From Ignavibacteriota bacterium (lineage in GTDB: Bacteria; Bacteroidota; Ignavibacteria; Kapaibacteriales; UBA2268), in assembly GCA_024636855.1 (NCBI GenBank), contig JAGXGG010000083.1, forward strand, positions 1 through 36,983: DNA of 36,983 nucleotides, given 5' to 3'. Positions 1 through 36,983 of this stretch are shown piece after piece; within the stretch, counting starts at the first letter, position 1, and each line of letters begins with the position of its first letter. The position numbers and the translations under genes are program-made. The notes under the pieces were generated by a model that was not told the DNA's origin, ran no database searches, and saw nothing but the letters and a program-made list of their open reading frames with translations.

Positions 1-65
1 CGGATCGATCATCCGACGACGCCGACCTCTCCCCGCAATTACAGTCTGTCTGACCGGCCGGGCAC
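1..65. other. GC-rich non-native contig edge (probable chimera)
   Basis: The first 60 bases contain 38 G/C (about 63%), far above the rest of this AT-rich window. The stretch is open in the accD frame but replaces the zinc-ribbon cysteines that the family should have immediately before HFRIS. The transition to normal composition is abrupt, around bases 65-72. The simplest explanation is an assembly or amplification chimera at the end of a contig. A genuine cysteine-free AccD N-terminus is possible but less likely. Confidence 0.6.
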
Positions 66-756
66 TGGACACTTCCGCATTAGTGTCAAAGAATATGTTC
101 AAATAATATTAGATGAAGGAAGTTTCAAAGAAACACATAAGAAAGTACGCTCTGCTGACCCACTCGAATTCGAAGATACAAAAGCATATAAGGATAGATT
201 AGTAGCTGCTTACAAAAAATCAGATAGCGCAGACGCTCTAACAACTGGTCACGGCAAGATAAATGGTAAAAAGGTTTCTTTCGCTTGTATGAACTTCGAT
301 TTTATCGGTGGTAGTATGGGTTCTGTAGTTGGCGAGAAATTCGTCAGAGCTACTCAATACGCAATCAAAAACAAATGCCCACTAATAGTGATTTCCGCTT
401 CTGGAGGTGCACGTATGCAAGAAGCAGTGATATCACTGATGCAGATGGCTAAGACAAGTGTTGCACTAGCTCAATTAGATGATGCAGGACTACCTTTTAT
501 ATCTATATTATCAGATCCTACAACTGGTGGTGTGAGCGCTAGCTTCGCTATGTTAGGAGATGTTATTATCGCAGAGCCGGGTGCATTAATCGGTTTTGCT
601 GGACCAAGAGTTATAGAGCAAACTATAAAAAGAAAATTACCTGAAGGTTTTCAAACCTCCGAGTTCTTGTTAGAGCATGGCTTTGTAGATATGATTGTAC
701 ATAGAAAACAACTTAAAGAAGAGTTAACAAAAATCATTGATTGGTTTGGTTTTTAA
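1..756 (+). CDS. accD: Acetyl-CoA carboxylase carboxyltransferase subunit beta (5'-truncated)
   Basis: AccD carries out the carboxyltransferase half-reaction of acetyl-CoA carboxylase together with AccA, making malonyl-CoA for fatty-acid synthesis in the cytoplasm. The frame is open from base 1, so the ATG at 289 is internal and not the start. Upstream of it the family sequence is already recognisable: HFRISVKEY near base 73, then [15 protein letters not shown]. Downstream come [19 protein letters not shown], the [16 protein letters not shown] region and [10 protein letters not shown], all hallmarks of the carboxyltransferase fold. The N-terminal zinc ribbon should lie just before HFRIS as paired CxxC motifs. 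No cysteine is present there, and bases 1-65 are GC-rich, so that part is probably not native sequence. The family call is secure; the first ~22 codons should not be trusted. Confidence 0.95.
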
Positions 757-1528
757 TAGAACCATATTTGTAATACTATTCTCAATCTGTTTTTTACCGA
801 ATACAGTATTATCTACTCAGTATCATTTGCGAGAGATGGCTTATGTTACTCTAGGAGGTGTATTTGGAGCTAGTTCTAGCAACTTCCAAGATGATTACCA
901 GAATATAATTGGTGGTAATTCCTTAGACTTTAGAGATTCCCCTTCTTTAGGTGGTGGTCTCAAATTTTGGTTGGAAGACCACTATCGTTTATCTATAGCA
1001 GCAGATTATTTCGACTCCAAATCATCAGATTCATATACCGAATTTGACTCGCTTTCTATAGGCACAGTTACCCGCGATATTTATAATGAATTCAATATTA
1101 CTTCTATTCCGGTTGTTATCTCTTTGGATTATATACCTATAGAGCAGCAATTTAAAACTTATGCCTCTGTTGGTGCAGGTGTTTTAGTATCAAGAGTTAG
1201 TTGGAAAGAGAATGTCAATTCGAACAGAGCCTCAGATGTTAGAGTAGGTGGTACACATTATGACTCTACCGATTTATTTCCACTAGTGCGAGGAGCATTA
1301 GGTGTTGAATTAGATTTTGACCAGTCAGTTACGGGAAATATCATTGGTAACTTAACAATTGAACTCCGCTACACGTATATGTTCAGGAAAGTAGATATGT
1401 ACAGTAATATTAAAAATCAATTAGGAGCTGAATCGTCTCAATTAGAGAACTCAGTAGAGTTAATACCAGGTTATTTGTCATTGAATCTACAATTTGGAAT
1501 AGAATATTTCCAAACTATTGGTAAATAA
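737..1528 (+). CDS. Outer-membrane beta-barrel protein (porin-like)
   Basis: This 263-residue protein has an export signal (hydrophobic stretch about residues 8-26, with the likely cleavage region around VLSTQ). It is followed by alternating hydrophobic/aromatic strands with Gly-rich turns, typical of an 8- to 10-stranded outer-membrane barrel, and ends in an aromatic-rich strand. I cannot assign a specific function. The start is a TTG at 737 (or TTG at 746) lying inside the last codons of accD. The first in-frame ATG, at 836, would remove the signal peptide, so a TTG is preferred. The overlap with the accD stop at 754-756 suggests translational coupling, which is odd because the two products work in different compartments. 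Confidence 0.75.
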
Positions 1529-1580
1529 CATTTTTTTCATTAGATTGTTAGTAATAACGTTCATTCAAAATATATAAATG

Positions 1581-1592
1581 CTAGGGAGGCAA
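1581..1592 (+). promoter_or_regulatory. Strong ribosome-binding site of hpf
   Basis: GGGAGG lies about 6 bases before the ATG at 1595. It is one of the clearest Shine-Dalgarno sites in the window and fixes the hpf start. Confidence 0.7.
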
Positions 1593-1594
1593 AA

Positions 1595-1930
1595 ATGACA
1601 ACAGAAGTAACTTTCAGACATTTTGATGCTAAGAAACATCCAACATTACACGATATGGCATTAGAGTCAGCAGATAGATTTACTCAGTTCAATAGTACAA
1701 TTTTGAGCACACATGTTGAATTTATAAATGAACCCGAAGAAAAAGTTGTGGAGTTCAGAGTTAACGCAAATGGCAGAGTATTAGTCTCTAGTGATAACAC
1801 AGACGATTTCAAAAAAAGTCTAGCTAGTGCAGAAGATAAGTTGATAAGACAATTAAAAAAGCTGAAAACAAAAAAGAATAATCATGATCATGAAAAATTC
1901 GAACCTGAGACAGATAAACCAGAATTTTAA
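1595..1930 (+). CDS. hpf: Ribosome hibernation promoting factor, short form (HPF/YfiA family)
   Basis: At 111 residues this matches the short HPF/YfiA class, which binds the 30S decoding centre and inactivates ribosomes in stationary phase or stress. Visible features are the opening VTFRHFDAKKHPTLHDMALE (beta strand then helix 1), a central VEFRVNANGRVLVSS strand pair, and a second helix, DFKKSLASAEDKLIRQLKKLKTK, carrying the basic rRNA-contact residues. The C-terminal dimerisation domain of long-form HPF is absent; an acidic/His tail (HDHEKFEPETDKPEF) follows instead. A strong Shine-Dalgarno site precedes the gene and a canonical terminator follows 10 bases after the stop, so hpf can be expressed as a discrete unit. 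Confidence is high for the family. Confidence 0.88.
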   Translation: MTTEVTFRHFDAKKHPTLHDMALESADRFTQFNSTILSTHVEFINEPEEKVVEFRVNANGRVLVSSDNTDDFKKSLASAEDKLIRQLKKLKTKKNNHDHEKFEPETDKPEF

Positions 1931-1939
1931 TTAAATTGG

Positions 1940-1969
1940 AAGGACATATAAAACAATATGTCCTTTTTT
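1940..1969 (+). terminator. Rho-independent terminator after hpf
   Basis: AGGACATA (1941-1948) pairs with TATGTCCT (1957-1964) around an 8-base loop and is followed by five T (1965-1969). The A at 1940 can pair with the T at 1965, extending the stem. It ends only 4 bases before the hprK start codon. Confidence 0.8.
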
Positions 1970-1973
1970 ATTT

Positions 1974-2984
1974 ATGTACAATAACTTAAAAGTAATAAGA
2001 AAAAAAGAAGTAAAGGTAGAAGCACTTTTACAATCACCACTCAAATTGCAAGTGATAACTGGCGATGTTGGGTTGGATAATACTATTACTGAATCTAATT
2101 TGTACAGACCTCAGCTTGCTTTAGCGGGGTTTACTGAACTATTTACATATAACAATGTGCAAATAGTAGGAAATACCGAAATTTTTTATCTCCGATCTCT
2201 GGATTTAGAAAAGAGAAAGCAAGCCTTTAGAAATATAGTCCAATTTGATATTCCTTGCATTATTATCACAAATGGAAATAAGTTCCACGATGAATTAGTA
2301 GAGTTAGCAATAGAAAATAATACAGCTATACTTTCTACTGATAAAGACACTACCTCTGCTACTTCAATTTTGTCAGTATTTCTAAATGACCTATTTTCAC
2401 CACACGTAACTATCCATGGCTCATTTATGGATGTATATGGAGTAGGAATACTATTCACTGGTGGGAGTGGAATTGGTAAAAGTGAAATAGCTCTGGATTT
2501 AGTAGAAAGAGGCCATAGGCTAGTAGCTGATGATATCGTTATCCTTAACAATAACACCGGTACAGCCCTAATGGGTACAGGCACCAATCTAGTCCAACAC
2601 TTTATGGAAATAAGAGGTCTTGGGATAATAGACGTAAGAAGAATGTTTGGAATACGGTCTATCAGGTTTCAGAAAAGATTAGAGATTATAGTAGAGTTAG
2701 AAGTATGGGACAGTAATGGTGACTATACACGTACTGGCTTAGAAGAAAATACATCTAAAATACTTGGAGTTGAGATAACAACCGTCAAATTACCAATATT
2801 TCCTGGTAAGAATATTACCGTAATTGCAGAAGTTATAGCCCTCAATTACTTATTAAAAACTTATGGCTATAATGCTTCTGAAGTATTCACTCAGAAGCTA
2901 AATGATACTATAATGAATAAGACTAAAGATAAAAATTACACCGATGAAAGAATAATTAATTATTTCCAAGGCGATTTAGAATAA
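1974..2984 (+). CDS. hprK: HPr(Ser) kinase/phosphorylase
   Basis: This 336-residue protein matches HprK, which phosphorylates and dephosphorylates HPr on a serine and couples carbon status to regulation. The N-terminal domain (about 1-135) includes the family stretch around YRPQLALAGF. The catalytic domain carries His148 in HGSFMDVYG, the Walker A GGSGIGKS at 163-170, the acidic pair in ADD (186-187), and the HprK signature EIRGLGIIDV at 212-221. All key residues are present, so activity is likely. ATG 1974 is the only usable start, because no ATG, GTG or TTG occurs in frame before the conserved domain. It has no Shine-Dalgarno site and directly follows the hpf terminator. In related lineages HprK usually occurs without a full sugar PTS; its partner is not in this window. 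Confidence 0.92.
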   Translation: MYNNLKVIRKKEVKVEALLQSPLKLQVITGDVGLDNTITESNLYRPQLALAGFTELFTYNNVQIVGNTEIFYLRSLDLEKRKQAFRNIVQFDIPCIIITNGNKFHDELVELAIENNTAILSTDKDTTSATSILSVFLNDLFSPHVTIHGSFMDVYGVGILFTGGSGIGKSEIALDLVERGHRLVADDIVILNNNTGTALMGTGTNLVQHFMEIRGLGIIDVRRMFGIRSIRFQKRLEIIVELEVWDSNGDYTRTGLEENTSKILGVEITTVKLPIFPGKNITVIAEVIALNYLLKTYGYNASEVFTQKLNDTIMNKTKDKNYTDERIINYFQGDLE

Positions 2985-2998
2985 TCGAGAATAAATAT

Positions 2999-4957
2999 AT
3001 GATGAAAAGAATATTATTACCTCTACTGCTTATCACATTTTTAGTGATGGCTATAAAATCAAATGCAGATGAACCACATATTAGATTTAAAACAAAAACT
3101 TCTAAAACCGATATTAAATTAGGTGATGAATTTTATGTTTTAGTTCAATTTGATATCGACAAACATTGGTACACTTATGACTTTATTGATCAGATTAGTA
3201 ATGAAGGCATAGGCCCAAATACTACCGAAATAGTTGTGTTGAGCAAAGAATTAGCAACTACTAATGGTGACTTAATAAAACCGACTCCATTAGAGAAATT
3301 CGATGAAGGTTTTGAGATGAACCTTACTTACTACAAAGGGACATTCGACGTTATAGTACCACTAAAAGCCCTTAAAAACTTTACTATAGGAAAGGAAGAA
3401 CTTTCACTTGAAGTTTATTTACAATTATGTGACACTGCTCGTTGTTTACCACCTGAACCGTATAACTTAATAATAAGTAGTGATACTTATAATGCTTCTG
3501 ATAATGAGAAGATTATAAATGAAAGTTCTGAGAAACTATTATTAGCAAAAGAAAAACATAAAGTAGTAAAAAAAGAAGAAAAGATAATAACTGAATCAAG
3601 TGCTGAGATAGAAGAAAGCAAGAAAAAAGGTGTATGGTCTTTTCTTTGGTTTGCTATGTTAGCTGGTGGAGCAGCACTGCTAACTCCTTGCGTATTCCCA
3701 ATGGTTCCTATTACAGTATCTTTCTTTACTAAAAGAGCTGAACAAACGAAAGCAAAAGGCCTTAGAGATTCTTTGATTTACGCATTAGGTATTATACTCA
3801 CATTCACTATACTCGGGTTTGCGCTTTCCTGGCTACTCCAAGATTCCGGTGGACTCGGAGGTTTTGCGGCTAATGGTTGGGTCAATATATTGATTGCATC
3901 AGTATTTATAATATTTGCATTGAATCTATTCGGTGCATTTGAGATACAGATACCAACTAGTTTGATGAATAAGTTAAACAAACAAACTCAAGGTTCTGGG
4001 ATATTCTCTATCCTAGTTATGGGATTAGTATTCTCCCTTACGTCATTTACTTGTACAGTACCATTTGTTGGTTCTGCTTTGCTTTCCGCATCTGGTGGAG
4101 AGTGGTTCTATCCTATAATAGGTATGATAGGTTTTTCAACTGTATTTGCACTTCCATTCTTTGTGTTTGCACTTATTCCTTCTGCTATGAATAAGCTTCC
4201 TAAAGCTGGTGGTTGGATGAATAATGTAAAAGTAGTAATGGGATTTCTAGAAGTCGCAGCAGCAGTCAAATTCATAAGTAATGTTGACTTAGTATGGGGT
4301 TGGGGTATTATGCCTAGAGAGATGTTCATAGCAATATGGATTATTTGTGGTGTATTAATCGTAGCATACTTACTTGGTGCATTTAGAATGAAAATGGATT
4401 CAGAATTATCAAATCTAGGTGCTTTGAGAATTATTTGGGCAATTATATTCGGTGCTATAACTATATTCTTGATACCGGGTTTATTCGGTAAGAACATGGG
4501 TGAGATAGATGCATTTTTACCTCCTCAAGGTTACTTAAATGCAAATGTATCATCTGCTTCTGCTGGTGGTAGTATGTTTGGAGAGAAAGGTGAGACAACT
4601 GTATGGCTTCATGATTACGATGAAGCACTTGCATTAGCAAAAAAAGAGAACAAGCCGATATTCATTGATTTCACAGGTTGGACATGTACGAACTGTAGAT
4701 GGATGGAATCTAACGTATTCCCTTTACCACAAGTTCAAAAGTACTTTACTGGAATGATAAATGTTAAACTTTATACAGATAGAAGAGAAGAGCCAGAACT
4801 TAGCAATAAAGAGTTTCAAAAGAGTATGTTCAATTCTATCGAATTACCATTATATGTTATATTGACACCTGATGAGAAATTGGTAGGAACAAAGGCATTT
4901 ACTAGAGATTTACAAGAATTTCTTGACTTTTTAGACAAAGGTGCTAACTCCTTATAG
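2999..4957 (+). CDS. dsbD: Thiol:disulfide interchange protein DsbD
   Basis: DsbD moves electrons from cytoplasmic thioredoxin across the inner membrane to periplasmic reductases. All three parts are visible in 652 residues. After a signal peptide (about 1-23) comes the periplasmic alpha domain with its cysteine pair C144/C149 (LQLCDTARCL). A multi-pass membrane domain from about 213 carries the first redox cysteine in TPCVFPMVP (C231) and the second in SFTCTVPFVG. The C-terminal thioredoxin domain has C563-T-N-C566. The start is ATG 2999 or ATG 3002. It follows hprK by 14 bases and is probably co-transcribed. The two TlpA-like lipoproteins at 18.7-20.0 kb and the exported CPPC protein at 31.9-33.3 kb are plausible clients, by inference only. 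Confidence 0.93.
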   Translation: MMKRILLPLLLITFLVMAIKSNADEPHIRFKTKTSKTDIKLGDEFYVLVQFDIDKHWYTYDFIDQISNEGIGPNTTEIVVLSKELATTNGDLIKPTPLEKFDEGFEMNLTYYKGTFDVIVPLKALKNFTIGKEELSLEVYLQLCDTARCLPPEPYNLIISSDTYNASDNEKIINESSEKLLLAKEKHKVVKKEEKIITESSAEIEESKKKGVWSFLWFAMLAGGAALLTPCVFPMVPITVSFFTKRAEQTKAKGLRDSLIYALGIILTFTILGFALSWLLQDSGGLGGFAANGWVNILIASVFIIFALNLFGAFEIQIPTSLMNKLNKQTQGSGIFSILVMGLVFSLTSFTCTVPFVGSALLSASGGEWFYPIIGMIGFSTVFALPFFVFALIPSAMNKLPKAGGWMNNVKVVMGFLEVAAAVKFISNVDLVWGWGIMPREMFIAIWIICGVLIVAYLLGAFRMKMDSELSNLGALRIIWAIIFGAITIFLIPGLFGKNMGEIDAFLPPQGYLNANVSSASAGGSMFGEKGETTVWLHDYDEALALAKKENKPIFIDFTGWTCTNCRWMESNVFPLPQVQKYFTGMINVKLYTDRREEPELSNKEFQKSMFNSIELPLYVILTPDEKLVGTKAFTRDLQEFLDFLDKGANSL

Positions 4958-4966
4958 GGGTTAGTA
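4942..4966. terminator. Hairpin spanning both convergent stop codons (terminator-like)
   Basis: CTAACTCC (4944-4951) can pair with GGGGTTAG (4957-4964) around the loop TTATA, with one G-U or mismatched position. The hairpin contains the stop codons of dsbD (+, 4955-4957) and of the YopX-like gene (-, 4961-4963). There is no T-tract on either side, so intrinsic termination is uncertain. It may act as a bidirectional 3'-end or mRNA-stability structure. Confidence 0.4.
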
Positions 4967-5392
4967 CTCCTCTTCGTCTTCGTCGAATCCCTTATCTTCA
5001 TAGTCGTCGTCGAAGTCTGAATCAAAGTCATCACTATCGTCTAGATTATCAATACCGATTTTATATGGAGTTTCGTATATATTGCCTTGTATCAATTCGT
5101 TTTCGCCTCCAACTAATTTTTGTGAATGCATATCTGAATTTTCGAACTTAACTATATACTTATTACCCTCTTTAGTAACAATTCCACCTTCTATATTTAT
5201 ATCGCTTTCGTATATTTCGTTTTCATCCTGATCTAGAATACCAGTAGATTTCATTATGACAAAATCATCATCATCTATTACTCTATAACTGTCACCTTTG
5301 GTTGGCTTTTGTTCTAATTCGTATGGAGTTATTTCATCATGTAGTAACATGAATTCTAGGGACTTGTGCCATGCTCTGTATTTGATTGTCAT
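4961..5392 (-). CDS. YopX-like domain protein with acidic tail
   Basis: The 143-residue product resembles the YopX family, small proteins common in phages and in some chromosomes and of unknown biochemical role. Recognisable parts are the opening KYRAWHK, the STGILDQDENEIYESDI segment matching the family's T-G-L-x-D-x-x-x-x-x-I-Y-E-G-D motif, and IQGNIYETPY near the end of the domain. About 30 residues of almost pure Asp/Glu/Phe/Ser (DDSDDFDSDFDDDYEDKG and following) form a highly acidic tail after about residue 115. Its stop lies 3 bases from the dsbD stop on the other strand, and it sits just downstream of panC. No other phage genes are nearby. The family call is moderately confident; the function is unknown. 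Confidence 0.6.
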   Translation of the reverse strand: MTIKYRAWHKSLEFMLLHDEITPYELEQKPTKGDSYRVIDDDDFVIMKSTGILDQDENEIYESDINIEGGIVTKEGNKYIVKFENSDMHSQKLVGGENELIQGNIYETPYKIGIDNLDDSDDFDSDFDDDYEDKGFDEDEEEY

Positions 5393-5441
5393 ATCTCATT
5401 TCCAAAACATTAATTCTACAAAAACATAAATTAATAATTTT

Positions 5442-6341
5442 TTACTTTAAACCAGCTTGAAATCTTTCATCTTCGTTATAATTCGAAACCGGTATTTTAA
5501 CTACCATATTGTCTATTAATCGAGTTTTTCCGAGTATAGTACCTAGTAGTAACACTACATCCATACCTTCCTCGAATTCCGATGGCTCAGATAGGTTATA
5601 AGCGTCAGCAGCTAGTGCATAATCTATTTTAAGTATCTCTAGCTTTCGCAAATATTCATGCATAAAAGCATTTATCTTTTTTCTATTTCTTTCACTTGAT
5701 TCTATGAACTCTTTAGTAGCAACTAGTGATTGGAATAGTATTTTAGCTTTACTCTTCTCTTCATCTGTTAGGTACTTATTACGAGAACTCATTGCTAACC
5801 CACTAGTTTCTCGCACTATAGGGCAGACAACAATCTCAACTCCCATTAGCATATCCCTTGATAAAGCCTTTACTACTAATGTTTGCTGATAATCTTTTTG
5901 TCCAAAAAATGCTTTATTAGGTAGAGCAGCACTGAATAATTTGGAAACTACAGTAGCAACTCCATCAAAAAAGTGAGGTCTATATTTACCTTCGAAAACA
6001 TAAGCCAAATCACCTACAGACAGACTAGTAGTTGCACCTTCTGGGTACATTTCTCCTCTTGCTGGCGCGAATAATACATCGCAATCTGCGTTCTTTGCAA
6101 GATTATAATCATGTTCAAAATCTCTTGGATATGAATCGAAATCTTCGTGAGGTGCAAACTGAGTAGGATTAACAAAAAGTGAAGTGATTACAATATCGCA
6201 CTCTAAAGAAGCCCTTGTAATAAGCGAGACATGTCCTTCGTGTAAAAAGCCCATAGTAGGAACAAAACCAACAGTTTTTCCTTTGCTCCGTTGCTCTATG
6301 GAGTACTCTCTCAACTCATCTACCTTTCTAATTACTTTCAT
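5442..6341 (-). CDS. panC: Pantothenate synthetase (pantoate--beta-alanine ligase)
   Basis: PanC joins pantoate and beta-alanine with ATP, via pantoyl-adenylate, in the last step of pantothenate (vitamin B5, CoA) synthesis. The 299-residue length is close to the family norm. PTMGFLHEGH (residues 28-37) contains the nucleotide-binding HxGH motif, FFGQKDYQQ the pantoate/ATP-site residues, and SSRNKYL the KMSKS-like loop. The ATG overlaps the last base of the upstream yigZ stop (TAATG), indicating translational coupling. It is the final gene of the HIT-ksgA-PAP2-yigZ-panC operon. No panB or panD is present in this window. Confidence 0.96.
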   Translation of the reverse strand: MKVIRKVDELREYSIEQRSKGKTVGFVPTMGFLHEGHVSLITRASLECDIVITSLFVNPTQFAPHEDFDSYPRDFEHDYNLAKNADCDVLFAPARGEMYPEGATTSLSVGDLAYVFEGKYRPHFFDGVATVVSKLFSAALPNKAFFGQKDYQQTLVVKALSRDMLMGVEIVVCPIVRETSGLAMSSRNKYLTDEEKSKAKILFQSLVATKEFIESSERNRKKINAFMHEYLRKLEILKIDYALAADAYNLSEPSEFEEGMDVVLLLGTILGKTRLIDNMVVKIPVSNYNEDERFQAGLK

Positions 6342-6940
6342 TATGCTTCCCTACTGCCAGACCGATCAGCAGTTTGTTCTGTTATTTGTGCTCTGAATTT
6401 CTCGACTTTTGACAGAGGAATATCAGCAGTTATCTCAATAGTATCTGTATATACTTCCTCAAAAGTAACGGCATACTCATCTAGCAATCGTTTTATAGTG
6501 TTGATATCATCATAAGTTGTGTATATTTTCACTTTCTTTGTTATATCTATTTTTCTTCTTTTACAAAGTTTCACAACTTCCTCAGCAGTACCACCATAAG
6601 CTCTAGCAAGTCCACCTACTCCTAACTTAGTACCACCATAGAATCGGGTAACTACAACTAGTACATCCGAGAGTTTATACTTTTTGATAGAGAATAAAAT
6701 GGGGTTCCCGGCAGAGCCATTAGGTTCACCATCGTCATTGGCTCGGTATTCTAAGCCCTGTGAGCCAAGAATATAAGCATAGCAATTATGTGTAGCATCA
6801 TAGTGTTCTTTACGAATAGCATGAAGATATTTATCAGCATCTTCCTTACTTTCAATTGGAAATACGTTCGCTATAAAGCGACTTCCTTTGATTTTGTCTT
6901 CAAAGGTTTTATGTTCTACTATAGAGTAATAATAATCCAT
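6341..6940 (-). CDS. yigZ: YigZ/IMPACT family protein
   Basis: This protein belongs to the YigZ/IMPACT family, a conserved group with a ribosomal-protein-S5-like N-terminal fold linked to translation. The precise role in bacteria is unsettled. Diagnostic motifs are GSRFIANVFP near the N-terminus, the DDGEPNGSAGNPIL segment (family signature DDGEPxGTAGxP), VVVTRFYGGTKLGVGGL, and ARAYG. The C-terminal half looks like the usual small alpha/beta domain. The start is set at ATG 6940, whose A is also the last base of the upstream PAP2 gene's TGA (TGATG). A TTG one codon earlier (6943) is possible but less likely. Its stop overlaps the panC start by one base. Confidence 0.92.
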   Translation of the reverse strand: MDYYYSIVEHKTFEDKIKGSRFIANVFPIESKEDADKYLHAIRKEHYDATHNCYAYILGSQGLEYRANDDGEPNGSAGNPILFSIKKYKLSDVLVVVTRFYGGTKLGVGGLARAYGGTAEEVVKLCKRRKIDITKKVKIYTTYDDINTIKRLLDEYAVTFEEVYTDTIEITADIPLSKVEKFRAQITEQTADRSGSREA

Positions 6941-7878
6941 CAATCGTATTTATAAAAACCTAAATTTCGTAATAATAATTCTATTCTGGGTTCTATCCAC
7001 AATGTCAATATTGCAAACGTAATACCTGCTGCAACATCCACCACATAATGATAGCGTAGATATACTGTGGAGAAGATAAGACTGAAACCAATGACTGCTA
7101 CTACCCACTTATATTTTGAATTGAATTTGAAAGCAAGCAAAATAGTAATAAAAGTCATCATAGTGTGTCCACTCGGCATACAATCTCTGTTTACTATACT
7201 AGCAGGATTAACTGTATCAGGCATTACTCCGCCTCCAGCATTCACCAGATCTCTGAAGAAATTAGTAAGTGCTAATCCAGGTAATTCTGTATTTAACATA
7301 CTGAAATCATGTATTGTAAATCTAGGACCAATTGCTGGCATGAAGAAATATAATATATAAGAGAAGAAAAAGCCAAAAATAATAATTCTTGCAAATTCGA
7401 AAAACCTATCGTCTGTATCTCTAAGTGTAAACTCAATCCCTAATATAAAAGGCAATACATAAAACATCATATATGAAAATTGAAGGTATTCCGTAAGCAA
7501 AGGAGTTGCGAACTGACCAATCCATTCCGTAGGATGAACTCCAAATATAGCCATATCCCATGCTATTAGAGTATTGTCATAGTCGTGGGGGTTGACCAAT
7601 GGTATAAACAGATGTATATTACTATATATAAAAAAGACAATTGGAATCACATATAGTCTTCTAACAAGTGTGAATACTTTGCCACCCTTATATTTACTAC
7701 TAACTAAAGCGAACACTATTACAGCCGATGAGATAACTAAGTATGATAGGAGGTTCAATGCTGGGGTTTCCAACTGTCCCCAAAAGATAAAGCAAAGTAT
7801 AGTATAAATAATTAACATACCTAATATGTATGCATCACTTATAGTTAGTACATGAATGATCTTCTTTAGTTTATTCAC
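6940..7878 (-). CDS. PAP2-superfamily membrane phosphatase/phosphotransferase
   Basis: The 312-residue integral membrane protein has about six or more hydrophobic segments and the two most recognisable PAP2 motifs: CMPSGHTMMTF (motif with catalytic His) and YLRYHYVVDVAAG (third motif with the nucleophilic His and supporting Asp). The spacing and hydrophobicity resemble the PAP2 subgroup that includes Aur1/inositolphosphotransferase-like proteins, so it may act on a phospholipid head group, isoprenyl phosphate or lipid A precursor. The substrate cannot be read from the sequence. The start is GTG 7878, 8 bases inside the 3' end of ksgA. An in-frame stop lies just upstream, so no ATG is available near the N-terminus. 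It sits in the middle of a coupled operon. Confidence 0.85.
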   Translation of the reverse strand: MNKLKKIIHVLTISDAYILGMLIIYTILCFIFWGQLETPALNLLSYLVISSAVIVFALVSSKYKGGKVFTLVRRLYVIPIVFFIYSNIHLFIPLVNPHDYDNTLIAWDMAIFGVHPTEWIGQFATPLLTEYLQFSYMMFYVLPFILGIEFTLRDTDDRFFEFARIIIFGFFFSYILYFFMPAIGPRFTIHDFSMLNTELPGLALTNFFRDLVNAGGGVMPDTVNPASIVNRDCMPSGHTMMTFITILLAFKFNSKYKWVVAVIGFSLIFSTVYLRYHYVVDVAAGITFAILTLWIEPRIELLLRNLGFYKYD

Positions 7879-8674
7879 CAGTTATGCTTTTTATGTTATC
7901 GTAAAGTAGATTAAAATCTTCTAATGACAGATTTTCAGCTCTCAAATCTAACATTTCTTTAACTCTTTCTGGCATAGTGGGTGATGAAATAAATGCTTGA
8001 TAATCATCTACCGAATTGAAATGCGATTTGATAGAGTTTGATAGTTTCTTTCTTCGACCGTTGAATGCACCTTTTATAAAAGAGTGTAGTTTCCTATTGA
8101 AAACACCATCATTGAATGTTATTGTTACAACTGATGATGTTACCTTAGGGGGCGGATTGAAAGCAGTCGGAGGAACATCGAAAAGTTTTTCAGCAGTTCC
8201 ACACATAAGAACAGCAAGAGTCAATATACCGTACTCTTTACTATTTGGTGCTGATACTACCCTATTCCCTAGTTCTCGTTGAATCATAAAAGTAAAAGAC
8301 TCTATTCTATCAGAATAATCTATCAACTTAAAAATGATTTGCGACGAAATATAATATGGTAAATTACCAATTACTTTAACTTTCTTATCTTTTGGTAATA
8401 TCTCCTCCAAATCCATATCTAAAATATCCAAATTTAGAACTTTTATACCGTTGAAGTTCTTTCGAAGCACATACACTGCTCGCTTATCTATCTCTATGAG
8501 TGTAAGGTTCTTAGTTTTGGGTACCAAATACTTAGTTAGAGCACCAGTCCCAGGTCCTATCTCTATGACGAAATCATCAGGTTGTATGTCTGAAATATCA
8601 GCTATTCGCTGCGATACAGTTTCATCTATTAAGAAGTTCTGACCAAGTGACTTTTTTAATCTAAATTTTTCCAA
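7871..8674 (-). CDS. ksgA: 16S rRNA (A1518/A1519-N6)-dimethyltransferase
   Basis: KsgA dimethylates two adjacent adenines in the 3' terminal helix of 16S rRNA, a late step and checkpoint of small-subunit assembly. The 267-residue protein has the family N-terminus KKSLGQNFLID, the SAM-binding loop EIGPGTGALT (residues 38-47), an acidic motif II (IEID), and the catalytic NLPYYIS motif (N104-Y107). The start is TTG 8674, which directly follows the TAA of the HIT gene in the same reading frame. The usual KsgA N-terminus begins only a few residues before KKSLGQ, which supports this start. The 3' end overlaps the PAP2 gene by 8 bases. Confidence 0.96.
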   Translation of the reverse strand: MEKFRLKKSLGQNFLIDETVSQRIADISDIQPDDFVIEIGPGTGALTKYLVPKTKNLTLIEIDKRAVYVLRKNFNGIKVLNLDILDMDLEEILPKDKKVKVIGNLPYYISSQIIFKLIDYSDRIESFTFMIQRELGNRVVSAPNSKEYGILTLAVLMCGTAEKLFDVPPTAFNPPPKVTSSVVTITFNDGVFNRKLHSFIKGAFNGRRKKLSNSIKSHFNSVDDYQAFISSPTMPERVKEMLDLRAENLSLEDFNLLYDNIKSITGE

Positions 8675-9178
8675 TTATACTTCGTATTTAGTGAATGCTT
8701 GTTTTAATTTATCTCTCGATTCTTCCATCGACTCATTTATAACTTTGAAATCCGATACTACAGCTGTGAAATTAGTATCACCTCTCCAACGAGGTACAAT
8801 ATGAAAATGTAGGTGGTCTGGCAATCCAGCACCGGCTGCGGCACCAGCATTCAGCCCTACATTATACCCCTGAGGGTTATACACTTCATCTATCACCTTA
8901 GTTGCTATATTAATCACTTCCATCATCTCTGCTCTACATTCCAATGATAACTCACTCAGAGTACCTTTATGGTCTTTTGGAGTTATTAATAAATGCCCAT
9001 TATTATATGGGTACTTATTCATCATTACTATTGAGTGTTCGAACCTAGCAACTAGTAGATTATCTTCATCTTCTGTTGGTTGATTAATAGCATGACAGAC
9101 GAAGCATTCCACTATTTTATCTTTCCCTTTGAACGAACCAATATATTTGGATCGCCAAGGTGACCAAAGTTGTTCCAT
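8675..9178 (-). CDS. HIT-family nucleotide hydrolase/transferase
   Basis: This is a 167-residue histidine-triad protein. The triad H122-x-H124-x-H126 in DHLHFHIVP is intact. The N-terminus MEQLWSPWRSKYI and the C25-x-x-C28 pair resemble the HIT subgroup annotated as Ap4A phosphorylase/hydrolase-like, in which a zinc site can accompany the CxxC. It probably cleaves nucleoside phosphoramidates or dinucleoside polyphosphates; the exact substrate is not determinable. It is the first gene of the five-gene minus-strand operon, with a sigma70-like promoter candidate upstream, and its stop codon touches the ksgA start. Confidence 0.88.
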   Translation of the reverse strand: MEQLWSPWRSKYIGSFKGKDKIVECFVCHAINQPTEDEDNLLVARFEHSIVMMNKYPYNNGHLLITPKDHKGTLSELSLECRAEMMEVINIATKVIDEVYNPQGYNVGLNAGAAAGAGLPDHLHFHIVPRWRGDTNFTAVVSDFKVINESMEESRDKLKQAFTKYEV

Positions 9179-9202
9179 ATTCTTGTATTATATTATTTTA
9201 GC

Positions 9203-9230
9203 ATTATAAGTTATTACAAAAATAGCTCAA
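9203..9230 (-). promoter_or_regulatory. Candidate sigma70-type promoter of the HIT-ksgA-PAP2-yigZ-panC operon
   Basis: On the minus strand TTGAGC (9230-9225) is followed, after a 16-base spacer, by TATAAT (9208-9203). The HIT start codon lies 25 bases further downstream. It partly overlaps the A/T tract of the neighbouring terminator. This is sequence inspection only. Confidence 0.4.
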
Positions 9231-9264
9231 AAAAAAATGCTTGTAAAATTAATTACAAGCATTT
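9229..9264 (-). terminator. Rho-independent terminator after the outer-membrane barrel gene
   Basis: A perfect 12-base-pair stem, AAATGCTTGTAA (9235-9246 on +) against TTACAAGCATTT (9253-9264), encloses a 6-base loop. On the minus strand it runs into a stretch of nine U (9229-9237). It lies 24 bases past the stop of the gene at 9288-10142 and ends that transcription unit before the HIT operon begins. Confidence 0.9.
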
Positions 9265-9287
9265 AATTTTTTATACTACTATTTACG

Positions 9288-10142
9288 TTAGAATATAGTA
9301 GAAGGGAATCTAATGTCAATACCCATCTGAAGAGCACTTACTCTCCAATCGTCATCAGCTGAAAGATTAGTAACACCAAAGTTATAGTTGAAGTTTGGAA
9401 CGATATAGAAACCTCCAGCTAATAAAATCTCATATTGAACACCAAATTTGATACCTACTCTCAAAGCACTAGAATTAGGTATTTCACCTTCTTTAGCGAT
9501 TAGAGTTCTACCATCATCAGAATAACTGATGCCTTGAGCAGCTTGCTCTTCTGGAGAAACTTGGTTGAATCTAGCTTCCTTTGGAGTTAAAAGTGAATAA
9601 GTTTGATTTTGATCTTTTGTCAAAGCAAAATCAAAAGTAGGACCAACAATAACACCAAACTGAGTATCAAATAAATTCAATTTGTATTGAGCTTCTGCAG
9701 TTATCATATTATATATAACTTCATTCTTGTGTTGAGTCGAACTATTAATAATAGTAGTTGTACCATCAGGTAAATTTGCTGTTGATGGATATTCATCACC
9801 TTCTACTTCAAAACTAGCAGGCATAGAGTTATATAATAAACGGGCTATGATTGAAGATTTAGAATCCTTGGCTCCACCAAGTAAATACTCGAACGACATA
9901 CCAAAGAAATAACCATTAGCAGAACCGTTCTGGAATACAGGGCAAGGTACAGCTTGTTGGTTGAATGTTGTAATATCTGCAGAGTGCAACACCCTATTAT
10001 AACCAACAACAGGCCCGAAATAGAACGGGATTGCCGCTTTAGTGGGAGCAAGCGGATCATCGAGTTGTCCAAATGAAGGCACCGTAAAAGCAATCGCTAG
10101 TGTTAGTGTTGTAAGAATAAATTTTTGTAAACTATTTGACAT
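9288..10142 (-). CDS. Outer-membrane beta-barrel protein
   Basis: This 284-residue exported protein has a signal peptide (hydrophobic core about residues 8-22, cleavage near SFG/QL). It is followed by repeated amphipathic strands such as FYFGPVVGYNR, YFFGMSFEYLLGG, FGVIVGPTFDFAL and LRVGIKFGVQYEI, and a final strand MGIDIRFPSTIF ending in Phe, the usual outer-membrane barrel signature. There is no specific family I can name. It starts 13 bases after the 1354-residue T9SS-exported protein ends and shares its transcription unit, so the two may act together at the cell surface. A strong terminator follows. Confidence 0.75.
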   Translation of the reverse strand: MSNSLQKFILTTLTLAIAFTVPSFGQLDDPLAPTKAAIPFYFGPVVGYNRVLHSADITTFNQQAVPCPVFQNGSANGYFFGMSFEYLLGGAKDSKSSIIARLLYNSMPASFEVEGDEYPSTANLPDGTTTIINSSTQHKNEVIYNMITAEAQYKLNLFDTQFGVIVGPTFDFALTKDQNQTYSLLTPKEARFNQVSPEEQAAQGISYSDDGRTLIAKEGEIPNSSALRVGIKFGVQYEILLAGGFYIVPNFNYNFGVTNLSADDDWRVSALQMGIDIRFPSTIF

Positions 10143-10155
10143 AATTTAAACCTTG

Positions 10156-13100
10156 TTACTTTGTAATAATAAATTCTTGAGTTAATGTTGTTCCAAAAGA
10201 GCGAACAACTAATATATATTTTCCGTTAGCATACTTACTAAGATTTAATATAATATTATTTTTTCCTTTATCAAACAATATTTTATCCAATACGTTATAT
10301 TTTTTTCCAACGTAGTCCATTATATATACTGAACCTGTTAGCTCATCGGATACATCTACTGTAAGATTAGCTTCATTGCTTACTATATTAGGTGCTATAG
10401 AAACACCCTCAATATAAGAACTTAGTACAATATTTCGGTAGTTATAGACGCAAATCTGATCTACATTTAAAGTATTCAAAAGTGCATTACCATCATAACA
10501 ATCGCTTAAGTCAAAATTTATCCCCATATCTCCTTCCAAATCGGTATGAAGTAGGGCTAAAAATCTTAAATCAAATTCCCAAGATACTATATTACCAAAA
10601 TCAAAATCTGAAAACTCATCAGAAACAAGTGTAAGTTTATCAGCTTCTTTGTTAATAGTCGCTTTTAATTCTTTCTTTTTATTGTTTTCTGAATCGTAAA
10701 AATATACAATAGTTTCATTATTTTCAAGAAAAAAGTTATAAGTATCAATATCTATTGTTACGAAAATATCGGCTGTAGTATCAATATAATTGGGGAATGA
10801 GCCACTGAACTTCACATCAAAATACTTTCCAATCTGTAACCCTCCTGCATTTAGAGGGTTTATTACTACTTTATTTTGTAATGAAGTGATATTGCTCTCC
10901 GCCACAAAAACAGAGTCTATTTCTTGATCCAAATCAAAGACATCTATATTATAGTATATTTTATCTGTTTTGTTCCCAGATGACATAACAACTATTTCCT
11001 TTACTAAGGTAGATCCTGACTCGAGGGGTTCACCAAATGTATTATCCAAAAATCTAGCGATTTGAATGTCAGAAACAATATCTATATTCTTGATAATAAA
11101 CTGAGTATTGCCCGTATTGGTTATACTTAGACTTAGTGTATCTAAGTTACATGACTGTACCGTCAGATCTTCGGGTGTCACTAATATATCAAGTGTGTCT
11201 CTTTCATCTACGAAACCTCTTATATGTATAGTATCTGTTTTCACTCCATAATTAGGAGCTGCATCAGACTCTACTATTAATGTCATAGTTTGCAAACCCA
11301 AAGATAAACCGTTGAACCTAATAGGAAGCGATTCAGTCACTCCTTGACCTAAAGTTCTACTATTATAAAAAGATTTATCGAATTCGAATACATTCTCATC
11401 GCCTAATAATTTGAATATTCTATTAATCTTCAAATCTTCATTCCCATCAGAGAATATGACATCTACTGTCGAGTCTTTGGACGAGAATATTTTGATAGTA
11501 TCTAGATCTATATCATAAGTATAGATTTCAGGTAGCGTAGGTTGACCAGTCAGATTCACTAGGATTGTATCATGAGGTGTCCATCTTTCCACAAACTTAG
11601 CTGTCAGTTTGTACGGGGTATAATCATTAATATTATTTGGATTATATGTAAGGTTTACGTCCAAAATTTCGTTCTCTTCTAAATCTACTGTACTCAAGTT
11701 CATTAATGTTACAACATTGGGGTCATTTGCTAAATTTGAAACGACATCGAAAAAAGTAAATCGAGAATTAAAGCTCCCAGAATTGAAAAATTTCTGAATT
11801 GTATTTTTGGTTGTGCCTATACGTGTATCTCCGAAATCATAATATATATTATCGATTTTAGGTTCACCTGTTTGAGCAGAAATAGTGGCAGTTCTATTAA
11901 TTTTATTACTATCCATAAGGGTAAAAGTATAATCATAATTTCCTGAGATATTATGTGTAAATGTAATCTTATCAAACTTTAATGATTCATTTGGAAGTAT
12001 GGTATATGGGAACATACCAGTCGTATCTACATAGAAATTGCTACTAGCGGGTAGTATAACACTATCACATTTAATTTTAGCATTACCTGTATTAGTGAAT
12101 ACAACAAATTCTGAAGGGTCAGTATTATATGTAGTACCCGAAAGTATTTTTGGTAATCTCAGATTGCTCGCTGATAAGTCGAAACTTATTACTTTTGCAT
12201 TTATATCTATTTTACGGGTATAATCACAAGCGAAGTTAAAGAACATAGAATCTATAACAGCATTCTGGTTATTAGCTTCATTGTTCAAACATAATATTAC
12301 TCTATAAGTTTGTTCTTTATAAAGCATTTTAGGTAAGGCAAAAGGAAGAATTAGTTTTAATCTCATATCTGCTGGTAAATCTACGCTTTCTAGTAAAACT
12401 GAATCTGCGTCCGTATGAAGATCAAAGGATATACAGGAATCTTTCTTTATATTTACTTCCTTATAGTCTATCAAATCTAACAATACAACCTGGGCACCAG
12501 GTCTGTAATATTCATAAGAAGTAGAATTACCAAAGTAGTCTATAGCTGTAAATTTGAATTGAGCTGGTTTATTTTTATCTAGAACATTTCCGTCTAATTT
12601 GACAAAAGTTGTAGTATCAGTTATAGGAGTGTGTGACCAAGTAAAGTTATAAGTTTCTTTCTCATCTACTTCTATTATATTCACTCCTGAAAATTCAGAT
12701 ACTTTCTTATCGAATATAGTACCTCGGATAGTCGAGCAACTCTCTACGAACTCAACGACTGGGTCTGAGAAATCTGACTGCTCTTCATCTATTAGTGAGG
12801 CGCCGACAGTCATAGCGTAAGAGTCATAAACTCCAGCAGCTATAGCAATAGCATGGAAGCCGCCCGAATCAGCAACAACAGTATTAATACTTGGGTTCTG
12901 TGGTACGAAAACTTTCTGCCAGTAATAAGGCTTCCCAGCCAGACTGAAAGTATTGAAACCAAGTGTTTGGTTGATATTCTTATTGTTAACTTTCAACGAA
13001 GATTTGCCATCTTCATCAGTTACTATTAATAAAGCTTGACTATCATATTGAATAATATGTTTATCATTATATACAAATACATCATTAGAGCCATAGTAGG

Positions 13101-14220
13101 TTGTTTTATTAACCATTTTGTCTAGAGCAGGAATCACTACCATAGCTGGGTCATATTTATAGCTTTCAAAAGACTCGACATACTTAGCCATAAACTGCGT
13201 TATGAGAAATTTCCCATTAGCAGACCAGTAAGTAGGAGATTCGATATTATCAAATGTCTTGACTTCACCAGGAAGCAAATATACATTATTGACATTATTA
13301 TCATTGACTAGATTCAAATCAATAGTATCTTTAGCCACTACTTTGAACATAGACCTAATACCATTACCAAAAGGAACAGTAATATACTCTTTTCCCCAAG
13401 TGTTTGTAGCTGGCATCATTTCTACTATATGGTCTTTGGAAGTCAAAGGATTAGCTACTGTTTGCTGCTGGATAGAAGTACGCATGTGTCCAGATATAAA
13501 ACCAATAGGTTTATCACTAACTACACGGCTACCAGTAAGATCGTGCACACCATTTATACCGTGTGAGTATTTCGATTTAACAAGATAGCTCTGCCCTTTA
13601 TTGAGTCTAACTTTGATAATCGAGTCCTTCGCCGCTCCTTTATAAGTATCGGCAGTTACTGTTATTTCTACATTTGTATAATTTTCGTTAGCTAGTATAA
13701 GGAATTCACCTAATCTAGAAGTCTTTTCAATTTCTACTATTTGTGGGTCTGTACCAAGTGGTTCTATATAATAATCATTGGGCATAGTAACAGCATAGTG
13801 CTCTTTACCCCAATTACGAGTAGGTATAACCGAAAATTTATCACCCGATTGTAGCATTGAGCTTTTGGCTACACAAGAGATTGGAAAAGTTGAACTAATC
13901 TCGATTAGTTTACTCCCAGTTATTACTTCAGGGTTCTTGTGTTCGTAATCTACATCTACGTCTATTTTGTATATGCTATCTTTTTTAAGTGAGATTGTAT
14001 AGGTTTTGCCTTCTCTTGGCTCGGTTATAGTTATATCAGTATTGTATTTTGAGGAAAGGTAGATACTTTGATACGGCTCTCTGTATATATCAATTTCATT
14101 ATCTAAAAAACCAACAAGGAAATGTCGACCTTCGTATGAGGACATAGTACCCTCGCTTGCAAAGGACGAAACAGAGCTAAGTGGAATGAAAACTAATAGT
14201 AATAGATAAAAACGTATCAT
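10156..14220 (-). CDS. Large T9SS-secreted protein with IgGFc-binding-like N-terminus and choice-of-anchor repeats
   Basis: This is a 1354-residue exported protein. A signal peptide (residues 1-22) is followed by a region resembling the IgGFc-binding N-terminal family, with RHFLVGFLDNE near residue 32 and the paired WGKEHYAV and WGKEYITV segments. Residues from about 680 to 1130 contain several Ig-like repeats of the choice-of-anchor D type, for example the recurring FTNTGNAKI, FFNSGSFNS and ITNTGNTQF phrases. The last ~80 residues form a typical type A T9SS sorting domain: IAPNIVSNEANL, GSVYIMDYVGKK, and a terminal YANGKYILVVRSFGTTLTQEFIITK-like stretch. The protein is therefore expected on the outer surface, where an adhesion or matrix role is plausible but unproven. 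It is co-transcribed with the downstream barrel gene. Confidence 0.82.
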   Translation of the reverse strand: MIRFYLLLLVFIPLSSVSSFASEGTMSSYEGRHFLVGFLDNEIDIYREPYQSIYLSSKYNTDITITEPREGKTYTISLKKDSIYKIDVDVDYEHKNPEVITGSKLIEISSTFPISCVAKSSMLQSGDKFSVIPTRNWGKEHYAVTMPNDYYIEPLGTDPQIVEIEKTSRLGEFLILANENYTNVEITVTADTYKGAAKDSIIKVRLNKGQSYLVKSKYSHGINGVHDLTGSRVVSDKPIGFISGHMRTSIQQQTVANPLTSKDHIVEMMPATNTWGKEYITVPFGNGIRSMFKVVAKDTIDLNLVNDNNVNNVYLLPGEVKTFDNIESPTYWSANGKFLITQFMAKYVESFESYKYDPAMVVIPALDKMVNKTTYYGSNDVFVYNDKHIIQYDSQALLIVTDEDGKSSLKVNNKNINQTLGFNTFSLAGKPYYWQKVFVPQNPSINTVVADSGGFHAIAIAAGVYDSYAMTVGASLIDEEQSDFSDPVVEFVESCSTIRGTIFDKKVSEFSGVNIIEVDEKETYNFTWSHTPITDTTTFVKLDGNVLDKNKPAQFKFTAIDYFGNSTSYEYYRPGAQVVLLDLIDYKEVNIKKDSCISFDLHTDADSVLLESVDLPADMRLKLILPFALPKMLYKEQTYRVILCLNNEANNQNAVIDSMFFNFACDYTRKIDINAKVISFDLSASNLRLPKILSGTTYNTDPSEFVVFTNTGNAKIKCDSVILPASSNFYVDTTGMFPYTILPNESLKFDKITFTHNISGNYDYTFTLMDSNKINRTATISAQTGEPKIDNIYYDFGDTRIGTTKNTIQKFFNSGSFNSRFTFFDVVSNLANDPNVVTLMNLSTVDLEENEILDVNLTYNPNNINDYTPYKLTAKFVERWTPHDTILVNLTGQPTLPEIYTYDIDLDTIKIFSSKDSTVDVIFSDGNEDLKINRIFKLLGDENVFEFDKSFYNSRTLGQGVTESLPIRFNGLSLGLQTMTLIVESDAAPNYGVKTDTIHIRGFVDERDTLDILVTPEDLTVQSCNLDTLSLSITNTGNTQFIIKNIDIVSDIQIARFLDNTFGEPLESGSTLVKEIVVMSSGNKTDKIYYNIDVFDLDQEIDSVFVAESNITSLQNKVVINPLNAGGLQIGKYFDVKFSGSFPNYIDTTADIFVTIDIDTYNFFLENNETIVYFYDSENNKKKELKATINKEADKLTLVSDEFSDFDFGNIVSWEFDLRFLALLHTDLEGDMGINFDLSDCYDGNALLNTLNVDQICVYNYRNIVLSSYIEGVSIAPNIVSNEANLTVDVSDELTGSVYIMDYVGKKYNVLDKILFDKGKNNIILNLSKYANGKYILVVRSFGTTLTQEFIITK

Positions 14221-14282
14221 ACACTGCCTTTTAGATTTGCACTAATATAACTTATTGATAAATAAGATACAAATACTAACAG

Positions 14283-15545
14283 TTATAATTCGAAGTAATT
14301 ACTTTTATACTGAAGATTTTTTTCAACAGGTATATTTTTCGACCATTTATACCTAGGTAGGTAGAATTCCTTTACGCCAGACTTCAGCTCTTGATAAGGT
14401 ATAGCAACAGCGTTAACATTCTCTAAGAAATTTATTTTGTCAATCTCGTCATTCTCGAAGAACATTTCGATTTTATTACAATCGTGCTTATGAGCGTCTA
14501 TAGCTCCTTTATCATTCTGAGAAAAGTATAGGCTTTGAGCATTTTGAGTAGTTATTATTTGACTTATCTTCCCATCTTGAAAAATCATCTCAATTTTATG
14601 TCCAGCCAGTTGATTGAGGAATTGAGCATATTTTTCGAATTCCTTAGAAACTGAAAATGCATTTCCTACTGATTCTATCCTCTTTAACTTTGATTCTTCC
14701 AACTCTATAGTTATAGAATCGCCATATAGTTGTGAGTTATCATACCAAATTATCGGTTCTTCGTTTAGTACGAAAATATCCCTTGTCCTGAAATAGGTTG
14801 CTAGGTTTGATCTTGCTTTTACGTCTTTTCTTATTATCTCTACACTATCCGTGAATACATAGTGTTCATTATCTATATAGCGAAATGCCTGCATAGTATC
14901 GGACGATATGCTCAATGTATCATACTCGAAACCAGCTTCACCCTCAGAACTATCTATCTGAAACAATATGGGCTTACCATAAGAAATACTATATTTGTCT
15001 TTCGGTTTGTATATAAGAGTATCAGAAAGTAAATAAGAACTGTTGAACTTTCCTTTTATTAACACATTATTGTAAGCATAGCTCTCTTGTGTTTTCTTGT
15101 TGTATTGTAAATAGTTAGCATTTACTATTACCGAGTCATCTTCTATGAAAACATTTTGATAGAAATTAGCTACATTTGTTAAACTATTATAATCACCAGA
15201 TTTAGCTTTCAGATATGTTTTAGTATCTTGTATTTCTAGCTCTGTATCTGTTTTCGTGAATTTCTTATCGCCGTAGTAAGTAGCTTTTTGGGTCTTCATA
15301 GTCAAACCTTTCTGGGTTAACTTGACATTCCCACTGAGATTCGAAATATTTGTTGCTTCGAATAATTTGGCATAATCACAAGTAATAGTTACATCACCCT
15401 GGATTAATTTCACATTACCGAAGTACTCTTTTATAGGACCTTCGGGGGTTTCAGAACCTTGGAATTTTTCTGCAGAATAGAATATCCTCTCTTGTGAGTA
15501 AGAGTATGAATATATGAACAACACTATTAATAATATTCTTTTCAA
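14283..15545 (-). CDS. OstA/LptA-like LPS-transport protein
   Basis: The 420-residue exported protein has a signal peptide (MKRILLIVLFIYSYSYSQ) and repeated OstA-type beta-jellyroll strands. Examples are YFGNVKLIQGDVTITCDYA, LSGNVKLTQKGLTMKTQKATYYG, FYQNVFIEDDSVIVNANYL and AYNNVLIKGK. This is the pattern of LptA/OstA-like proteins, which bridge LPS between the inner membrane and LptD. It is longer than E. coli LptA, as is common for the OstA-like proteins of this superphylum. The start is TTG 15545, overlapping the TGA of the upstream SRPBCC gene as TTGA; the signal peptide begins right there. A truncated lptD at the right end of the window would be its pathway partner. Confidence 0.8.
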   Translation of the reverse strand: MKRILLIVLFIYSYSYSQERIFYSAEKFQGSETPEGPIKEYFGNVKLIQGDVTITCDYAKLFEATNISNLSGNVKLTQKGLTMKTQKATYYGDKKFTKTDTELEIQDTKTYLKAKSGDYNSLTNVANFYQNVFIEDDSVIVNANYLQYNKKTQESYAYNNVLIKGKFNSSYLLSDTLIYKPKDKYSISYGKPILFQIDSSEGEAGFEYDTLSISSDTMQAFRYIDNEHYVFTDSVEIIRKDVKARSNLATYFRTRDIFVLNEEPIIWYDNSQLYGDSITIELEESKLKRIESVGNAFSVSKEFEKYAQFLNQLAGHKIEMIFQDGKISQIITTQNAQSLYFSQNDKGAIDAHKHDCNKIEMFFENDEIDKINFLENVNAVAIPYQELKSGVKEFYLPRYKWSKNIPVEKNLQYKSNYFEL

Positions 15546-16114
15546 TTAGAAACTACGTTTATATTTTTAGTTTCAACGTTATATTTTAGCTCAAGTTTCT
15601 TTTTCAAGTTACTCAAACCTTTATCGAAGTTAGGACCCATAACATTATCAAGCATAGAACCGAGCAATCGCATAAACGGGTTCCAGCCAACATTTTTGTA
15701 ATGAACCCACTCTATTGTAGTATGAGTTTCATCTATACTTTTTGTCTTGATATACCCAGAAAAAGAGGTCTCCCCTTTGTTCCATTCTAATTGAAAATTA
15801 ATTTTATCTTGATTCGAAATAGAATTAAATGTTAGAGAGGCCGCCTCTGAATGTTCACCATTCCATTTTTGTTTTGCATCCTCACCTTCTGTTTTACCAG
15901 GATAAGAATAGACCAAAGTTGAGTCAAATTCTTTCCAAGTAGTCCATTCTTCCCAATTTTTTAGGTCATAAAGGTAATCAAATGCGTAACTTTGTGGAAC
16001 ATTTATTTTGATACTTCTACTAATAGAAATATCACCTGGTAGGGTCATAGCATAGACCATAATAGCCAGAACGAGAGCAGCAACTATTGCTAATAATATC
16101 TTTAAGTATTTCAT
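15542..16114 (-). CDS. SRPBCC (START/polyketide cyclase-like) domain protein, membrane-anchored
   Basis: The 190-residue product has an N-terminal hydrophobic segment (about residues 4-25), then an SRPBCC helix-grip domain. This is recognisable from ISRSIKINVPQSYAFDYLYDLKNWEEWTTW, the central SGYIKTKSIDETHTTIEWV strands, and the long C-terminal helix GLSNLKKKLE. Such domains bind hydrophobic ligands; the ligand here is unknown. It is translationally coupled to the downstream OstA-like gene through a 4-base overlap. It is transcribed divergently from the TPR gene at 16177. Confidence 0.8.
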   Translation of the reverse strand: MKYLKILLAIVAALVLAIMVYAMTLPGDISISRSIKINVPQSYAFDYLYDLKNWEEWTTWKEFDSTLVYSYPGKTEGEDAKQKWNGEHSEAASLTFNSISNQDKINFQLEWNKGETSFSGYIKTKSIDETHTTIEWVHYKNVGWNPFMRLLGSMLDNVMGPNFDKGLSNLKKKLELKYNVETKNINVVSN

Positions 16115-16176
16115 ATTTTAAACAAACGGATTGAAGATTCGTACATATACATAAACCAAATTAAGTTTTTAAAATT

Positions 16177-17994
16177 ATGATAAAAAATATATTTCTATAT
16201 TCGGTAGTAAGTTTTTTCATTTTAAATATCGGATATAGCCAAACAACTACTGAAAGAAAATTGAGTTTAGCCCAATCTTACGAACAAGTTGGGCAATTGG
16301 ATAATGCTATCAGAATATACGAAGAAGTGTACTCTCAAGATAAAGGATATTTGCAAGCATTTCATGGATTGATTCGTTCATATAAGTTAAAAAATATGAA
16401 CGCCAAGCTACTAGAATTACTCGAAGATAGGATACAATTCGATAAAAAAGCTGTGAATTATATACTACTAGGTGAAGCAAGATGGAATGCAGGTAAATCA
16501 TCTGAAGCTGATGAAGCATGGGAGAATGCCCAAAAGGCGGAACCTAACAATCAGTTCATGTATGCTGATTTGGCTGAAGTACAATCAAGATTACAACTCT
16601 ACAAAAAAGCAATAAATACGTATAAAACAGCCCGCAAGAATATAACTACAAACAAAGGTTTGACTCTATTCACTGAAGAATTGAGTAAACTATATATAGC
16701 AGTTGGCGATACTAAAGGAGCAATAACCGAATCGCTAACACTGCTGATGGAAGCAGGCGCATTGCCAGCCGTAGAAGCAAGAATATACGCACTCATGCAA
16801 GATGATGATAATTTGGGCATTATAGATGAAACTTTGAATAATTTCATAGACAGAAACAGTTCGAACTATATGGCAAATGAGCTATTCAGTTGGTATCAGA
16901 CTAATTTGGGTAACCATGATAAAGCATTAGAATACACAATAAAAGCCGATGATATTTCCAATCAAGAAGGAAGATTAATTATCACTTTTGGAGGAAATGC
17001 AGAGCAAGCAGGTAATACTGATATTGCACTAGAAGCATATCAATATATAATAGATCAAGGAAAGAGCAATAAGTTCTTCACTTCTGCTATATATAGCTAT
17101 ACTAGAACTCTAGAATCTAAAATGATGTTCGATAAGAATTTGTCCAAAGATAATATACTCCAAATAATAAAAAGATATAAAACTATAACTGAAGAATTTC
17201 CAAAAAGTACCACTGCTGCTGACGCTTACTTAGAGATAGCTAGATTGCAGAAAGATAGACTAAATGACTACAAAAAATCAGAAGAAACTCTATTCGAATT
17301 AACTAAAGAAATACCCGGAGCACCTCAATCGGGTACAGCAATGATCGAGTTATCTGAGATTTATATGAGCCGTGGAGATATAGTAGAGGCAAAAAGCTTT
17401 TTAGAAACTGCAAAAGCAAGATATGGAAGAAATAATCGTGATTTAATAGAAATAATTGGCTACAGACAAGCGCTTATCGAATACTACACTGGTAATTTGG
17501 ATAGTGCAGAGGCATTATTCCTAGTCCTATCGGAAATAAAAGATAATGATATTGCCAATGATGTATTGGAAAAAAGCTCGATAATTTCCGATAAGTATAA
17601 GGAAGAAGATAAGGTAAAAGTATTTGCCTCAGCTGAATACGATATGATTAGACTAGATACTGCAAGTGCTATTACTAAATATGAAACCATCATCAATGAG
17701 TTACGAAATTTTGATACTGAGATTTGGCAGCGTTCTCATCTTATACTATCTGATATATATATGGCTCGTAATAATGTACAAAAAGCTGACTATTACCTTG
17801 AAGAATTCATCAAGAATTTACCCGATGGAGTTCATACTGACAAGGCATTATTCAAATTAGCTTCAAACAAAGTAATAGCAGGCGATACTAGCAAAGCAAT
17901 AGAGCTTTACTCGAAAATACTTATAAATTTCCCTAACTCAATATATTTGGACCAAGCTAGGACAAAGATTAGAGAGTTAAGAGGAGAATCGTAA
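16177..17994 (+). CDS. Exported tetratricopeptide-repeat protein
   Basis: This 605-residue protein has a signal peptide (MIKNIFLYSVVSFFILNIGYSQ) and repeated TPR helix pairs along its length. Examples are LAQSYEQVGQLDNAIRIYEEVY, LGEARWNAGKSSEADEAWENAQKAEP, ADLAEVQSRLQLYKKAINTYKTA and a C-terminal FKLASNKVIAGDTSKAIELYSKILINFPNS. TPR arrays are scaffolds for protein complexes in the periplasm or at the outer membrane. The last repeats resemble those of BamD/YbgF-type proteins, but no lipobox is present. It is convergent with rsmE (10 bases between stops) and divergent from the SRPBCC gene. The specific role is unknown. Confidence 0.82.
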   Translation: MIKNIFLYSVVSFFILNIGYSQTTTERKLSLAQSYEQVGQLDNAIRIYEEVYSQDKGYLQAFHGLIRSYKLKNMNAKLLELLEDRIQFDKKAVNYILLGEARWNAGKSSEADEAWENAQKAEPNNQFMYADLAEVQSRLQLYKKAINTYKTARKNITTNKGLTLFTEELSKLYIAVGDTKGAITESLTLLMEAGALPAVEARIYALMQDDDNLGIIDETLNNFIDRNSSNYMANELFSWYQTNLGNHDKALEYTIKADDISNQEGRLIITFGGNAEQAGNTDIALEAYQYIIDQGKSNKFFTSAIYSYTRTLESKMMFDKNLSKDNILQIIKRYKTITEEFPKSTTAADAYLEIARLQKDRLNDYKKSEETLFELTKEIPGAPQSGTAMIELSEIYMSRGDIVEAKSFLETAKARYGRNNRDLIEIIGYRQALIEYYTGNLDSAEALFLVLSEIKDNDIANDVLEKSSIISDKYKEEDKVKVFASAEYDMIRLDTASAITKYETIINELRNFDTEIWQRSHLILSDIYMARNNVQKADYYLEEFIKNLPDGVHTDKALFKLASNKVIAGDTSKAIELYSKILINFPNSIYLDQARTKIRELRGES

Positions 17995-18004
17995 GTAAGA
18001 AATT

Positions 18005-18676
18005 CTATTGTGTGATAGCAAAGGATGCCGCTATAACAGCAGCAGTCTCGGTTCTCAAACGATTTTCGCTTATTCGCCAGTTGTATTTTGCTTTATTTTT
18101 TAATCTTTCTATTTCTTCTGGAGAAAAACCACCCTCTGGGCCAATTAATATAATTACTCTTTTCTCTGTAATAGTATAATCAGTGTTACCTGCATAATCA
18201 GTAGTTATGATAGCCCCTTTCTGATTTATCATAAAATCTTCTAGTTTCATTGGCTCATTTACTTTAGGTAAAACTGCTCGGCGCGATTGCTTCATAGCTG
18301 CAATTGCTTTCTTGATAAACCTTTCTGTTTTGAAGGTCTTACGTTGAGTGTGTTTCGTTTTCAGAGGTTGGAATTCAGAGACTCCTATTTCAGTACATTT
18401 CTCTATTAGATATTCCATTCTTTCTTTGTCTAATATCATACCGAAAGCCACTGTGATATATTTGGGAGGAAATGCTTCTGCTCTACCGAAAATATTGAGA
18501 TAAGGGTGTTTGTCTTTGAATCGAATTTCACAAAGACATTCGAGACCATTACCATTCACAGCAAGTACTTGGTCACCAGAGCTTAGTCGTAGTGCCTTCA
18601 CATGTTGCTCTTCGTGTTGAGGGACTTCTATCGTATCGTGTTCTACTGTTAGTTCTGGTATGTATATACATTCCAT
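18005..18676 (-). CDS. rsmE: 16S rRNA (uracil1498-N3)-methyltransferase
   Basis: RsmE methylates U1498 of 16S rRNA using a SPOUT (trefoil-knot) fold. The 223-residue length matches the family. The N-terminal PUA-like domain includes the HVKALRLSSGDQVLAVNG segment. KERMEYLIEKCTEIGVSEFQPLKT precedes the knot. The knot itself is formed by IILIGPEGGFSPEEIERLK and ISENRLRTETAAVIAASFA, the SAM-binding and catalytic elements, all intact. It may start a small transcription unit of its own, downstream of the TlpA-like pair. Confidence 0.95.
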   Translation of the reverse strand: MECIYIPELTVEHDTIEVPQHEEQHVKALRLSSGDQVLAVNGNGLECLCEIRFKDKHPYLNIFGRAEAFPPKYITVAFGMILDKERMEYLIEKCTEIGVSEFQPLKTKHTQRKTFKTERFIKKAIAAMKQSRRAVLPKVNEPMKLEDFMINQKGAIITTDYAGNTDYTITEKRVIILIGPEGGFSPEEIERLKNKAKYNWRISENRLRTETAAVIAASFAITQ

Positions 18677-18728
18677 TTCTGTACCTTTTTTTATTTCAAA
18701 GATAATGAACTTGAAATAGAATGAATAA

Positions 18729-19349
18729 TTATTTAGATAATTCTTGATTCACAGTAGAAATAAAACTTTCCTCATGAGGGTATATTCTCTTTACGACTAT
18801 GCCTTCTTTATTTATCAAATACCCGTTAGGAGTACCGAAAATTGAATAGTTTTTGAAAATTGAAGTTTCCTTTGTCTCACCGTCATAAATATTAATCCAG
18901 TCATTCATCTCATAATCATCTATAAATTGTGCAGTTTGCTCTAGAGATACATTTTCTGTAATATTAGAAGTAACAGTAATTACAATAAAATCTTCATTAT
19001 TAATAGTATTATATTTTTCTACTAAGAAGGGAATACTAATTCGGCAATTCGAACAATTGTTTCTCCAAAACTTAATATAAACTACTTTGCCTCTTAAATC
19101 CGAAAGTGACCATTCATTTTCTTGACCTTGATTGATTGTAAAATCGGGAGCAATGTCACCTACATTCAATAGCTCACCCGAATATTCACCTGTGTTAATT
19201 GGGTTCGAGTATAGTCCAGGACTAACATCTTTCGGTACAACTACTTTGCCATCATCATTTTTAGTCGAAGGTTCAGACGCATTATTCTTGCATGATACTA
19301 TTATCAAAGACATGCAAAGTACTATTAGTATATTTTTCATTTTATTCAT
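18729..19349 (-). CDS. TlpA-like thioredoxin-fold lipoprotein (copy 1)
   Basis: This is a 206-residue lipoprotein with a lipobox ending at C20 (LIIVSC) and a thioredoxin/AhpC-like domain. The redox motif is C99-S-N-C102 in KFWRNNCSNCR, preceded by the typical GDIAPDFTINQG and SLSDLRGKVVYIKFW. It should act as a periplasmic thiol reductase or similar redox partner, fed by DsbD-type reductant by family analogy. The neighbouring gene at 19356-19979 is a close paralogue in the same order and strand, 6 bases upstream, so this is a tandem duplication. The variant CSNC versus CNFC active sites suggest different redox potentials or clients. Confidence 0.85.
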   Translation of the reverse strand: MNKMKNILIVLCMSLIIVSCKNNASEPSTKNDDGKVVVPKDVSPGLYSNPINTGEYSGELLNVGDIAPDFTINQGQENEWSLSDLRGKVVYIKFWRNNCSNCRISIPFLVEKYNTINNEDFIVITVTSNITENVSLEQTAQFIDDYEMNDWINIYDGETKETSIFKNYSIFGTPNGYLINKEGIVVKRIYPHEESFISTVNQELSK

Positions 19350-19355
19350 GTTGAT

Positions 19356-19979
19356 TTATTTGGCTAATTCGTTATTTATAACTTCTTCAAAATTAGAACT
19401 TTTGGGATGAAGTGAACTTACTACTTTGCCATCTTTGCCTATCAAATAACTAGTAGGGGTACCTTTTATACTATAATGATTGGCAATCGATGAAGATAAA
19501 GTGTTGCCATCATATATATTGATCCATTCGTCCATTCCAAATTTTTCTAAAAAATCCTTTACACTAGATTGAGAAACATTAAGTGATCTATCAGTAGTAA
19601 TAGTTATTACAATGAAATCATCATTGTCTATATTATTATAGCTGCTCACAAGAGAAGGAATAGACTCTACACAGAAGTTACATCCAGTTCTCCAAAACTC
19701 TAAGAAGACAACTTTACCACGTAAATCAGACAAAGAAAATTCGTTATCTCCATTCTCATTTATTAGAAAGTCAGGAGGAAAATCGCCAGGTCTTAAATAA
19801 GAATCTGAGGATTGCCCCAATACTCTGATATTAGAGTATAATCCGGAGGCTACTTGAATATCTTCATATACTTTCTTTGGTGTTTCTTCTTCAGGGACTA
19901 CAGTATTGTCCTTAGTACAGGATACTAAAAATATTGATATAAATATTGATATAAATATTGTTATTAAAGCACTTTTCAT
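19356..19979 (-). CDS. TlpA-like thioredoxin-fold lipoprotein (copy 2)
   Basis: The 207-residue paralogue of the downstream gene shares the GLYSN motif, the P-x-DF strand and the SLSDLRGKVV segment. It has the active site C100-N-F-C103 in EFWRTGCNFC. The signal peptide ends in FLVSC, with the lipidated Cys at 21. The hydrophobic core reads as a repeated Ile-Phe-Ile-Ser unit because the DNA there is a 12-base tandem repeat. It is the first gene of the pair and is divergent from mscS. Like copy 1 it is predicted to be an envelope thiol-disulphide oxidoreductase; the substrate is unknown. Confidence 0.85.
   Translation of the reverse strand: MKSALITIFISIFISIFLVSCTKDNTVVPEEETPKKVYEDIQVASGLYSNIRVLGQSSDSYLRPGDFPPDFLINENGDNEFSLSDLRGKVVFLEFWRTGCNFCVESIPSLVSSYNNIDNDDFIVITITTDRSLNVSQSSVKDFLEKFGMDEWINIYDGNTLSSSIANHYSIKGTPTSYLIGKDGKVVSSLHPKSSNFEEVINNELAK
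19929..19960. repeat. 12-base tandem repeat inside a signal peptide
   Basis: The unit AAATATTGATAT occurs twice exactly (19929-19940, 19941-19952), followed by a partial third copy (19953-19960). It encodes the repeated IFIS unit of the copy 2 TlpA-like signal peptide. Because the unit is a multiple of three, gain or loss of a copy would lengthen or shorten the hydrophobic core by four residues without a frameshift. Confidence 0.85.
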
Positions 19980-20094
19980 GTTATTTATCCGTTTTCTTTA
20001 TTCAATAGACTAACTAAAACACATATTGTTACAAAGGTAGTCATATTATTTTGTTAGAATGTCATTAGTTTTACAATAATTTATAAGGAGAAAG

Positions 20095-20904
20095 ATGGGC
20101 GAGTTAGATTTCAATTCAATAGGTCAGCAATTATGGGGTGTATTATTATTAGTGATTTATGCTGTATTAGCACTAATTGTAGGTTTTTGGCTAGTAAGTC
20201 GCCTAATTAATATTCTAGAGAAAGTATTACTAAAAAAAGAAATAGATATTTCACTCCAAAAGTTTTTACTTAGACTTGTAAATATAGGATTAAAGGTATT
20301 AGTACTTATATCAGTAGCTGGGTTAATAGGTATCCCAACTACATCTTTTATAGCGGTAATAGGTGCCGCAGGTTTGGCTATAGGTCTTGCATTGCAGGGA
20401 TCTCTTGCTAATTTTGCTGGTGGCGTACTTATATTATTTCTTAAGCCATTCAAAGTTGGTGATTTCATAGAGGGTGCTGGACATACTGGTACTGTCGAAG
20501 ATATCAGCATTTTTTATACAAACTTAACAACTCCAAAGAATCAAGCAATCGTAATACCTAATGCTCAGCTTTCAAACAATAGCATAATTAATTACTCCAC
20601 AAAACCTATAAGAAGGTTGGACTTAGTTTTCGGTATAGATTATAGCGATGATATAAATAAAGCTAAAGAAGTATTAAGAAAAATACTCTCATCAGAGCAA
20701 AGAGTCTTAGAAGAACCTGCATTTATGATTGGAGTAGATGCATTAGGAGATAATTCCGTTAATTTGGTTACAAAATCTTGGTGCAAGAATGAAGATTATT
20801 GGGACTTAAACTATGAGTTAATAGAGAAAGTGAAAAAAGAATTTGATGCGAATGAAATATCATTCCCTTTCCCTCAAAGAGATTTACATATAATAAAAGA
20901 TTAA
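20095..20904 (+). CDS. Small-conductance mechanosensitive channel, MscS family
   Basis: The 269-residue protein has about three N-terminal transmembrane segments and the pore-lining TM3 plus beta-domain motif AAGLAIGLALQGSLANFAGGVLI. This is followed by KPFKVGDFIEGAGHTGTVEDISIFYTNL, the canonical MscS signature. The C-terminal cytoplasmic domain ends in the SFPFPQRDLHI motif typical of the family. It releases osmolytes under hypo-osmotic shock. The Shine-Dalgarno site AAGGAG 5 bases before the ATG fixes the start. pepF follows 18 bases downstream on the same strand. Confidence 0.93.
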   Translation: MGELDFNSIGQQLWGVLLLVIYAVLALIVGFWLVSRLINILEKVLLKKEIDISLQKFLLRLVNIGLKVLVLISVAGLIGIPTTSFIAVIGAAGLAIGLALQGSLANFAGGVLILFLKPFKVGDFIEGAGHTGTVEDISIFYTNLTTPKNQAIVIPNAQLSNNSIINYSTKPIRRLDLVFGIDYSDDINKAKEVLRKILSSEQRVLEEPAFMIGVDALGDNSVNLVTKSWCKNEDYWDLNYELIEKVKKEFDANEISFPFPQRDLHIIKD

Positions 20905-20922
20905 TATAACAGGAATAACAAC

Positions 20923-22755
20923 TTGATAAACGAAAGAATTTTTTCAGATGAAAGCACCAGCGGAAGCTTGATGCAAAGAGATAAAATCGAAGATAAGTAC
21001 AAATGGAATCTCAAGGATATATACGAAACTGAAGACCTATGGGACGAGGATTTCAATTATATCAAAACTAAAATAGAAGAATACAAAAGTTACGAAGGGA
21101 CAATCGGCAAGTCAGCTGATTCCTTATTGGCTATGTTACAATTCGATGAAGAAATCGGGATTAAATATGACCGACTACACTTATACTCATTTCTAGCAAA
21201 AGACTTAGATTTGGCTGATACTAAGTATCAATCAATGGCTGGGCGATTGCAAGACCTCGGCTCTAAGCTAGGTAGTGCAGGCTCATTCATCAGACCAGAA
21301 TTGATAGAGATTGGCAAAGAGAAAATCGCACAATATCTCTCTGAGAAAGAAGAACTAGCTCACTACACTCATTATTTTGACAATATGTTCCGTACGGCAG
21401 AGCATTCTCTAGATAAGGATAAAGAAGAAATCCTATCAATGACTGTACAAATGCGACAAACTGCATATCAGACATTCAGCTATTTCAAAAACGCCGATAT
21501 AAAATATCCGACTACGAAAGATAGCGATGGGAACGATGTTGAGATTAGCGATGGTAGATATTACTCTGCCCTATTCAACAAAGATAGAGCTTACAGAGAA
21601 AGAGTTTACAAAGGGTATTATGCACCAATGATTGAACATAGAAATATGCTTTCTTCACTGTTCAATGGTAGCATACATGCTAATATCTTCACTGCAAAAG
21701 TCAGAAAATTCAAATCAACTAGAGAAGCTGCATTAAAACCGAATAATATTCCTTTGGAAGTGTACGACAATCTAGTGAAAGCTGTGAATGACAACCTAGC
21801 ACCATTGCACAGATGGGCGGCAATCAAGAAAAGAGTGTTGGGAGTTGATAAGCTGCATCCTTATGATAGTTATGTTTCTATCTTCGATTCGGATGATACT
21901 AAGTATAGCTATGACGAAGGAGTCAAGATAGTTAGAGAGTCACTTTTACCACTAGGTGAAGAGTATTTGACTGCACTTGATAAGGCATTCGATAATCGCT
22001 GGATAGATGTATATGAGACCAAAGGGAAGCGTGGCGGTGCATATTCATCGGGTACAAGTTATGGAGTTCATCCCTATGTACTTCTGAATTGGAATCATCA
22101 GATGAATGATGTATCAACTCTTACACACGAGATGGGGCATAATATGCACTCTTATTTCACAGAGAAATACCAACCTTATGTATATGCAGATTATCCTATA
22201 TTCTTAGCAGAAGTTGCTTCTATCACGAACGAAGCAATGCTAATGGATTATCTGATAGCAAATAGCAAAAGCAAATTAGAGAAGCTGAACCTAATAGAAA
22301 TGTATTTGAACAAAATAGTAACTACATTCTACAGACAAACTAGATTCGCTGAATACGAGCAGCTTGTACACGAAAAAACTGAAGCTGGCGAATCGCTAAC
22401 TCCTGATGATTTGTGTAAACTATACTCAGAAATGTATCAGAAGTATTGGGGTCCAGATATGGAAGTCGATGACGAAGAATCTTACACTTGGGCAAGAGTA
22501 CCACACTTCTATTATGGCTTTTATGTATTCCAATACGCAACTGGATTAGCTGCGGCTGAGCTAGTAGCAAAGAATGTGAAAGACAAAGGCCAAGAAGGAG
22601 TTGATAGTTTAATGCAATTCCTGAAAGCTGGAAAGTCTAAATATGCGATTGATGTACTGAAAGATGCTGGGGTAGATATGACTAAACCAGAGCCAGTAAA
22701 AGCAGTAATCGATACTATGAATAGATTATTAGATGAGTTAGAGGCGGAGCTGTAA
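20923..22755 (+). CDS. pepF: Oligoendopeptidase F (M3B family zinc peptidase)
   Basis: This is a 610-residue cytoplasmic zinc peptidase that degrades oligopeptides. The zinc-binding HEMGH lies at residues 402-406 in STLTHEMGHNMH, with the third ligand expected in the following FLAEVASITNEAM segment. The N-terminal part (KYKWNLKDIYETEDLWDEDF) and the VHPYVLLNW approach to the active site match PepF. The start is TTG 20923, with AGGA about 8 bases upstream. ATG 20971 (residue 17) is an alternative that would give the more usual family N-terminus. The 3' flank of this gene is duplicated further downstream. Confidence 0.93.
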   Translation: MINERIFSDESTSGSLMQRDKIEDKYKWNLKDIYETEDLWDEDFNYIKTKIEEYKSYEGTIGKSADSLLAMLQFDEEIGIKYDRLHLYSFLAKDLDLADTKYQSMAGRLQDLGSKLGSAGSFIRPELIEIGKEKIAQYLSEKEELAHYTHYFDNMFRTAEHSLDKDKEEILSMTVQMRQTAYQTFSYFKNADIKYPTTKDSDGNDVEISDGRYYSALFNKDRAYRERVYKGYYAPMIEHRNMLSSLFNGSIHANIFTAKVRKFKSTREAALKPNNIPLEVYDNLVKAVNDNLAPLHRWAAIKKRVLGVDKLHPYDSYVSIFDSDDTKYSYDEGVKIVRESLLPLGEEYLTALDKAFDNRWIDVYETKGKRGGAYSSGTSYGVHPYVLLNWNHQMNDVSTLTHEMGHNMHSYFTEKYQPYVYADYPIFLAEVASITNEAMLMDYLIANSKSKLEKLNLIEMYLNKIVTTFYRQTRFAEYEQLVHEKTEAGESLTPDDLCKLYSEMYQKYWGPDMEVDDEESYTWARVPHFYYGFYVFQYATGLAAAELVAKNVKDKGQEGVDSLMQFLKAGKSKYAIDVLKDAGVDMTKPEPVKAVIDTMNRLLDELEAEL

Positions 22756-22796
22756 GGTTTTGAATAAAGATAATTAATTATTAAGTTGAAAATCTA
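22751..22796. repeat. pepF 3'-flank direct repeat, copy 1
   Basis: The segment covers the pepF stop codon and the bases that follow. It matches 23069-23115 with three substitutions and one single-base indel. It marks the left border of the first unit in the pepF-rnhB intergenic stack. Confidence 0.85.
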
Positions 22797-22807
22797 GTAT
22801 AAATAAG

Positions 22808-23017
22808 ATGAATGAAATAATGAAAGAGAAGAAGCAAATAATAAAAGGTACGTTATTATCACTAATATCAACAATAATACTATTAGTAATCTTCTATATC
22901 TCAGATAATGTTAATATTGATTTTGTTGTAATAAGTATAAGTGCACTCTATTTTATCGCAATGTCTATCATTTTTTCCAAAAAAATTATAAAAAAGGAAA
23001 GACAGCTAGGAAGTTAA
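22808..23017 (+). CDS. Small two-TM membrane protein (unit 1)
   Basis: The 69-residue hypothetical protein has a basic N-terminus (MKEKKQIIK), two hydrophobic segments (about residues 14-30 and 36-56) and a basic C-terminus (KKIIKKERQLGS). It is related to both halves of the 124-residue product encoded next to it. The shared pattern is a SLISTIILLVI first segment and a YFIAMSIIF second segment. Its stop TAA (23015-23017) overlaps, on the other strand, the stop of a relic of the rnhB 3' end. I know no function; a holin- or toxin-like role cannot be inferred from two TM segments alone. Confidence 0.6.
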   Translation: MNEIMKEKKQIIKGTLLSLISTIILLVIFYISDNVNIDFVVISISALYFIAMSIIFSKKIIKKERQLGS

Positions 23018-23049
23018 TCAAATAACTCTACTTCTTTATTATCAAACTT
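23014..23049 (-). pseudogene. rnhB 3'-end relic 1
   Basis: Read on the minus strand this encodes KFDNKEVELFD followed by TAA, resembling the C-terminus KFDNREEGLF of the intact RNase HII gene downstream. Over 30 aligned bases 23 match the real rnhB end. Its stop overlaps the stop of the 69-residue membrane-protein gene by two bases. The homology fades upstream, so only the very end is preserved. Confidence 0.6.
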
Positions 23050-23068
23050 ATTGATTTAAAAGCGTAAT

Positions 23069-23115
23069 TGTAAGATTTTGAATAAAGATAAATTAATTAT
23101 TAAGTTGCGAATCTA
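23069..23115. repeat. pepF 3'-flank direct repeat, copy 2
   Basis: This copy of the sequence that follows the real pepF stop shows only three substitutions and one inserted A relative to 22751-22796. It sits immediately upstream of the 124-residue membrane-protein gene, as copy 1 does for the 69-residue gene. A weaker echo (TTTGAATAAAGA) recurs at 23638-23649 before the third unit. Confidence 0.85.
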
Positions 23116-23138
23116 ATTTATATAAAAAAAGTGATGTT

Positions 23139-23513
23139 ATGAAAAACCGTAAAAAAATATTGAAATCAATTTTAATTTCATTAGTCTCTACTATTTTACT
23201 TTTTGTTATATTAAATTTCAAGAATGAAGAATTCGCCAACCCCCTAAATATTAGTATTTTCACACTCTTCTTTGTGGCTATGTCGTATGGGTGGTATAAA
23301 CAAGATACTATTATGAATAGTAAGAAGTTAAAATTAAGTGCTATTGGATACTCTATTATTTCAACTATCCTTTTATTATATATAATCTCAAACCACTTTC
23401 AAAGAAACATCAATAATCTATCCGAATTAGGAATAGTAACTATATATTTTATATTTATGTCTATAGTTTTTTATATATCTTTTAAGAAAAAGCAAGAAAG
23501 ATTGACTCATTAG
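23139..23513 (+). CDS. Small four-TM membrane protein, internally duplicated (unit 2)
   Basis: The 124-residue hypothetical protein is built of two copies of the two-TM unit seen once in the 69-residue neighbour. Residues about 5-55 contain SILISLVSTILLFVIL and FTLFFVAMS. Residues about 65-120 contain YSIISTILLLYII and VTIYFIFMSIVFYIS. Both ends are basic (MKNRKKILK and KKKQERL). Its stop TAG (23511-23513) overlaps the stop of a second rnhB 3' relic on the minus strand, the same geometry as unit 1. The function is unknown; it is likely an inner-membrane protein. Confidence 0.6.
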   Translation: MKNRKKILKSILISLVSTILLFVILNFKNEEFANPLNISIFTLFFVAMSYGWYKQDTIMNSKKLKLSAIGYSIISTILLLYIISNHFQRNINNLSELGIVTIYFIFMSIVFYISFKKKQERLTH

Positions 23514-23610
23514 CCAAACAACCCCTCTTTCCTATTATCAAACTTAATAAGAAAACTATTTCGATGAATCCGGCACTTACCGGATTTTTTTATGGCTGCG
23601 AAGCGGGATT
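23510..23610 (-). pseudogene. rnhB 3'-end relic 2
   Basis: Bases 23516-23610 match 24422-24516, the 3' part of the intact rnhB gene, at 88 of 95 positions with no gaps. Read on the minus strand the relic still encodes FAAIKKSGKCRIHRNS, then FLIKFDNRKEGLFG and a stop. Almost all differences are synonymous, and the clear change is E to K near the end. That pattern suggests the segment was once part of a working rnhB before being left behind by insertion or replacement. Confidence 0.85.
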
Positions 23611-23708
23611 AGATTAAAATAAATAAAAAATAGCCAGTTTGAATAAAGAAATAAGGTAAAATTTTCTTAAATTGGTTATATATAAACGTTAGCTACAAGT
23701 GAAACAGA

Positions 23709-24227
23709 ATGAACATAGATGAACTTGCCATAAAAGAACAGAACCTTTATTCAATTGTGATAAAACTTGAAGGCACGATTGAAGAAAAGTCTGATAAAGT
23801 TGTCTATTTTGGAATTACAAAAGAGTATCGAGAAATTCATCAGGAATATTCAAGATTAGCAAAAAGTGACTTAGAAGCACTGAAGAGAGCATTGTTCCTT
23901 ATGTGGTATTCAAAATCTGAAACCGATTGGTTAACGGGAGTTGGAGTACTTGATGAGGAATCTGAAGAAAGTATTGTCGAAATTCTTGATAGAAGACTTA
24001 AACGAGGCATAACTGACAATGAACTCGATTGGATGTTAGATTACTATTCGGGTTGGGATTACATGTTTGAGCGATTCGGTGATTTTAAAAACTTTCAAAA
24101 CAGATTAAAAAGTAAATCGAAAACTGAATTGCCTGATGAAATTGACAGAATGAAAATGGAGCAAAGAGGCCAGATGGGAAGATATTGGAATTCACTGACA
24201 AGATTTAATAAAGAAACTAGTAGCTAA
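23709..24227 (+). CDS. Hypothetical protein in a cassette-like element
   Basis: I do not recognise this 172-residue soluble protein. It has no signal peptide and no membrane segment. It is rich in Glu, Lys and Trp/Tyr, largely helical in appearance, with a distinctive aromatic stretch ELDWMLDYYSGWDYMFERFGDF around residues 102-123 and a charged tail. The start ATG 23709 lies 20 bases after the proposed cassette boundary and has no clear Shine-Dalgarno site, which is typical of cassette genes. Codon choice (GAACTTGCC, GAACAGAACC) looks unlike the adjoining AT-biased genes. The stop codon is embedded in the downstream core site TAGCTAAC. Functions of such cassette genes are usually unknown. Confidence 0.65.
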   Translation: MNIDELAIKEQNLYSIVIKLEGTIEEKSDKVVYFGITKEYREIHQEYSRLAKSDLEALKRALFLMWYSKSETDWLTGVGVLDEESEESIVEILDRRLKRGITDNELDWMLDYYSGWDYMFERFGDFKNFQNRLKSKSKTELPDEIDRMKMEQRGQMGRYWNSLTRFNKETSS

Positions 24228-24416
24228 CACTCTATATAGCAAATAGGGCGTTCGGTGGATTACGAAAGTTCAGTGATATTTACAAACACCTCCAAATCGT
24301 TGATTTGGTTTTAAAGAATGAATAAAATAATAACAAAATACAACGCTTTGGCTCTGTGCAAACTTGAAAGTTTATTGCTTTCTACTGCCCTACTTGCTAT
24401 ATACTAATCGTTTAAT
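24222..24416 (+). other. Candidate attC-like recombination site
   Basis: The left core AGCTAAC overlaps the stop of the cassette gene. TATATAGCAAATAGGG (24233-24248) pairs with CCCTACTTGCTATATA (24388-24403) with one mismatch, forming the base of a long stem-loop, and a right core begins at GTT 24410. Inside it, CCAAATC-GTT-GATTTGG (24292-24308) is a perfect 7-base-pair hairpin followed by four T. At 195 bases it is longer than typical attC sites. An ordinary 3' structure or terminator is the alternative. Confidence 0.4.
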
Positions 24417-24418
24417 TA

Positions 24419-25045
24419 CTAAAACAACCCCTCTTCCCTATTATCAAATTTGATAAGAAAACTATTACGATGAATCCGGCACTTGCCGGATTTTTTTATG
24501 GCTGCAAAGTGGGATTTAGTGCCATAGCCCTTGTGTTTATCAAATCCATATTCGGGAAATTCAGCGTGATATTCTTTCATCAATCTGTCCCTAGTCACTT
24601 TCGCTATTATGGAAGCGGCAGCAATAGAGAAAGACTTTGAGTCACCTTTCACTATTGTTTGGAATGATTTGTATTTTGTTGATTTGAATCGGTTACCGTC
24701 TATTAATAGCATATTGGGCTGAGTAGATAGTTTACTGACTGATAGCTCCATTGCTAGATATGTAGCATTCAGTATGTTGATTTCATCAATTTTTGCTTCA
24801 TCAACTATCCCAATTCCATAAGATATTCTTTCGTCTGAGGTGATTAAATGATACAGCTCATTTCTTATCTTTTCAGTTAATTTCTTGGAATCCGTCAGCT
24901 TTGGGATTTCAAATTGTTCGTGGAATATAACAGCGGCAGCCACTACTGGCCCAGCTAATGGCCCTCTACCAGCTTCATCTGCACCAGCTATAATGGGGTA
25001 TTTTTTTATAAGTGAGTTTTCGTAGTCGAAGTTTGGGGTGGTCAT
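24419..25045 (-). CDS. rnhB: Ribonuclease HII
   Basis: RNase HII removes ribonucleotides embedded in DNA and RNA primers. The 208-residue protein is full length. It carries the catalytic Asp-Glu pair in GADEAGRGPLAGPV (D23-E24), the LLIDGNRFK strand with a catalytic Asp, and the SIIAKVTRDRLM and YGFDKHKGYGTKSH segments that complete the active site. The C-terminus KFDNREEGLF is the intact version of two upstream relics. It lies downstream of the multicopper oxidase gene on the same strand, 52 bases away, but its function is unrelated to the copper island. Confidence 0.96.
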   Translation of the reverse strand: MTTPNFDYENSLIKKYPIIAGADEAGRGPLAGPVVAAAVIFHEQFEIPKLTDSKKLTEKIRNELYHLITSDERISYGIGIVDEAKIDEINILNATYLAMELSVSKLSTQPNMLLIDGNRFKSTKYKSFQTIVKGDSKSFSIAAASIIAKVTRDRLMKEYHAEFPEYGFDKHKGYGTKSHFAAIKKSGKCRIHRNSFLIKFDNREEGLF

Positions 25046-25097
25046 AAATTTGTTTCTAATAAATGAATTATTTCTTTAAAGGAATTTAAATATATTC

Positions 25098-27350
25098 TCA
25101 ATAATTAATAGTAATACCCAAACCTAAATTCATATCACTATCATAATGTGCTGACAAGCCAATATTTCGGGTTATGATATACTTTAATCCAGCCATATAT
25201 TCTTTATCAGTATTTATCATAAATGCCATCCTCATTCGGGCAGTTAGTGGGATGTCTTCTCTCATTAGTTGCAATCTTACCTTTCCATCATGGAAGGCTT
25301 CAGCTTGAAGAATTAATAGCATCGGCAAAGTGTATTCGGCACCTAAACTAAACGCGACTCTTTTGTCTTTCGTACTTGTTTGACCAAATATATTTTTTTC
25401 TGATTCACCATCTGTCTTTCGATACCTAGCATCAACTCCAATAAAAGGCATAAACCATTGCATTTGGCCTATGTATCTACCAAAATGAGTTTCCAATTCA
25501 TATCCATGATGATCGTTATATCCAAGTCGCCATTCAGTGCCTAAACTCCATCTAGTATTTTGATACATTAACATACCATCATTACCATTGGAAGCAAAAT
25601 CGTTTTGTGCCATAAAGTGGAATTCCTGGTCATCTGATCTAACCTTATCATAAGCTGCTTCTTTGTCTGGTAATTGCGGGTTAGGGGGTGAATTTTCATA
25701 AGAGAAAACCCTACCCATACCACTCATCATGTGATAGAGAATATGGCAATGAAAGAACCAATCTCCATATTCTTCAGAAGCCAAAAATTCAATTGTATCC
25801 CTTTCCATAGGCATTATATCTAAAACATTTTTCAAAGGTGCGTAATCACCTCTTCCGTTAAGCACTCTAAAATAATGACCATGTAAGTGCATTGGGTGTC
25901 GCATCATAGTATTATTGTATAATATTATCCTAAGAACTTCCCCTGCATTTATTAATATCTTATCGGTTTCAGACAGAGTTTTATTATTTATACTCCACAC
26001 ATATCTGTTCATATTCCCAGTCAATTCAAATTCTAATGTTTTGATTTTGGAATCTTTCGGGTAATCAGTCTTTGTGGGTGATTTTAGCATTGTGTAATTA
26101 AGCGTTACTATACTTTTTTCCTCTTCCATCTTATGATTTGGATGATCCATTTCTTTTGAATCCATATTCATCTTTTTACTTTTCTTTTTAATTTCAGGAT
26201 ACATTACTCTATTCATATCCATCTTTTGCAATTCCATATTCATTCCCATATCGTCCATACTGCCATCCATATTCATCATATTATTCATCATTTTCATCCC
26301 TTCAAAATATTTCAGTCTTGGGAGTGGAGTTTGTGCTACTAATTCCCCTTCTCCAATATTCAATATTGCAGAACCAATTCTATCCTCAGATGTTGCCATA
26401 AACTGATATTTTTTCCCATCCTCTGGAATCGTAATTACAACGTCATAAGTCTCTGATACACCAATTATTAACCTGTCAACTTCTACAGGTTCTACATCTG
26501 CTCCATCATTTGCAATAACTGTTAGTTTACCACCAGAATAGTTTAACCAAAAATAAGTTGACGCACTCCCATTTGCTATACGCAATCTGACTTTGTCACC
26601 TGCTTTGAAATTAGAATTGTTTAGCTCTGGAAGATTAATTTCATTCTTCCCATTGATAAGAAATTTTTCATAATAGACATCACTGACATCCATCGCTAAC
26701 ATTCTCTTCCACTCATTTTCAATTTTTGTCCAGAAATGCCCTTCTACTAAAGCCTCTCCGTAGCTTTGAACTGTCCCTTTTTCTATTGCAAACCAATCAT
26801 TTGCATTATGTAGGTATCTATCCACTGTACTTGGATTCATATTTGTCCAGTCACTAAGTAATACATTATAACTTGCTAACTCATCTAATTGTCTAAATGT
26901 TGGGTCATCTTTCTTTTTGTTTATAGTCAAGGAACCATACATTCCAATCTGCTCTTGGAGACCTGTATGAGAGTGATACCAATAAGTACCACTTTGTTTT
27001 AGTCTAAATGCAAATATATGTACTGTATTGGGCTCTATCGGTGCTGTAGTTAGATTAGGTACGCCGTCTTGTTCATTTGGGACTAATAATCCATGCCAAT
27101 GGAATGAGGTCGATTCGTCAAGCAAATTGTGAACTCTAATTATCACACTATCTCCATCAGTAAATGTTAAGGTAGGCATAGGGATTTGACCATTTATAGA
27201 TATGGCTCTTGTTTCTTCACCTGCAAAATTGACAATTGTATCTCTAACAAATAAATCATATTCGACTATATTTATTTCTTTTGCTATTGATTCGGTTAAT
27301 GAGAGGATTAGAATCATTAAATAAGTAATTAAAATTTTATTCTTTTTCAT
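25098..27350 (-). CDS. Multicopper oxidase (CopA/PcoA-type) fused to a CopB-like outer-membrane barrel domain
   Basis: This exported 750-residue oxidase probably converts Cu(I) to less toxic Cu(II). All four copper-ligand motifs are intact: FHWHG (H84, H86), WYHSHTG (H126, H128), HPMHLHGHYF, and HCHILYHMMSGM with the type 1 ligands. A Met-rich insert around residues 350-415 holds about 17 Met in some 60 residues, as in copper-tolerance oxidases. The last ~170 residues (QNTRWSLGTEWRLGYNDHHG onward) look like a CopB-type barrel of alternating strands ending in LGLGITINY. I set the start at ATG 27350, where the signal peptide MKKNKILITYLMILILSL begins. It overlaps the upstream HMA gene by 14 bases. 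Confidence 0.88.
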   Translation of the reverse strand: MKKNKILITYLMILILSLTESIAKEINIVEYDLFVRDTIVNFAGEETRAISINGQIPMPTLTFTDGDSVIIRVHNLLDESTSFHWHGLLVPNEQDGVPNLTTAPIEPNTVHIFAFRLKQSGTYWYHSHTGLQEQIGMYGSLTINKKKDDPTFRQLDELASYNVLLSDWTNMNPSTVDRYLHNANDWFAIEKGTVQSYGEALVEGHFWTKIENEWKRMLAMDVSDVYYEKFLINGKNEINLPELNNSNFKAGDKVRLRIANGSASTYFWLNYSGGKLTVIANDGADVEPVEVDRLIIGVSETYDVVITIPEDGKKYQFMATSEDRIGSAILNIGEGELVAQTPLPRLKYFEGMKMMNNMMNMDGSMDDMGMNMELQKMDMNRVMYPEIKKKSKKMNMDSKEMDHPNHKMEEEKSIVTLNYTMLKSPTKTDYPKDSKIKTLEFELTGNMNRYVWSINNKTLSETDKILINAGEVLRIILYNNTMMRHPMHLHGHYFRVLNGRGDYAPLKNVLDIMPMERDTIEFLASEEYGDWFFHCHILYHMMSGMGRVFSYENSPPNPQLPDKEAAYDKVRSDDQEFHFMAQNDFASNGNDGMLMYQNTRWSLGTEWRLGYNDHHGYELETHFGRYIGQMQWFMPFIGVDARYRKTDGESEKNIFGQTSTKDKRVAFSLGAEYTLPMLLILQAEAFHDGKVRLQLMREDIPLTARMRMAFMINTDKEYMAGLKYIITRNIGLSAHYDSDMNLGLGITINY

Positions 27351-27573
27351 TATGTATTTCTTCCTTAATTTCATTTGCATTATATCCTGCACTATTCACT
27401 ATTTTCGCTATTTCTTCAGAGGTCATTTCCTCCGATTTTACTGTAAGTATCTTATCAGGTGAGTTTAAATCAACTTCCCAATTAATTATTTTAGATTCTT
27501 TATCAAGTATTGGTTTCACATTTGAAACACAACCCATACAATTTATATTTGTATTAAATTTTAACTCTTTCAT
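27337..27573 (-). CDS. Heavy-metal-associated (HMA) copper chaperone, copy 2
   Basis: The 78-residue HMA-fold protein has a CxxC metal site in NCMGCVSNV and the usual beta-alpha-beta-beta-alpha-beta order, ending in AKIVNSAGYNANEIKEE. It is CopZ-like and likely hands Cu(I) to CopA or buffers it; there is no signal peptide. A clear AGGAG precedes the ATG. Its 3' 138 bases are identical to those of the other HMA gene at 28760-28987, while the metal-site half differs. It overlaps the multicopper oxidase gene, so the two should be translated together. Confidence 0.88.
   Translation of the reverse strand: MKELKFNTNINCMGCVSNVKPILDKESKIINWEVDLNSPDKILTVKSEEMTSEEIAKIVNSAGYNANEIKEEIHNEKE
27372..27509. 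repeat. 138-base identical block shared by the two HMA genes (copy A)
   Basis: This block matches 28786-28923 at every position. It covers the C-terminal two thirds of the HMA coding sequence. Outside it, in the metal-site half, 8 of the next 64 bases differ. The sharp boundary suggests gene conversion or recent partial duplication. Confidence 0.9.
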
Positions 27574-27619
27574 CTTAGTATCTCCTAATTTGTTTTATAG
27601 TGTAACTTATCTGATTTTT

Positions 27620-28075
27620 TTAATATGAACTTAATAATTTATCTAAATAAATCAGAATATCTTTTTTATCTTTTTCTGTAAGAGAAGCGTCCCAATGCAA
27701 TAACGTATAACTAGAAAGTGGCATTTCATCATCCTTAATTTGACTAATCATTGATTTCAGTTTACTTTTCTTTCTTCTATCTGAGTATGCACCAAATTCA
27801 CTCAAATTTAGCTTATCTTTGCCTTCAACTATATGCTGACTCATTAACATATTCATTGGTTGCAATTTACCGTACCAAGGATAAATTGTATTATTGCTAT
27901 GACAATCGTAACAAGAGGTCTTTAGTTGTGTGATAATTCCTTTCGGAACATCGTAGATAGTAATAAAATCATTTGAAATTTTAACTGGTTGTTTATTACT
28001 TACAGTGGGAATAAACTGAATTCCCACTATAAATATTATGATTATTATTGTACCTGTTTTTATTGTTTTCTTCAT
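27620..28075 (-). CDS. Haem-binding-domain protein (CxxCH, Haem_bd type)
   Basis: The 151-residue protein has an N-terminal membrane anchor or signal (about residues 5-23) and a cytochrome-like C55-Y-D-C58-H59 motif in SCYDCHSNNTIYPWYG. The downstream DEMPLSSYTLLHWDASLTEKDKKDI segment is typical of the small Haem_bd family. It probably sits in the periplasm facing the copper-handling proteins. Its ATG overlaps the TGA of the upstream DUF3347 gene (ATGA), so both are co-translated. Similar genes recur beside copper and silver resistance clusters in this superphylum; their electron partner is not known to me. Confidence 0.75.
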   Translation of the reverse strand: MKKTIKTGTIIIIIFIVGIQFIPTVSNKQPVKISNDFITIYDVPKGIITQLKTSCYDCHSNNTIYPWYGKLQPMNMLMSQHIVEGKDKLNLSEFGAYSDRRKKSKLKSMISQIKDDEMPLSSYTLLHWDASLTEKDKKDILIYLDKLLSSY

Positions 28076-28695
28076 TTTATAGTGGAAATAATACTACCAC
28101 ATTTCGGCATATTACTTCCATAGAATGGATTATTTATTTCCTTTGATTCACTAATCCATTTGCCGCCTTTGCCATCATTATACATTGGACATTTATCAAC
28201 AAACAAAGTTCGGTCTGTGCCTAATAATTTAATTAGATCAACAATGTCAGTAGATAAAATTTCGAAATGTTCTCTTTGATGATCAATATTGTCAGCATTT
28301 TCACCTATATGTTCGGCATGTTCCATAGCATCTTCTACTATATCATTATACTCTTTCATTTTGGATTTTTCTATTTTTGATTTATCCAAATTCTTAAAAG
28401 AATCATATAACATTTTTGCAGCTGTTGCAGCTGTTTTGCTATTATCTTGGAATAATGAATTTTTAATTTGCAGATAATTATCTATTATAGCAGTAAGAAT
28501 CGAATTTTTTGCAACATTATTCTTAATACCCTTATCCATACTACTCTCTTCAACTTTACTGTTGTGCTCGTGTTCGTGGTTATCTTCTGACATTGAACTT
28601 GAATTGTGATGATCCTCAGAGTGTGATTCTTTTTCAGAATTACATGACATCAGTAGTAATGACACAACTGCGATTGAAATAATTGATTTTAGCAT
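28072..28695 (-). CDS. DUF3347-type periplasmic metal-binding lipoprotein
   Basis: This is a 207-residue lipoprotein with a lipobox at LLMSC (C18). A His/Glu/Asp-rich stretch with several His (residues about 22-50, EDHHNSSS and EHEHNSK) is well suited to binding Cu. A DUF3347-like helical domain (NSILTAIIDNYLQIKNSLFQDN onward) follows. The C-terminal CPMYNDGKGGKWIS to NMPKCGSI segment is the same motif found at the end of CusB-like metal-efflux adaptors. It likely holds copper in the periplasm for handover or efflux. It is translationally coupled to the haem-binding-domain gene. Confidence 0.82.
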   Translation of the reverse strand: MLKSIISIAVVSLLLMSCNSEKESHSEDHHNSSSMSEDNHEHEHNSKVEESSMDKGIKNNVAKNSILTAIIDNYLQIKNSLFQDNSKTAATAAKMLYDSFKNLDKSKIEKSKMKEYNDIVEDAMEHAEHIGENADNIDHQREHFEILSTDIVDLIKLLGTDRTLFVDKCPMYNDGKGGKWISESKEINNPFYGSNMPKCGSIISTIK

Positions 28696-28759
28696 AATAA
28701 TACCTTTTTTGAATAAATAAATATGTTTTAAATTAAATAAACGAATATGAATGTTTAAA

Positions 28760-28987
28760 CTAATGATTGTTATTTTCTTTGATTACATTTGCATTATATC
28801 CTGCACTATTCACTATTTTCGCTATTTCTTCAGAGGTCATTTCCTCCGATTTTACTGTAAGTATCTTATCAGGTGAGTTTAAATCAACTTCCCAATTAAT
28901 TATTTTAGATTCTTTATCAAGTAAAGGTTTTACACTTGACACACATCCCATACATTTTATGTTTGTATTAAATTTTAACTCTTTCAT
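28760..28987 (-). CDS. Heavy-metal-associated (HMA) copper chaperone, copy 1
   Basis: This 75-residue paralogue of the HMA gene at 27337 keeps the CxxC site in KCMGCVSSV and an almost identical remainder. It is a CopZ-like copper carrier expected in the cytoplasm, where it can serve the CopA ATPase encoded just upstream (28 bases away). AAGGAG precedes the ATG. The two copies differ mostly around the metal site and at the C-terminal tail (VIKENNNH versus EIKEEIHNEKE). Confidence 0.88.
   Translation of the reverse strand: MKELKFNTNIKCMGCVSSVKPLLDKESKIINWEVDLNSPDKILTVKSEEMTSEEIAKIVNSAGYNANVIKENNNH
28786..28923. repeat. 138-base identical block shared by the two HMA genes (copy B)
   Basis: Direct-repeat partner of 27372-27509 with no differences. 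The two blocks are about 1.4 kb apart and in the same orientation, so recombination between them could delete the DUF3347 and haem-binding-domain genes. Confidence 0.9.
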
Positions 28988-29015
28988 CTTTAAATCTCCT
29001 TTATATTATTTGTTA

Positions 29016-31265
29016 TTAAATATTAATATTTCTTAATCTTAAACTGTTTGCTACAACTGATACTGAGCTTAGTGCCATAGCTGCCCCTGCTATCATAGGG
29101 TCTAATAAAAATCCATTTATGGGATATAGCAATCCCGCCGCAATTGGGACACCTAGAACGTTATAAATAAACGCCCAAAAAAGATTTTGTTTTATTCCTT
29201 TTACTGTTTTTTTAGAAAGTTCTAATGCTTTTGGAATAGAGCTTAGATCTGAAGTAATCAAAGTTATTTTAGCAACATCCATGGCTATATCTGAACCGTG
29301 ACCCATAGCAATACTAACGTCCGATTGTGCTAATGCTTGAGAGTCATTTATACCATCCCCTACCATTGCTACTATTTTACCATTAGCCTGAAGTTCTTCT
29401 ATAAATTCTGCTTTTTCTTGAGGAAGTACCTCACCTTTATAGTAAGTTAGATCAAGCTGGGATGCAACGGCTTGTGCTGTTGATTTACTATCTCCAGTTA
29501 ACATATAAACATCAATACCAGAATCTCTTAATTTTTTTATCGAATTAATAGACGAATCTTTGATTTTATCTGATATTGCTATTATAGCTAACACCTTATT
29601 CTCATCTGTAAAATATGTTACTGTCTTTGCTTCTTGTTGCCAATTACTGGTTAATTGTTGCTGGTTTTCATCTATTTCTACCCCTATCTCTTCAAGTAAT
29701 TTTTTATTACCAACATAGTAATTCATTTTGTCATTATAAGATCCGAATGCACCTTTACCTGTAATGCTATTAAAATCTGTTAATGTTGTTGGTATGATTC
29801 CATCTTCTTTTAGATGTCTAACAATTGATAAAGCTAATGGATGTTCTGAGTTTGATTCTAGTGATAAGAGAATTCTTCTTTCCATCAATGATTCACTATC
29901 TATAAACCATTCAATATCAGTGACAGACGGTTTCCCTTGAGTGATTGTCCCAGTTTTATCTAAAACTACAGCATTGACATTCTGTGCTAATTCTAAGCTC
30001 TCAGCATCTTTAATAAGTATATTATTCTCAGCACCTTTACCAATCCCTACCATAATCGCAGTTGGAGTTGCTAATCCTAAGGCACATGGACAAGCAATAA
30101 CAAGAACGGCAATGGATGATAACAGAGCATGTGATATATAATCCATACCACCAAATATAATCCAGACAAAGAATGTAACAATAGAAGCTAATATTACAAT
30201 TGGCACAAAGATAGAAGCGATTTTATCGACTAATTTTTGAACAGGTGCTTTGCTACCTTGAGCCTGTTGTACCAATTTAACAATTTGAGCGAGGAAAGTA
30301 TCTTCTCCTACTTTTTCAGAAATAAATTGGAAACTACCTTTTTGATTTAAAGTTCCTGCATATACTTTCTCCGATTCTTTTTTCTCAACGGGAATAGGCT
30401 CCCCAGTTATCATGCTCTCGTCTACAAACGATAGTCCTGATACAACTGTACCATCTACAGGAATTCTTTCCCCAGGTTTCACTACTATACGTTGACCAAT
30501 TTTTACTTCTGATATTGCTACTTCTTTTTCAACTCCATCTATAATCAAATTTAAAGTTTTGGGCTGCAATCCAACTAATTTTCGAATTGCTGTTGTTGTG
30601 TTTGATTTAGCCTTTTCTTCTAATAATTTCCCTAATGTTATAAAGGTAATTATAACAGTTGCTGCTTCATAATAAACGTGTGGGTGGATACCATAAGAAA
30701 TCCAGAATTCGGGATAAATAGTATTAAATAAACTATATAGAAATGCAGTTCCTGTACTCATCGCAACTAAAGTATCCATATTAGCTTTCTTATACTTCAA
30801 TTGTTTCCAAGCATTTATAAAGTAGCTACGTCCAAAATAGAATAATATAGGTAATGAAATAAACAATGAAATCCATTTGCCTAATTCCCAATCCATAAAG
30901 AACATACCTATAACGACTATCGGTAGGGCAAGAATTATAGACCAAATGGTTCTAAGCTTTATCTCTTGGTAATATTCATTTACTATATTTTCATTGGAGG
31001 TATTATGGTTTGACTGATCTATTATTAGTTCATAGCCTATGCTTTTTACAGCTTCCTCAAGCGATTCTAATTCTATATCTTCTTTATATTCTACAAGTAC
31101 ACTATTAGTAGAAAAATTAACATTTGCACTTACAACACCTTCAACATAAGATAACATCGACTCTACACTTGAAGCACATGAAGCACAAGTCATTCCCTTA
31201 ACTGGGAATATCCTTTTTACAGTTTTTGAACCACTTAATGGTTCATTAATTATTGATGTATTCAT
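29016..31265 (-). CDS. copA: Copper-exporting P-type ATPase
   Basis: This 749-residue P1B ATPase pumps Cu(I) out of the cytoplasm. One N-terminal HMA domain carries GMTCASC (C27, C30). The actuator segment includes MITGEP. The transmembrane copper site is C392-P-C394 in [13 protein letters not shown], the phosphorylation motif is D436-KTGT, the nucleotide domain includes the SEHPLA segment, and the hinge is [10 protein letters not shown]. All catalytic motifs are present. An AraC-type regulator with an HMA sensor lies directly upstream, and the chaperone gene follows 28 bases downstream, a typical copper-export arrangement. Confidence 0.95.
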
Positions 31266-31296
31266 AATTTTTTAAACTCTGAAGTTAATGATGGTA

Positions 31297-31304
31297 CAAA
31301 ATTA
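31297..31304 (-). promoter_or_regulatory. Bacteroidota-type -7 element before copA
   Basis: On the minus strand TAATTTTG matches the TAnnTTTG consensus of the Bacteroidota primary sigma factor and lies 31 bases before the copA start. No convincing -33 element at the right spacing is visible, so it could depend on the AraC-type activator encoded upstream. Confidence 0.35.
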
Positions 31305-31361
31305 ATTTGAAGTACAATCAATTTTATTACAGAATTATGTAAAAATTCTATAAAATTATGA

Positions 31362-31922
31362 CTAAATTTTATCTATTAGCTTTAATTGCGGATTGTGTGT
31401 GCCTCTGAATTCAGTGACAGTCATGCCTGTTTCTTTCTTGAATAAAGATGAGAGATAAGATACATTGCTGAAGTTGAGTTGGTAAGCTATATCAGACAAT
31501 GATAATTCTTGATAGAATATTAGTTCTTTAACTTTTTCTATTTTTTGTGATGTAATAAACTTCTCTATAGTGATACCCTCGACAGATGAGAATAATCTAC
31601 TTAGATAAGAATAATCATGATTGAGTTTTTGGGAAATGAGAGTCGAAAAATTTGTTTCCAATGGTTCGTTAGAATGATGTATCTGTTCGATAATAATTGA
31701 TTTGATTTCTGATACGACTTTAGATAATTTGTTTTCCAGCAATTCGAATCCAAGTAATTTTAATTTTTCCTCAAGTATATCCTTAATAGAACTTTTTAAT
31801 TCTTTTTTTAAATAGACCTGACCTAATTTAACATTTAGATATTCGATTCCTAATTCATTCAAGATGTTTTCTATAGCAAGAATACATCTAGCACAAACCA
31901 TATTTTTAATATGTAGGATCAT
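31362..31922 (-). CDS. AraC-family regulator with N-terminal HMA-like metal-sensing domain
   Basis: The protein begins with an HMA-like module. MILHIKNMVCARC carries a CxxC pair (C10, C13), and the following GIEYLNVKLGQVYLK and LEEKLKLLGFELLENK elements fit the beta-alpha order. Its C-terminal half has the two helix-turn-helix units of AraC (HDYSYLSRLFSSVEG, then LSLSDIAYQLNFSNVSYLSSLFKKETGMTVTEFR). Such HMA-AraC fusions occur beside copper genes in Bacteroidota. It probably senses copper directly and activates copA and the rest of the island. I prefer ATG 31922 over TTG 31934, which would overlap the upstream stop. It is transcribed together with the exported CPPC protein. Confidence 0.82.
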   Translation of the reverse strand: MILHIKNMVCARCILAIENILNELGIEYLNVKLGQVYLKKELKSSIKDILEEKLKLLGFELLENKLSKVVSEIKSIIIEQIHHSNEPLETNFSTLISQKLNHDYSYLSRLFSSVEGITIEKFITSQKIEKVKELIFYQELSLSDIAYQLNFSNVSYLSSLFKKETGMTVTEFRGTHNPQLKLIDKI

Positions 31923-31930
31923 TTCCGAGT

Positions 31931-33298
31931 TCAATTGTTACTTAGCTCAATTTTATAAATATTCTGTTCTTCAGTTAATATTTCAATAATTGTAGATTTA
32001 TCATCTGAATCTATTCTTAATATGCTCAAATAATTATCATTATTTAAGATATTATTATTGATGTATAATTTATCAAATGTTACTTCAGTATTAAAATTAT
32101 AATTATTTAAAATTATTTCATTTTCTATAAGCTTAACTTCTGTTATACAATCAGGTAAGAATGAATTTGCAATATGTTGATAAGATCTATTGAGTCTTTT
32201 GTCTAATTTTTCAATTACGAATGTCTTTTTATCAATTAAAACGGTGCTATCATTATTCATAGCAATGATATAATTATCTAATTCAATAAGTTCCCGATAT
32301 TCATCAAATCTCACACCTTCTTTTATTATATTATTATTTTCTAACTGATTAATTACAAAGTTTTTATGGTTTGAATAAAAATAGAGATTAGCACTATCCA
32401 AAGGGAAAATATTTTGAAGATAATGTAATTCTGATTTTACTGGTTCTCTATTTTCAACATTATATACAAAACTAGATTCAACAAGAATATTGATTTTTTG
32501 AGGATTTGAGTCCTCTTTATAATCATGTTTTAAATGAGTATATAGTTTATAAATAACAAAAGGCTTTTGATCTTTAACAAAAAATGATCTAATGCCATAA
32601 AATTGACTAAGGATATCTAGAACTCCATTAAAGGAATCACTGGAATCAATATCGCCATTAGCCCAAGTATAAGGCAATTTCTCTTTATTTACTCTTCTAT
32701 AGTAGCTTTCTAATGAATCTATCTTCAAATCCACTAACAATGCTTTATTGGTTCTATTATTATAAGTATATACTTTTTGATTAAAAACGTCGAAAAATAT
32801 AGAGTTAGTCTCGTCAATTCTTAAGAGATTTTTTACTGAAAAAATCAAATTGTCGTCATTCTCTAATTTTATATTTTCTATTTTCAGTTGTGCTTCTGCA
32901 TGTTTTACAATGAGGCGAGAGTCGAGTAACTGATGTAGATTATATTTAAAAAGTAAACCATCTTTTTTAATTAGATAAAAAGAACTCACTTCTGATGAAT
33001 CCTTATTTAACATCATTTCTACTTTGTTCTTAAATAAGTCTTTATATTTCAAATAATCAAATTTTTTCTCTACTACAAGAAAAGTATTATAGTTAATGTT
33101 TTTCCTTTTTAGTTCATCTGTTGTACTATTGATGATTGATGCTAAGCAAGGTGGACACTTGTATGAACTGATAAGGAAGTAAACCCCATCATCTTTTTCT
33201 TTAAACTCATTTACTATTTGCTCTTCTGTTGAGCTTGCTACAGTGATTGAAATTATAAACAGAAGTAATTGAACTAACAAAACATACTTTTTTTTCAT
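31931..33298 (-). CDS. Exported protein of unknown function with thioredoxin-like CPPC motif
   Basis: I do not recognise the family of this 455-residue protein. It has a signal peptide (about residues 1-22). An N-terminal thioredoxin-like region holds the redox pair C48-P-P-C51 in FLISSYKCPPCLAS. A long C-terminal part has regular short beta strands (LLRIDETNSIFFDV, VYTYNNRTNKALLVDL, LDNYIIAMNNDSTVLID), suggesting a propeller-like fold. It lies immediately upstream of the HMA-AraC gene and is probably co-transcribed with it, so it may take part in copper or thiol stress at the envelope. This is contextual only. Confidence 0.65.
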   Translation of the reverse strand: MKKKYVLLVQLLLFIISITVASSTEEQIVNEFKEKDDGVYFLISSYKCPPCLASIINSTTDELKRKNINYNTFLVVEKKFDYLKYKDLFKNKVEMMLNKDSSEVSSFYLIKKDGLLFKYNLHQLLDSRLIVKHAEAQLKIENIKLENDDNLIFSVKNLLRIDETNSIFFDVFNQKVYTYNNRTNKALLVDLKIDSLESYYRRVNKEKLPYTWANGDIDSSDSFNGVLDILSQFYGIRSFFVKDQKPFVIYKLYTHLKHDYKEDSNPQKINILVESSFVYNVENREPVKSELHYLQNIFPLDSANLYFYSNHKNFVINQLENNNIIKEGVRFDEYRELIELDNYIIAMNNDSTVLIDKKTFVIEKLDKRLNRSYQHIANSFLPDCITEVKLIENEIILNNYNFNTEVTFDKLYINNNILNNDNYLSILRIDSDDKSTIIEILTEEQNIYKIELSNN

Positions 33299-33362
33299 TT
33301 AATCCTCTTTTTTCTGTTAAACGAAAATAAATGAATTAAGTTAATGCATGAATTTATTCATC

Positions 33363-34001
33363 TTAATCAATCAATCTCAGAAATTCTTGTCTTAGATTTA
33401 GGTCAGAAAGTAGTCGCCCACGCATAACGGAAGTTACCATCTCCGAGTGACTTTCGTCTGCAGAAACACCTCTGGCTATCATACAATAGTGCTTAGCTCT
33501 TATCACAACGCCTAGTGCTTTTGGTTCTAGCAAGTCTTGTAAGAAATCAACTATTTGTTCGCCTAGTTCTTCTTGTATTTGGGCTCTTTTTGAGAAATAC
33601 TCTGTTACGCGAGTAAGTTTAGATAGACCGATTACTTTATCATTCGGTATATAACCAATAGCAGCATATCCAGAAATTGGTTGCCAATGGTGCGAACAAA
33701 GCGACATAACTTTTATCCCTTTGGATATTACCAAATCATTCACTTTCGAGCGATTAGGGAACACAGTTAGCTTCGGTGGCTTGTTGAATCTGCCTTCTAG
33801 TAATTCATTGACGTACATTTTCGCCATTCTCTCAGGTGTGTCCGTTGAGTTAGGGTCATTTGGGTCTATTTTTAGTATTTGCTGTACTTCCCTGAACTTC
33901 TGTTCTAATCTTGTTCGCATTTCTAGAAGTTCTTCTTTGGAAAACTCTTGATTCGCATTAGCATCGAAGTAAGGTATCTCGTCGAATAATCTATTATTCA
34001 T
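33363..34001 (-). CDS. folE: GTP cyclohydrolase I
   Basis: FolE converts GTP to dihydroneopterin triphosphate, the entry to folate, biopterin and queuosine-type pathways. The 212-residue protein carries the zinc ligands in MSLCSHHWQPISG and KHYCMIARGV, plus TPERMAKMYVNEL and VIGLSKLTRVTEYFSKRAQIQEEL, which are the GTP site and oligomer elements. Its ATG lies inside the 3' end of queD (8-base overlap), so the two are translationally coupled. The pairing with QueD suggests a share of flux goes to preQ0/queuosine. Confidence 0.95.
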   Translation of the reverse strand: MNNRLFDEIPYFDANANQEFSKEELLEMRTRLEQKFREVQQILKIDPNDPNSTDTPERMAKMYVNELLEGRFNKPPKLTVFPNRSKVNDLVISKGIKVMSLCSHHWQPISGYAAIGYIPNDKVIGLSKLTRVTEYFSKRAQIQEELGEQIVDFLQDLLEPKALGVVIRAKHYCMIARGVSADESHSEMVTSVMRGRLLSDLNLRQEFLRLID

Positions 34002-34431
34002 TTTCGAACCTCTTTATCTCTATTGGCTCACCAAAGTACTCCACCCATGAATTAGGTGTTTCATATAGTTTCAGTTTATATAGCTCACCATCAGTTATAT
34101 GAGGTTTCACTATATCCCATATCAATACAGCAATATTCTCAACGGTGGGAATTACACCTTTCAGAAAATCTACATCTTCATTCAAATGTTTATGATCTAA
34201 GTGAATTAGTACATTATTAACTAATATGCTTTTCAACTTTTTAAGGTCTATAACGTATCCTGTATTAGGGTTAGGTTTACCTTTTACAGTAACTTCTAAT
34301 ACATAGTTATGGCCATGACCATTTGGGTTATTGCATTTGTCATATACTTCTTGATTTTTTGCAAAATCCCATTCGGGGTTGAACAATCTATGTGAAGCAC
34401 TGAAATCTACACTTTTGGTAATAAATAACAT
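33994..34431 (-). CDS. queD: 6-carboxytetrahydropterin synthase (QueD/PTPS family)
   Basis: This 145-residue member of the 6-pyruvoyltetrahydropterin synthase superfamily converts dihydroneopterin triphosphate to 6-carboxytetrahydropterin, on the path to preQ0 and queuosine. The zinc-binding His residues lie in DFSASHR and NGHGHNY, the catalytic Cys precedes them in KCNNPNGHGH, and LIHLDHKHLNED supplies the next conserved His-Asp cluster. The length is normal. It is the first gene of a two-gene unit with folE, divergent from the DUF4292 gene. Confidence 0.9.
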   Translation of the reverse strand: MLFITKSVDFSASHRLFNPEWDFAKNQEVYDKCNNPNGHGHNYVLEVTVKGKPNPNTGYVIDLKKLKSILVNNVLIHLDHKHLNEDVDFLKGVIPTVENIAVLIWDIVKPHITDGELYKLKLYETPNSWVEYFGEPIEIKRFENE

Positions 34432-34487
34432 TTATAATTCCTTTATTGATTTTTTTCAGTATTACGGTTTTATGCTTGTATTATTTG

Positions 34488-34495
34488 TAAATTTG
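34488..34495 (+). promoter_or_regulatory. Bacteroidota-type -7 element before the DUF4292 gene
   Basis: TAAATTTG fits the TAnnTTTG consensus and lies 28 bases before the ATG at 34524. The -33 region is T-rich but has no clean TTTG at ideal spacing. It is the only candidate in the 92-base divergent region with queD. Confidence 0.4.
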
Positions 34496-34523
34496 AATAA
34501 CAAACTAAACAAAGTTAAGAAAA

Positions 34524-35270
34524 ATGAAAAAGATATTATTTATTCTTATAGCATCGCTACTATATAGTTGCTCATCAGTTACTGAAAAGAAAAGTGAGCT
34601 AAACACAGAATTCAAGAAACTTCGCAGTATAACTCCGGAAAATTTAGAGTTCTCAGGTAAAGTAGATATAGATATGAACGGACAAAGTCTAAGTCTGAAT
34701 ACGGATATTTATTCTGCAGCGAGTGATTCAGTACTTATGATACTAAAAGCGTTCATGGGAATTCCTGCAGCTAAAGTATATGCTGACCCTATTTCATTCA
34801 TGGCATACAATGCATTGGAAAATAAAGCTTTCTATGGTGAACCAACTAAAGAGAATATGGTGAAAGCAATGCGATTTGGCTTTTCGTATAATGATATGAT
34901 TGCACTTCTTAGAAATGAGCCGAATTTCGAAATGGATTACAAAATCAACAAAGAAGGTTCGAATGAAAACGAAATACTTTATTTTAGATATTTCAAAGAT
35001 GAGTTCATTGAATACATAAAATATAATATCAAGGATAATTATATTACTCAATATCAACAAAAATCGTCTGATAATACTCTTCTTCTAAATGTATTTTTTG
35101 AAGATCCCAGAATGGTAGGCAAGCGTAATATGCCTCATAAAGTAACTGCTCTGATACCTGAAACAGAAGGAAGCGTAAAATTTAGATTTGATGAGATAAA
35201 ATCAATTGATAAGTTTGATAAAGGATTCAATTTTTCAATACCAAGTAACGTCACGAAAATAAAGCTATAA
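34524..35270 (+). CDS. DUF4292-family lipoprotein
   Basis: The 248-residue lipoprotein has a lipobox at LLYSC (C16) and a LolA/LolB-like half-barrel pattern. Examples are LEFSGKVDIDMNGQSLSLNTDIYSAASDSVLMILKAFMGIPAAKVYADPISFMAYN and the VTALIPETEGSVKFRFDEIKSIDKFDKGFNFSIP C-terminal strands. DUF4292 proteins are characteristic of this superphylum and probably take part in envelope or lipoprotein/LPS transport; no enzymatic role is known to me. The stop is followed closely by lptD, which fits a shared envelope-assembly role. Confidence 0.85.
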   Translation: MKKILFILIASLLYSCSSVTEKKSELNTEFKKLRSITPENLEFSGKVDIDMNGQSLSLNTDIYSAASDSVLMILKAFMGIPAAKVYADPISFMAYNALENKAFYGEPTKENMVKAMRFGFSYNDMIALLRNEPNFEMDYKINKEGSNENEILYFRYFKDEFIEYIKYNIKDNYITQYQQKSSDNTLLLNVFFEDPRMVGKRNMPHKVTALIPETEGSVKFRFDEIKSIDKFDKGFNFSIPSNVTKIKL

Positions 35271-35310
35271 CCCATTGTCAATAGATACATTACAGAAGAA
35301 CAATGTATTA

Positions 35311-36983
35311 ATGCTATTTATAGTACTGATAGTCTGTTGCCTATCTGTAACTAATGCCATTGGACAAGTTCAAGACAGCTCCAAAATTATAATCGACTCA
35401 ACTATAACTGATAGCAATACTAATGAGATATATCTAGATATAGATTCTGATCTAGAGAGAAGAGTAATATATTCAGCAAAAGATAGTGCTATATTTATGC
35501 CTAATCAAAGTATGCTTAGGCTTCGTGGTGGAGCTAAAGTTGATTATGGAACCGACAAATTAGAAGCAGAAGTCATTTTATTTGACTTAGAGAAATCCAA
35601 TCTCGAGGCTTACGCTATAAAAGATTCCAACGGTACTTATTATGGTTTCCCTAAATACAATCAGCAAGAAAATGAGTATTTCGCCAAGCAACTTACTTTT
35701 AACTTCAAAACTAAGAAAGGTGTTATTAGTTCTGGTGAGACCGAGATAACTGAAGGATTCTACTTTGGTGAGAAAATAAAGCGTATCAACGAAACTGATA
35801 TTTTTATTCAAAATGGTTTTTATACTACTTGTGATGCACCTCACCCCCACTATTACTTCGGCTCACCTGAGATGAAAATAGTTAATAAAGAAAAAGTTCT
35901 AATCGACCCATTAATATTTTATGTCGAAGACATCCCTGTTTTTATGTATCCTTTCGGGATATTTTTCCCTAATAAAGGTGGTAGGCAATCCGGCCTTATG
36001 GTACCTTCATTTCTATTTTCTGCAGGCAGAGGTGTAGTATTCAACGATTTAGGTTTCTATTGGGCTGCCTCTGAATTCTGGGATATGCAATTTACAACAG
36101 ATTTCTACTCTAAAGGTGGGTATCTACTAGGAACAGCTGGTAGATGGAATGTAAAAGATCAATATTCAGGAAATGCCAGCTTTGAATATGGTAAAACCAG
36201 ATTTAATACAGACGATGACTATGTAACAGCTTGGAAATTCACTCTTGACCACAAACAAAACTTAACACCTTATCAGATTTTAAGTGCAAACTTAAATTTT
36301 TCATCTTCAGATTTCAATAGAAATACACAAGCAAATATTAATCAGAGGATAACACAGACTATTACTTCGAATGCGTCATATAGTATGGCTTTTGATAATG
36401 GCTCAAACCTTTCGGCTGGTTATAATAGAGAACAGAATATAATAACTGACGAGCAAACTCAGAACATCCCTGTTACATATAGTATTCCGAATTTAACTCT
36501 ATTCAAACTATTCGACAAAGATGTGACTTTTAGAAACTCTAGTAGGTTGAACTATACTCAACAAACGAGACAAAATATAGATTTGGGAGAAGAAATTCCT
36601 GATACTACATTCAGAAGTGAAGAAAGAAAATACCTGAGTCATTCACCTTCAATCACCTTTAGCTTACCTAGACTATTTCATTTCAATATTACTCCGAGTT
36701 TTAATTTTGGGGTGAATAACTACTTCCGAAAAATGACTCGTTCTTATAACAGCGAGAGTGAAGAAGTAGAACAAAATTTCGAACAAGGTTTCTTTTCCGA
36801 GTACTACTATAACTACGGTGTTAGTGCTCAGACAAGACTATACGGTATGCTAAATTTCGGTGAGTCTGGACTTAAAGCTCTCCGTCATACTTTTGAGCCG
36901 ACAATAAGTTATAGAATCAATCCAGACTTCTCAGACCAGAGCTATGATTTTTATGGCACGTATTATGATACAAAGTTAGAAAG
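35311..36983 (+). CDS. lptD: LPS-assembly protein LptD (3'-truncated by window end)
   Basis: The frame is open to the window edge, about 557 codons. After a signal peptide (MLFIVLIVCCLSVTNAIGQ) comes an OstA-type jellyroll: MLRLRGGAKVDYGTDKLEAEVI, FAKQLTFNFKTKKGVISSGETEI and the TTCDAPHPHYYFGSPEMKI strand pair. IDPLIFYVEDIPVFMYPFGIFFPN follows at the domain junction. The rest is a large outer-membrane barrel, with typical strands such as LRHTFEPTISYRINPDFS near the end. LptD inserts LPS into the outer leaflet. The start may be ATG 35311 or TTG 35275, directly after the DUF4292 stop; the longer form would give the signal peptide a basic residue. The C-terminal part is missing only because the window ends. 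Confidence 0.9.
   Translation, partial: MLFIVLIVCCLSVTNAIGQVQDSSKIIIDSTITDSNTNEIYLDIDSDLERRVIYSAKDSAIFMPNQSMLRLRGGAKVDYGTDKLEAEVILFDLEKSNLEAYAIKDSNGTYYGFPKYNQQENEYFAKQLTFNFKTKKGVISSGETEITEGFYFGEKIKRINETDIFIQNGFYTTCDAPHPHYYFGSPEMKIVNKEKVLIDPLIFYVEDIPVFMYPFGIFFPNKGGRQSGLMVPSFLFSAGRGVVFNDLGFYWAASEFWDMQFTTDFYSKGGYLLGTAGRWNVKDQYSGNASFEYGKTRFNTDDDYVTAWKFTLDHKQNLTPYQILSANLNFSSSDFNRNTQANINQRITQTITSNASYSMAFDNGSNLSAGYNREQNIITDEQTQNIPVTYSIPNLTLFKLFDKDVTFRNSSRLNYTQQTRQNIDLGEEIPDTTFRSEERKYLSHSPSITFSLPRLFHFNITPSFNFGVNNYFRKMTRSYNSESEEVEQNFEQGFFSEYYYNYGVSAQTRLYGMLNFGESGLKALRHTFEPTISYRINPDFSDQSYDFYGTYYDTKLE

Follow-up and report, generated by a model that had tools for sequence, protein, structure and literature searches.

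How an interval between two conserved genes comes to hold three successive ends of one of them is the question raised by a locus in an uncultured Ignavibacteriota bacterium (GTDB Bacteria; Bacteroidota; Ignavibacteria; Kapaibacteriales; UBA2268). The window, that is, the whole stretch of DNA analyzed, comprises 36,983 nt (contig JAGXGG010000083.1, positions 1 to 36,983, forward strand, assembly GCA_024636855.1). The genome is metagenome-assembled, and 3.1 Mb of its sequence was covered. The genus comparison set consisted of this genome and three others (G041, G042, and G043), with no second strain of the species.

Stacked gene ends between pepF and rnhB

The interval is bounded on the left by a gene for a pepF-type M3 peptidase (oligopeptidase F; 20923..22755, + strand), assigned by genus orthologues and by Pfam (Peptidase_M3, 1.4e-70; Oligopeptidase F domain, 8.4e-18), and on the right by an intact rnhB (ribonuclease HII; 24419..25045, − strand; Pfam RNase_HII, 8.5e-43). 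Orthologous pepF gene ends are present in all three other genus genomes. The order of elements is pepF–A–T1 / pepF′–B–T2 / C–rnhB, pepF′ denoting a decayed second copy of the pepF end and flank. The layered stack between the two genes is real.

Unit 1 starts with the pepF 3′ flank (F1, 22756..22807, + strand, from sequence comparison) and continues with gene A (22808..23017, + strand), an ORF for a 69-aa small protein that by eye reads as membrane-type. It ends in T1 (23014..23050, − strand), a 37-nt relic of the rnhB 3′ end located with a repeat finder, its codons being read by eye. Unit 2 starts with F2 (23050..23138, + strand; repeat finder and sequence), which joins decayed pepF 3′ codons (about 23050–23073; about nine by eye, including an in-frame stop) to a copy of the pepF 3′ flank. 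Gene B follows (23139..23513, + strand), an ORF that by comparison is related to A and encodes a 124-aa membrane-type protein with two similar halves, and then T2 (23510..23610, − strand), an rnhB 3′-end relic that is 93% identical over 95 nt (repeat finder and BLAST).

The repeat finder returned a 102-nt pair (23509–23610 and 24415–24516, 90%, no gaps), a 37-nt family starting at 23014, 23510, and 24416, and a pepF-end pair (22734–22773 and 23052–23091, 83%; 33/40 identical on recount). The three successive rnhB 3′ ends described in an earlier note on this DNA are thus confirmed; the copied pepF flank that it reported for two units is also present, but at 83% over 40 nt the second copy is not near-identical, although its core is closer. 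BLAST against the 3.1 Mb of the own genome gave no third comparable rnhB-tail copy, other matches being ≤34 nt with E >0.1. Recounted over 37 nt, T1 agrees with T2 at 28/37 positions and with the rnhB gene at 27/37, and by eye its translation reads KFDNKEVELFD-stop compared with KFDNREEGLF-stop in the gene.

Both units share the two-base overlap of stop codons on opposite strands that the earlier note had described: the TAA of gene A (23015–23017) overlaps the TTA of T1 (23014–23016), and the TAG of gene B (23511–23513) overlaps the TTA of T2 (23510–23512), so that the overlaps lie within 23014–23017 and 23510–23513. The claimed kinship of the two small genes also holds, since the alignment of A with the first half of B has a score of 99, compared with a shuffle mean of 28.5 (p about 0.001, the floor for 1000 shuffles), with 96/161 aligned nucleotide columns identical. 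At the DNA level, a search for A and B across the genus gave nothing longer than 26 nt; 25-nt matches that might have marked a second copy of gene A (G043 C414 and own C93) each proved to lie inside a longer, different gene. Contig C241 of G043, which is not tied to the pepF–rnhB locus, carries a divergent gene related to the small gene family.

Repeats in a metagenome-assembled genome raise the matter of assembly artefact, and the relatives' contigs do break in or near the interval (G042 C11/C54, G043 C264/C111). Misassembly is nevertheless a very improbable source of the copies because their longest exact shared runs are only 20 nt (T2/gene), 17 nt (F1/F2), and 14 nt (T1/T2); the copies differ at 7 to 27% of sites, and neither ORFs nor hairpins nor cassette ends are disrupted.

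Divergence of the relics

Over 93 aligned coding nucleotides, T2 differs from the local rnhB at seven positions, five of which are synonymous; the probability of at least five synonymous changes is 0.003 to 0.011 under unconstrained mutation. The statement that relic differences are nearly all synonymous therefore holds in the main for T2 (5/7) but fails for T1, the relic at the greater distance from rnhB, which has changed more than T2 and is too short for dating. The synonymous divergence (pS) of T2 from all four genus rnhB genes is 0.22 to 0.27, as against 0.05 to 0.15 among these four genes in the same stretch. T2 thus lies beyond the spread of the four genes and does not look like a recent local copy, as the earlier note had argued, and its divergence pattern speaks against recent in-place duplication. 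No rnhB of the three other genus genomes is clearly closer to T2 than the local gene: six sites separate T2 from G043, seven from the local gene and likewise from G041, and eight from G042, which is no real difference. No incongruent segment was demonstrated within the present rnhB.

The pepF side gives another picture. F2 resembles the own F1 and not the flank of pepF in any of the three relatives, which a local tandem duplication would account for no less readily than capture. Such a duplication, of a segment pepF end–X–rnhB end, would have made units 1 and 2, which then diverged, leaving only unit 3 as foreign. A single duplication whose breakpoints fell in the rnhB tail and in the end of pepF would yield the T1/F2 junction, F1 and F2 are alike where the pepF flanks of relatives differ, and A and B are paralogous. 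Against this, identity between A and the first half of B (96/161) falls well short of that between the flanks (33/40), and the divergence of T2 from the present rnhB is left unexplained. Because no single unit with A or B was found in a genus-wide DNA search for both or, for B, among 395 sampled phylum genomes, tandem duplication of units 1 and 2 is a serious rival, which we regard as possible. By eye, the junctions share no more than about 3 nt of microhomology, which is uninformative. Apparent tandem pepF flanks in G043, read from contig ends, were set aside, the shared stretch resembling a palindromic repeat that also occurs in G041 and G042.

Cargo of the interval and the rnhB tail

The cargo beside pepF and rnhB differs from that of the own genome in all three other genus genomes. 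G041 carries 18 kb with type I restriction–modification subunits and a tyrosine recombinase; G042 carries a candidate defence pair, with PDC-M34A/B and DUF5343/HEPN assignments; and G041 and G043 have in common a small gene family beside pepF/rnhB. In G042 and G043, pepF and rnhB lie at the ends of different contigs and are presumed to be adjacent. Given this differing cargo, the pepF–rnhB interval is a variable hotspot, probably of gene capture. The earlier note anticipated single-unit versions with different small genes in relatives; differing cargo was borne out (3/3 genomes), but no single-unit version with A or B was found among them. No recombination breakpoint was identified in the flanking genes, and the divergence of pepF itself shows no consistent gradient, rising mildly toward the 3′ end between the own genome and G043 but not between the own genome and G041.

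The tyrosine recombinase of G041 (407 aa) directly adjoins the rnhB 3′ end, and the rnhB tail contains a palindrome, which could suggest that the rnhB 3′ end serves a recombinase of this type as attB, the relics being displaced gene ends (attL/attR). A search of the G041 island for exact repeats of at least 12 nt gave no direct repeat of the rnhB end that could serve as a core repeat, but only a single 12-nt inverted match; BLAST with the tail listed no second copy on the G041 contig. Moreover, the relics are of unequal length, and no recombinase was recognized among the ORFs of the interval in the window. Site-specific integration at rnhB is therefore unlikely.

The rnhB tail carries a terminator-like hairpin, read on the + strand both within T2 (23566..23587; eight pairs and then a T-run) and within the coding end of rnhB (24472..24493), where it lies on the strand convergent to the gene. 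It is found in 4/4 genus rnhB genes, is retained in T2, and occurs in none of the 12 readable rnhB tails from other genera (12 of 26 were readable). The synonymous divergence of rnhB is 0.05 to 0.15 over the last 102 nt and 0.17 to 0.42 over the remainder, and conservation of the tail may stem from the hairpin. With this presumed termination activity, the rnhB tail would be a putative transcription terminator for any cargo in the interval, and an arriving unit with its own rnhB tail would be a self-contained, tolerated module.

Unit 3 is of another kind. The flank before C (F3) was considered as a third copy of the pepF flank and rejected (p = 0.15 and 0.10 against F1 and F2 in shuffles); it matches a dispersed attI-like sequence, M (23625..23690, + strand), known by sequence comparison to recur at other genus loci (p = 0.002, the floor for 500 shuffles). 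The integron-type cassette C follows (23688..24412, + strand), recognized by its ORF (23709–24227), ends, and fold. Its start, GTTAGCTAC (23688–23696), and the end GTAGCTAAC (24220–24228) are exactly cognate R′/R″ sequences of 9 nt at G/TT (shuffle p = 0.0004; 1/200 shuffles over 1.5 kb equally good). The attC-like arms (24233–24249 and 24387–24403, all on the + strand) belong to a long site of about 190 nt with a fold z of −4.0, and 0/200 shuffles were as stable; an attC-like site in own C80, used to back the cassette reading, was no more stable than its shuffled versions (z = 0.17, 111/200). On these two counts, cognate ends and attC fold, gene C has integron-cassette anatomy. Neither this anatomy nor the hairpin of the rnhB tail figures in the earlier note. 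The integron integrase model TIGR02249 exceeded its cut-off in 0/54 family genomes, with pieces scored separately, a procedure by which 0/14 controls passed.

As to the presumed functions of the cargo, neither A, B, nor C reached the curated cut-off of a Pfam or NCBIfam family or matched PHROGs at E 0.01; the Pfam matches of B (Acyl_transf_3, 1.7e-4; DUF6442, 3.1e-4) lie below threshold, and C matched neither PADLOC nor plasmids at E 1e-5. Among 395 sampled phylum genomes, B matches two, the own genome and a weak one at E 1.1e-4, and C likewise matches two, the second being a 47% identical relative that by eye stands outside any cassette.

Probable serial capture and known systems

We favor, with a probability of roughly 0.55, serial additive capture in which rnhB gives the homology anchor and the opposite end is joined illegitimately, plus one cassette insertion. 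We infer the recombination route and the order of events as follows. DNA from related cells with an alternative version of the interval would pair with the resident rnhB, and its pepF-side end would be joined illegitimately within or beside the previous rnhB tail. This would place the new unit between the old one and rnhB without any replacement, and every event would abandon the former tail and move the earlier units closer to pepF. A–T1 and then B–T2 would be the product of at least one and probably two such additions. An attI-like sequence would then have come to lie beside rnhB, and the integron-type cassette with gene C would have been inserted at G/TT.

The earlier note had proposed repeated capture by homologous recombination. 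The capture part is in keeping with the varied cargo and the divergence of T2, but homologous recombination alone would exchange units instead of stacking them, and one end of each join must therefore have been illegitimate. Serial capture is further favored by the stronger alteration of T1, the stop–stop overlap common to both units, the genus pattern of the hairpin, the cognate cassette ends, and the cassette fold. Against it count the failure to find a donor or a single unit with A or B, or an rnhB in the three relatives clearly closer to T2, together with the likeness of F2 to the own F1 and the unremarkable fold of the C80 site.

A broader idea, which we consider rather doubtful, is that a convergent housekeeping gene end is itself a capture tool, allowing accretion without a dedicated recombinase, with scattered attI-like sites feeding in integron-type cassettes. 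An rnhB-tailed fragment would bring both entry homology and insulation because the last 100 nt hold the genus-specific terminator-like hairpin on the opposite strand.

The term minimal mobile element was not found in the literature on this bacterial group among the matches listed. As defined in PMC3082526, the minimal mobile elements of Neisseria resemble the locus in that different whole genes lie between two conserved genes, as found between pepF and rnhB in the own and 3/3 other genus genomes, a comparison that spans different species. Here, in contrast, units are stacked rather than exchanged, and homologous recombination is presumed. Integrase-poor hotspots between core genes, as outlined in PMC5635113, likewise have a pair of conserved genes between which accessory genes, some of defence type, turn over, but here fossil gene tails would record additive events. 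Gene C, with its cognate G/TT ends and attC-like fold, resembles integron cassettes, which according to PMC9668308 include clusters of attC lacking an integrase; unlike these, it stands alone as one cassette at an attI-like sequence of the dispersed kind, with no adjacent integrase.

The closest parallel is with the T6SS immunity-gene arrays of Vibrio cholerae, for which PMC5361080 proposes the same displacement logic, namely, sequential displacement with a homology anchor and an illegitimate join. In both cases, small genes are stacked and displaced 3′ ends remain; here, the remnants T1 and T2 separate successive units, and no complete single unit with B was found among the 395 sampled phylum genomes. 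The Vibrio cargo is immunity, whereas for the pepF–rnhB cargo such a role would be conjectural, no effector or secretion gene was recognized, and the anchor is a housekeeping gene converging on the cargo. Apparently, the site exemplifies a known mode of accessory-gene collection in a new and unusually readable form. A putative terminator in the neighbor's coding end is a possible reason for both the retention of scraps and the tolerated turnover. Capture hotspots usually display their present cargo only; here, scraps of the flanking genes appear to record the order of events, so that additive capture is in principle separable from replacement.

The pepF–rnhB interval in the genus

The window is a complete contig of 36,983 bases from a 3.1-Mb genome in 110 contigs, and a comparison by rnhB gave as close relatives three metagenome-assembled genomes of the same genus (G041, G042, and G043). 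The genes pepF (20923–22755, forward strand) and rnhB (24419–25045, reverse strand) converge on an interval that contains, in order, gene A (69 residues), T1 (a relic of the rnhB 3′ end), F2 (a decayed copy of the pepF end and its flank), gene B (124 residues), T2 (a second rnhB relic), M (an attI-like sequence), gene C (172 residues), and rnhB itself. The repeats between pepF and rnhB described in the earlier note were borne out, and no third comparable copy of the rnhB tail was found in the window's own genome. The start of gene A (22802–22826) is identical over 25 of 25 nt to part of a gene in G043, and over 24 of 25 nt to the copy of that gene in the window's genome; the gene is CorA-like by eye (L069:1501–1525 and L078:1437–1461, extracted loci), and the match is either chance or a scrap that became the start of A.

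In G041, pepF and rnhB are 18.2 kb apart. All three subunits of type I restriction-modification are encoded between them, along with a tyrosine recombinase, a DUF3987 protein, and a family of 139/156 residues represented by two genes, the second with an interrupting stop. This divergent family, which has no Pfam family, forms a tandem pair beside pepF in G041 (L071:17940–18800) and adjoins rnhB as a 156-residue gene in G043 (L074:58–525), where pepF ends a separate contig and the middle is unseen. G042 carries DUF5343 and Swt1-type HEPN genes with matches to two PADLOC candidates, PDC-M34A and PDC-M34B; further sequence there runs across two contig ends whose presumed join is a 14-nt overlap. 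The pepF–rnhB interval is a hotspot, and in two of the genomes its cargo is of defence type; a role of A, B, and C in defence or immunity is a guess from the company they keep.

Palindromic repeats of the type CCCCTCTTT...AAAGAGGGG follow pepF in the three relatives and not in the window's genome (L071:18780–18860, the end of L073, the start of L074, and L075:1050–1110), and are possibly a dispersed repeat family. Beyond rnhB, a copper-type block (25098–33298; multicopper oxidase, P-type ATPase, and heavy-metal-domain regulator, all named by eye) precedes a folE-like gene. In G042, rnhB directly follows the folE-like gene, so the other side of rnhB is variable too. Two neighbouring, related genes, thioredoxin-fold and lipoprotein-like by eye, lie at 18729–19979.

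Relics and hairpin of the rnhB tail

In the 93 coding bases compared, T2 and the local rnhB disagree at 7 positions, 5 of them synonymous; the genes of G041, G043, and G042 differ from T2 at 7, 6, and 8 positions, respectively. Upon random mutation of the tail, at least as many synonymous changes arose in 0.3–1.1% of trials for the local gene and 1.3–3.4% for that of G043. Synonymous divergence in this stretch is 0.05–0.15 among the four genes and 0.22–0.27 from T2 to each of them, a small sample of about 18 synonymous sites. Based on this excess and distance, most of the divergence of T2 seems to date from when it still coded, and T2 lies outside the sampled diversity. This speaks for import, or for rnhB having been replaced long ago, and names no donor. 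T1 has several amino acid changes and F2 an in-frame stop (both by eye), as expected for older, unused pieces.

On the strand opposite the rnhB coding end, about 55–75 nt from that end, a terminator-like hairpin of 9 bp and a subsequent T-run are present in all four genus members. T2 retains 8 of the pairs (−14.0 and −10.4 kcal/mol), and T1 is too short to hold the structure. A terminator consensus scan of the region returned three terminator-like sites, where shuffles gave 0.9 (sd 1.0), and these hairpins account for two of them. No equally perfect hairpin was found in the 12 readable rnhB tails from other genera (26 loci were given, of which 13 were unparsed and one misparsed). The conservation of the hairpin, together with the low synonymous divergence of the tail segment, suggests selection for a putative terminator of the convergent variable interval.

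Ends of gene C and attI-like sequences

The unit containing C starts with GTTAGCTAC and ends with GTAGCTAAC, which are exact reverse complements; the latter is followed by the arms TATATAGCAAATAGGGC and GCCCTACTTGCTATATA and a terminal GTT, and the strand folds at this end site more stably than any of 200 shuffles (z −4.0).

M (23625–23690) has copies on G041 contig C17, G042 contigs C46 (two) and C69, and C80 of the window's genome. The crossover position reads GTT in four of the six copies, TTT in C69, and GTA in C80. Four sites have, on their 3′ side, a cognate end with no more than one mismatch; none was found within about 1.5 kb of the other two. Exact cognate ends at three sites were equalled by 0 to 1 of 200 shuffles; that of C46a is just 26 nt off and may be a plain hairpin. 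The one-mismatch end at C80 was equalled by 9 of 200 shuffles, and the attC-like site there folds no better than shuffles. A model built from the six sites, which match it by construction, matched strongly in 3 of the 54 family genomes, each of them from this genus, and at borderline strength in three genomes from two other genera; a weak match in G043 was not an M-type site by eye. M-like sequences of about 75 bp lie before small genes at several loci in the genus, their likeness stopping at or near GTT (L070:1476–1548; L068:1466–1529 and 2094–2163; L088; L077, which is C80; and the window), and some of these genes end in attC-like sites, most clearly, by eye, near L068:2550–2600. The recurring copies look like dispersed attI-like docking sites.

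An integron-integrase model gave no match above cut-off in the 54 family genomes, with pieces scored apart and no control passing either. A tyrosine recombinase of 279 residues (L108:1213–2052 on G042 C56; L109:1477–2316 on G043 C120) adjoins the same 291-residue gene in both genus members; its matches to the model skip the middle, about 180–231, and lower scores were obtained by the best listed matches from G041 and from the window's genome. Insertion at rnhB by an integrase found no support when tested.

Probable addition of units beside rnhB

Double homologous recombination would replace units and could not stack them. Stacking would be possible with a homologous anchor in rnhB and an illegitimate join on the opposite side, and such addition would leave truncated rnhB tails, the older ones nearer pepF, which is the order seen at the locus. 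Most likely, then, the units were added by this route, which we infer. Tandem duplication is a serious rival for the first two units (pepF–A–T1 and pepF′–B–T2), because F2 is similar to the local flank of pepF, and genes A and B are paralogous.

The locus is a genuine and informative case of apparent gene capture by addition, at a hotspot bounded by two genes. It is a variant of kinds already known, and its points of interest are the evolutionary record in the relics and the hairpin in the rnhB tail. As for addition anchored in rnhB, PMC3240628 describes one-sided homology in three naturally competent species and in Escherichia coli conjugation, and PMC5361080 proposes the same logic of anchor plus illegitimate join for Vibrio immunity arrays.

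Follow-up and report, generated by a model that had tools for sequence, protein, structure and literature searches.

A small gene of unknown family lies between rnhB and pepF, at the rnhB 3' end, in the 3.1-Mb draft genome (96% complete) of an Ignavibacteriota bacterium, and the question raised by this locus is whether the gene and the long hairpin that follows it form a mobile cassette, and if so of which system. The window, by which we mean the whole stretch of DNA analysed, is contig C22 of this genome (36,983 nucleotides), and an original prediction made from sequence alone had proposed that it carries an integron-style cassette without an integrase, with a recombination site that might represent a divergent attC class. 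Our analyses suggest that the element is very likely (probability about 0.87) a single cassette of the SALIN type belonging to an integron-like system of Bacteroidota, and we regard it as a lone cassette, because its own genome contains no more than three sites of this class and lacks an integrase of this kind. SALIN and CALIN denote single or clustered attC sites without an integrase, and attG denotes cassette insertion at non-classical genomic sites (PMC12690207, PMC9024848).

Anatomy of the cassette

The cassette consists of one gene and one hairpin site (23689-24410, forward strand, 722 bp), an extent supported by the logic of its borders, by a relative in Flagellimonas and by homologous sites found with other genes. 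Its left core GTTAGCTAC (23688-23696, forward strand, R'-type) and right core GTAGCTAAC (24220-24228, forward strand, R''-type) are exactly complementary over 9 nt and each occurs once in the window, where GTTAGCT differs from the GTTRRRY / RYYYAAC consensus at the sixth base. The cargo gene (23709-24227, forward strand, 172 codons encoding 172 aa) ends within the right core, its TAA stop codon occupying 24225-24227. The attC-like recombination site (24226-24412, reverse strand) is 187 nt long, folds on the bottom strand, and is ordered AAC (24226-24228), ACTC, stem, loop, stem, CTAATC and GTT (24410-24412), with stem arms of 17 bp (24233-24249 and 24387-24403) and unpaired spacers of 4 nt (24229-24232) and 6 nt (24404-24409). 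One irregularity interrupts the stem, read as an A.C mismatch on the top strand and as a G.T wobble on the bottom strand. When folded as bottom-strand DNA the site was more stable than its shuffles (z = -4.1), and our anatomy scanner gave it a score of 38.5 as compared to a best score of 29 among 60 dinucleotide-shuffled whole windows, with no further site above 20 in the real window. The right end repeats the left border (GGTTATATATAAACGTTAG and GCTATATACTAATCGTTTA). Before the left GTT lies the flank GGTTATATATAAAC (23674-23687, forward strand), a putative integration target which resembles the right end of the attI-like sites described below, and which ranks second among the 1184 GTT positions of the window under a matrix built from 16 attI-like sites of other genomes. 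Crossover at G^TT, a point that is inferred, would place the predicted cassette start at 23689.

The original prediction therefore held in its paired cores, in the stop codon within the right core and in the repeat of the left border at the right end. It had also called for a fold of the bottom strand and a search for extrahelical bases; the strand folds, with a bulge-free stem that has none. The proposed unit of 23674-24416 is corrected to 23689-24410, and the proposed 16-base imperfect stem to 17 bp with the single top-strand A.C (bottom G.T). Its claim of foreign-looking codon usage was weak and is not borne out, as the codon-usage distance of the gene (0.209) lies within the range of equal-sized pieces of neighbouring genes (0.133-0.235).

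The cargo gene and its relative in Flagellimonas

The cargo protein is probably all-helical. It belongs to no Pfam, PADLOC or PHROG family and a protein search found no match in plasmids, and its structure model is of low confidence (mean pLDDT 64) and has no significant fold match in the PDB. A scan of 85,000 genomes returned a single close relative, 85% identical, in Flagellimonas sp. S3867 (locus L033), and we searched three genomes of the same genus and 50 others of the family without finding the gene in any of them. Comparison of L033 with the window shows that the DNA homology (86%) starts at CGTT, at the left core, and stops just past AAC. In 60-bp strips identity was 0.92 and 0.90 just inside the two borders versus 0.33 and 0.43 just outside, and the Flagellimonas flanks of the gene are unrelated to those of the window. 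The Flagellimonas gene is preceded by an inverted repeat, likewise ending in CGTT, and is followed by a different and much shorter hairpin (3518-3562, approximately 45 nt) with the same 4-nt and 6-nt spacers, which reaches only 25.9 bits under a covariance model (R1) that was built without L033. Because the Flagellimonas copy bears this different, shorter hairpin, the gene is not tied to one particular site. We observe that the cargo gene, carrying a 187-nt site in the window and one of approximately 45 nt in Flagellimonas, has apparently had gene and hairpin exchanged at AAC, which bears on the origin of cassettes. A second homologue of the cargo gene (L070, 46-47% identical) was considered as a cassette and rejected, as no cassette borders flank it.

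A class of sites that fold on the bottom strand

The covariance model R1 was built without the window site as well as without L033, and it matches the window site at 52.4 bits (E 1.3e-9). It also matches sites on seven plasmids, in 34/54 genomes of the family, and in 183 of 395 Bacteroidota genomes representing sampled species (103 of 171 genera). No match was obtained in a class 1 integron, the hairpin has no match in Rfam, and in the open-access literature that we searched we found no published description of this site class, which does not exclude an earlier one. Within the window the cassette's site is the only one of the class by both R1 and the scanner, and the whole genome contains three R1 sites (in the window and on contigs C58 and C89). 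Blastn with the hairpin found no second copy in the genome and no match in phages. An earlier search of the genome with a short right-arm motif was discarded and replaced by the covariance model, the motif being at most as frequent as its reversed control.

In an alignment of 52 sites 92.5% of the cells pair, and covariation was 0.588 versus 0.144 when shuffled and at most 0.134 when slid. The percentage paired is partly circular since the sites were chosen for their complementarity, and this applies less to the slide control and to the asymmetry of the wobbles. Among 134 distinct sites we counted 270 bottom-strand G.T wobbles (A.C in the top strand) versus only 11 in the top strand, using scoring that is symmetric for wobbles on either strand, and this asymmetry is the signature of selection for folding of the bottom-strand DNA and is an argument against an RNA hairpin. 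G.T wobbles are conserved at two positions of the stem (in 35/52 and 45/52 sites), the second of which is retained in the window site. The 18-bp stem shows no more than two gaps per column in the 52 sites and no extrahelical bases, a result limited by the fact that the scanner which picked the sites accepts gapless stems only. In nearly all sites the spacers are of 3-4 nt on one side versus 5-7 nt on the other, and most sites measure 120-125 or 175-190 nt. Within the cores (8-10 nt) GTT and AAC never vary, and the remainder is private to each cassette. In 74% of 81 distinct cassettes the start core complements the end core over 7 nt or more, versus 4% of mismatched pairs (9 nt in the window cassette), and for the two outer cores of one arrayed site the median match is just 4 nt.

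Arrays headed by a tyrosine recombinase

Blastn against plasmids located the window's hairpin in two plasmids of Persicobacter psychrovividus, pPP1 (85% identity over 189 nt) and pPP2, and in pPP1 the copy adjoins a vanW-like gene. In pPP2 we found approximately 90 sites, all on the same strand, over about 73 kb (from approximately 331 to 404 kb; scanner counts of 45, 29 and 18 in the segments L096, L072 and L098, with two doubtful). The opposite strand and the next 12 kb (L097) gave no scanner hit. Neighbouring sites enclose one small gene as a rule, a single hairpin type is joined to up to eight different cores, and transposase genes are present within some arrays. The pPP2 array is headed by a gene for a tyrosine recombinase of 379 aa, located on the same strand approximately 160 nt ahead of the first cassette. 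Two recombinases of Persicobacter JZB09 (L076 and L078) were considered as array integrases and rejected, since they are of IS91 type and are followed by a transposase gene.

Homologues of the pPP2 recombinase (E below 1e-60) were found in 68/395 Bacteroidota genomes, and their linkage to the sites is shown by several counts. At 34 loci 15 of the 20 sites around a homologue lay downstream on the same strand, with none in shuffles, and in a further set of 20 fetched stretches and one plasmid 51 sites were downstream on the same strand and none upstream or on the opposite strand. A site was present in 59/68 genomes with the recombinase versus 124/327 of the others (odds ratio 10.7, p 4e-14, uncorrected for relatedness), and some homologues had no site nearby. 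Most of the same-strand loci show the first cassette's start core, with 0-1 mismatch, within approximately 160 nt beyond the recombinase gene. The attI-like sequence before it often ends in TATATAAAC-n or TATACAAAC immediately before GTT, and in several loci holds an inverted repeat (e.g. TATAAACGTA-ATAAAC-TACGTTTATA). By anatomy alone, the requirement for an attI-like site next to integrase and first cassette is thus met in this system, and no such site is present at the window locus itself. In the window's own family the arrangement of recombinase and cassettes can be divergent (G031 and G016), and in one same-genus genome (G003) an array-type recombinase, the matching integrase L200, lies beside a cassette.

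A comparison of 38 homologous recombinases, not all of which have a site nearby, revealed 56-61 residues between the GKGxKDR and LRHSF motifs versus 98 in IntI1, and VchIntIA aligns in two pieces. The recombinase scores below the cut-off of TIGR02249, the integron-integrase model of NCBI (198 versus 265), and above that of the XerA model, and its best NCBI family is named 'site-specific tyrosine recombinase/integron integrase'. Recombinases of this system often have an N-terminal extension of approximately 100 aa and often are encoded on the cassette strand. In our recombinase tree IntI1 sits near the base on a very long branch, a placement too unsure for use.

Comparison with known systems

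Similar to integrons (IntI/attI/attC, including the sedentary chromosomal ones), the Bacteroidota system has one-gene cassettes in same-strand arrays, sites with AAC/GTT ends that are imperfect palindromes folding on the bottom strand, unpaired spacers of unequal length on the two sides, start cores that complement end cores, and an attI-like platform site beside a tyrosine recombinase. However, the IntI-specific insertion near patch III is missing from its recombinases, which often carry the N-terminal extension, its stems have two conserved bottom-strand G.T wobbles in place of extrahelical bases, its cores are cassette-private, its site lengths fall into the two classes given above, and its recombinase is often on the cassette strand. 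The roughly thousandfold greater efficiency of the bottom strand in canonical integrons is set by the unpaired spacer, the extrahelical bases and the terminal structure (PMC8946536). The insertion is a defining feature that we tested, and on it membership among canonical integrons fails.

The window cassette resembles SALIN/CALIN elements and attG insertions in that it lies outside an array, in a genome without a matching integrase, with a left flank that looks like a recombinase site, but its site is of the Bacteroidota class and not of the attC class by which those terms are defined. The requirement for a SALIN (one attC-type site, no integrase nearby) is fulfilled, provided that the site is counted as an attC. 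Simple two-domain tyrosine recombinases of this kind are shared with the 'integron-like' subgroup of Smyshlyaev et al. 2021 (PMC8138268) and with NCBIfam NF040815 XerA. In that study the IntI insertion is described as essential for integron function, whereas here recombinases without it head cassette arrays. Integrons have been reported as very rare in Bacteroidota, with an earlier survey finding only integrases without cassettes and IntegronFinder 2 a single complete integron in Bacteroidetes, in Salinibacter ruber (PMC9024848), and the published taxon models of attC omit this phylum (PMC8352920).

Alternative explanations

The alternative that survives best is that 23611-24414 was brought to the rnhB 3' end by an integrative element in which the cassette was a mere passenger, which is possible. 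The last approximately 100 bp of rnhB are duplicated on the far side of the cassette at 90% identity (partial second copy at 23509-23610 and intact 3' end at 24415-24516, both reverse strand), and it is this duplication on both sides that suggests such an element may have brought the cassette. Beyond rnhB the DNA is different in every same-genus relative, with a phage-type integrase gene directly beyond it in one, and the rnhB 3' end has the look of an integration hot spot. However, this reading explains the locus and not the cassette borders, and between the upstream duplication and the cassette lie approximately 75 bp of DNA unrelated to either. We consider it compatible with our preferred explanation rather than opposed to it.

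It is unlikely that the site is an ordinary attC moved by a standard IntI and missed by detection tools. In favor of this are the attC logic of the element (AAC/GTT cores, asymmetric spacers and a bottom-strand fold), the mention of an integron integrase in the name of the best NCBI family, and the inclusion of Bacteroidota among the phyla listed with integrons (PMC8618304). Against it, the recombinases at the array head, and those homologous to it, lack the IntI insertion and fall short of TIGR02249, R1 does not match in a class 1 integron, and the stems have no extrahelical base. Less likely still is a self-spreading hairpin (MITE- or REP-like, moved by a transposase) inserting after genes by chance. 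Near-identical hairpins do occur beside many different genes, and some arrays include transposase genes, but the borders are at both ends of the gene and not of the hairpin alone, each cassette has a start core that complements its end core, and the sites stand in tandem on one strand beside a tyrosine recombinase. A transcription terminator or structured RNA, as the stable hairpin after the stop codon might suggest, is also very unlikely given that mismatches are tolerated as bottom-strand G.T and not as G.U in a transcript (270 versus 11), and that Rfam has no match. XerCD 'pdif' modules were tentatively set aside, as the borders share only short cores.

The Bacteroidota cassette reading thus remains preferred, and the remaining claims of the original prediction can be judged against it. 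The absence of an integrase held for the draft genome, where we found no array-type recombinase (the nearest being XerC/XerD-like at 31-33%), and the integron-style cassette with a divergent attC class is supported; in addition, a matching integrase exists elsewhere and is not a standard IntI. Two outcomes would have counted against the prediction, a downstream region occurring only with this gene and a gene stable at its locus. Neither was seen: in Persicobacter the region adjoins unrelated genes, and sites of its class occur across the phylum. The gene is absent from the 53 family genomes, and in Flagellimonas it has the very borders that were predicted, with unrelated sequence on either side. 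The prediction also proposed looking for an empty site; we sought one via rnhB in the genus and could demonstrate none, as each relative carries other DNA beyond rnhB.

A proposed mechanism

We propose that the bottom strand of 24226-24412 would be extruded as a hairpin, and that a XerA-like tyrosine recombinase would bind the AAC/GTT ends together with the 17-18-bp stem and cut at G^TT. The excised circle would then carry a site with a perfect 9-bp core pair (GTAGCTAAC/GTTAGCTAC) and may integrate at an attI-like site, that is, an inverted repeat ending in TATATAAAC-n before GTT, or at a similar genomic sequence. In our case the recombinase would have been supplied from elsewhere, an assumption made because the 96%-complete draft has no matching one, leaving the cassette now immobile between rnhB and pepF. 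The action of the array-head recombinase on these hairpins and the insertion in trans at a secondary site are, like the crossover point, inferences, whereas the anatomy, the borders, the recurrence with other genes, the linkage of arrays to recombinases and the bottom-strand signature rest on direct observation. Against the proposal stand the lack of any observed recombination event, circle or empty site, the different hairpin of the Flagellimonas copy, the homologues without a nearby site and the published view that the IntI insertion is essential. Full pairing of the outer core is confined to the circle, which may tip the balance from excision toward integration, and in stems without extrahelical bases it may be the conserved G.T wobbles that mark the strand; both ideas are hypothetical.

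A bolder reading, toward which we lean only slightly, is that this is a phylum-wide gene-capture system parallel to the IntI integrons, with an integrase that is XerA-like and insertion-less, bulge-free single-stranded hairpins in which the two G.T wobbles would mark the strand, and private 8-10-nt cores which, by pairing only in the circle, would favour integration. With matches in 183 of the 395 sampled species, a large mobile gene pool may have been overlooked, possibly because tools demand the IntI-specific domain and known attC shapes. If insertion and extrahelical bases are both dispensable, what an integrase needs in order to read a folded single-stranded site is an open question that now becomes testable.

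Observations on related loci

Two further plasmid loci deserve mention. The vanW-like gene of pPP1 (L071, 4186-5047) makes up a separate cassette (GTTAGCATT..AATGCTAAC) that immediately follows the hairpin most closely related to that of the window, and on the mobilizable Flagellimonas marinaquae plasmid NZ_CP092416 a gene of the dihydrofolate reductase family lies between two sites of the class (L132, 3884-4717), next to erm(F) and a xerA-type recombinase. In the window's family one stretch (L190, G016:C16) carries several array-type recombinase genes, one with an in-frame stop, adjoining a divergent cassette array.

At the window locus the rnhB 3' end occurs two to three times in tandem (23509-23610, 24415-24516 and approximately 23014-23050). 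The neighbouring region 22810-23513 encodes two small predicted membrane proteins, each with a similar leader (TTTTGAATAAAGATAA..TTAATTATTAAGTTG) before it and an rnhB-3'-like remnant after it, and these units could possibly be modules that were added successively. The lone cassettes on the two other contigs of this genome (L196, G000:C58 and L197, G000:C89), in whose fetched stretches no recombinase was present, begin beside the palindrome GGATATACGAATGTTCGTATATC (one base different on C89), and this palindrome also precedes the first cassette at the recombinase of G003.
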